Assembly (NCBI RefSeq): GCF_030655415.1
Contig: NZ_JAURVN010000014.1
Location: 62,001-126,000 of the forward strand
DNA: 64,000 bases
Reading direction: 5' to 3'
Source of the DNA: Herminiimonas sp.
GTDB taxonomy: Bacteria; Pseudomonadota; Gammaproteobacteria; Burkholderiales; Burkholderiaceae
The position numbers were made by a program, and so were the translations under genes. Under the pieces are notes generated by a model. That model ran no database searches and was not told where the DNA came from. It saw nothing but the letters and a program-made list of their open reading frames with translations. Below, piece by piece: positions 1-64,000 of the stretch. Position 1 is the first letter of the stretch. Each line of letters begins with the position of its first letter.

Positions 1-567
1 TGCATGGGCATGCTCGGTACCAAACGTCGCGGCTTTGGCAATATCGTTGGGCACGCTAGCGATGTGTCGGATATGTCGTCGTTGTCGTCATGGACCTCAC
101 AACAGTTCGATCCGCTCTTGTCTTGGAAAGATGTGGAATGGATCAAGAAGTGCTGGGGCGGCAAGCTGATCATCAAGGGCATCATGGATGCAGAAGATGC
201 CCAGTTGGCAGTCGCCAGCGGCGCCGATGCATTGATCGTATCGAATCACGGCGGTCGTCAACTCGACGGCGCCTTGTCCAGCATCGCCGCATTACCTAGC
301 ATCGTCGATGCAGTCGGCGATCAGATCGAAGTCCATATGGATGGTGGCATCCGCTCGGGACAAGACGTGCTCAAGGCGCTGGCTCTCGGCGCGAAGGGTA
401 CGTATATCGGCCGTTCCTTCTTGTACGGTTTGGGCGCGATGGGGGAAGAGGGCGTGACCAAATGCCTGGAAATCATCGAACGCGAACTGGACCTGACGAT
501 GGCTTTTTGCGGGCTGACCGATGTGAAAAAAGTCGACAAGAAAATTTTGATTCCGGGGACTTACTAA
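1..567 (+). CDS. lldD: FMN-dependent L-lactate dehydrogenase / alpha-hydroxy-acid oxidase, C-terminal part (5' end outside window)
   Basis: The reading frame is open from the first base, so only the last 188 residues are present. The visible part carries the family's C-terminal half-barrel. There is a lysine strand (KLIIKGI), then SNHGGRQLDG holding the catalytic histidine and substrate-binding arginine, and then the FMN phosphate loop DGGIRSGQD and GAKGTYIGR. These enzymes oxidise L-lactate or a related 2-hydroxy acid to the 2-oxo acid using FMN and pass electrons to the quinone pool or oxygen. The substrate cannot be fixed from this half alone; glycolate or mandelate oxidase-like relatives share these motifs. 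The gene ends 38 bp from the convergent stop of dnaE2, and no clear terminator is seen between them. Confidence 0.88.
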   Translation, partial: CMGMLGTKRRGFGNIVGHASDVSDMSSLSSWTSQQFDPLLSWKDVEWIKKCWGGKLIIKGIMDAEDAQLAVASGADALIVSNHGGRQLDGALSSIAALPSIVDAVGDQIEVHMDGGIRSGQDVLKALALGAKGTYIGRSFLYGLGAMGEEGVTKCLEIIERELDLTMAFCGLTDVKKVDKKILIPGTY

Positions 568-605
568 TAGCAATCCAATCGCAGCCGTGAGCAGATAAAC
601 CAGTC

Positions 606-3600
606 TTACTGGAAATCGCGGCTGCTGATAGTGAGTTCACCCAGCAAGTGGGAATGATCGACAATCCGTTTCGCAACTAGATGGTGAACGCCTTCCTTGG
701 TTTGCCAGATACCGTAGACTGTCATCAGTTGCGCATTCAATATTTCCTTGCGCTGCTTGTCCACCAAGTCTGGCCAGATAATGACGTTGGTGATGCCGGT
801 TTCATCTTCAAGCGTGACAAACATTGTGCCTTTGGCAGTCGGCGGTCGTTGCCGCATCGTGACGATGCCGGTAGTGCGTGCAATTTTTCGATCGGCAAAT
901 CCGCGCATTTCCAGTGAAGTCGATAGGTTCATTTTTTTGAGTCGCGGCCGCAGCAATGCGAGTGGATGACGGTTCAGGGTTAATCCAAGGCTGGCGTAAT
1001 CAGCGACGATTTCCTGGCCTTCGCTGGCTTGCGGCAAGATTAATGGCGTTTCTATAATCGGTGCATCGCGCAATAAAGCCGGCGCTGGCCGCATCCCGGC
1101 TACTTCCCATTTTGCTTGGCGTCTATGACCACTTAAAGGTAGTAGCGCATTGGCGCTGGCTAGGGCGCCGAGTTCATGCTGATCCAATGAAGCACGACGC
1201 GCGAGATCATCGACGTTGGCAAAAGCTTGCTGCTCACGCGCTGCGACTATTCTTTCTGCTGCGGCTATGGATAAGCCTTTCACCATTTTCAGGCCGAGCC
1301 GCACTGGCGATTGGACAAGCTTCATTTCTTCCAGATGGGATTCGATGTCGCTGATTGTGATGTTGACAGCATGCACGATGACGCCGTGACGCTTGGCGTC
1401 TTGCACCAATTGCGAAGCGGAATAAAAACCCATCGGTTGCGAGTTGAGCAGTGCGACAAGAAAGGCGGCTGGGTAGTGACATTTGATCCAGGCCGATACA
1501 TAGACCAGCAAGGCAAAGCTGGCGGCATGGGATTCGGGGAAACCATATTCGCCGAAGCCTTTGATTTGTTCGAACAGCCTGTCTGCAAAATCTGGGTCGT
1601 AGTCGTTGGCGATAAGGCCGGCTTTTAGTTTGTCGCCATGCTTTTCGAGGCTCCCTTTACGCTTCCACGCGGCCATCGATCGACGTAGTTCATCTGCTTC
1701 GCCTGGGGTGAAATCTGCTGCCAGCACGGCGATTTGCATCACTTGTTCTTGAAAGATCGGCACGCCGCAAGTGCGCTTTAAGGCTTCCTTGATTGCCGGG
1801 CCTGGATAGACGATGTCGTCCGGATTCATATGGCGTTGCTTCAGGTACGGATGCACCATGCCCCCTTGAATCGGACCGGGCCGCACAATCGCCACCTGTA
1901 CCACCAAGTCGTAATAGCGCTGTGGACGCAGGCGCGGCAGCATCGACATTTGCGCACGCGATTCGATCTGGAATACGCCTATGGTGTCTGCCAGACAAAT
2001 CATCTCGTAGGTTTTCTTGTCCTCGTCTTTAATATCCTGCATCTCGAAGCGATAGCCTTTTTGAGCGCTGATCATATCCAGCGCACGTCGGATCGCTGAC
2101 AGCATGCCCAGCGCCAGCACATCGACTTTCAGCAAGCCGAGCGCATCCAGATCATCCTTGTCCCATTCGATCACGCTGCGATCCTTCATGGATGCGTTTT
2201 CTATCGGTACCAGTCTGGCCAGACTATCCTGCGCAATGACGAAGCCTCCGCTGTGTTGCGACAAATGACGTGGAAAACCGATCAGGGTTTGAGTCAGTTC
2301 CACCAGTTTTTGCACGATAGACGATTGCGGGTCGAAGCCGTTTTCAAGCAAACGATCTTCGCGAACTTCGCGGCCATCCCACCATTTGTGCGAGCTGGAC
2401 AAACGATTGACCTGTTCAAAGTCCAGGCCTAGCGCTTTGCCGACATCTTTCATTGCCGAGCGCGGCCTATAGGTGATCAGCGCAGCGGTCAGGGCGGCGC
2501 GGTGGCGGCCGTATTTTTGATAAATGTATTGCATCACTTCTTCGCGCCGCTGATGCTCGAAGTCGACGTCGATATCCGGCGGTTCGTTGCGCTCGCGTGA
2601 GATGAAGCGCTCAAATAATACGCTGCTGCGTTGTGGATCGACTTCGGTAATGCCCAGGCAATAACAAACAATCGAATTGGCAGCCGAGCCGCGCCCCTGG
2701 CAAAGAATGTCGCGGCTGCGGGCGAATTTGACGATGTCGTAGACGGTGAGGAAGAAGGGTTCGTAATTCAGTTCGTGTATCAGGCTTAACTCATGTTCGA
2801 TTTGCTGGCGAAACTTTTCAGGAATGCCGTTCTTGAAGCGTCTTTGTGTTGCGCCTTCAAAGGTGATGCGGCGCAAATAACCAGATAGCGTTTCGCCGGC
2901 GGGAACGATTTCTTGCGGATATTCGTAGCGCAATTCATCCAGTGAAAAAAAGCAAAGGCTGGCGAGCTTGATGGTTTCTTCCAGCAATTGCGACGGATAA
3001 ATCTGCGCCAGACGCAGGCGTGAGCGTAAATGCTGTTCGGCATTTGGCTGCAACTCCAGCCCGCATTCCGCGACCGATTTCCCCAGACGTACTGCGGTTA
3101 GTGTGTCTTGCAAGGGTTTGCGCGAGCGCACATGCATCAGGACGTCGCCCATTGCGATTAATGGCACGTTCACTTTGGTGGATAGGGCGCTGAGTTGATC
3201 GAGCCAGTATTGATCATCGCAGTGATGCAGTAATTCGACCGCGATCCATGCACGGGTAGGGAAGGTGCGTGCCAGCCAAGTGCTTTGCTCTTCGATTTCT
3301 TGCTGTGTGTGCTCGTGTTGCGGGATCAGGATGACGCAACAATCCGGCAAATAAGCCAAATGTGCGGCGCTGCTTTCTGGCGGAACTTGTTCATCCAGAT
3401 CACTGCGACACAAGGTGTAAAAACCTTTGGCGGCGCGTCGCCGACCTAGCGTGATTAACTCGGACAGATTGCCGTAGCCATTGCGATTACAGGCGAGAAA
3501 AACCAGTTTGGTGCCGCAGACCAGCGTGATTTCGCTGCCTATGATCAGGTGCAGATCATGTTTTTTTGCTTCGACATGGGCGCGTACGACGCCAGCTAGC

Positions 3601-3743
3601 GAACATTCATCGGTGATTGCAAGGCTGCTGTAACCCAGGTCGAAAGCGCGCTGCACCAATTCTTCCGGGTGGGATGCGCCTTGCAGGAAGCTGAAATTCG
3701 ACCGGCAGTGCAGTTCGGCATAGGAAGGTAGAGCGGATAACAT
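606..3743 (-). CDS. dnaE2: Error-prone DNA polymerase III alpha subunit DnaE2 (ImuC)
   Basis: Translesion polymerase of the ImuA-ImuB-DnaE2 mutasome. The product is 1045 residues, normal for DnaE2 and shorter than replicative DnaE. The N-terminal PHP domain begins at once (ELHCRSNFSFLQGASHPEEL, then AITDECSLAGVVRA). The polymerase active-site aspartates lie in PPDIDVDFEHQRREEV and the Gly-rich SQHSGGFVI segment follows. A helix-hairpin-helix and an OB-fold-like region (GIVTMRQRPPTAKGTMFVTLEDE) close the protein. In this family DnaE2 does the synthesis past lesions while ImuB links it to the sliding clamp. It is the last gene of the operon, 128 bp after imuB; no separate LexA box is visible in that gap. 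The ATG at 3743 gives the expected N-terminus. Confidence 0.95.
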   Translation of the reverse strand: MLSALPSYAELHCRSNFSFLQGASHPEELVQRAFDLGYSSLAITDECSLAGVVRAHVEAKKHDLHLIIGSEITLVCGTKLVFLACNRNGYGNLSELITLGRRRAAKGFYTLCRSDLDEQVPPESSAAHLAYLPDCCVILIPQHEHTQQEIEEQSTWLARTFPTRAWIAVELLHHCDDQYWLDQLSALSTKVNVPLIAMGDVLMHVRSRKPLQDTLTAVRLGKSVAECGLELQPNAEQHLRSRLRLAQIYPSQLLEETIKLASLCFFSLDELRYEYPQEIVPAGETLSGYLRRITFEGATQRRFKNGIPEKFRQQIEHELSLIHELNYEPFFLTVYDIVKFARSRDILCQGRGSAANSIVCYCLGITEVDPQRSSVLFERFISRERNEPPDIDVDFEHQRREEVMQYIYQKYGRHRAALTAALITYRPRSAMKDVGKALGLDFEQVNRLSSSHKWWDGREVREDRLLENGFDPQSSIVQKLVELTQTLIGFPRHLSQHSGGFVIAQDSLARLVPIENASMKDRSVIEWDKDDLDALGLLKVDVLALGMLSAIRRALDMISAQKGYRFEMQDIKDEDKKTYEMICLADTIGVFQIESRAQMSMLPRLRPQRYYDLVVQVAIVRPGPIQGGMVHPYLKQRHMNPDDIVYPGPAIKEALKRTCGVPIFQEQVMQIAVLAADFTPGEADELRRSMAAWKRKGSLEKHGDKLKAGLIANDYDPDFADRLFEQIKGFGEYGFPESHAASFALLVYVSAWIKCHYPAAFLVALLNSQPMGFYSASQLVQDAKRHGVIVHAVNITISDIESHLEEMKLVQSPVRLGLKMVKGLSIAAAERIVAAREQQAFANVDDLARRASLDQHELGALASANALLPLSGHRRQAKWEVAGMRPAPALLRDAPIIETPLILPQASEGQEIVADYASLGLTLNRHPLALLRPRLKKMNLSTSLEMRGFADRKIARTTGIVTMRQRPPTAKGTMFVTLEDETGITNVIIWPDLVDKQRKEILNAQLMTVYGIWQTKEGVHHLVAKRIVDHSHLLGELTISSRDFQ

Positions 3744-3871
3744 ATGCAGAATTGTTCATCTATCTTTGATTAAATATGAATGTTCATTCAGGCTTAAAGC
3801 TAATGCTGACTTATCAAAATAATTTAATGCGAAAAATTGCTACTACCTTGATCTGATTGAGCATTCAATTT

Positions 3872-5419
3872 CTAGCCGAAGAATCCGTGCAAAAACCAGC
3901 CTGATCCGATCTCCTTATTCATGGTGCGAAGACGGAATATCCAGAGCAATGCATTGTTCTCGTTTTGCGCAATGAAGTAATCGCGCGCCGCCAATTCATC
4001 GTCCCACCAGCCGGCCTCGATCCGTTCTGGTCCTGTTAATAAGGTCAGCGGACTTTGGTAAAACGGTTTGTGTTGGCGCGTGATCAGAGCCTGCGGTTGT
4101 TGCAAAAGCCAGGTCGGACGAGCCGGTGCAGCATGCGGCAACAAGTTGTCTGCTTGCTTATTGCGGCGCGTGTTTTGCCTGCTATTGATGGCTGTCGTCG
4201 CAATACTTTTTTCCGGTCGGTGATCTGCAAACATGGCGAGCTGGCGCACCGCTTCATTCCCAAGGCGACTTTGCAATCGTTCTATCAGGCGTCCGGTGGT
4301 TTCCGCATCCGATGCAGCAGTCGGGAATAATTCGGTATTCGGTGCGGCCTGTTCGGCAATCTGGTCTGCCTTCAAGGCAATTTCAATCACGGGCGCGATC
4401 AAGTCGAGTTGCACCAGTCGTTCGCGCAGCAAGAGCGTCAGGTGATCAATGTCGCGGCTAGGCATGCCGAGCACGATGGTCAGTGGCGTGCTGCGATGAT
4501 CGCGCTGCCGGGTCGATTCGTGGTGTAGCCAGAGTGTGATGCTGGCGACCGCCGCGTGGCGTACCGCCAGCCAGCCGCTTAATTGCAGCAGCAGGCGGCG
4601 CGCGGCAAACAGCAAGGCTTCAGTGCTTTCCACGCGCGCAGGTAACTCCAGCTTGGCATCGAAAACAATCGGTGCTTCAAACCACTGGTGCGCTTCAGTT
4701 TCATCGCCGTAAGCACGATCCAGTTCACGCAATACTTCCTTGCCAAACCGCCTGGCTACACCAGCACGTGGCAAACGGCGTAGCTGGCCTATGGTGCGGC
4801 AGCCAATATCAGCTAGAGTTTCCAGATGGGTTTGTACGGAATCAAGTACATGCAAAGGCAGCTCATCCAGTGCCGTATCGGCTAGCTCAGGTGCTATGAA
4901 TACGTCGTTGATCTGGTCGGATTGCGCGCGCAACCATGCGCCGCTGGCGGTCGGTGCGCTTGCCAAACGTGCATGCAAACCGAGTTCCAGCAGTCCACTC
5001 AACAGATTCGACGCAATGTTTTGTGCACCATTGAACAGGCGCAAGCTGGCCGCGACTTCCATTAATAATCCAGATGGACGGAGTACAACATGCGGCGTGA
5101 AGTGCAAACTCCACAATGCAGCTTCATGCAGTGCTTGCGCTTCCTGATCCAAGTCGCGCGGGAACGCTTGCAGCTCACCGGTCAATGCACGCGCACTGCT
5201 TTCTGACATGCCAGGTCGTATGCCAGCTTCTTCTGCACGCTGATTGCACCAACCAACCAGCTTGCGCTCGCAGATCACGACCGGCTTATCCAGCAAGGAA
5301 TCATACGCGTCGGTAGATTCCAGAATGGATGAATCTGCCGGATCGGATAGATGCCTAAGCCGGAAGCGCAGCGCGGTGTCTAGCGGCAGTTGCGGCAAGT
5401 GCAGAGCGATCCACAGCAT
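3872..5419 (-). CDS. imuB: ImuB, non-catalytic Y-family polymerase-like mutasome protein
   Basis: A 515-residue DinB/UmuC-like protein that, in studied bacteria, cannot polymerise but scaffolds DnaE2 and ImuA at the beta clamp. I start it at the ATG at 5419, giving MLWIALHLPQLPLD, the usual ImuB N-terminus; a longer frame from a GTG at 5455 is possible. The region matching the Y-family SIDE active-site motif reads GLLMEVAASLRLFNG, so the catalytic Asp-Glu pair is absent, as expected of ImuB. A clamp-binding-like pentapeptide QLAMF lies at about residues 393-397. The start overlaps the end of imuA by 65 nt, implying translational coupling. The C-terminus (RDYFIAQNENNALLWIFR) is typical of the family. 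Confidence 0.93.
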   Translation of the reverse strand: MLWIALHLPQLPLDTALRFRLRHLSDPADSSILESTDAYDSLLDKPVVICERKLVGWCNQRAEEAGIRPGMSESSARALTGELQAFPRDLDQEAQALHEAALWSLHFTPHVVLRPSGLLMEVAASLRLFNGAQNIASNLLSGLLELGLHARLASAPTASGAWLRAQSDQINDVFIAPELADTALDELPLHVLDSVQTHLETLADIGCRTIGQLRRLPRAGVARRFGKEVLRELDRAYGDETEAHQWFEAPIVFDAKLELPARVESTEALLFAARRLLLQLSGWLAVRHAAVASITLWLHHESTRQRDHRSTPLTIVLGMPSRDIDHLTLLLRERLVQLDLIAPVIEIALKADQIAEQAAPNTELFPTAASDAETTGRLIERLQSRLGNEAVRQLAMFADHRPEKSIATTAINSRQNTRRNKQADNLLPHAAPARPTWLLQQPQALITRQHKPFYQSPLTLLTGPERIEAGWWDDELAARDYFIAQNENNALLWIFRLRTMNKEIGSGWFLHGFFG

Positions 5420-6134
5420 AGGAAGGTGTATTGAAAACTGGTTTGCTGAGAACACGGGTCGCTAATGGCTTGACCAGTATTTGCGGAATGGAAAGCGGCA
5501 GCACGATAGGATCGCTATGCACCGGACCACGGCGTTTGATGATTTCTACCGACATGCGACCTGCTGGCGACGGCTGGCAAACCAGACGCAAAGGCGCAGG
5601 CGACGATTGATCTTGTGCCGATAGCGGACGGAATACAAAAGTCAAACCTTCGCAACCGGCAGCAGCCAATTGCAAGCGGCGTAAATGATCGGCGCGCGCT
5701 TGCGGCAGCCAGCACAACAATGCGCCGAAGCTGGCGCTTTTCAACGCTTGTTCTACGGCCCAGATACGATCGACCGGTTTGTCGGCTTCAATCAAAATAA
5801 CGCGCGTCAGGTCTATGCCCAGATCAGCCAAAGCGGCAGCAAAAGGAATATGTGGCGGTGCCAGTAATACGACGGTTTTACCGGCTTGCGTAATGCGTGC
5901 GAGGGTCGGTGCGAGCAAGCGCAATTCGCCTACGCCCGGATTAGCGAGCAGTAGTTCGGTCAAAACAGAAGGAGGCCAGCCGCCATTCGGCAACTGCTGA
6001 TCCAGCTCGCGATAGCCGGACGAAACCGGTTTGGAGCGGTACGATCCCATTTGATCTCCGAGCCAGATTGAGTCTGGCAGCGACGCAAGAATCGACGATG
6101 TGGAAAAGGGAAGTGCACAAGACATTGCAGCCAT
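5355..6134 (-). CDS. imuA: ImuA, RecA-like SOS mutasome protein
   Basis: First gene of the SOS operon, 259 residues. It has a RecA/SulA-like fold region: GYRELDQQLPNGGWPPSVLTEL, followed by strands such as KTVVLLAPP and GALLCWLPQAR. The N-terminal GYRELD and GGWP segments mark the family, although the Walker A loop is not a clean GxxxxGKT. ImuA proteins interact with RecA and ImuB and are needed for damage-induced mutagenesis. The ATG at 6134 is preceded by a strong GGAGG four bases upstream. A LexA box sits 61 bp upstream, so expression is inferred to be DNA-damage-inducible. The N-terminal 30 residues are poorly conserved-looking, but the ribosome binding site supports this start. Confidence 0.9.
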   Translation of the reverse strand: MAAMSCALPFSTSSILASLPDSIWLGDQMGSYRSKPVSSGYRELDQQLPNGGWPPSVLTELLLANPGVGELRLLAPTLARITQAGKTVVLLAPPHIPFAAALADLGIDLTRVILIEADKPVDRIWAVEQALKSASFGALLCWLPQARADHLRRLQLAAAGCEGLTFVFRPLSAQDQSSPAPLRLVCQPSPAGRMSVEIIKRRGPVHSDPIVLPLSIPQILVKPLATRVLSKPVFNTPSYAVDRSALAATAARHRAALPA

Positions 6135-6195
6135 AAAACCTCCAAAAGTACTGTTTGGGACAAAACGCCGTTTGCTCAGGCGAGTTCTTAATATA

Positions 6196-6211
6196 CTGTA
6201 TATGCATACAG
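6196..6211 (-). promoter_or_regulatory. LexA (SOS) box of the imuA-imuB-dnaE2 operon
   Basis: The sequence CTGTATATGCATACAG is an exact CTGT-N8-ACAG LexA site, and the flanking bases extend it to TACTG...CAGTA. It lies 61 bp before the imuA start. No other gene begins next to it, since the nearest feature on the other side is the terminator of a minus-strand gene. Repression by LexA and induction after DNA damage follow from the known behaviour of this operator. Confidence 0.92.
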
Positions 6212-6344
6212 TATAAAAGCTTTATCTACAGTTTTTTGAGGAAATGGACTTTCGTTGTCAGTAGTGAAATTTTTTAGTTTGGATAAGAAATACCAGCGCA
6301 TCAGCGCTGTTTTGAAGTTCGGAGTGCAGCATCTGATTGCCCTA

Positions 6345-6380
6345 ATAAAAATGCGGCACTCAATTTCTTGAGTGCCGCAT
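6345..6380 (-). terminator. Intrinsic terminator of the outer-membrane protein gene
   Basis: Perfect 13-bp stem ATGCGGCACTCAA / TTGAGTGCCGCAT (6351-6363 and 6368-6380) with loop TTTC. On the minus strand it is followed by a T-rich tract (TTTTATTA). It lies about 95 bp after the stop of the gene at 6476-7342. Confidence 0.9.
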
Positions 6381-6475
6381 ATATAAGTACAGAATCGGCT
6401 TACCTAAGCTTTTCTCTTGGTGTGTATCAAGCGCCAAATACAAAAAATCCAGCGTCCGACGACCTCACTATTAAA

Positions 6476-7342
6476 TTAGAAGCGTGCTTTTGCAAACAGC
6501 GATGGGCCGCGGAAGCGAATGTCCAGATCCGCAGTCGAGCTGCCGCCGCTACGTTCCAGCTTGACGCGCGAGATGCCGTAGTCAGCCACGAAGCCCAGGT
6601 TTTTCCATGGGAACCACTCGACACCGACGTTGCCGTTGTATATGTGGCCTTCAAGATTGCCGCCATTTTTCTTTACGCCAGATGCTTCGACATACATACG
6701 TACATTCGGTGTGAAAGCATAGCGCCAGCCGAGTTCGACTAGAGGTGCTACTGCATCGTCGGTATAGCGATCGGATGCGCCGTCAGAATAGGTCGTGCCG
6801 CCAGCGGTAACTGTGCCGCTGATGCTACCGGCCAGATCGGCGCGGTAGTAAGCACCGCCCAGGCCAAGACCAAATACGCTGTTACCGCTACCAAACCACC
6901 ATTTATAAGAGAGGCGTGCCAAATCAATTTTGAGTTTTGAATCAAAATTCGCGCTGCCGGTTACCGGTTGGCCATCGATAGTGGAATTGCCAGACACACC
7001 GAGGTTGTACGAACGGTCATAGCGGTAGTAATCGAAGGAAATACCTTGGCTATCGAACAGCAAGACGTCGGCACGTATGCGCGGAATGGTCACGCTGCTG
7101 TTGCTGCGTTCTGGTGTATCGACGCGGCCATATGGCGTATCAACGCCAGCTTTGAACGTAGGTTCGGCATGGAAGGCACCGATAGAAATGCTGGCACGAT
7201 CAAGTGCTGGCGATGGATCGGCCAGTGCCGAGACGGAAGTCGCCATACAAATACCAAACAAAGATGCGTATTGCATCAACTTGCGTCCGTTGGAGATATT
7301 TTGGCTGGTTTTTGCTGGACTACCGTACAAATTATTGCGCAT
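6476..7342 (-). CDS. Outer-membrane beta-barrel protein of unknown function
   Basis: A 288-residue protein with a cleavable signal peptide (hydrophobic ASLFGICMATSVSALA, cleavage after SALA). It has alternating amphipathic strands rich in Tyr, Gly and aromatic residues (ISFDYYRYDR, LSYKWWFGSG, VFGLGLGGAYYRADL) and a terminal phenylalanine (FAKARF), the Bam-machinery signature of outer-membrane proteins. The last part (WFPWKNLGFVADYGISRV) resembles small OmpA/OmpW-like barrels, but I cannot name a family. I chose the ATG at 7342 because GGAG precedes it by seven bases. That gives a long n-region, and an internal ATG at 7276 would give a more ordinary signal peptide. The gene stands alone, with its own terminator and a palindromic site just upstream. 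Confidence 0.75.
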   Translation of the reverse strand: MRNNLYGSPAKTSQNISNGRKLMQYASLFGICMATSVSALADPSPALDRASISIGAFHAEPTFKAGVDTPYGRVDTPERSNSSVTIPRIRADVLLFDSQGISFDYYRYDRSYNLGVSGNSTIDGQPVTGSANFDSKLKIDLARLSYKWWFGSGNSVFGLGLGGAYYRADLAGSISGTVTAGGTTYSDGASDRYTDDAVAPLVELGWRYAFTPNVRMYVEASGVKKNGGNLEGHIYNGNVGVEWFPWKNLGFVADYGISRVKLERSGGSSTADLDIRFRGPSLFAKARF

Positions 7343-8095
7343 GACTAATCTCCGGATTTGGAATGAAAAGAGTTGATCAACATATTGATCAACGCGTGCA
7401 ACGCCGTGCGTTGCCTTCCCAAAGAATAGCGATTGCATTATTTTTCTTATGTGCGTTTTCAAACATAGAATTTTGATTTCGCTATCAACGTATCGCGAAT
7501 ACGACACTTGGATAGGATTGATTCGACAGTGCGCGATGTCATCCGAATGTCTCGCTTCTTGACGCTGTTGTTCGTGTGAATGTTTTTATCTGATGACGGA
7601 TAAAAAATCGTATGACGCGCAAGCATTCTTCTATTTAAATATTGCGCTATTCGTTCGATGGCTTTTTCTTACCGCATCGCTTGCGTGTTTGATGACGTTG
7701 AAAATGGATGCCCTGAATTTAGCGAAGCATCAAATAGCCTGCGTGTGGGTACGCCAGCATTTCAGAAAATGCCGCAGTTGCTGCATCGGCTAGAAGATGT
7801 GACCGACTGTTAAATATGATCAACAAAGGCGGCTGAAAGCGCATTTTTCTTGATAAATGGCAATAAAATAGTTACTCTATGGAAATTATTTTCTTTGCGG
7901 TGTGGCGTATAGCGTTCATTTTTCGCCTAAACCTGCAAGTAAGCACGTTGATTTCCCCGCGCTGAAGACACGGATATTACTTATCCGTCCATCTGGTACG
8001 ACATCTCCTTGAGTCAATAGCAAGGCCAATGGCCTTGCTCAAGCTCGCCAGAGACGCGCTCAAGAAATGTTTTTTAACCAAACGAAAAGCAAGGC
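7343..8095. other. 753-bp gene-poor, AT-rich intergenic region
   Basis: This separates the divergent outer-membrane protein and GGDEF-EAL genes. No convincing gene is present; a 66-codon frame at 7593-7793 has no ribosome binding site and no recognisable product. It holds a palindromic site at 7372-7393. Near the right end are two perfect small hairpins, ACGGATA/TATCCGT (7970-7988) and AGCAAGGCC/GGCCTTGCT (8019-8039). Both are placed to fall in the 5' leader of the downstream c-di-GMP gene. Neither is followed by a T run, so they are not obvious terminators. Confidence 0.6.
7372..7393. promoter_or_regulatory. Perfect inverted repeat upstream of the outer-membrane protein gene (possible operator)
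   Basis: GTTGATCAA-CATA-TTGATCAAC is a perfect 9-bp inverted repeat with a 4-bp spacer, 29 bp before the ATG at 7342. Each arm is itself nearly palindromic. It is not an FNR box, because the TTGAT and ATCAA halves have the wrong spacing. It could be a regulator operator or an mRNA leader hairpin. Confidence 0.45.
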
Positions 8096-10225
8096 ATGAA
8101 CGCTCCCATCGCAACTCTGTATTTCATCTCGGTGGGAGCCTTGCTCATGGGGGCGTTTCACGCAGCATTGCTGGCGCGCAGCAGCACTTATACAAGAGCT
8201 TCCTGGGCATTTGCTGCCATCTGTCTGTGTTTTTCCCTGTTTCAGTTTTGCGCCGTAATTCAATATGGCGCACAAGACTCCCAGGCCGCCATGTCGGCCC
8301 ATAAATGGCTCAATTTTTTCTCGCTTTTGATCATCGCCCTGATCGGCTATCTGGTTGCATCTCTTGAAAATAAAAAGAGTTCGTTCAGAGTCGCCTATGT
8401 AGTCGCCATTCTCGCGGCGCTGGTGATCGTCTATAACTTTGTTACTCCCTTCGGGTATCGCTTTGAAAGCATGCATCAAGATGGTTTGACCAGATTGTCG
8501 TGGGGCGAGCCCATCCATATTCTTTCTGGTGAACCATCGGTGGTCTATCGCTTGATCCGCCTGGTGTCCTTGGGTGTGCTGATTTACACCATCATCTTTG
8601 CCGTCAAGATACGCAAACTAGGCGGTCGACTTTCCAATCGGCTGATCTGGATTTCAATCGTGTTGATGTTGTGCACAACCAGCTTTGCCGGCTTGTCCGA
8701 TTCTGGCGTTGTAAAAATGCCTTATTTCGGCGGCTTCGGCTTTTTGTTTCTGGTCGCGGGCTTTTCCGTGTTGGTCAGAGCCGATGCGTTCAATAGAAAA
8801 ATTGAAGGAGTCCGCATCAATAAAGCATTGGAGCGTGAGGTTAAAAGCCACAAAATCGCGACCCAGCGTTTTGAACATGTTTTGCACAATGACGCGCTGA
8901 CTGGTTTGTCGAATCGTACAGGCGCACTGATCAGACTGCATCGCCTTCTCAATATCAACACTACCAATCAAACCAAACTGGCGATTTTTTTGTTTGATCT
9001 GGACCGGCTTGGCATCATTAACGGAACTTGCGGCCACAGGGTAGGCGACCAATTGCTGCGAGAGGTTGCGCAGCGCTTGCAAAATAATGTCCGTGATACG
9101 GACCTCATCGCAAGACTGGATAACGGCGGCTTTGTAATAGGCGCAAGCGGCTTGAAGGGACAGAGTTGCGTCACCTCATTGCATGAAAAATTATCCGGCG
9201 CTTTAGATTCGCCATTTGATGTTGCCGGCAGCATGTTGAAAATCACATTCAGTGCAGGTGTCGCGGTGTTCCCGGATAACGCCGAAACGGCGGAAGACAT
9301 TCTCGCAGCGGCAGAATTGGCTTTGCATGATGCGAAGAGCTGCGGCTTGGGTAATTTGCGGTTTTTTCATCCTGCATTAAAAGAAAACATCCAGGCCAGA
9401 ATCGATTTTGAAAATGCATTGAAAGAAGCGCTGCATAACAAAGAATTTTTCCTGTGTTATCAACCGCAAGTGCTGGCATCGGATGGCCGCACGGTGTGTC
9501 TTGAAGCGCTGATTCGTTGGCAGCATCCGGTATACGGCCTAGTCATGCCAGACAGATTTATTCCTTTGGCCGAGTCCATGGGGCTGATCTCGTCGATAGG
9601 TGCATGGGTTATCGAGTCTGCATGTGAGCAGCTTGCACTTTGGCACGCGATGGGTTTTGGTGAACTCAGAGTCGCGGTCAATCTTTCGGCGCATCAGTTG
9701 CTGGATTCCGCACTTGAAGAAACCGTCAGCCGAGCATTGCGTCGCTCTAATTTGTCGGGCTGCGATCTGGAACTTGAAATTACCGAGTCAGTTTTGATGC
9801 AAGAACCTGAACGATCGATAGAACGATTGGGTGGTTTGCGCAAGCTTGGGGTGCGATTATCGATTGATGATTTCGGCACCGGCTATTCTTCGCTGGGCTA
9901 TCTCAGAGTGCTGCCGGTACATGCCTTCAAGCTGGACCGTAGTTTTGTCAGAGATATCGGCAAGGGCGGCAAAGATCTGGAAATTTGCGCGACCTCAATC
10001 GGTCTCGCGAAAAATCTAGGCCTGGAGATCGTCGCCGAGGGCGTAGAAACCGAAGAACAAATGCAGCAACTGCGCACACTCGGTTGCCATCTGCTGCAAG
10101 GTTACTTTTTTGCGAAACCGCTGATCGTCGAAGCGGCCAGTAAATTTCTAGCAGCTCCTACGCATACTATTTTAATGCTACCGGAAGAGCTGCAGATGAC
10201 CTTGGGCTTGGCGCGTATGCCTTGA
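8096..10225 (+). CDS. Membrane GGDEF-EAL protein with degenerate GGDEF; probable c-di-GMP phosphodiesterase
   Basis: A 709-residue protein. Residues 1-230 hold about seven hydrophobic segments, like the 7TM sensor regions of some signalling proteins. A short coiled linker leads into a GGDEF domain (about 265-430) and an EAL domain (about 440-690). The GGDEF signature is replaced by DNGGF (342-346), so cyclase activity should be lost. The EAL domain looks intact: LEAL at about 469-472, the NLSAHQL metal-site segment, ELEITESVLM, DDFGTGYSSL with Asp591/592, KLDRSFV and EGVETEEQ. I therefore infer that it hydrolyses c-di-GMP at the inner membrane. The degenerate GGDEF may act as a GTP sensor, as in other proteins of this layout. 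The start has only a closely spaced AAGG. Confidence 0.88.
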   Translation: MNAPIATLYFISVGALLMGAFHAALLARSSTYTRASWAFAAICLCFSLFQFCAVIQYGAQDSQAAMSAHKWLNFFSLLIIALIGYLVASLENKKSSFRVAYVVAILAALVIVYNFVTPFGYRFESMHQDGLTRLSWGEPIHILSGEPSVVYRLIRLVSLGVLIYTIIFAVKIRKLGGRLSNRLIWISIVLMLCTTSFAGLSDSGVVKMPYFGGFGFLFLVAGFSVLVRADAFNRKIEGVRINKALEREVKSHKIATQRFEHVLHNDALTGLSNRTGALIRLHRLLNINTTNQTKLAIFLFDLDRLGIINGTCGHRVGDQLLREVAQRLQNNVRDTDLIARLDNGGFVIGASGLKGQSCVTSLHEKLSGALDSPFDVAGSMLKITFSAGVAVFPDNAETAEDILAAAELALHDAKSCGLGNLRFFHPALKENIQARIDFENALKEALHNKEFFLCYQPQVLASDGRTVCLEALIRWQHPVYGLVMPDRFIPLAESMGLISSIGAWVIESACEQLALWHAMGFGELRVAVNLSAHQLLDSALEETVSRALRRSNLSGCDLELEITESVLMQEPERSIERLGGLRKLGVRLSIDDFGTGYSSLGYLRVLPVHAFKLDRSFVRDIGKGGKDLEICATSIGLAKNLGLEIVAEGVETEEQMQQLRTLGCHLLQGYFFAKPLIVEAASKFLAAPTHTILMLPEELQMTLGLARMP

Positions 10226-10290
10226 ATCTAGCAGAATTGATTTTGTAAATTGAATTGTTATCTTTATTGAGTAACAAGTTCTATGAAAAA

Positions 10291-10518
10291 TTACCCTCCA
10301 GGCAAGGTAAGTAAAAATGAAATCAGAATGGCCGCCAGTCCCAATATCCCCACAAATTCTCGATGGTGTGATTGCTCATAAGCCGGTGGATAACGTCCTA
10401 AGGTAATGACACGCAAAATGAGCCAGCCCGGCCAATAGAATATTTTGACAATGACTATCTCAAGGATGAAATAGCCTACTGCACGTATAACTATTTCAGC
10501 TAATGCCTCAATCGCCAT
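10291..10518 (-). CDS. Small membrane protein, unknown
   Basis: 75 residues with a central hydrophobic pair of segments (VIRAVGYFILEIVIVKIFYWPGWLILRVITL) and a second span near the C-terminus (FVGILGLAAILISFLLTLPGG). The middle loop has GRYPPAYEQSHHREF. I do not recognise a named family. It lies 113 bp downstream of the 102-residue membrane protein on the same strand, probably at the tail of the same cluster. It is convergent with the GGDEF-EAL gene, 65 bp away, and no clear terminator is seen between them. Confidence 0.6.
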   Translation of the reverse strand: MAIEALAEIVIRAVGYFILEIVIVKIFYWPGWLILRVITLGRYPPAYEQSHHREFVGILGLAAILISFLLTLPGG

Positions 10519-10631
10519 TTTTTACCTGTATTGAAAATTTTGACCGAGTCTAAATGGACTCGTAACAGGTAACCATCCCATGAATATGGGGCGTATTTAT
10601 CTAATATATGTATCTCGTTCTGAGAGCAACA

Positions 10632-10940
10632 TCACCAAAGCGTATAAGTCATGATGAAGCCGGCCGATACCATCGCGGTCAAGGCTACGGCGAACAGGAC
10701 TTCAGAAATACGCGTCAGTAATAGAACCGTCCGCTGGTGCTTGGTACGCAATGCCCAGAATACGCAATAAGTACACAACAGAAAAAGCAGGGCACTGATG
10801 ACAAAAATGTCATCGACGACAGTGCCGCCTGGCGTTCTGCGCATGGTTGAGAAAAGAGTAGTGCCGGTGATGCAGAGGCCAGCCATGGTGCCCGAGCTTG
10901 AGAGCAGGTGGCGCAGTTCTTCGCGTGTGTTGTTATCCAT
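10632..10940 (-). CDS. Predicted three-span membrane protein, unknown
   Basis: 102 residues: a short polar N-terminus (MDNNTREELRHLLSSSGT), then hydrophobic segments around residues 18-32, 45-64 and 74-100. I recognise no family. The ATG at 10940 is preceded by a strong purine-rich GGGGGCGGA. The gene follows the lipoprotein gene by 45 bp on the same strand, so co-transcription with the MCE-transport genes upstream is plausible. A functional link is only inferred from position. Confidence 0.62.
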   Translation of the reverse strand: MDNNTREELRHLLSSSGTMAGLCITGTTLFSTMRRTPGGTVVDDIFVISALLFLLCTYCVFWALRTKHQRTVLLLTRISEVLFAVALTAMVSAGFIMTYTLW

Positions 10941-10985
10941 AGTCCGCCCCCAATGATCGATCTGGTAATAACTCTGGTGGCAGGT

Positions 10986-11681
10986 TTATGGTTGACTTGG
11001 AACGATAACTGTCGCGTTTTCGACCAAGGCGATTTTTCTGTGCAAGCGTTCCGCTTCGACTGTGTCGCCGGCATTTTCTGCCCGCAAGCGTTGTACTCCC
11101 AACCAGGCCAGCAATGGCCGTCGCCAGCCTTGTGCCGAGGCGGTGTCAACCGCGGCGCTCAAAACAGCCGGCGTAGCGCGATTGCTGCTGAACAGAACGC
11201 CAGCGGCAACCAGCTTTGCCAATGGATCTTCCATGCTTTGCAAGGCGCTGGCGGCTGCGACATCTGAACTGGCCGCGGCAACGGTGCGATGTTGTGGCGG
11301 TAACAAGGCAATATCCTGCGGCTTGATTTTGCCCGCCAGATAATCCGCATAGGCACGTTCAGGTGCTGCAGCATCAGCCCGCAATTTTTCAAAGCCATCG
11401 CATGGCTCGATGACCAGACTAGCGACACGCGCTGCACATCGTGTCAGTTCTACGCGCGCCATCAAATCGATGTTGCCGGTACGGCTGATTTCACTGCGGG
11501 CCAGATTGAATTCCTGCGTTTCTACACGTACTTTTCCTTCCAGATAGGCCGCGGCGCCACGTTCCATCGCAGTCTTGGCATTCATTTGCCAATCGGGAGC
11601 AGGCGTGCCGGCACATGCCACCAGCAATCCAATCAGACTGGCAGATCCAGCGATACGTAAAAAAGAGAAGGTCGTGATCAT
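10986..11681 (-). CDS. Predicted lipoprotein in an MCE-transport cluster
   Basis: 231 residues. The N-terminus has a lipoprotein signal: a hydrophobic stretch followed by lipobox LLVAC, with the cysteine at about residue 24 and a small residue after it. This predicts lipid anchoring, probably in the outer membrane. The mature part is Ala-rich and helical with a TPR-like feel (AYADYLAGKIKP, GWRRPLLAWLGVQRLRAENAG), but no family is certain. I start it at the ATG at 11681, which overlaps the stop of the MCE gene as ATGA and shows tight coupling. MCE systems often include an accessory lipoprotein, so it may connect the MCE protein to the outer membrane; that role is inferred. Confidence 0.72.
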   Translation of the reverse strand: MITTFSFLRIAGSASLIGLLVACAGTPAPDWQMNAKTAMERGAAAYLEGKVRVETQEFNLARSEISRTGNIDLMARVELTRCAARVASLVIEPCDGFEKLRADAAAPERAYADYLAGKIKPQDIALLPPQHRTVAAASSDVAAASALQSMEDPLAKLVAAGVLFSSNRATPAVLSAAVDTASAQGWRRPLLAWLGVQRLRAENAGDTVEAERLHRKIALVENATVIVPSQP

Positions 11682-12676
11682 GGCAGGGTCAACTCCGTAT
11701 CGCGTGCAAACGGCCATTTGCGATTGATTTCAGTGACCAGTTGATCGACCTTGCGCAAGCTGCGATCAACATCCGTGCGCAAGACATCCAGATCGCTGGT
11801 GGCGATTTTTGCGTTGGCGCTGATGGCTTGCGCATCGATCAATACCGCATCGACTTTTTTCAAACTGGATCTGGCTTCACTCAGCATTGCATTGAGTTGA
11901 ACGATGGTTGCCTGGCTATTACCGTCCTTGCCAAAGATTTGATTATCGGCTTTGACCAGCAAGCCATCGACCTTGGTCAACACGCTATTGGCGCGGCCCA
12001 GTGTCGCGACCAATTTCTGTGCATCTTTTTCATTGCCCATCAATCCACCAATTGCGCCATGTGGACCGTTGAATTTTTCTGTCAGCCCCTGCAAATTACT
12101 CAAGCTGGTACTGAGTGCAGATTCAGCTGCGGTCAAACCGTTCAGGTTTTCAATCAACTCTTTGGCAGATGCGACCAGCAAAGGGATTTCTGCAGCGACA
12201 TCGCCGACCAGCAAGACGCGTTCAGCACCAGGCGGTAAAGGTGGATCGGTAGGAATGCCGGTGTAAGCGCGCATCTTGGTACTGCCAACGATGCCGCGCT
12301 CCATCGCGAACACGCTGGATGTACGCAACCAGTGCGCATCTTTTTCCGCAACATCGACGATCATCCGCGCCTTGCCTTCCTTGCTGAGTTCGATGCGACT
12401 GACGCGCCCGATAGGGAATCCCGAAAAGGTCAGATCCATGCCGACCACGACTCCTTCTGAATCATCAGCCAGCAACACCAGTTCCTGCGTCGTCTCGAAA
12501 GCGCCGCGCGCATACATCAGGTAAGCCCCTGCGCCGCACACGAGTGCAATTAAAAACACCAGCAGAACAGCCGCCTTGAATTCAAGATTCTTGGGCATCG
12601 CCTGCATGCTCGGTGGCGGCGGGCTAGGTACTTGGCTAGAGTTGTCAGGATGTTCTTGCATGGGTGTCTGTGCCAT
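11678..12676 (-). CDS. MCE-family (MlaD-like) lipid-transport protein
   Basis: 332 residues. After a proline-rich cytoplasmic N-terminus there is one transmembrane segment (AAVLLVFLIALVCGAGAYLMYA, about 35-56). The MCE domain follows (VLLADDSEGVVVGMDLTFSGFPIGRVSRIEL, about 66-150), and then a long helical C-terminus rich in Leu, Asn and Lys that would form a needle or coiled bundle. MCE proteins form hexameric rings bound to an ABC permease and carry phospholipids or other hydrophobic compounds across the periplasm. The gene starts 5 bp after the MlaE-like permease and ends in an ATGA overlap with the lipoprotein gene. The ATPase partner is not encoded here. Confidence 0.86.
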   Translation of the reverse strand: MAQTPMQEHPDNSSQVPSPPPPSMQAMPKNLEFKAAVLLVFLIALVCGAGAYLMYARGAFETTQELVLLADDSEGVVVGMDLTFSGFPIGRVSRIELSKEGKARMIVDVAEKDAHWLRTSSVFAMERGIVGSTKMRAYTGIPTDPPLPPGAERVLLVGDVAAEIPLLVASAKELIENLNGLTAAESALSTSLSNLQGLTEKFNGPHGAIGGLMGNEKDAQKLVATLGRANSVLTKVDGLLVKADNQIFGKDGNSQATIVQLNAMLSEARSSLKKVDAVLIDAQAISANAKIATSDLDVLRTDVDRSLRKVDQLVTEINRKWPFARDTELTLP

Positions 12677-12681
12677 AAAAT

Positions 12682-13497
12682 TTAGTAATAGTTACCCATC
12701 AGCGAAGCAACTTCAATCAGCAGAATAACGAAAAATAAGCGCACCATCGCCGCCAGTTCATTCGCGGCTTTGGAGCGACTATGCAGTGGTGTATCGCGTG
12801 TATCGTAAAGAGAAGAGGCCATCGGGATTAGCGATACAGCCAGACTGAAGAAGATCGTCTTCAGCATGAAAATCATTGATACCGCAGGATTGAAAATTTG
12901 CCCCACCACGCGCGTGTAGCCGGGCAGCGCCCAATGCGTAAAGCCGTAAATCGACAGATAGGCAAGTATCAAAGAAAGCACGCAACTGACCGCCGCCAGC
13001 ATTAATACAGAGAACACGCCCGCCACGGCACGCGGAAAAAACTCGCGGCGTATCGGATCGACACCTTGTTGCTGCAACATCGCGAGATCGCCGCGCCTGC
13101 GCATTTCTGCCAGCTCTACGCCATCGGGCAAGGTGCGGCGCAAGGCGACAAACAAGGCGGCGGTCAGTGGGATCAGTTCCAGCACCAGGACGCGCACCAC
13201 CATTTCCAATGCATATTTGGAAAGGCCATAGCTCAAGGCCGTAATGACCACGATGCGTATCAAGATCAAGCTGACCAGCGACGACAATACAGAAAACCAG
13301 ATCAGATTCTCGGTCGTACCGAGCACGATTTGGTAGGCAATCGCATGTCGATTTTCGCGATGATAAGTTGCAGGCGACAATGCCAGCGATAACACCAGCA
13401 TGCCGAACAGCACAATGCGCCAGCCGCTGATGATCCAGCGCAAGGTAGCGCGGCCCATGTGTGAGAAAGTGCTGAAGGGGGATGCTTTCGCAGTCAT
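12682..13497 (-). CDS. MlaE-family ABC transporter permease
   Basis: 271 residues with five to six membrane spans, for example FGMLVLSLALSP, NLIWFSVLSSLVSLILIRIVVI, VFSVLMLAAVSCVLSLILAYLSIYGF and the C-terminal LFFVILLIEVASL. The cytoplasmic coupling region resembles the MlaE fold (ELAEMRRRGDLAMLQQQGVDPIRREFFPRAVAG, about 125-160). MlaE proteins are the membrane part of MCE-type lipid transporters. It opens a tightly spaced minus-strand cluster with the MCE protein and lipoprotein. No MlaF-type ATPase precedes it, since the upstream gene is divergent. No strong ribosome binding site is seen at the ATG, and an internal ATG 13 codons later is possible. Confidence 0.82.
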   Translation of the reverse strand: MTAKASPFSTFSHMGRATLRWIISGWRIVLFGMLVLSLALSPATYHRENRHAIAYQIVLGTTENLIWFSVLSSLVSLILIRIVVITALSYGLSKYALEMVVRVLVLELIPLTAALFVALRRTLPDGVELAEMRRRGDLAMLQQQGVDPIRREFFPRAVAGVFSVLMLAAVSCVLSLILAYLSIYGFTHWALPGYTRVVGQIFNPAVSMIFMLKTIFFSLAVSLIPMASSLYDTRDTPLHSRSKAANELAAMVRLFFVILLIEVASLMGNYY

Positions 13498-13622
13498 GCA
13501 AACATGGTAGCAGCGAATCGTACGTCTTTATATAGCTTGCATAATGGTTCGCCTACTTTTGACTTTGTCCCGAGATCGCACCACACTGCATCTTTATCGA
13601 TTGCACTTTGCATATTCAATTC

Positions 13623-14387
13623 ATGGATTTTTTCACCCCGGAACGCATAGAGAAAACCAGAGCGCTTGCGCAAGATGGCAAGCCTTTTGTCTTTGACGAT
13701 GGCGATATGCGCACGCTGCATTTCAATGAACAAGTCGTGCAAAGTGCGATGCGTTTGTCGGCGCCGGATGAATTGGTGATTCCCTATACGCAGGCGATGG
13801 CAGGCTTCGTGTCCTTGCATCCCGCGCCCAAACACATACTGATGATAGGTTTGGGCGGCGGCTCTTTCGCCAAATATTGTTACCGACATTTTCCATCGGC
13901 ACGTATCACCGTGCTGGAGTCGAATGCCGACGTGCTGGCGTTGCGCGATCAATTCATGATTCCGGCGGATGACGCGCGGCTGCAGGTATTACATGTGGAT
14001 GCCATCGCGCATCTGGAAAACCTTGCGTTTGCTTCGGTCGATGTGATCATGCTGGATGGTTTCGATGTAGATGGTGCGCCAGCCGCATTGCGCTCGCCAG
14101 AGTTTTTCCTGAACTGCAAAATGGTGCTCGACGATAAAGGCGTACTGATCGTCAATATGGGCGACCAGTACGCCAATATCGTTGGCACGGTCACGCAAGG
14201 GCAGGCCATGTTTGGCGCATTTCATCATTGGTGGTTCAAGGTGACGACGGACAACAGCCATGTCGCGGTCGCGGTGAATGCCGTCGATGATGAAGTCGGC
14301 GACGCAATGCTAAGAGCCGCTGCAATAGAGATCGCCGATCAATTTTCACTCGAACTAGTTTATCCAAAGAATTCAAGCGCCGAATAA
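13623..14387 (+). CDS. Spermidine-synthase-like methyltransferase-fold protein
   Basis: 254 residues with a Rossmann methyltransferase fold. The glycine-rich nucleotide loop is HILMIGLGGGSFAKY (about 73-87), an acidic strand end follows in ITVLESN, and VDVIMLDGFD is the third strand. The arrangement matches spermidine-synthase-like proteins (speE superfamily). These are widespread in Proteobacteria and often do not make polyamines. Nothing here proves aminopropyltransferase activity. I chose the ATG at 13623; a TTG at 13608 would add five residues, and neither has a strong ribosome binding site. It is divergent from the MlaE-like permease gene, with 125 bp between them. Confidence 0.75.
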   Translation: MDFFTPERIEKTRALAQDGKPFVFDDGDMRTLHFNEQVVQSAMRLSAPDELVIPYTQAMAGFVSLHPAPKHILMIGLGGGSFAKYCYRHFPSARITVLESNADVLALRDQFMIPADDARLQVLHVDAIAHLENLAFASVDVIMLDGFDVDGAPAALRSPEFFLNCKMVLDDKGVLIVNMGDQYANIVGTVTQGQAMFGAFHHWWFKVTTDNSHVAVAVNAVDDEVGDAMLRAAAIEIADQFSLELVYPKNSSAE

Positions 14388-14458
14388 ATAAGGCCTGTCT
14401 GACCAAGTCGTCGCTAGGACTGCTTAAGCGAAGACGTACGGTGGTCTTAAGTTTCGGC

Positions 14459-14905
14459 TCACGCTTGGGCACTACCTATATTAATCAGCGCCAATCCACT
14501 GTCCGCATCAAAAGTCCGACGCAGATAAGCTGGCGATTCGGTCAAGATAATCTCAAGAGTTGGACGCACATACGCTTGCAGCAAATGGCCGCCATGTGCG
14601 CTGCCATCACGTTTGCCTACGACTACATGGACATGGGTTTTTGGCTCGCCGTCTTGCAAGGCTACGTCGCCTATCAGCGACAAGACTTCGACCTGTTCAT
14701 TGACAGGTATATTTTCGTAATCCTTTTGATCCCAATTGAAGTAGGCCAGCGTCGCGCTGCTGAACGCGCCAATTGCGGTAAAGCGGCTGGCTGTCAGATT
14801 GTTTTCTTTGGCAAAACGCTGCAATTGGCTGACGACTTCTTCGCCAGTTTCCAGAATCAGTACATAAGTTTTCTCTGGGGCATCATTAATGATCTTGCTG
14901 CGCAT
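14459..14905 (-). CDS. PPC/DUF296-domain protein
   Basis: 148 residues, essentially a single PPC (DUF296) domain: YVLILETGEEVVSQLQRFAKENNLTASRFTAIGAF, then the metal-site-like THVHVVVGKRDGSAHGGHLL and EIILTESPAYLRR. In plants this domain is fused to AT-hooks; the bacterial stand-alone proteins form trimers of unclear role. The start is decided by the ribosome binding site. AAGGA lies directly against the first ATG (14911) but six bases before the second ATG (14905), which I use. It is convergent with the spermidine-synthase-like gene. Confidence 0.85.
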   Translation of the reverse strand: MRSKIINDAPEKTYVLILETGEEVVSQLQRFAKENNLTASRFTAIGAFSSATLAYFNWDQKDYENIPVNEQVEVLSLIGDVALQDGEPKTHVHVVVGKRDGSAHGGHLLQAYVRPTLEIILTESPAYLRRTFDADSGLALINIGSAQA

Positions 14906-15300
14906 GGTCATTCCTTCCGTTTGTCATGTATGGTGGAGAAGCATGTTGGGTAGACGCGCGTCGTCTCTGAAAGTTTGCTTTTCGCTCTAATTTGAATCTA
15001 TCCGCACCATAAAAGCCGGGGAACTCTTATTCGTTTCCTCCCTCCAACTGTTGAAAATACGACCACTAAAGCAATCTAAAATCCGCATAAGCGGGAGGAA
15101 AAATATGGTCACGAACATCTCTATGTATGCTGGAGAGGCATGCGTGTTGCGATCTTTTGTCTCCAACGAAGATGGTTTTCCTGGCGTAAAAAAACGCAGC
15201 CCACAGATAGCTAACCACGCGGCGAGTCGAATCAAGTTCGGCAAGCGCAACGGTCGCGCATGCAACTTGCTTACTTCCACTTTGATTTCAATCGCAGTAT
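14906..15300. other. Intergenic region before the glucan synthase gene
   Basis: About 395 bp between divergent genes. Frames on both strands overlap each other here and have no recognisable products. No hairpin terminator or clear operator was seen. The promoter of the glucan synthase gene is expected in this stretch, but I could not pick one with confidence. Confidence 0.5.
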
Positions 15301-18300
15301 TTGAAAAAGGTGGGGTGGCACTTGACTACTAATACCCTTCAACAAAAAATCCTGCAGTACTTCCCGTTCCTTTCCGCCTCTGGAAATGAAGAGGATTTCC
15401 CTGATGAGCCACCACGCGTTGAAATCTTCAGCGCAGAAAAACTCGAATCCCACGCCGCCCATCTGGCTGCAATTCAAAAAATAGGTCAGGCACCACGCCG
15501 CACCTCGATTTCTGCGATGGCGCGCGATGATGGTCGCGCCTTGGTCGCAGCGCATGCAGCGATAGAACGCGCCGCTGGCGAACGACGCGCGATTACGTCA
15601 GCGGCAGAATGGTTGCTCGATAACCTGCATGTGGTGCAAGAGAACGTCTCCGGCGTGGTTGAAAATATGCCGCGCCGTTTATACAAGTCATTGCCGAAAT
15701 TGCAGAACGGCGATTACGCCGGCATGCCGCGCATCTACGGTTTGTGCTGGGAATTTGCCGCGCATACCGACAATCATTTCGATACCGATTTGTTCCTGCG
15801 TTTTGTCCGCGCGTATCAAAGCTTACAAGCGCTGACGATGGCCGAATTATGGTCTTTGCCGGTCGTGATGCGCGCAGTACTGCTTGTCCATTTGCGTCGC
15901 GTCGCGATGCGCGTGGTCAGGGCGCAGGCCGCGCGGCAAGCAGCGGATGATTTGGCTAATGATTTGATCGCGATTGCGCAAAAAACACCAGAGAAAGAAC
16001 AGCCAGGGATTGTTCTGCCACCAGGACATTTGCGTCAGCCTTTTGCCGTGCAATTGGTGCAAAGGCTGCGTTATCAACAGCCAGGTTTTACACCATTACT
16101 GGATGCGCTTGCTGCCCGTTTAGCGGATCAGAATCTGACTATCGATGATTTGGTGTTGCGCGAACATACGACGCAAGTTGCATCGAATCAAACCATACGC
16201 AACATCATTACCAGCATGCGCGGTATTGCGGCTTTCGACTGGCGTGCGTTTTTTGAATCGGTTAGTTTGGTCGAACAAAAACTGCAAGCGCTGCCGACCT
16301 ATGCGGTACTGGATTTTTTGACGCGCGATCGCTATCGCAAAATCATTCAGCAAATCGCATTGAATGCGCGCTATTCGGAGCAACAGATAGCCGATGCATT
16401 GGTGCGCAAGATTGAATTCCATCGTAGCCAGATGCAGCATGACGATATTGTCGCCGACGAACGTGCGCTGGACCCGGGGCATTATTTGCTGGCTGGTGGC
16501 CGCAATGATCTGGAAGCCGAGCTGGGTTATCAGCCCCATCTTGCGCAAAAGCTGAAACGTCATTACATCGCTCACGCCAGCTTGTACTACCCAATCACGA
16601 TCTTGCTGGTCGCGTTCACTTTACTGGCGTTGCCGCTGTTAAGCACGCGTGACAATGGCGTGCCGGATATTGCATTGGCTTTGTTGATCGCAGCTGGATT
16701 TTTCCCTGCATCTGATATTGCGATTACGGTGGTTAACAAGGTATTGATGCGCCTGTTCTGGCCGCGCCATTTGCCGCGACTTGAGCTGGAAGATATTTCT
16801 GAAAGCTTGCGTACCTTTGTCGCAGTGCCGGTGATGTTGACCAGCGAAGAGGGTATCGAAGAAGAAGTGCGCCAACTGGAGGCGCATTACCTCGCGAATC
16901 CGGATGGTGAGGTCTACTTCACGTTATTGTCGGACTGGGCCGATGCGCAGCAAGAGCACATGCCGCAGGATTTGTATTTCCTGGAAAAAGCGCGCACAGA
17001 CATCGCCGAATTGAATGCGCGTTATGGCCCTAGCATCAGCGGCCAAACGCGGTTTTACATCCTACACAGAAAACGCTTGTGGAACGCCGCAGAAAATCGT
17101 TGGATGGGCTGGGAACGCAAGCGTGGCAAGCTGCATGAATTCAATCGTCTGCTGCGCGATGCGCACGACACTTCGTTTTTGCTCGACGATATTCCACTAC
17201 CGCGCAACGTCCGTTACGTGATCACGCTGGATGCCGATACGCGTATGCCGATTGGTGCTTTGCGCGCACTAGTGGGTGTTGCCGCACATCCGCTAAATCA
17301 ACCGCGTCACGATCCAGAAACCGGACGCGTGATTGAAGGTTACGGCATTCTGCAACCACGCATCACACCGACTTTGCCGATGCAGCAAGAGCGCACTTTA
17401 TATCGTCGCTTTTTCTCGGCGCGCGGCGGCATTGATCCTTACGGCGGTGCGGTCGCCGATGTCTATCAAGACGTGTTTGGCTGGGGCAGTTATTCTGGCA
17501 AGGGCTTGTATGACATCGACGCATTTGAACATGCGCTGGCTGGCAAAGTGCCGGAAAACACGATGCTCAGCCATGATCTGTTCGAAGGTGCAATTGCACG
17601 TGTGGCCTTGGTCAATGACGTCGAATTGTTCGAAGATTTCCCATCCCATGTAGAAGAAGCTGCTGCTCGCCAGCATCGCTGGACGCGTGGTGATTGGCAA
17701 TTGCTGCCGTGGTTATTGAATGGTGGCCGTGCCTCGATCTCGACGATAGATCGATTGAAAATTGTCGATAACATGCGCCGCTCTTTAATGGCACCCGCGA
17801 TTTTGACTGTACTGGTAACAGCGTTCTGTATGGAGTTTTCACCAAGCTGGCCGTGGCTGGCATTGGCCATTGTTGGTCTGGCCGCGCCATCGGTATTTCA
17901 GTTTGTATCTGATCTATTGCCGCATCGCGATGACTTGTCATTCAAGGCGCACTGGCGACGTGGTCTGGCCGTGTTGCCAGACACAATCGCGGTGGTATTC
18001 ATTTCGCTGGCAGTGCTGGCACAACATGCATGGCTGATGCTGGATGCGATATTCCGCACCTTGGTGCGCCTGATGTTTACGCGTAAAAAGTTGCTGCAAT
18101 GGGTCACATCAGCGCAAGTAAGAAAATCCAAACAATATTCGCTCTCGAATTTTGCATGGCGCGGGCGCATGGGCGTATTGCTCGCGTTCGTCATCGCCGG
18201 GATTGTGTATCTGACCAATCCTGAAAAATGGACGATGGTGCTGCCTTTCTGTTTGTTGTGGGTATTGGCGCCGGTGATAGCGCGCTGGATCAGTCTGCCA

Positions 18301-21300
18301 CCTGTCGACACGAACGTGGAGTTACTGGAAGCGGATGAAGAAACAGAATTGCGTCTGATTGCACGCCGCACTTGGCGTTTCTTCACGACGTTTGTGGTCG
18401 CGCAAGATCACTATTTGCCGCCAGACAATTTCCAGGAAACGCCGCATCCTGTCATCGCGCATCGAACTTCACCCACCAACTTCGGCTTGTATCTGCTGTC
18501 CGTTTCGACCGCGCGTGATTTTGGCTGGATAGGTTTGGGCGAAATGATGCAGCGGCTGGAAGACACCATGGAGTCGCTGCACAAGCTGCCGCGTTATCAC
18601 GGTCATTTCTTCAATTGGTATGAGACAGAACGACTGGAAGTTTTGCTGCCGCGTTATATCTCGACCGTCGATAGCGGCAATCTTGCCGGTCATCTGTTCG
18701 TGTTGGCGCAGGCCTGTAAGGACGCACGCGAACAAAACGTTTTGCGTTCAGGTGTTGCAGCCGGTATGCGCGATACGGTTTTGTTATTGCGTTTTGCGAT
18801 TGAAGGCGTCAGCCGCGAGTTGCGTACACAGACGGTGAGCATCGTCGAGTTACGCAAGAACGCTGAACAATTCAGCGATCTGTTGCTGGCTAATAGCAAT
18901 GCTTTGTCTACCTATGAAGTTTGGCAAAAACTGGTTGAACGCGCAGAAAACATGGTGGATCTGGCGCAGGCATTTTCTGCTGAAATTCAAAGTGCTGAAA
19001 ATGAAGTACTGGCATGGGCCAAGGAATTGTGTGAAGCGGTACGCACGCATTGCGCAGATTTTGTCGCGGTCGTGCCTTGGGCGCATCTGGAGGCTGGTGA
19101 TCGCGAACAAAAACGCAATGCCGAACTATGGCAACTGATCAATGCGCAAATCACTGCCGATCTTGCGCTGGAAGATTTGCCTGAGCGTTATTCATCCGCC
19201 CGCAATGAAGTCGGTCGTTTGTTCTCATCGCAAAACCGGCTTGATCCTGATGTGATGTCGCAAGAGCTGTTCAACGAGCTGGACGCGATCTTGAATCAGG
19301 CGACATTGCTGTCGACCAAATGGCTGTGGCGTTTGGAAACGCTGGAAAACGCAGCGCGCCAAATGGCGACGGAAATGGATTTCCGTTTCTTGATGTCGCC
19401 TGAGCGCAAGTTGTTCTCCATCGGTTACAACGCTGACGAAGGACGACTCGACGATAGTTACTACGATTTGCTGGCATCCGAAGCGCGACTCGCCAGCATG
19501 GTGACGATTGCCGAAAGACAGGTGCCGCCTTCGCATTGGTTCCGTCTTGGTCGCCGCATGTTGCCGGGATTGGAATGTCCGGTACTGGCTTCATGGTCCG
19601 GTTCGATGTTTGAATACCTGATGCCGTCCCTAGTGATGTCATCGCCGCGCGGCAGCATGCTGGATCAAACCTGTCGCGGCATTATTCAAAGACAGATCGA
19701 ATACGGCAAAGAACGCAAAGTGCCGTGGGGCGTATCCGAATCGGCGATGAATGTACGTGATCGCGCTTTCACCTATCAATATTCTGCATTCGGTGTGCCG
19801 GGGCTGGGACTTAAACGCGGACTGGAAAAAGATATCGTCATCGCGCCATACGCCACCGGTTTGGCGGCGATGTACATGCCGAAAAGTGCAGTTGAAAATT
19901 TCCGCCGTTTGGCGACCATGGGTGCGGTCGGGCGTTACGGCTTTTACGAAGCGCTGGACTTCACTCCAGGTCGTCGTGCAGAGAATCAGACCATGGCGAT
20001 CGTCTACGCGTACATGGCGCATCATCAGGGCATGTTGCTGGTATCGCTGGGCAACGTCATCAATAAAAATGTGATGCGTCATCGCTTCCACCGCGAACCG
20101 ATTATTCGTTCCGCTGAATTGCTCTTGCACGAATCGCAGCCACGCTGGATACAACCGGCTTCGTTGGCGTTGCGCGAAGAGTTGGAACATCCATCCGTGG
20201 TCGAACCGGAGTCTGGTGTCGCGCGTCATTTTGACAGTGCGATGACGGCGATGCCGGAAACGCAATTGCTATCCAACGGCCATTACGCCGTGATGCTGAC
20301 GGCGGCTGGTTCCGGCTACAGCTTGTGGAATAAATTGGCTGTCACGCGTTGGCGTGAAGATGCGACCCGCGATCAATGGGGTAGCCATCTTTATCTGCGC
20401 GATTCGGACAGCGGCAAGTTTTGGTCCGCCTGTTATCAACCGACTGCGGTCGAGCCGGATTCTTATCAAGTCAAATTTGCCGAAGATCGCGCGCGTATCT
20501 CGCGTGTGGACGGCACGATTTCCAGCATGCTGGAAGTGATCGTCTCGCCTGAAGATGATGCCGAGCTGCGTCGTTTGACGTTGACCAATAACGGTCCGCG
20601 TGCACGCACGATAGAAGTCACTTCGTATATGGAAGTGCTGTTGGCGCCGGTCGCAGCCGACGTTGCGCATCCGGCTTTCTCGAATCTGTTTGTAGAAACC
20701 GAATACCTGCATGAAGTACGCGGCTTGCTGGCTTCGCGCAGACCGCGCAAGGATGGCGAAACACGTCCTTGGGCCGCACATGTAGTCGCACGTGGCGAAG
20801 GCAGTAGCGCAATCGGGATTGAGTATGAAACCGATAGAGCGCGCTTCATAGGACGCGGTCAAGGCATCAACAAACCGCGTTCGATCATTGATGGTCGTCC
20901 ATTGTCGAATACGGTGGGCGCTGTGCTGGATCCGATTTTTAGCCTGCGTGTGCGGGTGCGCATCGAGCCGGGCGAAGTCTCGCATCTGGTATTCACCACG
21001 ATGGCGGCGAACTCGCGTGAAGAAATCATCAGCCTCGCTGATAAATATCACGACGGTTCAACCTTCGCGCGCATTTCCGCATTGGTGTGGACGCATGCGC
21101 AAGTGCAGTTGCACTACCTGCGGATCGAACATTACGAAGCAGAATTGTTCCAGCATCTGGCGAGTCGGATTTTGTTCTCCGATGCATCGTCGCGCGCCAG
21201 CCGTCGTGTGATTCGTTCGATGTCCTTGAGCCATGCTGGTTTGTGGGGCCAAGGTATTTCTGGCGACCGGCCAATACTTTTGCTGCGTATGGCCAAGCAG

Positions 21301-24114
21301 GAAGACTTGCGTCTGGTATCGCAATTATTGCGTGCACAAGAATACTGGCGCATGAAGCAATTGCCGGTTGATCTTGTCATCCTGAATGAAAAAGGCGCGT
21401 CTTACGCGCAAGAGTTGCAGGTCTCGATGGAAAGCATGGTGCGCGCGGCGCAAGCATTCTCTGCGCAGCAAGAACAGGCTGAACGTGGTGGCGCTTACAT
21501 CGTGCGCGCTGATCTGATTACAGATGACGAACGTACCTTGTTGCTTTCTGCTGCGCGCGCAGTACTTGAAGGCGGGCAGGGTAGTTTGGCTGAGCAGATG
21601 CAGCCGCGTCCTGACAGCGATGTTGATGCGCCGTTCTCGTGGTTGGAGCGTGATGTGCGTGCACCGCAAGGCGCGCCGGCCGGACCGGCGCCGCAACTGG
21701 CGCTGTTCAATGGCCTGGGCGGTTTCGATCAGAGCGGACGCGAGTATGTGATCGTGTTGGGTCAGGATCAGAACACGCCGGCGCCGTGGATCAATGTGAT
21801 TGCGAATCCGGTTTTCGGCTTTACCGTTTCTGAACGTGGTGCAGGTTATACGTGGAGTTTGAACAGCCGCGAAAACAAACTGACGCCATGGTCCAACGAT
21901 CCGGTCTCCGATCCATCCGGCGAATCCTTCTATATACGCGATGAAGACAATGGTGCTTTGTGGAGTCCAACCATGTCGCCGATACGCGTGCCGAACGCAA
22001 CGTACACCACGCGACATGGCCAGGGTTACAGTCGTTTTGAATTGACCTGCAGCGGCATCAGTAGCGAGTTGCTGCAGTTTGTCAGTTGGGATGATCCGGT
22101 CAAGATTTGCCGCTTGCGTTTGAAAAATGTCTCACGCAATCCGCGTCGCTTGTCTTTGACGTCTTACGTTGAATGGGTATTGGGCGCAGCGCGTACCAAT
22201 AACGTGCCTTTCATCGTGACGGAACGTGATGCAGAAAGTGGTGCGCTGTTCGCACGCAATTCGTGGAATATCGAATTCGGCCAACGCGTTGCATTTGTCG
22301 ATTTGTGCGGCAGTCAAACTGCATGGACTGGTGATCGCAAGGAATTCATAGGCCGTAACGGCAATATGCAAAAACCAGCGGGTCTGATCCTCGGCCATAG
22401 TTTGTCGAATCGCGTCGGTGCCGGTTTCGATCCATGTAGCGCGATGCAAACTCTGGTTGAAATTGCGCCAGGTGCAGAAACCGATATCGTGTTTTTGATG
22501 GGGCAGGCAGAGTCCACTGAAGCAGCGCGTGAACTGGTGCAGCGTTATCGTGCGGCTGATATCGATGAAGTGTTCGCGACCAGCCAGCGTAACTGGAGCG
22601 AGATCCTGCATACGGTACAGGTGGAAACGCCTGATCGTTCCATGGATTATTTACTCAACGGCTGGCTCTTGTATCAAACACTGAGTTGCCGATTCTGGGC
22701 GCGCACTGCGTTTTATCAGGCTGGTGGTGCGTATGGTTTCCGTGATCAATTGCAGGATACGCAAGCCTTGGCGCTGGTTGCGCCCAAGCTTGCACGCGAT
22801 CAAATCTTGCGCGCGTCGTCACGTCAATTCCCAGAAGGCGATGTTCAACATTGGTGGCATCCGCCTAGTGGACGCGGCGTGCGTACGCATATTTCTGATG
22901 ATTTGATTTGGCTGCCATATTGCGCGGCGCATTATGCTGAAGTGACAGGCGACGCGCAGATTTATGACGAGATGATTCCTTTCCTCGAAGGCGATTTACT
23001 CCCGCTGGAGAAAGAAGATAATTATTTCGAAGCGAAAATCTCTGATGAAAAAGCCACTGTCTACGAACATTGCGCGCGTGCGTTGGATCACAGCATGCGC
23101 GTAGGTCCGCATGGTTTGCCGCTGATGGGTGGCGGCGACTGGAACGATGGCATGAATCGCGTCGGTCACGAAGGCAAGGGCGAAAGCGTGTGGCTCGCGT
23201 GGTTCCTGTATGCGACCTTGCTGCGTTTTGCACCTGTAGCAGAAGCGCGTGGCGATCAGGTTCGCGTCACGCGTTGGCTGCAACATGCAGAGAAACTCAA
23301 AGCCGCAACCGAGAAACATGCATGGGATGGCGCATGGTATCGCCGCGCGTATTTCGACGATGGCACGCCACTCGGTTCAGCCAGCAATGCCGAATGTCGT
23401 ATCGATTCGATTGCACAAAGTTGGTCGGTGATTTCCGGCGCGGGCGAAACCGGACGCTCACAACGCGCAATGGAATCGGTCGATCAATATCTGATTCGTC
23501 CAGGTGATGATTTGATTTTGCTGTTCACGCCACCATTCGATAAAACGCCACTTGATCCCGGTTACATCAAAGGTTATTTACCAGGCGTACGCGAAAACGG
23601 CGGTCAGTACACGCATGCAGCAGTGTGGTGTCTGATTGCGTATTCGATGATGGGCAAGGGCGGTCAGGCGCACGATTTGTTCAAGATGATCAACCCTGCC
23701 AATCGCACCAGCACACGTACCGGCATGGCCGCATACAAGGTCGAACCGTATGCAGTCGCTGCCGATATTTATGCCGAGTCACCGCACGTACGACGCGGTG
23801 GCTGGACTTGGTACACCGGTGCTGCTGGCTGGTTATATCGAGCCGGTGTTGAATTCATGCTCGGCTTGCAAGTCAAGGCAGACAAACTCAGCCTCGATCC
23901 ATGCTTGCCGCCAGAATGGCGCAATGCCAAGTTGCATTATCGTTACGGTCGTTCGATGTATCACATCAACGTCGTCAATCCGGATGGCGTCAGCAAAGGC
24001 GTGGTGCGGGTAGAGCTGGATGGCGTTGCGGTGGCCGACAAAGTAGTGGGCATGTTCGACGATGGCGCGTCGCATACCGTGACGGTTGTGATGGGACTTG
24101 ATCAGTTGGCGTAA
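15301..24114 (+). CDS. ndvB: Cyclic beta-1,2-glucan synthase (GT84-GH94)
   Basis: A 2937-residue inner-membrane enzyme that builds cyclic beta-1,2-glucan from UDP-glucose, exported to the periplasm for osmotic adaptation and host or surface interactions. The GT84 glycosyltransferase domain has the metal-binding DAD at residues 645-647 (ITLDADTRMP), then HDLFEGAIARVALV and QHRWTRGDWQLLPWL, the QxxRW-type motif. Membrane spans are seen near 430-490, 830-870, 887-910 and 956-998. The C-terminal half is a GH94 phosphorylase-like region that sets chain length, with the catalytic Asp in GGDWNDG (about 2611-2617) and paired glucan-binding repeats before it. The start is uncertain: TTG at 15301 is used, but a GTG at 15310 or a TTG at 15322 behind AGGTGGGG would also fit. 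It is a lone gene with a strong terminator. Confidence 0.93.
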   Translation: MKKVGWHLTTNTLQQKILQYFPFLSASGNEEDFPDEPPRVEIFSAEKLESHAAHLAAIQKIGQAPRRTSISAMARDDGRALVAAHAAIERAAGERRAITSAAEWLLDNLHVVQENVSGVVENMPRRLYKSLPKLQNGDYAGMPRIYGLCWEFAAHTDNHFDTDLFLRFVRAYQSLQALTMAELWSLPVVMRAVLLVHLRRVAMRVVRAQAARQAADDLANDLIAIAQKTPEKEQPGIVLPPGHLRQPFAVQLVQRLRYQQPGFTPLLDALAARLADQNLTIDDLVLREHTTQVASNQTIRNIITSMRGIAAFDWRAFFESVSLVEQKLQALPTYAVLDFLTRDRYRKIIQQIALNARYSEQQIADALVRKIEFHRSQMQHDDIVADERALDPGHYLLAGGRNDLEAELGYQPHLAQKLKRHYIAHASLYYPITILLVAFTLLALPLLSTRDNGVPDIALALLIAAGFFPASDIAITVVNKVLMRLFWPRHLPRLELEDISESLRTFVAVPVMLTSEEGIEEEVRQLEAHYLANPDGEVYFTLLSDWADAQQEHMPQDLYFLEKARTDIAELNARYGPSISGQTRFYILHRKRLWNAAENRWMGWERKRGKLHEFNRLLRDAHDTSFLLDDIPLPRNVRYVITLDADTRMPIGALRALVGVAAHPLNQPRHDPETGRVIEGYGILQPRITPTLPMQQERTLYRRFFSARGGIDPYGGAVADVYQDVFGWGSYSGKGLYDIDAFEHALAGKVPENTMLSHDLFEGAIARVALVNDVELFEDFPSHVEEAAARQHRWTRGDWQLLPWLLNGGRASISTIDRLKIVDNMRRSLMAPAILTVLVTAFCMEFSPSWPWLALAIVGLAAPSVFQFVSDLLPHRDDLSFKAHWRRGLAVLPDTIAVVFISLAVLAQHAWLMLDAIFRTLVRLMFTRKKLLQWVTSAQVRKSKQYSLSNFAWRGRMGVLLAFVIAGIVYLTNPEKWTMVLPFCLLWVLAPVIARWISLPPVDTNVELLEADEETELRLIARRTWRFFTTFVVAQDHYLPPDNFQETPHPVIAHRTSPTNFGLYLLSVSTARDFGWIGLGEMMQRLEDTMESLHKLPRYHGHFFNWYETERLEVLLPRYISTVDSGNLAGHLFVLAQACKDAREQNVLRSGVAAGMRDTVLLLRFAIEGVSRELRTQTVSIVELRKNAEQFSDLLLANSNALSTYEVWQKLVERAENMVDLAQAFSAEIQSAENEVLAWAKELCEAVRTHCADFVAVVPWAHLEAGDREQKRNAELWQLINAQITADLALEDLPERYSSARNEVGRLFSSQNRLDPDVMSQELFNELDAILNQATLLSTKWLWRLETLENAARQMATEMDFRFLMSPERKLFSIGYNADEGRLDDSYYDLLASEARLASMVTIAERQVPPSHWFRLGRRMLPGLECPVLASWSGSMFEYLMPSLVMSSPRGSMLDQTCRGIIQRQIEYGKERKVPWGVSESAMNVRDRAFTYQYSAFGVPGLGLKRGLEKDIVIAPYATGLAAMYMPKSAVENFRRLATMGAVGRYGFYEALDFTPGRRAENQTMAIVYAYMAHHQGMLLVSLGNVINKNVMRHRFHREPIIRSAELLLHESQPRWIQPASLALREELEHPSVVEPESGVARHFDSAMTAMPETQLLSNGHYAVMLTAAGSGYSLWNKLAVTRWREDATRDQWGSHLYLRDSDSGKFWSACYQPTAVEPDSYQVKFAEDRARISRVDGTISSMLEVIVSPEDDAELRRLTLTNNGPRARTIEVTSYMEVLLAPVAADVAHPAFSNLFVETEYLHEVRGLLASRRPRKDGETRPWAAHVVARGEGSSAIGIEYETDRARFIGRGQGINKPRSIIDGRPLSNTVGAVLDPIFSLRVRVRIEPGEVSHLVFTTMAANSREEIISLADKYHDGSTFARISALVWTHAQVQLHYLRIEHYEAELFQHLASRILFSDASSRASRRVIRSMSLSHAGLWGQGISGDRPILLLRMAKQEDLRLVSQLLRAQEYWRMKQLPVDLVILNEKGASYAQELQVSMESMVRAAQAFSAQQEQAERGGAYIVRADLITDDERTLLLSAARAVLEGGQGSLAEQMQPRPDSDVDAPFSWLERDVRAPQGAPAGPAPQLALFNGLGGFDQSGREYVIVLGQDQNTPAPWINVIANPVFGFTVSERGAGYTWSLNSRENKLTPWSNDPVSDPSGESFYIRDEDNGALWSPTMSPIRVPNATYTTRHGQGYSRFELTCSGISSELLQFVSWDDPVKICRLRLKNVSRNPRRLSLTSYVEWVLGAARTNNVPFIVTERDAESGALFARNSWNIEFGQRVAFVDLCGSQTAWTGDRKEFIGRNGNMQKPAGLILGHSLSNRVGAGFDPCSAMQTLVEIAPGAETDIVFLMGQAESTEAARELVQRYRAADIDEVFATSQRNWSEILHTVQVETPDRSMDYLLNGWLLYQTLSCRFWARTAFYQAGGAYGFRDQLQDTQALALVAPKLARDQILRASSRQFPEGDVQHWWHPPSGRGVRTHISDDLIWLPYCAAHYAEVTGDAQIYDEMIPFLEGDLLPLEKEDNYFEAKISDEKATVYEHCARALDHSMRVGPHGLPLMGGGDWNDGMNRVGHEGKGESVWLAWFLYATLLRFAPVAEARGDQVRVTRWLQHAEKLKAATEKHAWDGAWYRRAYFDDGTPLGSASNAECRIDSIAQSWSVISGAGETGRSQRAMESVDQYLIRPGDDLILLFTPPFDKTPLDPGYIKGYLPGVRENGGQYTHAAVWCLIAYSMMGKGGQAHDLFKMINPANRTSTRTGMAAYKVEPYAVAADIYAESPHVRRGGWTWYTGAAGWLYRAGVEFMLGLQVKADKLSLDPCLPPEWRNAKLHYRYGRSMYHINVVNPDGVSKGVVRVELDGVAVADKVVGMFDDGASHTVTVVMGLDQLA

Positions 24115-24176
24115 TGAACGGACGTAATCAATTGATGTAATGAGTTGAAAACAAGGCAACGTAAATTCGCTGTCTG

Positions 24177-24220
24177 CGCTACAGCTGGTGATCCCAGCTG
24201 TAGCGTTTTCTTTTGTTTTA
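24177..24220 (+). terminator. Intrinsic terminator of the glucan synthase gene
   Basis: Perfect 12-bp stem CGCTACAGCTGG / CCAGCTGTAGCG with a 5-nt loop, followed by TTTTCTTTTGTTTT. It lies 63 bp after the stop codon at 24114. Confidence 0.93.
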
Positions 24221-24525
24221 CGTATTTATATTTAAGTACATATTCAAAAAATCTTCAGCGGCGATAAGTCTGCCGCGTCAAATCGGTAACAGCTAATACG
24301 ACGGCCTGTTGCCAACTATGCTCCTCAAGATTGCCATATTGATATGAATGAAAAAAGCACCGCGCCGTCTGTAGCGCTGCATTCGCCAATATGGGCTGCG
24401 CCCAAAAATAGCGCAGCTTGTCAAAAATCGGTTAAATTTGATCCAACAAGAACAAATAAAAACATAACAACAGCGTCTCTGAGTTCCACTGCGTGGAGCC
24501 AAGAGCATTGATTGGAGACAAGTCG
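24221..24525. other. Intergenic region, nothing assigned
   Basis: About 305 bp between the glucan synthase terminator and the next plus-strand gene. It is AT-rich at the left, with no gene, repeat or hairpin that I can support. The promoter of the following gene is presumably here. Confidence 0.45.
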
Positions 24526-25002
24526 ATGATTTATTCCAAGACGGAATTGGGCCAAACAGCGTTTCAGAATCGTTCTGTTGCGCTCACTCCACGGCAGCGT
24601 TCCGCATTCATCATGTTTGACGGCAAGCGCAGTACTGAAGAGGTGCTCAAGGCGACTGCCGGGCTGAATGTCACGGCGGATGATGTGAATCATATGGTGA
24701 CGCTGGGTCTTCTGGTGGCTGCCGCTATTCCTGTTGAGGTAGCACAGCAAGCACCTGAGCCTCAGCCCCCAGCTGTGTCGGCCGATGCAAGTGGGCCCAC
24801 CCAAAGCGATCAAGCGCATTATTTAAACGCCTACCGGATTGCCACGCGCTTGACCGCCAACTTGGGTCTGCGCGGCTTTGGAGTCAACCTGGCGGTGGAA
24901 GCTGCCGGTAACTTGGCCCAACTGCAGCAGCTCGCACCAAAAATCAAGAATGCCGTTGGTCCGGAGAAGTACAAGGAGCTTGAAAGCGCGCTGTACGACT
25001 GA
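24526..25002 (+). CDS. Small two-part protein, unknown (winged-helix-like N-terminus)
   Basis: 158 residues. The first 65 residues (LTPRQRSAFIMFDGKRSTEEVLKATAGLNVTADDVNHMVTLGLL) look like a small winged-helix or three-helix module in which a short repression-like loop ends in GLL. A proline/alanine linker (VEVAQQAPEPQPPAVSADASGP) leads to a helical C-terminal part (HYLNAYRIATRLTANLGLRGFGVNLAVEAAGNLAQLQQLAPKI). I do not recognise a named family. The ATG at 24526 has GGAG about ten bases upstream. It precedes the PRMT-like gene by 229 bp, which is too far to assume an operon. Confidence 0.7.
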   Translation: MIYSKTELGQTAFQNRSVALTPRQRSAFIMFDGKRSTEEVLKATAGLNVTADDVNHMVTLGLLVAAAIPVEVAQQAPEPQPPAVSADASGPTQSDQAHYLNAYRIATRLTANLGLRGFGVNLAVEAAGNLAQLQQLAPKIKNAVGPEKYKELESALYD

Positions 25003-25087
25003 GACATAAGGGCGCGCATGCCAACATTGTGTCGCGCCGTTTACGCAATTCATCTTAGTGCTTGAAATTGTATTTAAGTGCTGAGCT

Positions 25088-25111
25088 CAAAAAAATTCCC
25101 AACAAGGGAAT
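25088..25111 (-). terminator. Terminator-like hairpin on the minus strand with no annotated gene upstream
   Basis: On the minus strand ATTCCC-TTGTT-GGGAAT is followed directly by a run of T (TTTTTTTGAG), the form of an intrinsic terminator. The genes on both sides are on the plus strand, so it would end an unannotated minus-strand transcript starting within 25112-25231. The 6-bp stem is short. Confidence 0.4.
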
Positions 25112-25231
25112 AGCTAGGTAAAACCTCCATACATCTCCCCTTTGCTTTGTCGTGACGCTCACCATAATGATGCTTCACGTACCTGTTCCTGCGGGAACCG
25201 TACGCAAACGACAAACCACGAGGATGACACC

Positions 25232-26152
25232 ATGCTGACTGAACGCGAACTTGAAAGCTCCTATCTGGGCCAATTCATCCCTGTGCATTACCACCACAAT
25301 ATGTTGATGGACCAGAACCGGATGTCGGGTTTCAAGGCGGCGATCAATCATCTGGTTGCACCTGGCGCCAAAGTGTTGGAGCTGGGCGGCGGCACGGGCG
25401 TCTTGTCATGGTTTGCCGCAGCCAAAGCAGAAAAAGTTTGGTGCGTTGAATACAATCCGGATCTGGTCAGAGAAGCGCGCAACTTCTTGTCCAAGAACGT
25501 CAATGGACACAAGGTCGAAGTGGTCGAAGCGGATGCTTTTGACTATCTGCCGCCTGAGCCTGTTGATGTCGTCATCTGCGAAATGATCCACGTCGCGATG
25601 GTGCGCGAGAAGCAAGTACAAGTCATCGAAGCATTCAAACAGCGCTATCTGGAAAAATTCGGCGGACCGTTGCCACTCTTTATTCCTGAAGCGATGATCA
25701 TGGCCGTCCAGCCTTTGCAGCAGGACTATTCGTTTGAAGGCTATAACGCGCCTATCGTGCAATTCCGCGAAGCGACTTTCGAGCAAGCCGGCAGCATCGA
25801 TCTGGCTGCACCAGCTGTGTATTCCTTATTGGATTTTACGCAGCCAGTCGGCACCGATATCGCATGGCAAGGTTCGTTTGTGATTGAACGCGATGGCATC
25901 GTTAATTCATTGCGCTTCGTGACCAAGAATATTCTTGCTGTTGTGATGGAAACAAACAGCACGATCGACTGGTTGAATCACTATATGACGCTGCCTTTGG
26001 CAGATCCGATCATAGTGCAGGCCGGTGATGCGTTATGCGTTAGTTTTGCATATCGCGCGGGTGGCTCCATTCAATCGCTGCAAGCGTCAATACGGGCTGG
26101 TGATGCATCGATCTTTGCGGTCGAAGAGTATACGGAAAGTGTTGCTGCCTGA
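25232..26152 (+). CDS. Protein arginine methyltransferase-like (PRMT-fold) SAM methyltransferase
   Basis: 306 residues. The N-terminal Rossmann half has the PRMT-type entry HHNMLMDQNRMSGFKAAI (about 21-38). SAM motif I is VLELGGGTG (48-56), and the acidic ribose-binding end is CVEYN with Glu73. The next loop, ICEMIHVAMVRE, places Glu117 and Glu126 nine residues apart, the spacing of the PRMT double-E loop. The C-terminal half is a beta-barrel-like domain, and TIDWLNHYMTLPLADPIIVQAGD (245-267) aligns by eye with the PRMT THW segment, His being replaced by Asp. PRMTs methylate protein arginines and are mainly eukaryotic. The substrate here is unknown and activity is only inferred. The start follows AGGA. 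A strong terminator follows the gene. Confidence 0.78.
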   Translation: MLTERELESSYLGQFIPVHYHHNMLMDQNRMSGFKAAINHLVAPGAKVLELGGGTGVLSWFAAAKAEKVWCVEYNPDLVREARNFLSKNVNGHKVEVVEADAFDYLPPEPVDVVICEMIHVAMVREKQVQVIEAFKQRYLEKFGGPLPLFIPEAMIMAVQPLQQDYSFEGYNAPIVQFREATFEQAGSIDLAAPAVYSLLDFTQPVGTDIAWQGSFVIERDGIVNSLRFVTKNILAVVMETNSTIDWLNHYMTLPLADPIIVQAGDALCVSFAYRAGGSIQSLQASIRAGDASIFAVEEYTESVAA

Positions 26153-26174
26153 TTATGGACTACAGCAGCTGAAT

Positions 26175-26207
26175 AAAAAATGGCGAGCCTGAAAGCTCGC
26201 CATTTTT
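26175..26207. terminator. Bidirectional intrinsic terminator
   Basis: AAAATGGCGAGC / GCTCGCCATTTTT stem with loop CTGAAA. It has A-rich and T-rich flanks on both sides, so it can serve both the PRMT-like gene (plus) and the DUF2970 gene (minus), which converge here. Confidence 0.92.
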
Positions 26208-26223
26208 ATTTGGATCAATAAAT

Positions 26224-26436
26224 TTACCTCAAGACTAGCGAGACCACAGTCAGCAGCACAGCGATGAAAATCGCCACGCCCAGCAGCGCCGCAATAATGA
26301 CGTACACAGGATTGAGCCCGGTCACATCTTTTTCATAATCGGAACGACGGCGCAGGCCGACGAAAGACCAGAACACCGCGCCCAGCGTCGCTAGAAAAGA
26401 AGTCTTTTCGGTTTGTTTCTTGATCGGCTCTGTCAT
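26224..26436 (-). CDS. DUF2970 small membrane protein
   Basis: 70 residues. It shows the DUF2970 pattern: SFLATLGAVFWSFVGLRRRSDYEKDVTGLNPVYVIIAALL, a short charged linker flanked by an N-terminal hydrophobic helix and one C-terminal transmembrane span (VYVIIAALLGVAIFIAVLLTVVSLVL). The function is unknown; the family is common in beta- and gammaproteobacteria. Two adjacent ATGs are possible (26439 and 26436). AAGGG is six bases before the second, which I use. It lies 163 bp downstream of hisC on the same strand. Confidence 0.82.
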   Translation of the reverse strand: MTEPIKKQTEKTSFLATLGAVFWSFVGLRRRSDYEKDVTGLNPVYVIIAALLGVAIFIAVLLTVVSLVLR

Positions 26437-26599
26437 CATTTTCCCTTGAAGGTTAATCTGGACTGCCAGCCTCGAATGCATAGCGCAGCTTCAATCTCAA
26501 ACGCAGCTTGCCTGATTAACAGAATACCGATTCCTGATTGCCGTTGGCAGCATCAGATGCGTTTGTATTTTTCGTATCAGATGCTGTTGTCGCTAGCGT

Positions 26600-27667
26600 T
26601 TAATGCTTCGACGTCAACAGCGTCAGCGTCTGGATCAGCATCTTGCACTCATCCGGATTGCCAATACTGATGCGCAGATACTGATTAATGCGCTCGTGCT
26701 TGAAGTGACGCACGATGATCGCACGTTCGCGCAAACCTGCGGCCAATTGCTCAGCAGCATACGACTCGTGACGCGCAAAGATAAAGTTCGCAGCAGAAGG
26801 CAGCACAGCGAAACCAAGTTTTTCCAGTGCAGCAGTCATCTGTTCGCGACTATCGATAATTGCCGCATTGGTTTTCTGGAAATAGGCTTCATCACTATAA
26901 CTGGCGACCGCGCCAGCCAATGCCAATCTATCCATAGGATAAGAGTTGAAACTGTTCTTCACGCGTTCCAGCGCTTCGATCAATTTCGCATGGCCCATCG
27001 CAAAACCGACACGCAAGCCTGCCAGTGAACGTGATTTCGAGAAGGTACGAATCACCAGCAGATTCGGATATTTATGGATCAAGGGAATCGCTGTTTCGCC
27101 GCCAAAATCTACATAAGCTTCATCGACCACGACGACAGCGTTCGGTTGCTTGGTTAGCAGTGCTTCAATCGCAGCCAACGGAAGAGGAATGCCGGTCGGT
27201 GCATTCGGGTTCGGAAAAATAATTCCGCCGCATGCGCGATTTTCATAATCGGCAGTGTTGATTCCCATAGAGTTGTTCAGCGGTACTTCGACGTAATCGA
27301 TGCCGAACAACTTGCAATAGACAGGATAAAAACTGTAAGTGATATCCGGAAACAGCAAAGGCTCGGAATGCTTGAGCAGCGACATAAACGCAAACGCCAG
27401 CACTTCATCGGAACCGTTGCCAATGAAGATTTCATCCGTTTTTACGTCGTGATAGGCAGCTAAGGTCTTTTTCAGCTCGGACGCATCTGGGTCCGGATAC
27501 AGGCGCAAGGAATCTGCGCTAACCGCATGCATCGCAGCCGTCACGGCTGGCGACGGCGGATATGGATTTTCATTGGTGTTCAACTTGATCAAGCCCGGCA
27601 ATTTCGGTTGTTCACCCGGTACATAAGGAGTGAGTGTTTGCACAATAGGGCTCCAGAACTGGCTCAT
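26600..27667 (-). CDS. hisC: Histidinol-phosphate aminotransferase
   Basis: 355 residues, a PLP-dependent class I/II aminotransferase of histidine biosynthesis that converts imidazole-acetol phosphate and glutamate to L-histidinol phosphate. Visible features are the N-terminal [25 protein letters not shown], the FPNPNAPTG loop, DEAYVDF holding the PLP-ring Asp, and [16 protein letters not shown] with the Schiff-base lysine. The C-terminal [17 protein letters not shown] carries the substrate-phosphate arginines. AAGGAAAG precedes the ATG at 27667. No other his genes are nearby, so this may be a second, dispersed copy; close relatives can act on aromatic amino acids. Confidence 0.92.
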
Positions 27668-27854
27668 GACTGCTTTCCTTTTTAATTGATATCGCCATTT
27701 TATCGTGTGCCGTAGCTAAATAGAAAATCGCGATGATTTGAAAGCAGGATGCATACGCGTGGCCTATGCTCGAACGATGATGGATGACATCAGCGGCAGC
27801 GTTTTTTCTCCGCTGCTGGCTGATAAATTCGCTTCATTCTGGTACAGTGCCGCC

Positions 27855-28589
27855 ATGAGTAAATTGACCTTAGACCGCATCCTGCAATCGCAGGGATTCG
27901 GCACCAGAAAATACTGCCGCGGCTTAGTCGAGGATGGCGAAGTCAGCATCAATGGCGAAGTTGTCGACAACATCAAGACCGCTTTCGACACGACCGATTT
28001 CGAATTCACGATTTTCGAAGAAGTCTGGCGCTATCGCGAACACGTCTACATCGTGTTGAACAAACCCGCGAACTTCGAGTGTTCACGCAAGCCTAGTCAT
28101 CATCCTGGCGTACTGACTTTGTTGCCGGAACAATTCACCTGGCGCGATCTGCAACCGGTGGGCCGACTGGATCACGACACCACCGGCATGTTGTTGATGT
28201 CGGACGACGGCCCATTCATCCACGCGCAATCTTCACCGAAACGCCACATTCCAAAAGTGTATGTCGCGACCACGCATGAGCCGGTGACGCCTGAATTGAT
28301 AGAGCAATTGTTGGGTGGCGTGCAGCTGCATGATGAGCCGGCACCGTTGGCGGCGCAGACTTGCCGGATGCTGGGCGAGCATCAGATTGAGATTGTGCTG
28401 GAGCAGGGTAAGTATCATCAGGTTAAGCGGATGTTGGCTGCTGCCGGGAATCATTGTTCGGCACTTAATCGCTCTGCGATTGGGGAATTGACGTTGGATT
28501 CGTTGGGGTTGGAGGAGGGGGAGTGGGCTTACCTTGATGCTGCGCAATTGGCTTTGTTGCGGGCTGTTGAGCCGGCTGCTGGCGCTTAG
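27855..28589 (+). CDS. rsuA: 16S rRNA pseudouridine-516 synthase family protein
   Basis: 244 residues of the RsuA/RluB/E/F family. An N-terminal S4-like RNA-binding domain (LDRILQSQGFGTRKYCRGLVEDGEVSINGEVV) is followed by the catalytic domain with GRLDHDTTGMLLMSDDG, where the first Asp is the nucleophile. KVYVA and GKYHQVKRMLAAAGN come further on. RsuA converts U516 of 16S rRNA to pseudouridine. The family is often misassigned among RsuA, RluB, RluE and RluF, and I favour RsuA by length and motif. The ATG at 27855 is used; the upstream in-frame extension shows no family similarity. The ending lies 32 bp before an intergenic repeat. Confidence 0.83.
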   Translation: MSKLTLDRILQSQGFGTRKYCRGLVEDGEVSINGEVVDNIKTAFDTTDFEFTIFEEVWRYREHVYIVLNKPANFECSRKPSHHPGVLTLLPEQFTWRDLQPVGRLDHDTTGMLLMSDDGPFIHAQSSPKRHIPKVYVATTHEPVTPELIEQLLGGVQLHDEPAPLAAQTCRMLGEHQIEIVLEQGKYHQVKRMLAAAGNHCSALNRSAIGELTLDSLGLEEGEWAYLDAAQLALLRAVEPAAGA

Positions 28590-28620
28590 TAATTTTTTAT
28601 TTCTTCGTCGCTTGCTCAGT

Positions 28621-28720
28621 GCCGGGGGTGGCCCGGTAGCCACCTTCTTTCTTTGCTTCGCCAAAGAAAGAAGGCAAAGAAAGGCGACGCAGAAGCCGTT
28701 GCCCGCTGCGCGGGTACCCA
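28621..28720 (+). repeat. Intergenic repeat, left copy, with hairpin
   Basis: Begins GCCGGGGGTGGCCCGG and contains a 13-bp perfect stem CCTTCTTTCTTTG / CAAAGAAAGAAGG (28643-28655 and 28662-28674) with loop CTTCGC. It then runs through GGCGAC...GAAGCCG...GCCC. It is the inverted partner of the copy at 29083-29180. The unit looks like a family of intergenic repeats rather than a gene. Confidence 0.82.
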
Positions 28721-28813
28721 AGTCAAACGATCATCAGTCGGTAGCACAAACAAACTCGCCTTCGGCTCAAACAGGTTTGCGCTCTTTATCCGCCTGATGA
28801 CCGTTTGACTTGG
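28718..28813. repeat. Nested inverted repeat with 20-bp arms
   Basis: CCAAGTCAAACGATCATCAG at 28718-28737 is the reverse complement, with one mismatch, of 28794-28813. The 56-bp interior contains further Ser/Pro-like GC-rich words but no gene. It sits between the two larger inverted copies, giving a nested palindromic structure. Confidence 0.75.
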
Positions 28814-29082
28814 CAACGTCACATGCGGTTAAGGTCAACTGCAAAACCAAAACAACAGCAAAAAGTATCAGGTTTGAGCGTCCCTCGGATTGGATGTATC
28901 TGCGTGGCTAACGTTTTTACTTTAAGTAGAAATGTATTTTGAGTCGGTTCGCGATAATGCTGTTGCTGTTGAACTTTACCCGCTCTGACGCTGCCGTTTG
29001 TGCGGAGCAGAAAATGGATAAAGAAGTGAACGCTGTCTGAGCGTAGCGAGTTTCGTTCGCTTCCCATTTTTTGATTTGCACA
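28814..29082. other. Central spacer of the composite repeat, no gene
   Basis: About 270 bp between the nested repeat and the right-hand copy. Open frames here are short, overlap on both strands and have no product similarity. No transposase fragment could be recognised. Confidence 0.5.
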
Positions 29083-29180
29083 AGCGGGAACCCGAAGGGC
29101 AGCGGCTTCGCGGTCGCCTTCTTTTGCTTACTTTTCTTGGCGAAGCAAGAAAAGTGAGTGGCAGCCGGGCCACCCCCGGC
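29083..29180 (-). repeat. Intergenic repeat, right copy in inverted orientation
   Basis: Ends with CCGGGCCACCCCCGGC, the exact reverse complement of the first 16 bases of the left copy. It has its own 10-bp stem ACTTTTCTTG / CAAGAAAAGT (29130-29139 and 29146-29155) around the same six-base loop. Stem bases differ from the left copy but pairing is kept. The interior GGCGACCGCGAAGCCGCTGCCC also matches. Confidence 0.82.
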
Positions 29181-29238
29181 ATACCAACTCTCATCGAAGA
29201 GAAATACGTTTTAAATACCCAAGTCCTTAAAAAAACAA

Positions 29239-32200
29239 CTAAAACCATTCTGCAGAATCCTCGATTCCCCCCGGCTCACTCTCAGCCGCATCCCGCTCCA
29301 TCTTCAACCAAATTGCAAACTGCTCAGCCGGCATAGGCTTGCCAAAATAATATCCCTGCAATTCATCGCACCCAGCCGCGCAAAGCAAATGAACATCCTG
29401 CTCCAGCTCCACACCTTCAGCCACCACATGCAAGCCCAAGGTATGACCCAGCCCAATGATGGCGTTGGTAACCGCCAGGTTATGCGAGGAAATATGAATA
29501 TTCTGCACAAAGGATTTATCGATCTTCAGCCTATCAATGGGGAACTGATACAGATAATTGAGGCTTGAATAACCAGTGCCAAAATCATCGATCGATAAGG
29601 AGAATCCCAGCGCCTTGATTTGCTCCAGCATTTGGATAGTCGCCGGGACGTTGTCCATCAAAATGGATTCAGTCAATTCCAGTTCGATGTTGCGCGCATC
29701 GGCGGGAATATCTTTCAGTGCGTGTTCGAGTACTTTCAGCAAACCGCCTTCTTTTAACTGGACGGCGGATAGGTTGATCGATACCGGGATCTCGCCGAAG
29801 CCGCTGGCTTTCCATTCGACGTGCTGGCGCATCGCTTCTCGTATGATCCACGCGCCGATAGGGACGATGAGGCCGGATTCTTCGGATACGGGGATGAAGT
29901 TTGCTGGCAGGATCATGCCTTCGCTTGGATGTTCCCAGCGCACCAGACTTTCTACTCCGGCCAAGCGGCCTGTCATCGCATTGATACGCGGTTGGTAGTA
30001 GAGCACCAGTTCATTACGCTCAACTGCGTGGCGCAAATCGCTTTCCAGATGCATGCGCTTGACGACGCGGTCATTCAATTCGGCGGTGAAGAATTGCGCA
30101 TTGTTGCGTCCGCTTTCCTTCGCTTGATACATTGCAGAATCGGCGTGACGCATCAGCAAATCGATGTCGTCGCCATCATCCGGGAATAGCGCAATACCGA
30201 TACTGCATGAGATATACAGCTCCATGCCATCGACCATATGCGCTTGTTGTATGCGCGGGATCATGCGTTGCTCGACCAGCTTGCCGACTTCTTCTGCGCT
30301 TTCGACATTGTTCAGAATGATGACGAACTCATCGCCACCGAGTCGGCTGACGGTATCGCCTTCGCGTACGGTATCGACCAATCTGCGGGCGACGGAAATC
30401 AGCAAGCCATCGCCGATGTGGTGACCCATCGAATCATTGATGTTCTTGAAACGATCCAAATCAATGAAAAGTACGGCGACCATGCTTTCAGCGCGTTTGG
30501 CTTGCTGGATTGCCATCTGCAGGCGTTCATCGAACAGGAAGCGATTCGGCAATGCGGTGAGCACGTCGTGATGCGCAAGATAGTGAATCCGTTGTTCATT
30601 GGCTTTGCGCTCGCTGATGTCTAGCGACATTGCGATGTAATGCTGGATTTCTCCTTGCTTGTCGCGCACGGCATTCAGCACGAGCCAGGCTGGATACGAT
30701 TCGCCATCCTTGCGGCTAATCCACATTTCGCCTTGCCATGAACCTTTGGTGGAGGCTGTGCGCGCCAAGGTTTGCGAGAAGTTTTTCTGATTGCGATTCG
30801 ACAGCAACATCATGCTGTATTTGCCGATCAACTCATGCAATTCATAACCGGTGTTGCGCGAGAAGGCACGATTGACGGTGACGATGCGGCCGCTGGCATC
30901 AATGATGACGATGCTTTCTGATGAGGCTTCGAATACCTTGGCCCACAGCTCCAGCCGCCGCTCCATGTACTTCATGTGGTTGATAGGTGTGAAGGTCGTC
31001 AACACCGCGGGTTGACCTTGATAGTCGAGGCAGCGTGCAGATACTAGCGCCCAGGATGGCTTCTCGCCACCGGTCCAGCGCACTTCAAATTCATCAACCG
31101 TGTCAGTGTCGTGCAGGCGCTGGAAGAAGCGCGCGCGTAGAGCGGGCAACATGCCGGTTTTCCATGGATTTTCATCGCGTCCGCCTAGCCAGGCGCGCGC
31201 GGCATCGTTCGCATGCAGGACGGCATGATCGGGAATCGAGGTCACCATCAGTGGAATCGGGATGGCTTCGACCAGTTCATGCTGTGCTTGCGCGGCGCGT
31301 GTTTGCGCGACCATTTCCTGTTGCGCGATACGTTGCTGATCCAGCTGTTGCAGCATGCCGTTAAAGCCGTTGACCAAACGGCCAATTTCATCCGTGCTAT
31401 CCCATGACGAGCGCAAAGAGTAATCGCCGGAGCGGCTGACGTTATCTGCGACACGCGCCAGATTACGGATCGGTAAAGCGATTTGACGCGCGACAAAAAA
31501 TACTAGGCTCAGAATCACCAACAACAGCAAAGCGGCGGTGCCTAAATGCTGCCACATACGGGTATATGCTTCCGCAATGCGATCCTCCAGCAGCCTATGC
31601 ATTTGCTGTTCTGCGGCGATCCATGCAACTTTCAGATCACGTATAGCGGCGATTCTTAATTGAAGATAGTCGCTGTCGCTTTCATCCACGTCGATAATGC
31701 CGGCCATGGCTTGACTTGCAATCCGAAAACGTTGAATCGAAACCAGCAAGTCATTGCGCGATTTTTCCAGTTCAGCCTGGAGCATTGGCTTGCTGGCAGC
31801 AAACGCCTCGTCGTAATCGCTTTGAATGCCCTTGGTGGTGGCGTCCAGTCGTCCTTCCAGAATCAGGAAGCGCGTCTGTTGCACTTGCCGATTGTCGTCG
31901 TACATTTTTGGCAGTTGTGACGCCAGGTCGCCGGTACGGTCCAACAGTTCCAGTAATTCTGGAAAGCGCAGAACGATCAGCGACATCGTGTAATAGCTGT
32001 CGAGATCGGGATCGAGAATCAGATTGGATTGATTACCGATGCGGGTCAGTAGGGCGCGACCTTGCGCGAAGGAATCATCGCTTTGTGTCAGCGTGTCGTG
32101 GCCGGTGTGACTTGCTCGTAGCGATTTGGCATAGGTTTCAGCCAGTTCGCTGCTGCCCATTTCCTCACCATATTTTTTCTCTGCATCGCGGATTGTTTGC

Positions 32201-32442
32201 GCATATGGCGCAGCTTTCGCTTTATCGCTTGCAGGGTCGACTGATGCGATCAGTGCTTCGCGCACGTTCGCGATGTATTGATTACCGACGATTTCCTTGT
32301 TGGAGAAATTGATGGCGATGAATTTTTCGTGGATCAGGATGCCAGAAATGAAGATGACTGCCGTCAAGTCGAGAAAGTAAATCAGTGCCAGCTTGCGCCC
32401 GACTGTCAGTCCACCGATTATTTTTGTGATGCGTTTCTTCAT
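29239..32442 (-). CDS. Membrane sensor with HAMP, PAS, GGDEF and EAL domains
   Basis: 1067 residues, a bifunctional-type c-di-GMP enzyme. A first span (about 18-37) and a second (about 305-328, LLLLVILSLVFFVAR) bracket a helical periplasmic sensor region like a four-helix bundle. HAMP (IALPIRNLARVADNVSRSGDYSLR) and two PAS-like domains follow (about 395-500 and 510-630; the second has IVIIDASGRIVTVNRAFSRNTGY). The GGDEF at about residue 700 is intact (RLGGDEFVII) with an I-site RxxD (REGD) five residues before it. The EAL domain reads ESLVRW instead of EAL, with DDFGTGYSSLNYL kept. Both activities are therefore possible. The start is the ATG at 32442, giving MKKRITKIIGG; it has no strong ribosome binding site. 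Confidence 0.88.
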   Translation of the reverse strand: MKKRITKIIGGLTVGRKLALIYFLDLTAVIFISGILIHEKFIAINFSNKEIVGNQYIANVREALIASVDPASDKAKAAPYAQTIRDAEKKYGEEMGSSELAETYAKSLRASHTGHDTLTQSDDSFAQGRALLTRIGNQSNLILDPDLDSYYTMSLIVLRFPELLELLDRTGDLASQLPKMYDDNRQVQQTRFLILEGRLDATTKGIQSDYDEAFAASKPMLQAELEKSRNDLLVSIQRFRIASQAMAGIIDVDESDSDYLQLRIAAIRDLKVAWIAAEQQMHRLLEDRIAEAYTRMWQHLGTAALLLLVILSLVFFVARQIALPIRNLARVADNVSRSGDYSLRSSWDSTDEIGRLVNGFNGMLQQLDQQRIAQQEMVAQTRAAQAQHELVEAIPIPLMVTSIPDHAVLHANDAARAWLGGRDENPWKTGMLPALRARFFQRLHDTDTVDEFEVRWTGGEKPSWALVSARCLDYQGQPAVLTTFTPINHMKYMERRLELWAKVFEASSESIVIIDASGRIVTVNRAFSRNTGYELHELIGKYSMMLLSNRNQKNFSQTLARTASTKGSWQGEMWISRKDGESYPAWLVLNAVRDKQGEIQHYIAMSLDISERKANEQRIHYLAHHDVLTALPNRFLFDERLQMAIQQAKRAESMVAVLFIDLDRFKNINDSMGHHIGDGLLISVARRLVDTVREGDTVSRLGGDEFVIILNNVESAEEVGKLVEQRMIPRIQQAHMVDGMELYISCSIGIALFPDDGDDIDLLMRHADSAMYQAKESGRNNAQFFTAELNDRVVKRMHLESDLRHAVERNELVLYYQPRINAMTGRLAGVESLVRWEHPSEGMILPANFIPVSEESGLIVPIGAWIIREAMRQHVEWKASGFGEIPVSINLSAVQLKEGGLLKVLEHALKDIPADARNIELELTESILMDNVPATIQMLEQIKALGFSLSIDDFGTGYSSLNYLYQFPIDRLKIDKSFVQNIHISSHNLAVTNAIIGLGHTLGLHVVAEGVELEQDVHLLCAAGCDELQGYYFGKPMPAEQFAIWLKMERDAAESEPGGIEDSAEWF

Positions 32443-32800
32443 TTTGACATTCAGCCAATTGGTTTTGTGTGTTCTACCAGCAATGCGCGTGCCATCGATT
32501 CGCTTTCGCGGGAAAAGATTTTGTCCTTGCGGCATCCCATTACAGTGCGTGACGATAACAAAAAACACTTTCTGTTGCGCAATTATTGTGCGTTGATGAG
32601 AATGCAGGAAATTGGTGCGCCTATCATTACGAGCGAACTCATGATCAATGTACGCGTTGATTTGTGTCTGAAAAAACGCTTAAATGTTAATTTCAGTTAA
32701 AGATTCATGGTGTGAACAAATTTGCATATCAAGCCCAGCCTCGTTGCGATATGATTAATTTCATGTATGCATCAAATTTTCATTGGAGACGATTTCGGTA
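32443..32800. other. Divergent intergenic region
   Basis: About 358 bp between the PAS-GGDEF-EAL gene and the DUF1631 gene. It should hold both promoters. The part near 32690-32790 is AT-rich. I see no operator, hairpin or small gene that I can support. Confidence 0.45.
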
Positions 32801-35317
32801 ATGCACGCCATCAAACCTGTGATTCAGTTGGCCAAGGAACGCGCGCTATTCCGATTTTCCGCTCTTGCTATGCGCATGGTGCAGGATGCGAATACCAGCA
32901 TCAGGCAAGTCACACCTAGCGCCGGGTCAGCGCACGAACAAAAAACAATTTCCGCAGCAAAAGAGTGGCTGCAAACGCAGGATGTACAGTTTCTGAAGCG
33001 TCTGAACGCCAGCTATTCCGGTTACGTAGAACGCGGCATGCAAACCATGTATCGCGATTTGCGTCATGAACTGCAGGATTCAGCGAACAATACCTGGGCG
33101 CTGATCGACGACGAAACCATCACCCGCCAAATCGATGTTGAACGTCGCGTGCTGCGCTTGCGCGATGCCGACCAGCTTAGTCTCGGTCGCTTGAATCTGA
33201 TGATCGCGCAACTGCATGATGAGCATGATGTGCGCGAGCGAGAAAATCCTTTCCGACCTTATTTGATGGCGCGTGCCTTGCACGATGTGCTGTGCGAAAT
33301 GAGCAGCACCAGCGATTTATGCGCGATCTTGTTCGATCACATGTCAGGCGCATTGGCAGCGGAATTGCCCGAATACTTTGCGGCGATTCGCGAAGTGTTT
33401 GAGTCGAATGGTGTACATGCGCGCTTGTTGGCGCGGCCAGCATCCTTAAGCCGTAGCGATCGCGCAATGCTGATGCCGCAAGGACAAAATTACCCGCAAG
33501 TTATTTACAGTGGTGCGCCGCATGCCGGCGGTGATCAAGCGCATTCGGCGAATAATTTTGCTGGCAATGCGACTAGCAATTCAGGCAATCCTGGTGGACA
33601 ACAATCAGGCGCTTATCAAAGTAATTACGCCAGCAACAATCCGGGTAACTACGCTGGTAATAACGGGGGCAACTTCGCCGGCAACCAAGGTGGAAATTAC
33701 CCAGCGAATTTCACCTTGCCGCCAGCGCTTGAACACATGTTGTCGCTGATGCAGCAACGCTCATCGGACGTACACAATGTGTTGCGTACGCCGCAGCAAG
33801 AGACGCAAGCTGCGTTGCAGGATTTTGTCTGGAAAATATTCAGCCAGGTTGCGCCGGATCGTATCCCCTCGAATCCGCGTCATTCAGATAATCCAGCTAC
33901 CGAATTCCGTCCTATCGCTGATGACGATGCGTCCAAGCCGCACCCATTAACCAGTCAGTTGCATCGCTTGCAGCAAGAAGCCGTGAATGGCGTCGCGCGT
34001 GAAGATGCGGTTCAACTGCTGGATTTGCACAGCGAGCTGGAAACAGAACGACTCAGCGAGATGGAACGCGTGGCGATGGATGTCGTTGCGATGCTGTTCA
34101 ATTTCATCGCCAATGATGTCTCGATACCGGATGCATTTCGCGCCACGATTACGCGTTTGCAGGTGCCTTTCCTGAAGGCGGCGATGCTGGTGCCGAGAAT
34201 TCTGGAGCAAGCCGATAACGCACCGAGAAAATTACTCAATCGCATGGCCTCCCTCGCCATTGGATTGAAAGTAGACGCATCGCCAGGTAAAGAAATTCAT
34301 GCAGCAACAGCCGCAACAGTCGAAAAAATCTTGACTGATTTCAAGACGGATCTGATTGTGTTCACCGATGCGCTCGTGCAGTTTGATGAAACGATTGAAA
34401 AAATATTGCGCGAAGCAGATCCCGAAGTTCTGCGTGTCATTCAAGCATTGGACGAAGCTGAAAAAGATCCGCAGCGCTATGACGTGCTGATCGTTGAGAC
34501 CGTTAATGCGATGCGCGAACGGCTGCAGACGATACAGACCGATCAACGTGCCGTCGATTTTTTGATCAAGATTTGGTCACGCGTGTTGGTACATGCGAAT
34601 GAAGATGAAAAAATCGATAGTCAGCCGTTTCGCGATGTTGTTCCTGAACTAATCTGGAGCGTGTATCAACACGATCTGACCGAGCGTGCCGCGCTGATGA
34701 AGCTGTTGCCGAAGCTGGTACGCCAGGTAAAGCAAGGAATGAAATTGATTGCGCTCCCTGAAGTTGAAACCAAACAGGCGATTGATGATTTGATTGCGAT
34801 GCATGCAGCAGTACTCGGCATGATTCAGTCAACGCCACTCAAAGCCTCGGTAAAAATGGAAACCTTGCATCAGCATTTCGCATCCTTGAAAATTGGCAGT
34901 GTGAATGAAGAAGCGGCGGCGATTCATGCACCTACTGTGTCGCAAGTTCGCCTTCAATCAGCATTGCAAAAATTCAATGTGGCTGCGCACCAGCATCTGG
35001 ACAATGACATGGGCACCTTGCGTAGTTCTGATGCCAATTGGCTGGGCGGTATGCAAGTGGGAACAGTGCTCGAATGGTGGGCGAATAATGTTTATCAGCC
35101 AGCACGTTTGATGTGGGTAAATCCACAGCAATCGTTTTATGTCCTGCAACTGGTGGCATCTCACGAGCAACCACGTTTGCTGATTTATTCGTCGATTTCC
35201 TTGATCAAAGCCTTGCGTGAAGGTTCGATAGGCATGATCGAATACGCGCCGATTTTTGATCGTGCTATTGAATCGCTGTTGGACGTCGCTGAAGAGAAAC
35301 AGTCTTTGAGTGTTTAA
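32801..35317 (+). CDS. DUF1631-family protein
   Basis: 838 residues. The N-terminal part (HAIKPVIQLAKERALFRFSALAMRM) and the helical middle (HQRLQQEAVNGVAREDAVQLLDLHSELETERLSEMERVAMDVVAMLFNFI region) match the DUF1631 pattern known from beta- and gammaproteobacteria. The function is unknown. A low-complexity Asn/Gly/Gln-rich linker runs from about residue 245 to 305. The last 100 residues (GTVLEWWANNVYQPARLMWVNPQQSFYVLQL) have the short beta-strand look of a PilZ-like barrel, without the canonical RxxxR. That would link it to c-di-GMP, but it is only an impression. I use the ATG at 32801; the open frame continues to a TTG at 32783. A terminator follows at once. Confidence 0.8.
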   Translation: MHAIKPVIQLAKERALFRFSALAMRMVQDANTSIRQVTPSAGSAHEQKTISAAKEWLQTQDVQFLKRLNASYSGYVERGMQTMYRDLRHELQDSANNTWALIDDETITRQIDVERRVLRLRDADQLSLGRLNLMIAQLHDEHDVRERENPFRPYLMARALHDVLCEMSSTSDLCAILFDHMSGALAAELPEYFAAIREVFESNGVHARLLARPASLSRSDRAMLMPQGQNYPQVIYSGAPHAGGDQAHSANNFAGNATSNSGNPGGQQSGAYQSNYASNNPGNYAGNNGGNFAGNQGGNYPANFTLPPALEHMLSLMQQRSSDVHNVLRTPQQETQAALQDFVWKIFSQVAPDRIPSNPRHSDNPATEFRPIADDDASKPHPLTSQLHRLQQEAVNGVAREDAVQLLDLHSELETERLSEMERVAMDVVAMLFNFIANDVSIPDAFRATITRLQVPFLKAAMLVPRILEQADNAPRKLLNRMASLAIGLKVDASPGKEIHAATAATVEKILTDFKTDLIVFTDALVQFDETIEKILREADPEVLRVIQALDEAEKDPQRYDVLIVETVNAMRERLQTIQTDQRAVDFLIKIWSRVLVHANEDEKIDSQPFRDVVPELIWSVYQHDLTERAALMKLLPKLVRQVKQGMKLIALPEVETKQAIDDLIAMHAAVLGMIQSTPLKASVKMETLHQHFASLKIGSVNEEAAAIHAPTVSQVRLQSALQKFNVAAHQHLDNDMGTLRSSDANWLGGMQVGTVLEWWANNVYQPARLMWVNPQQSFYVLQLVASHEQPRLLIYSSISLIKALREGSIGMIEYAPIFDRAIESLLDVAEEKQSLSV

Positions 35318-35319
35318 AG

Positions 35320-35348
35320 CGCCGCTCATCACGAGCGGCGTTTTATTT
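35320..35348 (+). terminator. Intrinsic terminator after the DUF1631 gene
   Basis: 8-bp stem CGCCGCTC / GAGCGGCG with loop ATCAC, followed by TTTTATTT, directly after the stop codon. Confidence 0.92.
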
Positions 35349-35384
35349 CACTTAATTTGAAACTTGCTTGAAGCTGATTTGACG

Positions 35385-36755
35385 TTACTTTATGATCTTG
35401 TAGCAAGGCACATACGCTTTGCCCGGTAACTTCATCCGGCTTTGTGCAACGAACGCCGCCAACAGCGCATCCATCGGTTCCATGATGTCGCGATCCCCGC
35501 TGATTTCAAACAGTCCGTGTTTTTCTATCGAGCGTATTCCGCTATCTTTCACATTACCCGCAACCACGCCTGAGAAGGCGCGACGCAGGTTGGCCGCCAG
35601 TGAGTGGCTTTCCTGATTCTTATGCAGCGACAGATTGCGCATGTTTTCATGCGTAGGGAAAAACGGTTGCTGGAAAGCTTGATCGATCTTCAAGGTCCAG
35701 TTGAAATAATACGCATCGCCTTTGCTCTTGCGGAACTCACGTACTTTCGCGATACCGGTCAGCATTTCTTGTGCAACTTGTGCCGGATCATCGACGATGA
35801 TTTTGTACAGTCCTTGCGCCTTGGGTCCCAGTGTTACGCCGATGAAGTGATCGATCTGCTTGAAGTAATCGGCTGAATTAGCCGGGCCGGTGAAAATCAG
35901 CGGGAAGGGCAGTTCTGCATTGTCTGGATGCAGCAAGATGCCGAGGATGTAGAGAATTTCTTCAGCAGTACCCGCGCCGCCTGGGAACACGATAATGCCG
36001 TGACCTGTACGTACGAATGCTTCCAAACGTTTTTCGATATCCGGCATGATGACCAGATCGTTGACGATAGGATTCGGTGCTTCGGCGGCGATAATGCCCG
36101 GCTCGGAAATACCAAGATAGCGACCGGTTGGAATACGCTGCTTGGCGTGACCAATCGTTGCACCTTTCATCGGGCCTTTCATCGCACCTGGACCGCAGCC
36201 GGTGCAGATATCCATGTCGCGCAAGCCGATCTCGTAACCAACCTTTTTCGAATAATCGTATTCTTCGCGCGAGATCGAATGGCCACCCCAACACACCACC
36301 ATCTTGGGATTCAGATGTGGATGCAAGACATTGGCATTGCGCAGAATGTGGAAGACCGCATCCGTAATGCCGGTCGATGATTCCAGATCAAAGGTCGGGT
36401 TCGAAATGATTTCATCATGGATGAACAAGATGTCGCGCAATACGGAAAACAAGTGTTCGTGTATGCCCTTGATCATCTTGCCATCAACGAAAGCGCTGGC
36501 TGGCGCACCGATGATGTCGAGCTTGATGCCGCGCTCGCGCTGGATGATGTTGATGTCAAAGGACTTGTAACGCTCCAGCAATTCTTTGCCGTCGTCGGTT
36601 GTGCTACCGCTATTAAGTACGGCCAATGCGCAATTGCGGAACAATTTGTACAGGCCGCCATTGCGGGTATCGAGAAGTCTGTGTACTTCGGCTTTGGATA
36701 AAATATCCAGACGACCTTCAGGTGAGAGTTGTGTGTCGATTACTTCGTATGCCAT
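35385..36755 (-). CDS. ppnN: Pyrimidine/purine nucleotide 5'-monophosphate nucleosidase (PpnN, LOG family)
   Basis: 456 residues, the length of the long LOG-family proteins of the YgdH/PpnN type. They cleave nucleoside monophosphates to base and ribose-5-phosphate and, in E. coli, bind (p)ppGpp. Visible are the N-terminal domain (LDILSKAEVHRLLD), the Rossmann core VVCWGGHSISREEYDYSKKVGYEIG, CTGCGPGAMKGPMKGA, and the catalytic loop IVFPGGAGTAEEILYILG (PGGxGTxxE). A C-terminal extension typical of PpnN follows. The start at 36755 gives MAYEVIDTQLSPEGRL. It lies downstream of cbpA on the same strand, but a terminator separates them. Confidence 0.88.
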   Translation of the reverse strand: MAYEVIDTQLSPEGRLDILSKAEVHRLLDTRNGGLYKLFRNCALAVLNSGSTTDDGKELLERYKSFDINIIQRERGIKLDIIGAPASAFVDGKMIKGIHEHLFSVLRDILFIHDEIISNPTFDLESSTGITDAVFHILRNANVLHPHLNPKMVVCWGGHSISREEYDYSKKVGYEIGLRDMDICTGCGPGAMKGPMKGATIGHAKQRIPTGRYLGISEPGIIAAEAPNPIVNDLVIMPDIEKRLEAFVRTGHGIIVFPGGAGTAEEILYILGILLHPDNAELPFPLIFTGPANSADYFKQIDHFIGVTLGPKAQGLYKIIVDDPAQVAQEMLTGIAKVREFRKSKGDAYYFNWTLKIDQAFQQPFFPTHENMRNLSLHKNQESHSLAANLRRAFSGVVAGNVKDSGIRSIEKHGLFEISGDRDIMEPMDALLAAFVAQSRMKLPGKAYVPCYKIIK

Positions 36756-36894
36756 GAGTGCTTAACTTCCGAATGATGGGATGCGCCATTTTAATGCGCA
36801 AACAGCGATGCCGTCTGTGTTTGATTTTGTCTGTTTCTGTACCGACAGCGCAGGCGTGGGGGTGTATGGATTGATGATGCGTAGAATACTGAGC

Positions 36895-36931
36895 AAAACG
36901 CCCGCTGAATGTGAATGCCAGCGGGCGTTTT
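36895..36931 (-). terminator. Intrinsic terminator of cbpA
   Basis: 13-bp stem AAAACGCCCGCTG / CAGCGGGCGTTTT with an 11-nt loop, 38 bp beyond the cbpA stop. It ends in TTTT on the minus strand and so separates cbpA from ppnN. Confidence 0.88.
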
Positions 36932-36968
36932 CTATTGATGCGTAGAGCGGTGACAGCAGCGATATTGC

Positions 36969-37970
36969 CTAATTTCTAGGGGAGAAATCGAATGCCGCTT
37001 TCAATGCCTGATAAGCTTTTTGTGCGACGACAGTATGCACAGGCGGTGCAACATTGACGATGACAGCATACAGATCGCCCGCTGCTCCATCTGCTGAAAC
37101 GCCAGGTATCCCTTTTCCCTTGAGGCGCAATTTTCGTCCAGGCATGGAGCCGGGTGGAATCGATAACTGTATCGAGCCTTCCGGCGTTGGCACATTCACG
37201 GTGGTTCCGACAGCTGCTGCGGTCGACGTCAGTGGAATATCGAAGTAGATATCGCGACCTTCAATCCGATAACGGCGGTGCGGACGAATCACGACTTCCA
37301 GATACAGATCGCCAGCCTTGCCTTCGCCTGTACCGGGAAATCCCTGGCCCGCGAGTCGCAAGGTTTGTCCGGCGCGTATGCCTTTAGGCACGCTGACTTT
37401 AAGCGTGCGCTTGGAAACCATAGGCATGCCGTATTCATCGGTAACGTAGGTCGGCATCGACACGCTGCATGCGGTACCGCGGAAAGTGTCTTCCAGATCA
37501 ATTTGCACTTTGGCGTGTTGATCGCTGCCATGCACATTGATGCCGCGATTCTTGGGCGGGCCCGAATTCGGTCGGCCCATGACTTCACCGAGAATATCGC
37601 CGAAGTTGCCGTCGCTATGGCTGTCGGTACGCGGATTGCTACGGGCAGAAGTGCTGGAAGTAGTTTTTGTGCTTTTGGTTTCTGCGCGCGTTTCTTTCTT
37701 AGCATCAAAACCATAGCTGCGCGCGGCTTGCGGCGGCACTTCCTTGCGGGTATAGAAAAAGCCCGATATCTGGTCATATTCCAGACGTTTTTCAGGATCT
37801 TTCAATACCTTGTAGGCTTCGCCAACTTCCTTGAAGCGAAGTTCTGCCTGCGGCTCGCGACTGACGTCAGGGTGATATTTGCGCGCCATTTTGCGGTACG
37901 CATTTTTGATCACGTCCAGCGTGGCATCACGCGGCACGCCTAGTATTTGGTAGTAGTCCTTTGATTTCAT
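36969..37970 (-). CDS. cbpA: Curved-DNA-binding-like DnaJ-family co-chaperone
   Basis: 333 residues. A J domain opens the protein (DYYQILGVPRDATLDVIKNAYRKMARKYHPDVS) with the HPD motif that stimulates DnaK ATPase. A Gly/Ser/Thr-rich linker (about 75-130) replaces the zinc-finger region of DnaJ, and two C-terminal substrate-binding barrels follow (DLEDTFRGTACSVSMP ... RIEGRDIYFDIPLTSTAAAVGTTVNVPTPEG). The absence of cysteine repeats distinguishes it from DnaJ. CbpA proteins act with DnaK and bind curved DNA in E. coli. It is divergent from the small protein gene at 38292. A heat-shock promoter was not identified. Confidence 0.87.
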   Translation of the reverse strand: MKSKDYYQILGVPRDATLDVIKNAYRKMARKYHPDVSREPQAELRFKEVGEAYKVLKDPEKRLEYDQISGFFYTRKEVPPQAARSYGFDAKKETRAETKSTKTTSSTSARSNPRTDSHSDGNFGDILGEVMGRPNSGPPKNRGINVHGSDQHAKVQIDLEDTFRGTACSVSMPTYVTDEYGMPMVSKRTLKVSVPKGIRAGQTLRLAGQGFPGTGEGKAGDLYLEVVIRPHRRYRIEGRDIYFDIPLTSTAAAVGTTVNVPTPEGSIQLSIPPGSMPGRKLRLKGKGIPGVSADGAAGDLYAVIVNVAPPVHTVVAQKAYQALKAAFDFSPRN

Positions 37971-38291
37971 TGTCAGGTTTCGTAACTCTCAGCTGAGCGT
38001 ATGCCATCGTTAGGGAATGTGTTCTTTGCGGAAATTTTGTTCTTTCTGCAAGGACATTCTGACATTACTGGCAACTGGACTAAAGGATGAATAGGGCGAC
38101 TATTGCTCGTCAATTAATGCAATAGCACAATAAAAATCAGTTGCTGTATGGCGAGGAGTTTCCTCAATTTCGATCATTTATGTTGTCTAACTTGACATGA
38201 AAAACGACGATTCAGCTATGTCTATAATGCTTTGAAGGGCATACTCTCAACTTCGTTCAATAAACGACATTTTTAAAGTTGAAAAAGAGTT
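37971..38291. other. Divergent intergenic region between cbpA and a small gene
   Basis: About 320 bp, AT-rich at its centre. A good -10-like TATAAT lies at about 38220-38226 on the plus strand, some 65 bp before the small gene, but without a well-spaced -35. No operator or hairpin is certain. Confidence 0.4.
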
Positions 38292-38516
38292 ATGACCTAC
38301 GAAGAATACCTGGATGAAGTCACCACATTGATGACGGAAATGTACGACCTCACGGACGCTGCGGCGATCAAGCACGTGATGCGCGCGCAATCGGCTGACT
38401 ATTTCACGCTGCACGACGATGATCCTGCGATGCGCACGCAAGAGCGCGCAGTGGAAGATGCAAAAACGATCTTCAAGCAACGCAATGTATCTAAGCCTGA
38501 AATTTTCAAGAAATAA
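38292..38516 (+). CDS. Small conserved-looking protein, unknown
   Basis: 74 residues, acidic and helical: MTYEEYLDEVTTLMTEMYDL, then AAAIKHVMRAQSADYFTLHDDDP and a lysine-rich end (IFKQRNVSKPEIFKK). No family is recognised. It has a plausible purine-rich ribosome binding site (AAAAAGAGTT) and codon usage like its neighbours. The next gene in the same direction starts about 265 bp later. Confidence 0.65.
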   Translation: MTYEEYLDEVTTLMTEMYDLTDAAAIKHVMRAQSADYFTLHDDDPAMRTQERAVEDAKTIFKQRNVSKPEIFKK

Positions 38517-38783
38517 AAACTGCGGCGAAGAGCCACTGAGTTAGTCAGCTAAAGGTGTTCAGCTTACGCGCGTCCATCGACATAAAATGGCCTGAGTAGT
38601 TGGCGGTGGCTTAGGCTTGTTCATGAGCATTGCCTATTGCCAAGTTCTATCGATGATCGCAAGCTGGCTGGCAATGCCGTCTTTGTAAAAATCGGAATTT
38701 CCCATGCGTTTGAATCTTCCCCTGCAAACTGCAGTTTTGTATCTTTTCTCGTTTGTATTGGCGACTCTGTGACTGAACAATCA

Positions 38784-39890
38784 ATGATTAGCTGGACCGA
38801 AGCGGGCGAAGAGCGCTCAGCGCGCTGGCAGTCCGAGAATAAATCGGCTGCGCCTAAGCGCGTCGTCATCGCTGACGACAAGCTGACTGCCGATTCCGCA
38901 TTCCGTCTGGCGAGTGAAGGCAATGCCTTGCTATGGCGCGGCGATTATCAAAATGCACGGCAGTTGCTGCAGGCACTGGCACGACGTACCGAACGCAAGT
39001 CGCGCAAAGCGGCAACATCGCCGTTGGATGCATTTAATCTGCATAGACAAGCGCAATCGCAACGCGCACGTACGCTGGGTATGTTGTTGATAGAAGTGGC
39101 GGCCGATTACACGGTAGCGTTGCGCCGCGCACCCGACATCAAGCTCGCGTGCAATGAAGCGTATGGCGCCAGCAGCGGCTCGTTTATCGTTTCCTTGCGC
39201 GAAATATTAGGCTTGATAGGCGCGCACGAATGGCGCAAGAACGGAGTGGAAATCCCTGCGCTGAATGCCCGTATTCATCCGTACTACGGCGTGTTCTCGC
39301 CTGTACGCGGCGAGTATTTAAACCTGATTGCAGAAGCCCCATTGCCAAGCACCAAGTTGGCTTTCGATATCGGCACCGGTACCGGCGTGATCGCGGCTTT
39401 GCTGGCGCAACGCGGAGTTGAAAAAATCATCGCGACCGATCAGGATCCCCGTGCCTTGGCGTGCGCACGTGAAAATTTGAATCGCCTCGATCTGCGTGAT
39501 CGCGTCGAAGTGCTGGAAGCTGATTTATTCCCTGCAGGAAAAGCCGCATTGATCGTGTGTAATCCGCCATGGATACCGGCGCGCCCGAATTCATCGATCG
39601 AATACGCGATCTACGATCCAGACAGCCGCATGCTGCGTGGATTCTTGAGTGGCTTGGCCGAACATCTGGAGCCGAAAGGCGAGGGCTGGTTAATCTTGTC
39701 GGACTTGGCCGAGCATCTTGGATTGCGTACGCGCGAAGTATTGCAGCAAATGATTGATGATGCAGGATTGAAGTTAATCAAGCGCATTGATATCAAGCCT
39801 GTGCATCCACGTGCAGCGGATGAAAGCGATCCTTTGCACAGCGCGCGCTCGAAAGAAATTACGTCGTTGTGGCGCCTGGCTGCACGTTGA
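38784..39890 (+). CDS. HemK-like SAM-dependent methyltransferase with N-terminal extension
   Basis: 368 residues. The C-terminal half is a methyltransferase core: AFDIGTGTGVIAALLAQRG, then IIATDQDPRALACARENL, and the N5-glutamine-type catalytic motif NPPW (VCNPPWIPARP). HemK/PrmB-type enzymes with this motif methylate glutamine of release factors or ribosomal protein L3. The N-terminal half (WRGDYQNARQLLQALARRTERK...) is not the HemK helical domain, so the substrate is open. The start is unclear: ATG at 38784 is used, while a GTG at 38769 and an upstream open frame to 38637 are alternatives. No strong ribosome binding site favours one. Confidence 0.72.
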   Translation: MISWTEAGEERSARWQSENKSAAPKRVVIADDKLTADSAFRLASEGNALLWRGDYQNARQLLQALARRTERKSRKAATSPLDAFNLHRQAQSQRARTLGMLLIEVAADYTVALRRAPDIKLACNEAYGASSGSFIVSLREILGLIGAHEWRKNGVEIPALNARIHPYYGVFSPVRGEYLNLIAEAPLPSTKLAFDIGTGTGVIAALLAQRGVEKIIATDQDPRALACARENLNRLDLRDRVEVLEADLFPAGKAALIVCNPPWIPARPNSSIEYAIYDPDSRMLRGFLSGLAEHLEPKGEGWLILSDLAEHLGLRTREVLQQMIDDAGLKLIKRIDIKPVHPRAADESDPLHSARSKEITSLWRLAAR

Positions 39891-39900
39891 CAAGATAATT

Positions 39901-39928
39901 TGTCATTCCTGCTTACGCAGGAATGACA
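39901..39928. repeat. 12-bp perfect hairpin, dispersed-repeat type
   Basis: TGTCATTCCTGC-TTAC-GCAGGAATGACA. Its outer GTCATTCC/GGAATGAC arms match the ATTCC/GGAAT hairpin class found scattered between genes in many Proteobacteria (for example the dRS3-like elements of Neisseria). It lies 11 bp after a stop codon. There is no T run, so terminator function is uncertain. Confidence 0.65.
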
Positions 39929-39957
39929 GCGATAGAAATTGAAATAGAGGAATCACG

Positions 39958-40167
39958 ATGAGCAATAAACCATCCCGCACACTGACGTTCAAATGTACAA
40001 AATGTGTAAAATCGGTTCAAGTCTTTTTGCAAAAAGTTTCAGCCTGCTCACATATCCAGCCGTATCAAGGCATCTGCAGCTGCGGCGAGATTCGACGTCA
40101 CGCGACCGGCGACAAGGATGTGGTGGAATCCTTTGTTGCAACGGGCGAAATCGGCCATCACCACTAA
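39958..40167 (+). CDS. Small cysteine-pair protein, possible zinc ribbon
   Basis: 69 residues with CTKC (about 13-16) and a second C-x-C pair in ICSCGEIRRH (about 39-42). That spacing would fit a small zinc ribbon such as those of archaeal and bacterial regulatory mini-proteins. It ends in three histidines. The start is convincing: AGAGGAA lies nine bases before the ATG. No family is recognised. It is convergent with dbpA, with 17 bp between them. A nucleic-acid role is possible but unproven. Confidence 0.7.
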   Translation: MSNKPSRTLTFKCTKCVKSVQVFLQKVSACSHIQPYQGICSCGEIRRHATGDKDVVESFVATGEIGHHH

Positions 40168-40184
40168 CAGCCCACTAGCAGCAA

Positions 40185-41579
40185 TTAACCGTTATCGGTT
40201 TCAATAAAACGCATTTTAAAATTGCGTCCCTTGATATTGCCGTTGCTTAAGCTTGCATACGCCTTGTTGGCAACGTGGCGATCCAGCGCAACATAGGTCA
40301 TGAATTCAAACACATTGATCTTGCCGACCTGATCTTTCGTCAAGCCGACGTCGCCAGTCAAGGCTCCCAGCAAATCGCCGGGACGCAATTTATCCTTCTT
40401 GCCGCCCATGATGCACAGCGTGACCATCGGTGCGTGCAAGTCTGCGCCCATCGCTGGTTCCGCAGATTTTAAGTCAAACCATTGCGCCGGCTTGTGCTGA
40501 TATTCTTCAATCAGCCTGACCCATTTTCTCTCGTTCGGTGCGCACAAACTCAGCGCCAATCCCTTGTCCTGCCCGCGACCGGTACGACCGATGCGGTGGA
40601 TATGCACTTCGGTATCTTTCGACACATCGACGTTGATCACAGCTCCCAGCGATTGAATATCCAGTCCGCGTGCGGCCACATCGGTCGCGACCAACACCGA
40701 GCAACTTTGATTCGCAAACAAGACCAGGATCTCGTCGCGCTCACGTTGTTCCAGCTCGCCATATAAAGCCAGTGCGCTAAAACCTTGTGCGCGCAATTCG
40801 GCTGCGAGTTCACGGCAATGGATTTTAGTATTGCAGAATGCCAGCGTCGAAACCGGACGGTAATGTTTTAACAGTGTGGCGACAGCGGCATTGCGATCGT
40901 CGTAACCGACTTCATAAAAGCGTTGTTCGATCTGCCCGTCGTCGTGCTGCGCTTCGACTTTGACTTCTACCGGTTCGCGCAAGAATTCGGCGCTGGCTTT
41001 GCGGATATCGTCAGGGTAAGTCGCCGAGAACAGCAAGGTCTGGCGACGCGCAGGGCAGGCGCTGACGATGCCGGAGATCTCTTCATAAAATCCCATATCC
41101 ACCATGCGGTCAGCTTCATCCAAGACCAGCGTTTGCACGGTAGACAGATTGATCGTATTGCGGCTGATGTGATCGCGCAGGCGGCCCGGCGTGCCGACCA
41201 CGATATGCGCGCCATGCTCAAGCGATGCAATCTGCGGCCGCATCGGTGCACCGCCGCAAAGAGTCAATACCTTGATGTTGTCGGCAAAGCGCGCCAGGCG
41301 GTGCAACTCATTTGAAACCTGATCAGCCAGTTCGCGCGTCGGGCAAATCACCAGCGCTTGAATCGCAAACCATGTCGGATTCAACTTCTGCAGCATGCCA
41401 ATCCCAAACGCCGCCGTCTTGCCACTACCGGTTTTCGCCTGCGCAATCAAATCGCGCAATTGCAAAATCACCGGCAGGCTTTGCGCCTGAATAGGTGTCA
41501 TCTCGTGATAACCCAGCGCGTCGAGATTGCTCAACATGGCAGGTGAAAGGGCGAGGCTGGAGAAGGAATTTGGATTCAT
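40185..41579 (-). CDS. dbpA: ATP-dependent RNA helicase DbpA
   Basis: 464 residues, a DEAD-box helicase that in E. coli works on 23S rRNA hairpin 92 during large-subunit assembly. Motifs in order: Q motif MTPIQAQ, AKTGSGKT (motif I), PTRELA (Ia), TPGR (Ib), DEADRM (II), SAT (III), the ATDVAARGLD segment (V) and HRIGRTGR (VI). The C-terminal RNA-binding domain of DbpA type is present (PMVTLCIMGGKKDKLRPGDLLGALTG... ALDRHVANKAY). This binds the 23S hairpin and supports DbpA rather than SrmB or RhlE. It is a single minus-strand gene. Confidence 0.92.
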   Translation of the reverse strand: MNPNSFSSLALSPAMLSNLDALGYHEMTPIQAQSLPVILQLRDLIAQAKTGSGKTAAFGIGMLQKLNPTWFAIQALVICPTRELADQVSNELHRLARFADNIKVLTLCGGAPMRPQIASLEHGAHIVVGTPGRLRDHISRNTINLSTVQTLVLDEADRMVDMGFYEEISGIVSACPARRQTLLFSATYPDDIRKASAEFLREPVEVKVEAQHDDGQIEQRFYEVGYDDRNAAVATLLKHYRPVSTLAFCNTKIHCRELAAELRAQGFSALALYGELEQRERDEILVLFANQSCSVLVATDVAARGLDIQSLGAVINVDVSKDTEVHIHRIGRTGRGQDKGLALSLCAPNERKWVRLIEEYQHKPAQWFDLKSAEPAMGADLHAPMVTLCIMGGKKDKLRPGDLLGALTGDVGLTKDQVGKINVFEFMTYVALDRHVANKAYASLSNGNIKGRNFKMRFIETDNG

Positions 41580-41979
41580 GGATGGCTTGCGTGATGCAGA
41601 AAAGGACTCGCAGTCTAACAGGCATGGACTGATAGAAGAAAAGTGCGAGCAAAGAAGCTTTCAGCCAGTGTTTTGAGCGGCAGAAGACATAACTTCAAAA
41701 ACCATCAAAAAACGCATGAAATTTCACGACCAAAGATGCCACTTCGCATTATGAAAAACTGCCATCGCAATGCAGCATACTAAAATTTCAATGAGCAAAA
41801 TATCGTTTCACATACAGATAAATGAAATATAACTATATGATTAATAACGATAATAAATATTTAAAATATCTTATATAAGACATTGTTGCTACGCAAAATA
41901 TCTCCTATGATTAAGTCAGGTTTTTTCTTGTTTGTTATTTAATGCATTCACTACAAGTACTTAACTAAGGAGACGCATC
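41580..41979. other. AT-rich intergenic region before aceA
   Basis: About 400 bp, unusually AT-rich from about 41810 to 41900. It lies between divergent dbpA and aceA and should hold the regulated aceA promoter. No inverted repeat or operator could be assigned. No gene is visible. Confidence 0.5.
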
Positions 41980-43311
<1,332 letters not shown>

Positions 43312-43321
43312 CAAGTACTTC

Positions 43322-43356
43322 AAAAAGGTCGCACTTCACAAGAGTGCGGCCTTTTT
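43322..43356 (+). terminator. Intrinsic terminator between aceA and aceB
   Basis: Stem AAAAAGG-T-CGCACT pairs with AGTGCG-G-CCTTTTT around a five-base loop, ending in TTTTT, 10 bp after the aceA stop. It implies that aceB has its own promoter or is read through. Confidence 0.87.
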
Positions 43357-43450
43357 GAAAGCAGCATTCTGCATCAGACCAAGCATAAAAATTACGCGCA
43401 TTTATTTTCAATAACCATTTTCAAAAACTAATTGATAGACGGAGACAAGC

Positions 43451-45049
43451 ATGGCAGAGATCACACTAGACATCCCGGCAGGAATCGAAATCGAAGGCGA
43501 GTTCAATGAAGAGTACGAACAAGTATTGACGCCTGATGCCCTAGCGCTGGTCGCAAAATTGAGCCGTGCATTTGAAGCACGTCGTCAGGATCTATTGGGA
43601 GTGCGCACCGAACGTGCAAAGCGTATCGATGCCGGCGAAAGGCCGGATTTTTTGCCAGAGACTGCGCACATACGCGCGGGCGACTGGCGCATCGCGCCGA
43701 TTCCGGCCGCGCTGGAATGTCGGCGTGTTGAAATTACCGGCCCGGTCGATCGCAAGATGGTGATCAATGCATTGAACTGTGGCGCGGATATTTACATGGC
43801 CGATTTTGAAGATGCGAATACACCTAACTGGGACAACCAGGTGCGTGGCCAGATCAACCTGATCGATGCGGTGCGCAAGACCATCACGATGGATACCAAT
43901 GGCAAGCATTACCAGCTCAACGACAAACTCGCGACCTTGATGGTGCGGCCGCGCGGCTGGCACATGGATGAGAAACATGTGCTGGTCGATGGCAAGCGTG
44001 TGTCGGGTGGCATCTTTGACTTTGCCCTATTCATGTTCCATAACGCGCACGAATTGCTCAAGCGTGGTTCAGGCCCGTACTTCTATTTGCCAAAACTGGA
44101 ATCGCATCAGGAAGCGCGTTTGTGGAACGACATTTTCGTCATGACGCAAAACGAACTTGGCCTGCCACAAGGCACGATCAAGGCAACCGTCTTGATCGAG
44201 ACTATCCTTGCCGCATTCGAGATGGATGAGATTCTGTACGAGCTGAGAGAGCACAGCGCCGGCCTGAATGCAGGACGCTGGGATTACATCTTCTCTTGCA
44301 TCAAGAAGTTCAGACTGGACAAAGACTTTTGTCTCGCCGATCGTGCCAAGGTCACGATGACCGTTCCATTCATGCGCTCCTACGCATTGTTGTTGCTGAA
44401 AACTTGTCACTATCGCGGCGCACATGCGATGGGCGGCATGGCAGCCTTAATCCCGATCAAGAGCGATCCAATCAAGAATGAAATTGCGATGAATGCCGTG
44501 CGCATAGACAAAGAGCGCGACGCCATCGACGGCTACGACGGCGGCTGGGTCGCACATCCAGGTCTGGTTGATTTGGCGATGACGGAATTCAAAAAAGTCT
44601 TGGGCGACAAAGCTAATCAGATCGAAAAACTGCGTCCGGATGTAACTGCAACAGCCGATGATCTATTGAAGTTTCAACCAGAGACACCAATCACCGAAGC
44701 CGGCCTGCGTTACAACATCAACGTCGGCATTCATTACCTTGGTAGCTGGCTGGACGGTAACGGTTGCGTACCGATTCACAACCTGATGGAAGACGCCGCC
44801 ACTGCAGAAATCAGTCGCTCGCAAGTCTGGCAATGGATACGTTCCAGCAAAGGCGTACTCGAAGACAGTCGCAAGATTACTGCAGAGATGGTACGTGCAT
44901 TAATCAAGGAAGAATTGGTGAAAGTGAAAATGCTGGCAGCTAACGGCAACAGCCCTAGCTATGTACGCGCCGCACAGATATTCGAAGAAATGTCGACGGC
45001 AGAATCGTTTGCGGAATTTTTGACCTTGCCGCTTTACGAAGAAATTTGA
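43451..45049 (+). CDS. aceB: Malate synthase A
   Basis: 532 residues, the short A form. It condenses glyoxylate and acetyl-CoA to malate, completing the glyoxylate bypass with aceA and allowing growth on acetate. Visible are the N-terminal LTPDALALVAKLSRAFEARRQDLL, the catalytic-core MADFEDANTPNWDN, YFYLPKLESHQEARLWNDIF, and the loop GGWVAHPGLVDLA near the C-terminus. The catalytic C-terminal segment EDAATAEISRSQVWQWI is also present. GGAG precedes the ATG at 43451. A strong terminator follows. Confidence 0.97.
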   Translation: MAEITLDIPAGIEIEGEFNEEYEQVLTPDALALVAKLSRAFEARRQDLLGVRTERAKRIDAGERPDFLPETAHIRAGDWRIAPIPAALECRRVEITGPVDRKMVINALNCGADIYMADFEDANTPNWDNQVRGQINLIDAVRKTITMDTNGKHYQLNDKLATLMVRPRGWHMDEKHVLVDGKRVSGGIFDFALFMFHNAHELLKRGSGPYFYLPKLESHQEARLWNDIFVMTQNELGLPQGTIKATVLIETILAAFEMDEILYELREHSAGLNAGRWDYIFSCIKKFRLDKDFCLADRAKVTMTVPFMRSYALLLLKTCHYRGAHAMGGMAALIPIKSDPIKNEIAMNAVRIDKERDAIDGYDGGWVAHPGLVDLAMTEFKKVLGDKANQIEKLRPDVTATADDLLKFQPETPITEAGLRYNINVGIHYLGSWLDGNGCVPIHNLMEDAATAEISRSQVWQWIRSSKGVLEDSRKITAEMVRALIKEELVKVKMLAANGNSPSYVRAAQIFEEMSTAESFAEFLTLPLYEEI

Positions 45050-45056
45050 TTGAAGG

Positions 45057-45083
45057 TAGGGGACTGCATCGCGCAGTCCCCTA
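45057..45083 (+). terminator. Hairpin terminator of aceB
   Basis: Perfect 11-bp stem TAGGGGACTGC / GCAGTCCCCTA with loop ATCGC, 7 bp after the aceB stop. A short TTTT lies six bases on, so it is a strong hairpin with a weak U tract. Confidence 0.8.
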
Positions 45084-45467
45084 TCGGATTTTGGCCTTCA
45101 AAAGGGAAGGTAAATGCTGTTGCCGTAACAGGATTTATCCCACCCGCTCTGTGCATCTCAACATGACATCGCATCACATTAATTCAACATAAAATCTCGC
45201 GTTGTTTAATTGCAAATGCGTAATTTAATTTGTATTTTGCAAACTATAATCAGTGAGCAATTATTGTCTAGAACAAATTGAACTCGATGTTCGAACACCA
45301 ATAGCTTGTCCCGCAGCACGCCGCTTTTGGGGGATTTGGTTATACGGTTTATTTATGCAGGAATTTTGAATTCAGCCTGTGTTCACGAGGGTTTCCACGG
45401 GATAGTGATGCCGAGTTATACAGCACGCCCAGTTGTCATCCAACACTTTTGCTGTATAGGGGGTTTC
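45084..45467. other. AT-rich intergenic stretch at the left edge of a foreign-looking island
   Basis: About 385 bp with no recognisable gene. A long in-frame run upstream of the short leader ORF (from 45306) has no antitoxin similarity. The stretch differs from the flanking genes by its low GC. It may be remnant sequence from the gain of the PIN-domain gene. Confidence 0.45.
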
Positions 45468-45503
45468 ATGAAGCCGAACACATACCTGCCCGTTGCAAAA
45501 TGA
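45468..45503 (+). CDS. 11-codon leader ORF overlapping the PIN-domain gene
   Basis: ATG AAG CCG ... encodes MKPNTYLPVAK and ends in TGA that overlaps the PIN-gene ATG as ATGA. An AGGGGG lies four bases before its ATG. Such overlap implies translational coupling. It is shorter than any known antitoxin, so it is either a leader peptide or the decayed end of one. Confidence 0.4.
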   Translation: MKPNTYLPVAK

Positions 45504-45967
45504 AGAAATTCGTTTGGGACGCATCAGCGCTAGTCAACATCAAAGAACCCAATGCGTCAGGTTATTCGCCCGGGCACAGTCTTTTCAAAGACCTCGCTGA
45601 CGGATGGATCTCTGGGCCATACCAAAATATATTTCCTGCTATCGCTGCCTTTGAGATAGATGCCACCGTTTCCAAGCTGCACCGAAAAGGAAAGCAGATA
45701 CTTCGTGAGTTTTACATAGTCAACGACACAGCCAAGATATACGCCATTGATCAAGAGCTAATATCAAAAAGCGTCGAATTTGTGGATAAAGATGGCTTCT
45801 CAAAGCTACATGGTGCTGATCTGATATACGCATGTATTGCACATCTTGAAGACGCCTATCTTGTAACTCTTGATAAGCATTTCGAAGCAGTGTCAGGCAC
45901 CGTAAAAGTCATCAACCTCAATGAGAGCAGAGATGATCCAAACTACCGTCGGCTCTTTGGCATATGA
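45500..45967 (+). CDS. PIN-domain protein (VapC-like ribonuclease fold)
   Basis: 155 residues. Acidic metal-binding positions of PIN nucleases are visible: Asp near the start (VWDASALV), a Glu in the middle (AAFEID), then GADLIYACIAHLEDAYLVTLDKHF with two further Asp. This suggests an RNase, as in VapC toxins. No VapB antitoxin gene is recognised upstream, only the 11-codon leader. The gene is more AT-rich and uses more rare codons by eye than the flanking aceB and hemN. Its stop is 11 bp before the attC-like site, the layout of an integron cassette gene. Confidence 0.7.
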   Translation: MKKFVWDASALVNIKEPNASGYSPGHSLFKDLADGWISGPYQNIFPAIAAFEIDATVSKLHRKGKQILREFYIVNDTAKIYAIDQELISKSVEFVDKDGFSKLHGADLIYACIAHLEDAYLVTLDKHFEAVSGTVKVINLNESRDDPNYRRLFGI

Positions 45968-45978
45968 CGCAGAGATGC

Positions 45979-46052
45979 ACGCTAACCCTTCGGTCAAGAG
46001 GGACGGCCCGCCGGCAAGCCGGCTCCGCGCTCCTGACCTCCAACCTTAAGCG
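45979..46052. other. Degenerate integron-type attC-like recombination site
   Basis: GCTAACC...GGTCAAGAGGGACGG opens the site and CTCCTGACCTCCAACCTTAAGC closes it. The outer boxes resemble R'' (TAACC) and R' (AACGTTAGGC changed to AACCTTAAGC). The CAAGAGGGACG word is typical of attC sites. The arms pair imperfectly (GGTCAAGAG with CTCCTGACC) around a GCCGGC-AA-GCCGGC core. Length about 74 bp fits an attC. No integrase is in the window. Confidence 0.55.
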
Positions 46053-46074
46053 CCACAACTCCACTGAGGTACTT

Positions 46075-46284
46075 ATGCGCTCTGCTATTTTTGTTGTACC
46101 AGTTTGGCTTCTTGCATTTGGCTCGCTATGGGCGGGTATCTCGCGCAATGGGAGTGAGATCGGTACGGTGTATGTTGTGCTTGGTATCCTAGGCGTCTGT
46201 GTTGCCAATGTTTTTATGCTCCAGCACCGTCGTATCGCTGAGCTTGAACGTTCCCTCTCTCTATTGGCTGGCTCAGATACCTGA
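46075..46284 (+). CDS. Small membrane protein, unknown, in a cassette-like setting
   Basis: 69 residues with two hydrophobic segments (AIFVVPVWLLAFGSLWAGI and IGTVYVVLGILGVCVANVFML), then an amphipathic tail (HRRIAELERSLSLLAGS). The ATG at 46075 has GAGGT eight bases upstream. It begins 29 bp after the R'-like end of the attC-like site, as expected for a cassette gene. No second attC follows it. No family recognised. Confidence 0.6.
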   Translation: MRSAIFVVPVWLLAFGSLWAGISRNGSEIGTVYVVLGILGVCVANVFMLQHRRIAELERSLSLLAGSDT

Positions 46285-46344
46285 GCGTCATGCTCAATTT
46301 CACACTTTTTGAACCAGCTTTCATCCTCGCTGATCCCATCATTT

Positions 46345-46385
46345 TTGATGTGGATCAAGGCTCCAAATTCCCGTCTCCGTAGACT
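46345..46385 (+). promoter_or_regulatory. FNR box and possible -10 of hemN
   Basis: TTGATGTGGATCAA (46345-46358) is a perfect TTGAT-N4-ATCAA FNR/Anr site. A -10-like TAGACT starts at 46380, 21 bp after the box, close to the 22-bp spacing of class II FNR promoters. It lies 83 bp before the hemN ATG. Confidence 0.85.
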
Positions 46386-46441
46386 CCATTTGCGGTCGTG
46401 TCATGTCCTGATTGCGGGGCAGTGATCGCTGGAACGGGAAA

Positions 46442-47893
46442 ATGACAGCTTCTGCGATACCAATTTCTTTTCTTCCCTCGGTGGAGTTTGATGCCCAGCT
46501 GATTCGCAAGTTGAATCAGGTCGGGCCGCGCTACACCTCTTATCCGACGGCTGATCGCTTCACGGCGGACTTCGGCTATCGTGATTATCTACAGGCGGTT
46601 ACCGGAGCGCGTGCGCGCAGCAATACGCATCCTTTGTCGCTGTACATCCATATTCCGTTTTGTGAATCGATTTGCTATTACTGCGGCTGCAACAAGATTG
46701 TGACGAAGGATCGCAGCAAGGCTGTGACTTATCTCAGCTACTTGAAGCGCGAAATTGAAATGCAGGGTCGTCTGCTGGTTGGCGCAAACCAGATTGAGCA
46801 ATTGCATTTTGGTGGAGGTACGCCGACTTATCTGAGTGATGCACAGATGGAAGATTTGATGACGCACTTGCGTCGCTGGTTCAGTTTTGCGTCCGATGCG
46901 AATGGTGAGTATTCGATAGAAGTTGATCCGCGTACAGTGACGCGTGAGCGCGTTCATGCTTTGCGTCGGCAGGGATTTAATCGCATCAGTTTGGGCGTGC
47001 AGGATTTCGATCCCGATGTTCAAATAGCCGTCAATCGCATACAGCCAGAGAGCGAAACGCTGGAAGTCATCAGCGCCGCGCGCGAAGCTCAGTTTCGCTC
47101 CATCAGCATCGATTTGATTTACGGTTTGCCCAAGCAAAATGTGATCACGATGAATCAGACGCTGACCAAAGTGATTGCAGCAAATCCCGATCGTATTTCA
47201 ATTTACAACTATGCGCACTTGCCGCACATTTTCAAACCGCAGCGCCGCATTGCGGAAGCTGATTTGCCTGATGCCGATACCAAGCTGGATATGCTGGCGC
47301 TGTGCATCAAGCGACTGACCGAGGCTGGTTACATTTACATAGGCATGGATCATTTTGCCAAGCCGACTGATGATCTGGCCATCGCGCAAAGACAAGGGCG
47401 CTTGCATCGTAACTTTCAGGGCTATTCGACGCACGTTGGTGCTGATCTGGTTTCCTGCGGCGTTTCCGCCATCAGCGCGGTCGGTGCGACGTACAGTCAG
47501 AACGTGAAGACGCTGGATGAATATTACGAACAGATAGAGCAAAACGAATTGCCGATTGCACGCGGTATTAAACTGACGATGGATGATTTGCTGCGCCGGA
47601 TCATCATCCAGATGTTGATGTGCAATTTTGAGTTGTCGGTGGCATCTATCGAGTTGGCGTATCCAATTTCTTTCAAGACCTACTTTGCAGCTGAGCTTGA
47701 AAAACTGCGTGGACTGGAACAGGACGGCTTGTTGACCATCGATGATGAATGGATCAGCGTCACGCTCAAGGGAAGGCTGCTGATACGGAATATCTGCATG
47801 GTATTCGATCGCTATTTGAATGCCGCTGCCGATGTGCCGCATACCACCGGCGCAGCCGAAGCCCGACCACTGCGTCATTCAAAAACAATTTAA
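46442..47893 (+). CDS. hemN: Oxygen-independent coproporphyrinogen III dehydrogenase
   Basis: 483 residues, a radical-SAM enzyme that decarboxylates coproporphyrinogen III to protoporphyrinogen IX without oxygen, feeding haem synthesis under low oxygen. The 4Fe-4S/SAM motif is YIHIPFCESICYYCGC (C-x3-C-x2-C-x-C). The HemN trailer LHFGGGTPTYLS and the C-terminal HemN domain (LLRRIIIQMLMCNFELS) follow. The start at 46442 has GGAA seven bases upstream; a TTG at 46412 is less likely. It heads the cco cluster; its FNR box ties haem supply to the high-affinity oxidase. The next gene starts 12 bp after its stop. Confidence 0.95.
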   Translation: MTASAIPISFLPSVEFDAQLIRKLNQVGPRYTSYPTADRFTADFGYRDYLQAVTGARARSNTHPLSLYIHIPFCESICYYCGCNKIVTKDRSKAVTYLSYLKREIEMQGRLLVGANQIEQLHFGGGTPTYLSDAQMEDLMTHLRRWFSFASDANGEYSIEVDPRTVTRERVHALRRQGFNRISLGVQDFDPDVQIAVNRIQPESETLEVISAAREAQFRSISIDLIYGLPKQNVITMNQTLTKVIAANPDRISIYNYAHLPHIFKPQRRIAEADLPDADTKLDMLALCIKRLTEAGYIYIGMDHFAKPTDDLAIAQRQGRLHRNFQGYSTHVGADLVSCGVSAISAVGATYSQNVKTLDEYYEQIEQNELPIARGIKLTMDDLLRRIIIQMLMCNFELSVASIELAYPISFKTYFAAELEKLRGLEQDGLLTIDDEWISVTLKGRLLIRNICMVFDRYLNAAADVPHTTGAAEARPLRHSKTI

Positions 47894-47905
47894 CGCGGTG
47901 AGCGC

Positions 47906-48706
47906 GTGACGACATTCAGCCTTCTTCCATTCTTCATGATCGGCCTGTTGGGAGGTTTGCATTGCATAGGCATGTGCGGTGGCATCGTCAGCGCGTTTTC
48001 TGCCGCGTCTAAACCGGCTCGTGCTTTCCCTGTTGCGGTCATCAATGTGCAAGTGAGCCAGATGCTTGTCTTCGAAAATGTCGCGCGCATCTTCGCCTAT
48101 AACGCGGGGCGTATTGGCAGTTATGCGATTGCCGGTGCCATGGTCGGCGGCATTGCTGGCAGCGTGCGTTCCTTATCTAAACTCGCAGCAATACAGATCG
48201 CCGGATACTGGCTGGCTAACCTGATGCTGGTCGCGCTTGGGTTGTATCTGATGGATGTCTGGCGCGGTTTGGCCCACGTCGAAGCCTTCGGCCAGATCAT
48301 CTGGCGACACATTCAACCGTTGATGAAATTACTGCTGCCGATTGACAATGCAGGCAAAGCTTTTGCGCTAGGCGGATTGTGGGGCTGGCTGCCGTGCGGC
48401 ATGGTCTACAGCGTCTTGCTGACCGCAATGTTCTCCGGCAGTGCGACCTCAGGTGCCAGCGTGATGCTGGCATTCGGGCTGGGCACCTTGCCGATGATGC
48501 TGGGCTTGGGATTGGTCGGCGCCAGATTGCGAGTATGGGCGCAGCGCCGAGCGATCAGAATCGCTTGCGGCGCAGTGGTGCTGACATTTGGTGTGCTCGG
48601 TCTGCTGCGCGCGAATGGGATGTCCGCAGGTTTCATGGATGTGTTCTGCATTACGCCACCGTCGATTACTTCATCAGTGATTAAGTCACCTGCGGGAGCG
48701 TCGTGA
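47906..48706 (+). CDS. Sulfite exporter TauE/SafE-family membrane protein of the cco cluster
   Basis: 266 residues with six or so transmembrane spans. It opens FFMIGLLGGLHCIGMCGGIVSAF, the Cys/Gly/His-rich first helix of this subgroup, and repeats a GWLPCGMVYSVLL helix later. The Met/Cys/His-rich helices suggest transition-metal handling. Such genes are often next to ccoI or hemN, where a copper link to cbb3 assembly is suspected; the substrate is not shown here. The GTG start at 47906 follows hemN by 12 bp. Its TGA shares its last A with the ATG of ccoI. Confidence 0.78.
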   Translation: MTTFSLLPFFMIGLLGGLHCIGMCGGIVSAFSAASKPARAFPVAVINVQVSQMLVFENVARIFAYNAGRIGSYAIAGAMVGGIAGSVRSLSKLAAIQIAGYWLANLMLVALGLYLMDVWRGLAHVEAFGQIIWRHIQPLMKLLLPIDNAGKAFALGGLWGWLPCGMVYSVLLTAMFSGSATSGASVMLAFGLGTLPMMLGLGLVGARLRVWAQRRAIRIACGAVVLTFGVLGLLRANGMSAGFMDVFCITPPSITSSVIKSPAGAS

Positions 48707-51243
48707 TGAGCGCCGTTTTCATGGATAGCAATCAGCCTGTAGCAGATGCATCATTGCCGGATGAGGTTTGCTATCACTGCGGTTTGCCTGTTCCGCTTGA
48801 GTCAACGTGGCGAGTCACGATAGACGAGCAAGCGCGCGCCATGTGCTGCCCAGGTTGTGAAGCGGCAGCACACACCATCGTAGAAATGGGCTTGTCCGAT
48901 TATTACCGCACACGTTCTGCTTTTTCTTCCTCGACCGATAGCGCGGCATTGTTGCCGGAGGAATTGCTGCTTTACGATTTGCCGGACGCACTCAAACAAT
49001 TCGACCTGAATGCGGAATGTGCGGAAGTCACCTTATCGATAGAAGGCATACGTTGCGCCGCCTGCGTCTGGCTGATTGAACGACGTCTCGCGCGTTTGCC
49101 CGGCTTGCATGCGGTTAACTTGAACGTGGCAACGGAACGCTTGTATGTCCGATGGAATAAGGCGAGCTGCAAACCAAGCGATATTCTTCAAGCGATACGC
49201 GATATTGGTTACGTCGCTTATCCGTACGAGACCGCCAGACACGATGCGCAGTTACGCCGTGCCAGCCGTACCTTGTCACGCCAGCTATTCGTGGCTGGTT
49301 TGTCGATGATGCAGGTGATGATGTATGCGGTGCCTGCCTACATTTCGCACGATGGCACGCTGGAAGCGGATATGGCTGAGTTGATGCGCTGGGCCAGCTT
49401 GTTGCTCACGATACCTGCGATCTGTTACTCGGCGCTGCCGTTTTTCAAAGGCGCTTACGCAAGCTTGCGGCACCGTACGCTGGGGATGGATGTGCCCGTG
49501 TCACTAGGCATAGGTGCTGCATTTATCGCAAGTGTCGTCGCGGTGGTACAAGGCAGCGGCGATGTGTATTTTGACTCGGTCACGATGTTTATCTTTTTGC
49601 TGTTGTGCAGTCGTTATCTGGAGTCGGTCGCTCGCCGCAAAGCGGCTGCTGCACTAGAAAAACTTCAACATGCTTTGCCCGCATCTGCATCACGCATGAA
49701 TACCTATCCGACGCAGCGCGATTGCAGCATGGTCTCGGCAACACAGCTTTGTGCAGGCGATTTCATCCTGGTCAAACCGGGTGAGGCGATAGCGGTCGAT
49801 GGCGAGATTGTCGAAGGCAGTAGCACGATAGACATGTCGCTGCTAACAGGAGAAAGTCTCCCTTTGAAGAAAGCAGTCGGCGACATGCTGCCTGGTGGCG
49901 CGATCAATATTTCACAAGCGATCGTAATGCGCGTCAGCAAGATTGTGACCGAGAGCACCTTATCTCAATTGCTGAAACTGGTAGAGCGTGCTGGCAATGC
50001 GAAGCCGCAGATTGCCTTGTGGGCAGATCGTGTCGCTGCATGGTTTGTAGGCGCACTATTGCTGTTTGCGATCGCTGTATTCCTGTTCTGGTACTGGCAT
50101 GATGCGTCGCGCGCTTGGCCGATTGCGATTGCGGTATTGGTTGTGTCATGCCCTTGTGCCTTGTCGCTTGCCACGCCAACGGCATTGGCTGCTGCTACCG
50201 ACAGGTTGGTACAACAAGGTGTTTTGATCGTACAGCCGCATGTTTTAGAAATCCTGCATCGCGCTACGCATATCGTGTTTGATAAAACCGGTACGCTGAC
50301 AGTGGGCAAGCCTGTATTGCAAAAAACTCAGATATTCGGTCTGGCCGAGCGCCAAGATTGTTTACAAATTGCTGCAGCATTGGAGGCGTCGAATGCACAT
50401 CCTTTTGCGCAAGCTATTGTTGCCGCGGCCGACAAATTAACGCCAGCGATGCGCGCGACTAATTTGGTGTATGTAGCAGGTCAGGGTGTAGCAGGGGAGG
50501 TTGACGGTATCCGATATTGTCTCGGCAATGCGCTCTTTGTCAGTGAGCTTGCGGGTCGTCCGGTTTCAGACCAGAGTGAGGCCGGGATGACGCCGGTATA
50601 TCTGGTTACCACCGACGTCTTGCTGGCTCGTTTTGATCTGGCAGACGCTATACGCGATGATGCGCGCAAGGTGATTTCCTATTTTCAGAGGCACGGTAAA
50701 GCCGTCATCCTGTTAAGTGGTGACCAGGAAGAGGTGACACGACACGTTGCGCGAAAACTTGGCATCACCGAAGCGCATGGCGCCTGCCTTCCAGAGAAAA
50801 AGCTGGCTTTTGTGCAGGCATTGCAGCAGCAAGGAAAGATCGTGGCGATGGTAGGCGATGGCGTTAATGATGCAGCAGTTTTGCGTGCTGCAGATGTATC
50901 GTTTGCGATGGGTTCTGGTTCTGCGTTGGCACAGACGCATGCTGATACCGTTTTGTTGTCGCCGCATCTTTCCGCCGTATCGAATACTGCGGAAGTCGCC
51001 GCTAAAGCGATGCGTGTGATTCGGCAGAATCTGGTGTGGGCTACCTGCTACAACCTGTTTGCGATTCCTGCGGCAGCGATCGGCTTGATCAATCCATGGT
51101 TGTCAGGCATAGGTATGTCTTTCAGCTCGGCGGTGGTGATAGTCAACGCGCTGCGCTTGCGTCGGATTCCGCGCGACCAGGCTAACGTCGGCAAATCGAC
51201 TGCGATCACAAGTGACGTCGCAGTCATGCACGATAAGGTTTAA
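48706..51243 (+). CDS. ccoI: Copper-type P-type ATPase CcoI
   Basis: 845 residues, the FixI/CcoI ATPase that exports copper for maturation of cbb3 oxidase. Cysteine-rich N-terminal motifs (VCYHCGLPVP, CCPGCEAA) precede an HMA domain with GIRCAACVWLIE. The transmembrane CPC motif (VVSCPCALSLATP), phosphorylation site FDKTGTLTVGK, TGES loop (LLTGESLPL) and hinge MVGDGVNDAAVLRAADVSFAMG complete a P1B-type pump. The start is an ATG at 48706 sharing one base with the previous stop (TGATG), with GGGAG eight bases before it; a GTG one codon earlier is possible. It lies 8 bp before ccoS. Confidence 0.95.
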   Translation: MSAVFMDSNQPVADASLPDEVCYHCGLPVPLESTWRVTIDEQARAMCCPGCEAAAHTIVEMGLSDYYRTRSAFSSSTDSAALLPEELLLYDLPDALKQFDLNAECAEVTLSIEGIRCAACVWLIERRLARLPGLHAVNLNVATERLYVRWNKASCKPSDILQAIRDIGYVAYPYETARHDAQLRRASRTLSRQLFVAGLSMMQVMMYAVPAYISHDGTLEADMAELMRWASLLLTIPAICYSALPFFKGAYASLRHRTLGMDVPVSLGIGAAFIASVVAVVQGSGDVYFDSVTMFIFLLLCSRYLESVARRKAAAALEKLQHALPASASRMNTYPTQRDCSMVSATQLCAGDFILVKPGEAIAVDGEIVEGSSTIDMSLLTGESLPLKKAVGDMLPGGAINISQAIVMRVSKIVTESTLSQLLKLVERAGNAKPQIALWADRVAAWFVGALLLFAIAVFLFWYWHDASRAWPIAIAVLVVSCPCALSLATPTALAAATDRLVQQGVLIVQPHVLEILHRATHIVFDKTGTLTVGKPVLQKTQIFGLAERQDCLQIAAALEASNAHPFAQAIVAAADKLTPAMRATNLVYVAGQGVAGEVDGIRYCLGNALFVSELAGRPVSDQSEAGMTPVYLVTTDVLLARFDLADAIRDDARKVISYFQRHGKAVILLSGDQEEVTRHVARKLGITEAHGACLPEKKLAFVQALQQQGKIVAMVGDGVNDAAVLRAADVSFAMGSGSALAQTHADTVLLSPHLSAVSNTAEVAAKAMRVIRQNLVWATCYNLFAIPAAAIGLINPWLSGIGMSFSSAVVIVNALRLRRIPRDQANVGKSTAITSDVAVMHDKV

Positions 51244-51251
51244 GCAGCGCC

Positions 51252-51398
51252 ATGGAAGCTCTCTATATTCTGATCCCACTCAGTATCCTGATCGTATTCC
51301 TCGCGATCTGGGTCTTCTTTCGCGCATCGGACAGCGGCCAGTTCGATGACTTGAAAGGTCCCGGCGAACGTCTGCTGCAAGATGACGACAGGCCTTGA
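51252..51398 (+). CDS. ccoS: Cbb3 oxidase maturation protein CcoS
   Basis: 48 residues, below usual ORF cutoffs. It shows one N-terminal membrane span (ALYILIPLSILIVFLAIWVFFRA) and the FixS/CcoS tail (RASDSGQFDDLKGPGERLLQDDD). CcoS is needed for cofactor insertion into cbb3 oxidase and typically follows ccoI, as here with 8 bp spacing. The ATG at 51252 is the only sensible start. Confidence 0.9.
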   Translation: MEALYILIPLSILIVFLAIWVFFRASDSGQFDDLKGPGERLLQDDDRP

Positions 51399-51494
51399 GG
51401 CAGATTTGGATAGCTGTCTTATATTCTTCTACACGCTTATCTTGTAGTTCACAGCAAACAAGTCTGCTCATTCAGCAGCTTTGTTGTATATCGT

Positions 51495-51536
51495 TTGATG
51501 CAAATCAAAATGTCTCCCGTCTTGCCGCCTTACCCT
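51495..51536 (+). promoter_or_regulatory. FNR box and -10 of the ccoNOQP operon
   Basis: TTGATGCAAATCAA (51495-51508) is a perfect FNR site. A -10-like TACCCT (51531-51536) begins exactly 22 bp after it, the class II FNR spacing, so transcription would start near 51544. It lies 65 bp before the GTG of ccoN. Confidence 0.88.
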
Positions 51537-51573
51537 CAAGTTCATCATCGTTGTACTTTAGGGAGAAGGTTTG

Positions 51574-53001
51574 GTGGACAAGACACTTGACTACAATTAC
51601 AAGATCGTCAAACAGTTCGCGATCGCCACCGTAGCATGGGGCGTGATAGGGATGCTGGTCGGCGTCTTTATCGCGGCACAACTGGCGTGGCCAGCACTGA
51701 ACTTTGACATTGCATGGTTGAGCTATGGTCGCTTGCGCCCATTGCATACCAACGGCGTCATTTTCGCGTTTGGTATTTGCGGACTGTTCGCCACTTCCTA
51801 TTACGTCGTGCAACGAACCTGTCAGGTTCGCTTGTTTTGCGACAAGCTGGCTGCATTCACATTCTGGGGTTGGCAATTGGTGCTGATACTGGCGGTGATC
51901 ACCTTGCCGATGGGCTTGACCCGCGCCAAGGAATACGCTGAACTGGAATGGCCGATCACAATTTTGATCACCATAGTCTGGGTTGCGTACGCCGTGGTCT
52001 TCTTCGGTACGCTGCTGAAGCGCAAGGTCGCCCACATCTACGTCGCAAACTGGTTCTTTGGTGCCTACATTATTGCCGTCGCTGTGCTGCATATCGTCAA
52101 CGGCGCCAGCATGCCGGCCTCGCTGGGCAAATCGTATTCAGCTTATTCGGGTGTGCAGGACGCGATGATCCAGTGGTGGTACGGTCACAACGCTGTCGGC
52201 TTTATTTTGACCGCCGGTTATCTCGGCATGGTGTATTACTTCATCCCGAAACAGGCAGAGCGTCCGGTTTATTCATATCGTTTATCCATCGTCCATTTCT
52301 GGGCACTGATCTTCACGTACATGTGGGCCGGCCCACACCATTTGCACTACACCGCATTACCGGACTGGACGCAATCTATAGGCATGGTGTTTTCGCTGGT
52401 GTTGTTGGCGCCTTCGTGGGGCGGCATGATCAACGGCATGATGACGCTGTCTGGCGCGTGGCACAAATTGCGCTCTGATCCTATCCTCAAATTCCTGATT
52501 GTCTCGCTGTCCTTCTATGGCATCGCTACCTTTGAAGGTCCGATGATGTCGATCAAGACCGTCAATTCCTTGTCGCATTACACAGACTGGACTATAGGCC
52601 ATGTACATGCTGGCGCATTGGGCTGGGTCGGATTCATCACGATGGGTTCTATCTATTACCTGATTCCGCGCTTGTCCGGCAAAAAGGAAATGTGGAGCAC
52701 GCAATTGATAGAACTTCACTTCTGGGTCGCAACCATCGGCATCGTCCTGTACATCGCATCAATGTGGATTGCCGGCGTGATGCAAGGACTGATGTGGCGC
52801 GCTGTAAATCCGGACGGCACCCTGACTTACACCTTTGTTGAAAGCGTGAAGGCGACGTATCCGTACTACGTGATTCGTTTCACTGGTGGCTTGTTGTACC
52901 TGTCGGGCATGTTGCTGATGGCTTACAACACGTGGATGACGTTGCGCGACAGCAAGGTAGTCAATGCGCGGATTCCCGAGGTCCTTCCTGCGCATGCCTA
53001 G
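51574..53001 (+). CDS. ccoN: Cytochrome c oxidase cbb3-type subunit I
   Basis: 475 residues, the catalytic haem-copper subunit of the high-affinity cbb3 oxidase. Twelve hydrophobic helices and the conserved His positions are visible: [36 protein letters not shown] with the cross-linked Tyr region, [14 protein letters not shown] (Cu-site histidines), and [17 protein letters not shown] (haem histidines). The GTG at 51574 is used, with GGGAG eight bases upstream; a TTG one codon earlier is also open. It opens ccoNOQP, preceded by an FNR box. Confidence 0.96.
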
Positions 53002-53026
53002 AACACTACAGATCAAGGAGCATTGA

Positions 53027-53641
53027 ATGAAATTTTCACATGAGTGGATCGAAAAGAATCCATGGCTGTTGATCGCACTGGTGACGCTGGTCATCAGCGT
53101 CGGCGGTGCGGTAGAGATCGTGCCGCTGTTCTTCCAGAAATCAACGACTGAACCGATTGCTGGCTTGAAGCCATACTCGCCTTTACGCCTGGCTGGTCGA
53201 GATATTTATACGCGGGAAGGCTGCTACAACTGTCATTCGCAAATGATTCGTCCTTTCCGCGCAGAGACCGAACGCTACGGTCATTACTCGGTGGCTGGCG
53301 AGTTTGTCTACGACCGGCCGTTCCAGTGGGGATCGAAGCGTACAGGTCCGGATCTGGCACGGGTTGGTGGTCGCTACAGTGATGAATGGCATCGCACGCA
53401 TCTGGATAATCCGCGCGACCTGGTTCCTGAATCGAATATGCCCGGCTATCCATGGCTGGCAAAAACCAGACTCGTTCCTGCAGAAATCACGCCAAAAATG
53501 AATGCGTTGCAGCGCCTGGGTGTGCCTTACACAAATGAAGAAATCAAGGCGGCACCAGCAGAACTGGTAGGCAAGACGGAGCAGGATGCGCTGATCGCAT
53601 ATCTGCAGGGACTCGGCATTTTGATCAAGGCGAGACGCTAA
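53027..53641 (+). CDS. ccoO: Cytochrome c oxidase cbb3-type subunit II (mono-haem)
   Basis: 204 residues, membrane-anchored cytochrome c of cbb3 oxidase. One N-terminal span ([24 protein letters not shown]), then the single haem-binding motif CYNCH (Cys66-Cys69-His70) and a distal Met segment [11 protein letters not shown]. It accepts electrons from CcoP and hands them to CcoN. It follows ccoN by 25 bp with a clear AAGGAG before its ATG. Confidence 0.95.
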
Positions 53642-53643
53642 TC

Positions 53644-53817
53644 ATGAATATTTCCATCGATGCGAGCAGCATCATGACGGTAGTGAGCTTTCTGACATTT
53701 GTCGGCATTTTGGTATGGACGTATGTCATACATCGCGGCAGTGACTTTGATACGGCGGCACGCACGCCGTTTGCGGATGAAGAAGACATGGAGAAAGAGG
53801 AGCACAGCCATGTCTGA
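53644..53817 (+). CDS. ccoQ: Cytochrome cbb3 oxidase small subunit CcoQ
   Basis: 57 residues. One membrane span (MTVVSFLTFVGILVWTYVI), then the CcoQ-type HRGSDFDTAARTPFADEEDMEKEEHSH tail. CcoQ stabilises the cbb3 complex. It begins 2 bp after the ccoO stop and overlaps the start of ccoP by 8 bp. Confidence 0.9.
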   Translation: MNISIDASSIMTVVSFLTFVGILVWTYVIHRGSDFDTAARTPFADEEDMEKEEHSHV

Positions 53818-54748
53818 TTTCACCAATGATTTCTGGAACATTTACATCTCGGTATTGACGTTGCTTGGCATCATCGGTTGCGGCATTTTGCTGTGGTCGC
53901 AATCCCAGGTCAAAGTCAAGATTGAGCCGAGTACCAATCATCAGATGAAAACTACCGGTCATGTTTGGGATGAAGACCTGACCGAGTTGAACACACCAAT
54001 GCCACGCTGGTGGATGTGGTTGTTTTATATCACCATCGTTTTTGCATTGGGCTATCTCGCCTTGTATCCAGGCCTTGGCACCTATGCCGGTAAGTTGGGT
54101 TGGAAATCAGCTGATGCCTATCAAACCGAATTAAAAAAAGCCGATGCTGAATACGGTCCGCTGTTCAATCAGTATCAGCAGCAGGATTTGAAAGCTGTTG
54201 CCGCGGATACCAAGGCACATGCAATCGGCGAGCGTCTATTCCTCACTTATTGCGCGCAATGCCACGGCTCTGATGCACGCGGCAACAAGGGTTATCCAAA
54301 TCTGACTGACAAGGATTGGTTATATGGCGGCGCGCCGGAAGTCATCAAGACCACGATTCTGCAAGGTCGCCACGGCATCATGCCATCGATGGCAGCAGCG
54401 CTTGGTTCCGACAAAGATGTAGAAGACGTTGCTCATTACGTATTGAGTTTGTCTGGTTCCAATTCCGATCCGATTAAAACGGTATTCGGCAAATCCAAAT
54501 TTGCTGCCTGCGTAGCCTGTCATGGCGCAGATGGCAAAGGTAACCAATTGTTGGGTGCGCCCAACCTGAGCGACAAAATCTGGCTGTATGGCGGTAGCTC
54601 CAACACCATCATGGAAACCATACGTAAAGGTCGCGACAACACAATGCCGGCGTTCGAAGAGTTCCTCGGTGATGCCAAGGTGCATGTGCTGGCTGCCTAC
54701 GTGTGGAGCTTGTCTAACGATGTCAAAGCCGAGCAGGCGAGTAAATGA
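53810..54748 (+). CDS. ccoP: Cytochrome c oxidase cbb3-type subunit III (di-haem)
   Basis: 312 residues. Two N-terminal spans (about 10-30 and 67-88) and two cytochrome c domains with CAQCH (Cys148-Cys151-His152) and CVACH (Cys234-Cys237-His238). The segments GIMPSMAAAL and NTMPAFEEFL supply distal ligands. It receives electrons from bc1 or soluble cytochrome c. I start it at the ATG at 53810, inside the end of ccoQ, giving MSDFTNDFWNIYI. Its TGA shares one base with the ATG of the next small frame. Confidence 0.94.
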   Translation: MSDFTNDFWNIYISVLTLLGIIGCGILLWSQSQVKVKIEPSTNHQMKTTGHVWDEDLTELNTPMPRWWMWLFYITIVFALGYLALYPGLGTYAGKLGWKSADAYQTELKKADAEYGPLFNQYQQQDLKAVAADTKAHAIGERLFLTYCAQCHGSDARGNKGYPNLTDKDWLYGGAPEVIKTTILQGRHGIMPSMAAALGSDKDVEDVAHYVLSLSGSNSDPIKTVFGKSKFAACVACHGADGKGNQLLGAPNLSDKIWLYGGSSNTIMETIRKGRDNTMPAFEEFLGDAKVHVLAAYVWSLSNDVKAEQASK

Positions 54749-54822
54749 TGAATTGCTGCGATGGAGTTCAAGCAGGACATTGCAATCCTGTATTGCCTGA
54801 TTCCACCGCATTAGCTTTGTAA
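54748..54822 (+). CDS. Cysteine-rich 24-codon ORF coupled to ccoP
   Basis: Starts in the ccoP stop (TGATG) and encodes MNCCDGVQAGHCNPVLPDST plus four residues, with Cys3, Cys4 and Cys12 and a His beside Cys12. It ends 19 bp before ccoG. It may be a translated microprotein or a chance frame; the tight coupling and the clustered Cys/His in a copper-oxidase operon make it worth noting. Confidence 0.3.
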   Translation: MNCCDGVQAGHCNPVLPDSTALAL

Positions 54823-54841
54823 TGGAAAAGAGTAAAAGCGC

Positions 54842-56242
54842 ATGAACCTCAGCGATCCTGAAGTTACCGTCATCAAGATGTACGCCGCGCGGGAAGAAAT
54901 TTATCCACGTGAGACGAAGGGACGTTATGCGACTTTACGCTGGATCTGCGTCTGGCTGACGCAACTCGCTTTTTATGGAATGCCGTGGATGAGCTGGAAC
55001 GGTAGGCAGGCTTTGCTATTCGATCTGGCAGCGCGCAAGTTTTATATTTTCGGAATCGTACTGTGGCCGCAGGATTTTATTTATCTTGCGGCTTTGTTGA
55101 TTATTTGCGCGTATTTACTATTTTTGGCGACAGCGATTGCAGGTCGCGTCTGGTGTGGTTTCGCCTGTCCACAAACGGTCTACACAGAAATTTTTCTGTG
55201 GATAGAAAGAATGATAGAGGGCAAGCGCAGCGCGCGCATGCGCCTCGATAAACAGCCTGCATCGTTTTCAAAAATCGCTAAGAAGACTGCCAAGCATATG
55301 GCGTGGGGCGGCGTCGCGCTGTGGACTGGCTTTACCTTTGTTGGTTATTTCACACCGATTCACAGCTTGGCGCAAGAAGTGTTGAACCTGGCGCTCGGCC
55401 CCTGGGAATTATTCTGGATACTTTTTTATGCCTTCGCCACTTACGGCAATGCGGGCTGGCTGCGCGAACAGGTTTGCAAATACATGTGTCCGTACGCGCG
55501 TTTCCAAAGCTCGATGTTCGACAAGGATTCGCTGATCATCAGCTACGATAAAAAACGCGGTGAGCCACGCGGCATGCCGAGCAAGCACGCAGATGCATCC
55601 GCAAAAAAACTGGGCGATTGCATCGATTGCACAATGTGCGTACAGGTTTGTCCGGTTGGAATCGATATACGCAATGGTTTGCAATATGAATGCATAGGCT
55701 GTGCGGCTTGCGTCGATGCCTGTAATGCGGTGATGGATAAAATCGCATCGCCGCGCGGGCTGATTCGCTATACGACTGATAACGCACTTAGCAATAATTT
55801 ATCGATCAAGGAAGTCAGACAGCGCGCCTTGCGACCCCGCGTTTTAATCTATAGCGGCATCCTGCTCGCGATCGTGGTGACATTTTTTTCGGCACTCGGC
55901 CTGCGCACACCCTTGAAGCTGGACGTGATTCGTGATCGCGGAGCGATGGGGCGTGAGGTCGATGACGGCATGATAGAGAACGTTTACCGGCTGCAGATTA
56001 TGAACACCTCAGAAACTGCGCATCGCTACCAAATCAGTGTCAGCGGTATTGAAACACTGGCATTGGTGACGCCGAATGTCGTTGATCTGGCCGCGACGGA
56101 AACGCGGGCCGTACCTATCAGGTTACGCGTTGCGCAAGGGCAGGGCGAACCAGGCTCGAACAAAATTACCGTCAGCTTGAAAGCACTGGATGATGGCGGT
56201 CTGCAAGTCACAGAACACGCGGTATTTTTTGTGCCGCGTTGA
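54842..56242 (+). CDS. ccoG: Cbb3 oxidase accessory protein CcoG, ferredoxin-like
   Basis: 466 residues, the FixG/RdxA protein, a membrane iron-sulfur Cu(II) reductase in studied species. It has a first Cys pair (GRVWCGFACPQTVYTEIF), several membrane spans, and two 4Fe-4S motifs: CIDCTMCVQVCPVGID and CIGCAACVDACNAVM. A C-terminal immunoglobulin-like periplasmic domain follows (LQIMNTSETAHRYQISV). The start is the ATG at 54842. It follows ccoP by 93 bp and precedes ccoH. Confidence 0.93.
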   Translation: MNLSDPEVTVIKMYAAREEIYPRETKGRYATLRWICVWLTQLAFYGMPWMSWNGRQALLFDLAARKFYIFGIVLWPQDFIYLAALLIICAYLLFLATAIAGRVWCGFACPQTVYTEIFLWIERMIEGKRSARMRLDKQPASFSKIAKKTAKHMAWGGVALWTGFTFVGYFTPIHSLAQEVLNLALGPWELFWILFYAFATYGNAGWLREQVCKYMCPYARFQSSMFDKDSLIISYDKKRGEPRGMPSKHADASAKKLGDCIDCTMCVQVCPVGIDIRNGLQYECIGCAACVDACNAVMDKIASPRGLIRYTTDNALSNNLSIKEVRQRALRPRVLIYSGILLAIVVTFFSALGLRTPLKLDVIRDRGAMGREVDDGMIENVYRLQIMNTSETAHRYQISVSGIETLALVTPNVVDLAATETRAVPIRLRVAQGQGEPGSNKITVSLKALDDGGLQVTEHAVFFVPR

Positions 56243-56262
56243 GAGAAATACAAGGAAGAATC

Positions 56263-56793
56263 ATGTCGAAAACTACAGCGATATTCAACCAAAATCACGA
56301 TGAAGGTCCCTGGTACAAACACCGCTGGCCATGGCTATTAATGCTGGGGCCATTTGCTGTTGTGATTGCAGGCAGCATCACCATGTGGATCGCCGTGACG
56401 CAACAGGATGCACTGGTGGTGGATGATTATTACAAACAAGGCAAGGCGATCAATCAGGATTTGCGTCGCGATCGTGTGGCAACTGATTTGGGCGTGCAGT
56501 TCTCTGCCCATTACGACACACCGACTCGGATATTGAGTGGCTCGATTTCCAACAAAGCGAAGCAGGCTATCGGCGATATCAGCGTGCGACTTATACACGC
56601 CACTATTCCGGAAAAAGATATCGTCTTGCTAATACAGCCTGACAAGGCAGGGCATTTCTCGGTTGCGTTACCTATGCTCGATCTGGGACGCTGGCAAGTG
56701 CTAGTCGAAAATGAAAAGCGCGATTGGCGTTTGAATGGTATTTGGACTTGGCCAGCGCAACGTAGTTTTGCGATTGAAGCAGATGAGCAATAA
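56263..56793 (+). CDS. ccoH: Cbb3 oxidase assembly protein CcoH (FixH family)
   Basis: 176 residues. One span near the N-terminus (WLLMLGPFAVVIAGSITMWIAVT) is followed by the FixH motif VVDDYYKQGKAINQDLRRDR and a beta-rich periplasmic domain. FixH proteins are needed for cbb3 assembly and interact with CcoI or CcoN. The ATG at 56263 has AAGGAAGAA upstream. It begins 20 bp after ccoG. Confidence 0.9.
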   Translation: MSKTTAIFNQNHDEGPWYKHRWPWLLMLGPFAVVIAGSITMWIAVTQQDALVVDDYYKQGKAINQDLRRDRVATDLGVQFSAHYDTPTRILSGSISNKAKQAIGDISVRLIHATIPEKDIVLLIQPDKAGHFSVALPMLDLGRWQVLVENEKRDWRLNGIWTWPAQRSFAIEADEQ

Positions 56794-56840
56794 ATTTATA
56801 TAGTAGCTAGATAAAGCAGCTCAATAACAAAGGAGATGCA

Positions 56841-57071
56841 ATGCAACGTCTATTGATGATCGTTCTATGGCCTTCATTCCTCGTTGCGATCGCAGCAGAA
56901 GGCGCAATGTTCGCCTTGATCGATCCTTTGCATGGACCGATGATGGAAGGTAGCGAGGTTATATGGTCGCTGGCAACCTACACCTTGGGATTTTTTTTGT
57001 TGTGGTTGTTTTGCGCCTTGTCTAGCGCTTTGACTTGTTATCTCGGACTTGATCCACAAGAAGTTGAATAA
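56841..57071 (+). CDS. Small two-span membrane protein at the end of the cco cluster
   Basis: 76 residues with hydrophobic segments MIVLWPSFLVAIAAEGAMFALI and WSLATYTLGFFLLWLFCALSSALTCYLGL. The ATG at 56841 has AAGGAGATGC before it, a strong ribosome binding site. Small membrane proteins like this are often found at this place in cco clusters; the function is unknown. Its stop lies 9 bp from that of the convergent fnr gene. Confidence 0.72.
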   Translation: MQRLLMIVLWPSFLVAIAAEGAMFALIDPLHGPMMEGSEVIWSLATYTLGFFLLWLFCALSSALTCYLGLDPQEVE

Positions 57072-57080
57072 TCGCCTGCT

Positions 57081-57836
57081 TTAACCGCAGCTTTCCATAC
57101 CGGCTGCCATTGCTTTCAAGGTGATTGGATCGAGCAAGACGATTTCGCGGTTACTGACGGTCAGTAGCCCTTGCTTCTTAAACTTGGACAAGATGCGGCT
57201 AATGCTTTCTATGGTCAATCCGAGATAATTGCCGATATCTTCGCGTGACATGCGCAACTGGAAATCAGTCGACGAGTAACCGCGCGCGACATAGCGCGAT
57301 GCTAAGTTAACTAGGAATGCCGCAAAGCGTTGTTCTGCGCGCATATTGCCAAGCAAGAGCATGACGCTTTGCTCGCGTGTGATTTCCTGGCTCATCATGC
57401 GATGGAAGTGACGCAGTAGGATAGGCATGGTGCCGAATAATTCTTCCAGTCGGGGAAATGGAATTTCGCAGACTTCGCTGTCTTCCAACGCAATCGCGTC
57501 GCAATGATGGCGATCGGTGCTGATTGCATCCATCCCCAATAATTCGCCCGCCATCTGGAAACCTGTAATTTGCTGTTCGCCACCAGCGTTAATTTGGTAA
57601 GTCTTGAAATGGCCCACGCGCACTGCATACAGATTGGTAAATGGGTCATCCATTCGGTACAGATATCCATCGCGCGGCACCTTCCGTCTGCGACCGATGA
57701 TCTCGTCGAGTTTGTCCATATCATTTTCGCCCAGCCCCATGGGCAAGCACAGTTGATGCATGCTGCAGGTTGAGCAACTGGTGCGCAAGGAACTGACGAG
57801 GGACGAAGGATTTGGAAGAGGAGGAGTGCTACTCAT
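57081..57836 (-). CDS. fnr: FNR/Anr-type oxygen-sensing transcription regulator
   Basis: 251 residues of the CRP/FNR family with an oxygen-labile 4Fe-4S cluster. The N-terminal cysteines are Cys21, Cys24 and Cys30 (CSTCSMHQLC), and the fourth is Cys123 in VCEIPF, equivalent to Cys122 of E. coli FNR. The helix-turn-helix MSREDIGNYLGLTIESISRILSKFKKQG keeps the Glu, Ser and Arg that read TTGAT half-sites. The boxes upstream of hemN and ccoN are its predicted targets. It lies 60 bp downstream of fdxA on the same strand. The ATG at 57836 is used. Confidence 0.95.
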   Translation of the reverse strand: MSSTPPLPNPSSLVSSLRTSCSTCSMHQLCLPMGLGENDMDKLDEIIGRRRKVPRDGYLYRMDDPFTNLYAVRVGHFKTYQINAGGEQQITGFQMAGELLGMDAISTDRHHCDAIALEDSEVCEIPFPRLEELFGTMPILLRHFHRMMSQEITREQSVMLLLGNMRAEQRFAAFLVNLASRYVARGYSSTDFQLRMSREDIGNYLGLTIESISRILSKFKKQGLLTVSNREIVLLDPITLKAMAAGMESCG

Positions 57837-57896
57837 GGATGCTTCCTGTTTGGAATGTTGCGTGTACTTCAGTCAGACTTTTTTGCTGCAGACTAA

Positions 57897-58238
57897 TCAA
57901 GTTTGATCAGTTCCTGCCAGCAAAGACATTTTATCTTGAACCTGCGCCCACTTTTCGTGATCTGGCATGGGCTCTTTTTGCACTCGGATGCGCTTCCAGT
58001 CGGGGTGTTGCGACAAACTTCGATTTAATTCGACGAAATGTTTTTGTTCTTCTGAGATTTCGGCCGCATTAACAATCGCGTTTACCGGACATTCCGGCAC
58101 GCAGACCGAGCAGTCTATGCATTCATCCGGATTGATTGCAAGGAAGTTCGGGCCTTCGAAGAAGCAATCCATAGGGCAGACTACGACACAATCAGTGTAT
58201 TTGCACTGTATGCATGATTCAGTAACGACAAACGGCAT
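57897..58238 (-). CDS. fdxA: 7Fe ferredoxin (FdxA)
   Basis: 113 residues with a 3Fe-4S/4Fe-4S pattern: [17 protein letters not shown] and [15 protein letters not shown]. The C-terminal extension [15 protein letters not shown] is usual for FdxA. It carries electrons for low-oxygen metabolism. It lies 60 bp upstream of fnr, so the two may share a transcript. No FNR box was seen before it. Confidence 0.93.
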
Positions 58239-58480
58239 GCTTTTGTTCCATTTTGGTTCATTTTCCCAAGCTTGCCATTGTAAGCGCTAAGAGAGTTGAT
58301 TTTGATAATCAAGTGCCGAGATGAAAAATACTCAACTCTTCCAGTCTTCCTACATCAAGTGATTACATCGTCTGATAGCAAGGTTGCTCATCAGCTTTTA
58401 CGATATTTACACGATGAAGCACACCGAATACGTTGATCAGATGCTTGCATCGATTCTTAATTCACGATGAGGAGAGTGGC

Positions 58481-58669
58481 ATGCCTAGAGTTGATAAATC
58501 CGCCTATAACGACAAACACAAGGGGCAAGCCAAGTACCTTGAAGAAGATTATGTAGGCTACGTAGGTAAAATTGTCTGTTTCAAAAAACCTAAACGCAGC
58601 GCATGGGCTACAGAAAGCAAGACTTACGACGACGCCAGAAAATCTGGCGCAGCTCGCACACATTATTAA
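58481..58669 (+). CDS. Small basic protein, unknown
   Basis: 62 residues, Lys/Tyr/Asp-rich: MPRVDKSAYNDKHKGQAKYL, then KIVCFKKPKRSAWATESKTYDDARKSGA. No family recognised. The GAGGAG-spaced ATG at 58481 is well supported. It stands alone between fdxA and mrcA. Confidence 0.62.
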   Translation: MPRVDKSAYNDKHKGQAKYLEEDYVGYVGKIVCFKKPKRSAWATESKTYDDARKSGAARTHY

Positions 58670-58738
58670 AAAAACGGCTTAATAAAATATCAAATAATGT
58701 GATGTCGGATTAAAAAGTATTGCAAGAAACTAAGGTAA

Positions 58739-58785
58739 TAAAATAAATAAAAAAGCGCTGGATCGCCTTGTTGGACGACCAGCGC
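58739..58785 (-). terminator. Minus-strand terminator-like hairpin without an upstream gene
   Basis: GCGCTGG / CCAGCGC (58755-58761 and 58779-58785) with a partly paired loop, followed on the minus strand by TTTTTTATTTATTTTATT. No minus-strand gene precedes it, so it may end a short unannotated RNA, or be a weak hairpin of the plus-strand gene. Confidence 0.4.
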
Positions 58786-58938
58786 AGCCTTAAACTCCTA
58801 TGAAATCCACACGCGGCGAGCATATACAATAGGCATGCATTCAAGAAATGCCGTATTTGCAAGAAACAATTGGTTTCAACTTGCAGGCGCAATGCCTGCT
58901 AAAGTTGCGGCGCATACAAGACTTAACAGGGGATCGCG

Positions 58939-61359
58939 TTGCAGCTGTTTTCATTTATCAAGAAATCCATCGTGGATTGGTCCGAGCGACCAACCGACAT
59001 CAAACTTAAGCAGGCGGGAATTGTTGGGCTGATAGGCGCGGGCGCTTTCGCATTGTTGATGGTGCTGTTCACCGCCTTGTTCATCGTGCCTAATCTGCCA
59101 TCGATCGATGCGCTGACCGACTACAAACCGAAAATTCCACTGCGTGTTTATACCGCTGACAATGTCTTGATCGGTGAATTCGGCGAAGAGCGCCGCGACT
59201 TCGTGTCGATAGGCGAAATCCCGTCGAGCATGAAGAACGCGATCATCGCGATCGAAGACAATAATTTCTATGAGCATGGTGGCGTCGACATTCTCGGCGT
59301 AGTGCGTGCCGGTCTCGCCAATTTGATGCGCAGCCGTTCGCAAGGTGCATCGACGATCACGATGCAGGTTGCACGTACCTTTTTGCTGACGCGTAAAAAA
59401 ACCTATAGCCGTAAATTGCAGGAAGTCTTGCTGGCTTATCGTATCGAAAAGAACCTGACGAAAGATCAGATCCTTGAGTTGTACATGAACCAGATTTATC
59501 TGGGCCAACGTGCTTACGGCTTCGGCAGTGCTTCGCGTATTTATTACGGCAAGCCGATCAAGGATTTGAGTATTGCTGAATCTGCGATGTTGGCTGGTTT
59601 GCCTAAGGCGCCGGCTAGCGCCAATCCTGTCGTCAATCCTAAGCGTGCGACTGAACGTCAGCAGTACATTTTGAAGCGCATGCACGACCTCGGCTTTATC
59701 ACGCAAGAACAATACGAGAAAGCAAAAGAAGAAAAACTGAACGTGTTGGCTGACGGCAATCGCTTCCGCACGCATGCAGAATATGCGGCCGAGCAAGTGC
59801 GCCAATTCATGTATTCACAATACAAGGATGAAATTTATACCAGCGGCATGAGCGTATACACCACGCTCAATAAAGCTGATCAAGATGCAGCGTACGAAGC
59901 AGTGCGACGCGGCGTACTCGATTACGACAAGCGTCACGGTTATCGCGGCCCGGAAGCCAATATCGATTTGCCGAAAGATGAAGAAGACAGACAGCAGGCG
60001 ATCGAAGATATTCTGGTCAAACATCCTGATAGCGATGACTTGAAGGCAGCGGTAGTCACTGCGGTTTCTGCAAAATCAGTGAGCGCAGAAACCTTGTCTG
60101 GCGACGATATTGAAATCACCGGCGAAGGCTTGCGTTTTGCCGCATCTGGCTTGGCTAGCAAAGCGGCTGAAGGTAAAAAAATCAATGTCGGATCTGTTAT
60201 TCGCGTTGTACAAGACAGCAAGAAGAAATGGGCGATCGTCCAGTTACCGGAAGTTTCTGCGGCCTTCGTCTCGGTCAATGCACAAGATGGCGGCATACGC
60301 GCGATGGTCGGCGGTTTTGATTTTGCGATGAACCAGTTCGATCATGTGACGCAGGCATGGCGTCAACCAGGCTCTACGATCAAGCCCTTTGTTTATTCAG
60401 CTGCGTTGGAAAAAGGTTTTTCGCCAGCGACCTTGGTGAATGATGCGCCGCTTGCTGAAGACAGCATGACCGAGCAAAACGGCAAGGCCTGGAATCCAGG
60501 GAACGATGACGGCAAATACGACGGCCCTGTGACGATGCGTACTGGTTTGAAGCGCTCGAAGAATCTGGTATCGATCCGCATTCTGCGCAAGATCACGCCA
60601 CCGTTTGCCATTGAACATATGTCGCACTTCGGCCTGGATGCAGACAAGCAGCCATCGAATCTGACGCTGACATTAGGTACCGGTTCGGTGACGCCTTTAC
60701 AAATGGCTGGCGCGTATGCAGTGTTCGCGAATGGCGGTTTTAAACTGACGCCTTTCCTGATCCAAAAAGTGGTTGATGTACGCGGCAAGGTATTGATGGA
60801 AGCCGATCATCCACAAGCCGGCGATGAAACCGCAAGAGCCATCGATCCACGTAATGCCTTCATCATGAACACGATGTTGCGTGACGTCGTGCGCTCGGGC
60901 ACCGGCTACATGGCTGGCCAACGATTGGGACGTAGCGATCTGGCTGGCAAAACCGGCACCACCAATGATTCGATGGATGGCTGGTTCGCCGGCTATGGCC
61001 GCGACGTGGTCGGTGTGGCATGGATGGGTTACGACAAGCCACGCACCTTGGGCAGTCGCGAATTCGGCAGTACCTTGGCCTTGCCAATCTGGGTTGATTA
61101 CATGCGCACTGCATTGCGCGGCAAAGCAGAAATCCAGAGCGCGGTACCGTCAGGCTTGACGCAGGTTGATGGCGATTGGACGTATGAAGAATACGTCAAT
61201 GGCGATTCGGTCAAATCGGTGGATGTCGAAGAGCAAAAAGGATTCTGGGAAAAATTATTCAACCCGGGTGACACGCCTCAAGCACCAGCGCCTGCGAACG
61301 GAAATCCTGGCAGCATGACTCCAGAAGAAAAGAAAGCCGAAGATCTTTATCGCGGCTAG
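58939..61359 (+). CDS. mrcA: Penicillin-binding protein 1A
   Basis: 806 residues, bifunctional peptidoglycan glycosyltransferase/transpeptidase. After one N-terminal span (about 28-50) the glycosyltransferase domain has AIEDNNFYEHGGVDILG and RSRSQGASTITMQ with the catalytic Glu. A PBP1A-type OB-like insert follows, and the transpeptidase has SxxK in PGSTIKPFVYSAALEKG, SKN (RSKNLVS) and KTGT (GKTGTTND). It starts with TTG at 58939, with AGGGGA seven bases upstream. The C-terminus is a short proline-rich tail. A terminator follows at 61402. Confidence 0.95.
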   Translation: MQLFSFIKKSIVDWSERPTDIKLKQAGIVGLIGAGAFALLMVLFTALFIVPNLPSIDALTDYKPKIPLRVYTADNVLIGEFGEERRDFVSIGEIPSSMKNAIIAIEDNNFYEHGGVDILGVVRAGLANLMRSRSQGASTITMQVARTFLLTRKKTYSRKLQEVLLAYRIEKNLTKDQILELYMNQIYLGQRAYGFGSASRIYYGKPIKDLSIAESAMLAGLPKAPASANPVVNPKRATERQQYILKRMHDLGFITQEQYEKAKEEKLNVLADGNRFRTHAEYAAEQVRQFMYSQYKDEIYTSGMSVYTTLNKADQDAAYEAVRRGVLDYDKRHGYRGPEANIDLPKDEEDRQQAIEDILVKHPDSDDLKAAVVTAVSAKSVSAETLSGDDIEITGEGLRFAASGLASKAAEGKKINVGSVIRVVQDSKKKWAIVQLPEVSAAFVSVNAQDGGIRAMVGGFDFAMNQFDHVTQAWRQPGSTIKPFVYSAALEKGFSPATLVNDAPLAEDSMTEQNGKAWNPGNDDGKYDGPVTMRTGLKRSKNLVSIRILRKITPPFAIEHMSHFGLDADKQPSNLTLTLGTGSVTPLQMAGAYAVFANGGFKLTPFLIQKVVDVRGKVLMEADHPQAGDETARAIDPRNAFIMNTMLRDVVRSGTGYMAGQRLGRSDLAGKTGTTNDSMDGWFAGYGRDVVGVAWMGYDKPRTLGSREFGSTLALPIWVDYMRTALRGKAEIQSAVPSGLTQVDGDWTYEEYVNGDSVKSVDVEEQKGFWEKLFNPGDTPQAPAPANGNPGSMTPEEKKAEDLYRG

Positions 61360-61401
61360 ATTTATTTGTAGCGCTATATGTGTATAGCGTGAAGATGATG
61401 G

Positions 61402-61447
61402 AAAAATATTCAGCCTGTTCCTGTTAGAACTCGCTGAATATTTTTTT
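61402..61447. terminator. Bidirectional terminator between mrcA and the GGDEF gene
   Basis: AAAAATATTCAGC pairs with GCTGAATATTTTT over an 18-nt loop and ends in TTTTTTT. The flanking genes converge, and the A-rich and T-rich sides allow use in both directions. Confidence 0.88.
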
Positions 61448-61489
61448 GCTGATGCGGGTATTGCAGAAAGAATATAAGTACGGCTGCTG

Positions 61490-63049
61490 CTATTCCGAAG
61501 GTGCCGTTTCAACTCTACGTCGGCCCAATCCTTTTGCCTTGTACATTGCGCGATCGGCTTTGTGCAACAAGGCTTCGCTAGTGACACCAGATTCGGGATA
61601 GGCGGCTATGCCAATGCTGGCTGAAATGCGCACAGTGACTTCATCAAGTACGTAAGGCTCAGATACGCTTTCGACCAGTTTTTCTGCAGTCGTCGTGGCA
61701 TTTCTCATGCTGGTTCCTACCATCACAATGCCAAATTCATCGCCACCCAAGCGCGCCACCACGTCGGAGTTGCGGCTGCCAGCCTTTAATCGTGCGGCAA
61801 CACTGCGCAGTAATCTGTCGCCGGTTTCATGGCCGTGCCCATCGTTGATAATCTTGAAGCCATCCAGATCGATATACAGAATCGACAGCACTGTTTGATT
61901 GCGCTCGCACAGCAATAGCTGTTGATTGACGATCTCGTTGAATAGCGTGCGATTGGCGAGGCCGGTCAATCCATCGTGATTGGCTCGATGCTGCGCGCTC
62001 TGCAGCATTGCCGACGCTTTCATTAATGAGCTGCCGACTTCGTCTGCTTCACGCAGATGTAGAGGAGGGATGGTGACTTTGTCGCCAGTGCCCAAAGCCA
62101 GCGCAGGGCCAGTCAGACCGCGTACTGAGTTGGCGATGCGACCGCCGATAAACCATGCTGCTGTGAGGCTGAAGACCAGCAAGATGAACGTTGCCAGTAT
62201 CAGTCCAAACAGTGTTTTTTCTAGTTCATGTTGGAGACTTTGTGTCGGGATGTTGATTGCCAAGGACCAGTTCGAAACTGATGAGCGGACGAAGACTGTG
62301 TGTACAGGTGTGCCATCCAGCGTTACCCGTTCAAAGGTATCTTCTGTCGCTGCTTTGAGGCGCTTGATCAAATCAGGTGGCGCCATTTGGCCGGAGTAAC
62401 GCGCCATATCTTTGGTGCGTGCAATGATTTTCCCATTGCCATCGAGGATGCCGGCAATCCAGCCTTGTGGCAGCTTTTGTTGCAGGAGCAGCTTTTCGAA
62501 ACGTTCTGGATAAATGCCTGCATTCAGGTTGTAACGTGTGCCATGACTGAGTACCGGCACGCCTACCGCCAGCAAAGGACGTTTTGTAACTTCGCCGACG
62601 AAGATGTCGGAGATGACAGGTCTGCCAGTTTCATAGATGGCTTGCACCCCGACAAAGTTACTTCGGGTTGGCAAGGTTGCGCCAAAGGGGCGACGTGTAT
62701 TGATATATTGCTTGCCGCTGATGTCCTGCAACGCGATATTCATGTCGCCCTGAGTACTCTGATTCTTCAAGACGTTTTGCGCTTGATGATAAAAAGCGCC
62801 GAAGTTGCCTGGAGCTATATACGGCGAGGTAGCCAGCGCAACCAAAGACGATTCGATACTCGCCAGATCGCGGTCTACCACCGAGACCATGGCTCGCGCG
62901 GTACCAAGAGAGTTGGCCAACAACTGTTCTCGAGCACGCTGATAATCGTGGTTGATCAGCAAAGCAGCCATCACAGCCGCCGGCAGCACGCATGCCATGA
63001 CGAGCAAAACTAGCTTGGAGCGTATTGTGGGCGCGCGCTTTGTTTTCAT
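61490..63049 (-). CDS. Membrane diguanylate cyclase with periplasmic Cache-like sensor
   Basis: 519 residues. A first span (about 13-33) and a second (about 287-310) enclose a periplasmic dCache-like domain (ALATSPYIAPGNFGAFYHQA, NVLKNQ..., GIYPERFEKLLL). HAMP follows, then GGDEF (about 365-515) with GLANRTLFN, the intact RLGGDEFGIVM at about 434 and an I-site RNSD five residues earlier, so product inhibition is likely. The ATG at 63049 has GAGA upstream; the frame is open further to a TTG at 63091. It is convergent with mrcA. Confidence 0.88.
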   Translation of the reverse strand: MKTKRAPTIRSKLVLLVMACVLPAAVMAALLINHDYQRAREQLLANSLGTARAMVSVVDRDLASIESSLVALATSPYIAPGNFGAFYHQAQNVLKNQSTQGDMNIALQDISGKQYINTRRPFGATLPTRSNFVGVQAIYETGRPVISDIFVGEVTKRPLLAVGVPVLSHGTRYNLNAGIYPERFEKLLLQQKLPQGWIAGILDGNGKIIARTKDMARYSGQMAPPDLIKRLKAATEDTFERVTLDGTPVHTVFVRSSVSNWSLAINIPTQSLQHELEKTLFGLILATFILLVFSLTAAWFIGGRIANSVRGLTGPALALGTGDKVTIPPLHLREADEVGSSLMKASAMLQSAQHRANHDGLTGLANRTLFNEIVNQQLLLCERNQTVLSILYIDLDGFKIINDGHGHETGDRLLRSVAARLKAGSRNSDVVARLGGDEFGIVMVGTSMRNATTTAEKLVESVSEPYVLDEVTVRISASIGIAAYPESGVTSEALLHKADRAMYKAKGLGRRRVETAPSE

Positions 63050-63289
63050 TCTCAGTATGCGTAGAGATGCCAAATGATTAAGAAGGTGCAAATTTTATAA
63101 CATTTCGATTGTGCAACCGTTTTATTATCGACGGCGAAATATTCCATGCCGGCCGTGGATACCGTTGTGATTGTGCTGCGTCCCTGTGCGATCTACGCCA
63201 ATTTACTTGGCAAAAAGGCTACGGCAAGGCATCGTAGGAGCTGAATTCAAGCGATTGATTCCTCAAGTTCACCTCTACTTTTTAACGCC

Positions 63290-64000
63290 ATGCGCCGACT
63301 GACGATATCCCTTATTTGCTTGTTGACTTTGTCGGCTCATACACCTGCGCATGCAGCGGAGCCGGTCATTCAAAACGCACTCGGCATGAAGTTTGTGCTG
63401 GTTCCCGCAGGTGAATTCATGATGGGGAACGACGCATCGGTTGATACGCTGGCAAAAACCTATCCGCAATACGAGCGCAAACGTTTTGAGGAGTTGAGCG
63501 ATGAGGCCCCGGTACACAAGGTCGCCATCACGCATGCGTTTTATCTTGGACAATACGAAGTTACGGTGGCACAGTTCCGCCGCTTTCTGGCTGCCTCTGC
63601 GTATCAGCCTGAATCCGAGGCAGATGGCACAGGCGGCTATGGCTACAATGCCGATTACGATCCGGCCAAGTCTGTACGCGGTGACGCCTTCGAGGGACGC
63701 GATCGCAAATACTCATGGCGGAATCCCGGTTTTAAACAAGGCGAAGATCATCCAGTGGTGAACGTGACATGGAATGACGCCGTCGCAATGTGCGCATGGT
63801 TGAGCAAGGTAGAAGGCAAAAAGTATCGCTTGCCGACAGAAGCAGAATGGGAATACGCCGCGCGCGCCGGAACGCGCACCCAGTTTTATACAGGCGACGA
63901 TCCTCAATCCTTGTTGAGTGCGGCGAATGTTTTTGATGCCGATGCTGCAAAAAACTGGGCAAAGTGGCAAAGTTACGCGCTGGCAGGTAGCGATGGTTTT
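63290..64000 (+). CDS. Secreted formylglycine-generating-enzyme-like (SUMF1-type) protein, 3' truncated
   Basis: The frame runs to the window edge, giving the first 237 residues. A signal peptide ([20 protein letters not shown]) precedes the FGE-sulfatase fold: [77 protein letters not shown]. The WNDA and [10 protein letters not shown] motifs are family marks. FGE enzymes activate sulfatases by Cys-to-formylglycine conversion, but most bacterial relatives have other or unknown roles. The catalytic Cys region lies beyond the edge. The ATG at 63290 is the likely start. Confidence 0.82.

Follow-up and report, generated by a model that had tools for sequence, protein, structure and literature searches.

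The window, a 64,000-nucleotide stretch of Herminiimonas sp. DNA, contains an intact open reading frame that starts with ATG and encodes a predicted relative of the protein arginine methyltransferases (PRMTs). The gene and the features next to it are as follows:

25220..25223, + strand: ribosome-binding site GAGG, 8 nt 5' of the ATG, read from the sequence
25232..26152, + strand: PRMT-like methyltransferase gene (306 amino acids), assigned from the ORF, homology, structure model and fold search
26176..26207, no strand: bidirectional terminator hairpin (13 pairs folding at -19.9 kcal/mol, with an A or T tract on either side)
26224-26481, - strand: DUF2970 gene (DUF2970 match), convergent with the methyltransferase gene

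The methyltransferase gene stands alone. Its upstream neighbours are a gene of GH94 type (2937 aa) and a small ORF; downstream comes the convergent DUF2970 gene, beyond which lies a gene that we took by eye as hisC. The 2937-aa protein (15301-24114, + strand) combines GH94 supersandwich, GH94 catalytic and glucoamylase domains and is presumably cyclic beta-glucan synthase-like; just 3' of its gene is a strong terminator-like hairpin (24176-24206, + strand; 13 pairs, T-rich tail). The small ORF (24493-25002, + strand; 169 aa), located between the glucan-synthase-type and methyltransferase genes, matched nothing in Pfam or NCBIfam at E 1, and DNA similar to this stretch was found in one compared locus (L005, 80% over 654 bases) and not in four others (L001-L004). 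The original prediction had given the methyltransferase gene a terminator of its own; the hairpin at 26176-26207 instead sits between the convergent genes and is common to both. It was seen by folding and is not among the calls of the terminator scan, presumably since the T-run is part of the stem. No Rfam family matched 23900-26700 at E 0.1, and a promoter scan of 24100-26500 gave four sites (2.4 expected), none of them on the + strand ahead of the gene.

The ORF list also offers an earlier TTG (25142) as start, but the ATG is the probable one, as 29 of the 33 rows of a homolog alignment (A1) begin at its column. Comparison with the Herminiimonas fonticola locus (L001), whose protein is 96% identical, gave a dN of 0.020 and a dS of 0.743 (first 867 bases), and the corresponding values were 0.024 and 0.719 for L002 and 0.116 and 1.203 for L005. 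Purifying selection on the gene is strong (dN/dS about 0.03), on which ground we dropped a pseudogene reading.

Predicted fold and active-site motifs

When the single protein sequence was searched against the PDB, 59 of the 60 best rows (of 111) were arginine methyltransferases (best E 2.8e-12); the 60th was PrmA (E 0.0019), with the weakest PRMT row close to it (E 0.00091). A search with the family profile returned arginine methyltransferases in all of the best 60 of 133 rows (E 1.2e-20 to 2.6e-10). In both searches one row carries no name but MGC151858 protein, which is elsewhere called bovine PRMT9. The predicted structure was PRMT-like in a fold search, with a structural alignment spanning residues 3-295, and has the arrangement that defines the PRMT superfamily, a Rossmann SAM domain followed by a C-terminal barrel, at 16-22% identity to eukaryotic PRMTs in the fold-search alignments. 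The original prediction of a PRMT-like fold with a double-E loop and a C-terminal barrel, for which it had proposed structure prediction and fold search against PRMTs as a check, thereby has the backing of the profile search, the predicted structure and the fold comparison, the predicted model matching the PRMT fold; this profile and fold evidence also led us to drop the idea of a chance motif.

Pfam gives a different picture of the domains. The PRMT5 model stays below its own cutoff in the window protein (E 0.11), the PRMT_C barrel model has no match at E 1, and PRMT_C is not among the matches listed for a 74-sequence family alignment (best 25 of 40 families, E 0.1), while generic models, and also RrnaAD, PrmA and PCMT, exceed their cutoffs over the SAM domain. 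The protein does not appear to be PrmA, the ribosomal protein L11 methyltransferase: the NCBIfam prmA model scores 23.8 bits against an equivalog cutoff of 183.15, and the Pfam PrmA model is narrowly above its cutoff (24.1 versus 22) over residues 37-120 only. Taken as a conserved bacterial relative with a PRMT-like predicted fold, the protein is supported by the profile, model and fold-search comparisons.

Conservation was assessed in that alignment (A2), which contains 74 sequences, namely the window protein, 70 of 240 listed homologs and three loci, picked among the nearest matches, a choice that favours invariance. The elements considered are:

25265..25282, + strand: LGQFIP, residues 12-17, family motif that replaces YFxxY, from A2 conservation
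25292..25321, + strand: HHNMLMDQNR, residues 21-30, from alignment to PRMTs and conservation
25373..25399, + strand: SAM-binding motif I, VLELGGGTG, residues 48-56, from alignments and conservation
25577..25615, + strand: double-E loop CEMIHVAMVREKQ, residues 116-128, from ungapped alignment to PRMT double-E loops
25676..26101, + strand: C-terminal beta barrel, about residues 149-290, from the model and structural alignment
25724..25813, + strand: segment at the site of the PRMT helical dimerisation arm, residues 165-194, without helix in DSSP of two models
25913..25930, + strand: RFVTKN barrel strand, residues 228-233 (in A2 T231 74/74, R228 72/74, N233 71/74, K232 68/74)
25964..25972, + strand: IDW, residues 245-247, probable THW-loop counterpart (W247 74/74, D246 62/74, E in 9/74), aligned to HW in most comparisons

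The motifs named in the original prediction, HHNMLMDQNR, LGGGTG (residues 51-56) and Glu117 and Glu126 nine residues apart, are each present as quoted, but canonical PRMTs differ from the protein in their double-E loop, THW loop, YFxxY motif and dimerisation arm. In PRMT1 numbering as we take it, M24, D27 and R30 align with M48, D51 and R54, D51 being our presumed counterpart of D27; M24 is kept in 72 and R30 in all 74 members of A2. Roles of PRMT1 M48 and R54 are described in excerpts of PMC8619983 and PMC3748068. Motif I follows the VLD/VGxGxG pattern, with G52, G54 and T55 each in 74/74. The consensus of PRMTs, as excerpted from PMC12925635, reads SExMGxxLxxExM for the double-E loop, THWxQ, YFxxY, and V/I-X-G/A-X-D/E for post-I. 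At post-I the window protein has VWCVE, the third position in A2 being C (59), A (9), S (5) or T (1), followed by the acidic E73 (73/74). The double-E loop CEMIHVAMVREKQ carries His for the consensus Gly and Gln for the last Met, so that relative to PRMTs the pocket changes from MG to (L/I/V)H and from M155 to Q; E117, H120, E126 and Q128 are each found in 74/74, position 119 is L (41), I (31) or V (2), and both glutamates align gap-free with those of plant PRMT10 (3r0q). YFxxY is represented by YLGQF, in which position 11 is variable (Y in 22/74), and the family motif itself is well conserved (G13 and I16 74/74, P17 73/74, L12 70/74, Q14 67/74, F15 61/74). The motif III region, YLEKFGGPLPLFIP, is longer than LK/xxGxxxP by an insert, and PRMT1, 2, 3, 6 and CARM1 lack the FGGPLPxFIPEA stretch that follows a helix in the window protein.

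The protein contains no THW. The claim that DW stands in its place holds in most alignments: D246-W247 faces HW in a short stretch of 3r0q (1.5 bits only), in MAFFT alignments and in six of eight hhalign template sets, one of which (L100 alone) gave only a local readable run; in the other two sets (L100+L101+L103+L105, and L103 alone) and also against PRMT3 it is offset, HW lying two residues further on. The position of the histidine differs between groups. In 13 distant bacterial relatives (L092, L100-L111) His never occupies position 120 and stands before the Trp in the THW-like loop of nine, whereas the window family has H120 in 74/74 and His at 246 in 0/74, a contrast between related sequences that may amount to one event. 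PRMT1 H293S is described as unaffected in MMA and ADMA formation (PMC8619983, excerpt), and loss of the THW histidine therefore need not be fatal. H120 may have taken over some task of that residue. A 35% identical relative, L099, keeps H120 and DW and has lost both glutamates; its gene (L099:1426-2352, - strand) possibly encodes a pseudoenzyme.

The PRMT dimerisation arm is alpha-helical, leaves from the start of the barrel and is held crucial for activity (PMC8619983, excerpt). DSSP assigned no helix of at least four residues between residues 143 and 280 of the window-protein model, nor between 138 and 276 of the model of a 41% identical protein (P0121), so that the arm is absent as far as the predicted models go, and the segment from residue 164 to 201 has equal length in 72 of the 74 A2 members. 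The protein may be monomeric or differently dimeric.

Relatives and their gene neighbourhoods

Among 4346 candidates, 2202 homologs were found at E <= 1e-3. In genome samples drawn around the genome of the H. fonticola locus (G001), the gene is present in 54 of 145 genomes of the GTDB family (one in pieces over several contigs, one truncated), in eight of 200 genomes of the order sample as a full-length member, plus one distant, and in 22 of 398 genomes of the phylum sample (nine full-length members, L099 and 12 distant ones). At the thresholds used there was one match per genome, G586 excepted. The rarity on which the original prediction had set its interest does not extend to the methyltransferase gene, which is common in its own group; and with the family count and its presence in both Herminiimonas genomes searched we dropped the view of a gene peculiar to one genome. 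Source names include Leeia, Nitrosomonas and Gallionellaceae and, for MAGs, Alphaproteobacteria, Nitrospirales, Pirellulaceae, Thermoguttaceae, Chloroflexota and Firmicutes, labels that may be wrong. Several sources label relatives protein arginine N-methyltransferase 1 or type I protein arginine methyltransferase, and some predicted RNA methylase; the PRMT idea is already in databases for these relatives.

A tree of 33 rows, without eukaryotic PRMTs, splits the family together with L099 from 13 others with support 100/100, subject to a long-branch warning. The distant PRMT-like proteins of Pseudomonadota (L100-L111) resemble the window family in having both double-E glutamates (11/12; L107 has P at the second) and differ from it in the lack of H at position 120 (12/12) and in having HW (9/12). 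Hhalign probabilities of the window family against eight sets or single sequences of these proteins were 98.4-100. PRMT_C matched five of six distant proteins tested (L092, L100, L101, L103, L104, L105) at E 0.01: L092, L101, L103 and L105 pass its cutoff, L100 is just under, and L104 has no match.

Gene context was counted in the best 80 of 262 loci found, where hisC, holB and tatD are names given by eye. Of the 80, 72 have an ankyrin-repeat gene upstream in the same orientation, 60 of them within 386 bp as taken from the end of the tblastn match, and a tatD-like and a holB-like gene are upstream in 73 and 71 loci. Massilia-type loci have holB, tatD and the ankyrin gene adjoining, and Herminiimonas loci the glucan-synthase-type gene and hisC; the ankyrin gene is absent from all five Herminiimonas loci and from L008, L009 and L057. 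One ankyrin-repeat gene (L010:5144-5818, + strand) has, by eye, a signal-peptide-like start, and an ankyrin-like ORF, also by eye, lies near the methyltransferase gene in L097. A cytosolic enzyme and an exported ankyrin protein are not obvious partners. Outside the ankyrin group, the loci whose ORFs and clusters were read have no neighbour common across lineages; a Lysine_decarbox-type gene is common to the related loci L093, L094 and L096, in the last as a fragment. Deriving the substrate from gene context was given up, as the ankyrin gene is missing in Herminiimonas and no lineage-wide neighbour emerged among the loci read.

In L086:1501-3876 (- strand), a 791-aa ORF joins a 490-aa N-terminal domain to a methyltransferase of the window family. 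The by-eye reading of this domain as a PLP-dependent enzyme finds no support in Pfam (one sub-cutoff match) or in the PDB (no match at E 1). The domain occurs in 20 of the 145 family genomes, nine of which also have the methyltransferase versus 7.4 by chance, and with co-occurrence so near chance the fusion was likewise dropped as a guide to the substrate; the genome G594, where domain and methyltransferase are about 3 kb apart on the same contig, counts the other way.

Candidate function and comparison with known systems

On balance we favour a SAM-dependent methyltransferase of the PRMT superfamily, from a bacterial family that lacks the arm and has a changed active site, which would methylate guanidino groups, most likely of protein arginine; on sequence and model evidence this reading is somewhat better than even. 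The Rossmann domain would bind SAM, E117 and E126 would hold the guanidinium group, and E117 would act as proton acceptor, as has been proposed for E144 of PRMT1 (PMC3748068, excerpt), while the methyl group would pass by SN2 from SAM to a nitrogen of the guanidino group, in all likelihood that of a protein arginine. Activity, arginine as the substrate and a cytosolic place are what we infer, and protein arginine is favoured over a small molecule because the gene is conserved, single and, at the loci inspected, outside biosynthetic clusters. Against this reading we count the sub-cutoff PRMT5 match beside other models that pass, the absence of PRMT_C where most of the distant proteins tested match it, the missing arm, the pocket and post-I changes, the glutamate loss in L099 and the choice of near matches for A2.

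In the main rival the PRMT fold would serve to methylate a small guanidino compound (free arginine, agmatine or some metabolite), after the example of SznE, which acts on free arginine in the streptozotocin pathway. SznE is described as the streptozotocin cluster's arginine methyltransferase (PMC12637814, excerpt), and the arm-less models together with the conserved basic R228 and K232 of the barrel strand would suit a small, acidic-ended substrate; the gene context of both Massilia-type and Herminiimonas loci is, however, unlike a biosynthetic cluster, and we regard this alternative as unlikely. Still less probable is a PRMT-derived enzyme that kept the fold and moved to another nucleophile (histidine, lysine, a carboxylate or an RNA base). 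The invariant H120 and Q128, which depart from the PRMT consensus (PMC12925635, excerpt), and the predicted RNA methylases among the source names would fit such a shift, but those names look like automatic labels and both guanidinium-binding glutamates are invariant in A2. An inactive relative with a structural or regulatory role, to which the lost THW-like loop histidine and arm and the glutamate-free L099 might point, is very unlikely given a dN/dS of about 0.03 and the retention of the motif I glycines, E73, E117, E126 and R30 in 73-74 of 74 sequences.

Beyond the methylation of protein arginine that we favour, a wider proposal is possible, if rather doubtful: a widespread clade of arm-less bacterial arginine methyltransferases, with a rewired pocket, H120 in place of the THW histidine and an endogenous protein target, which would amount to an arginine-methylation system native to Betaproteobacteria. 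Arginine methylation may take a form of its own in bacteria. PRMTs have mostly been studied in eukaryotes, and the family would offer a direct handle on whether protein arginine is methylated by common environmental bacteria themselves. A compact arm-less relative that keeps both catalytic glutamates could show if the arm is needed and which residues of the pocket set the product. Judged by titles and abstract openings among the literature matches listed, the family appears to be undescribed.

Rv1988 and the Legionella PRMTs are reviewed as bacterial arginine methyltransferases (PMC10117894, excerpt). Set beside the window protein by description, Rv1988 is a secreted protein directed at H3R42 of host histone, and the function of the Legionella PRMTs is given as unknown (both in that excerpt); SznE, likened to it by description, is a bacterial arginine methyltransferase from a natural-product cluster (PMC12637814, excerpt). 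Eukaryotic PRMTs have YFxxY, MG, M155, THW and a helical arm, whereas the window family has LGQFIP, (L/I/V)H, Q and (I/V)(D/E)W at the corresponding positions and, in the predicted models, no arm.
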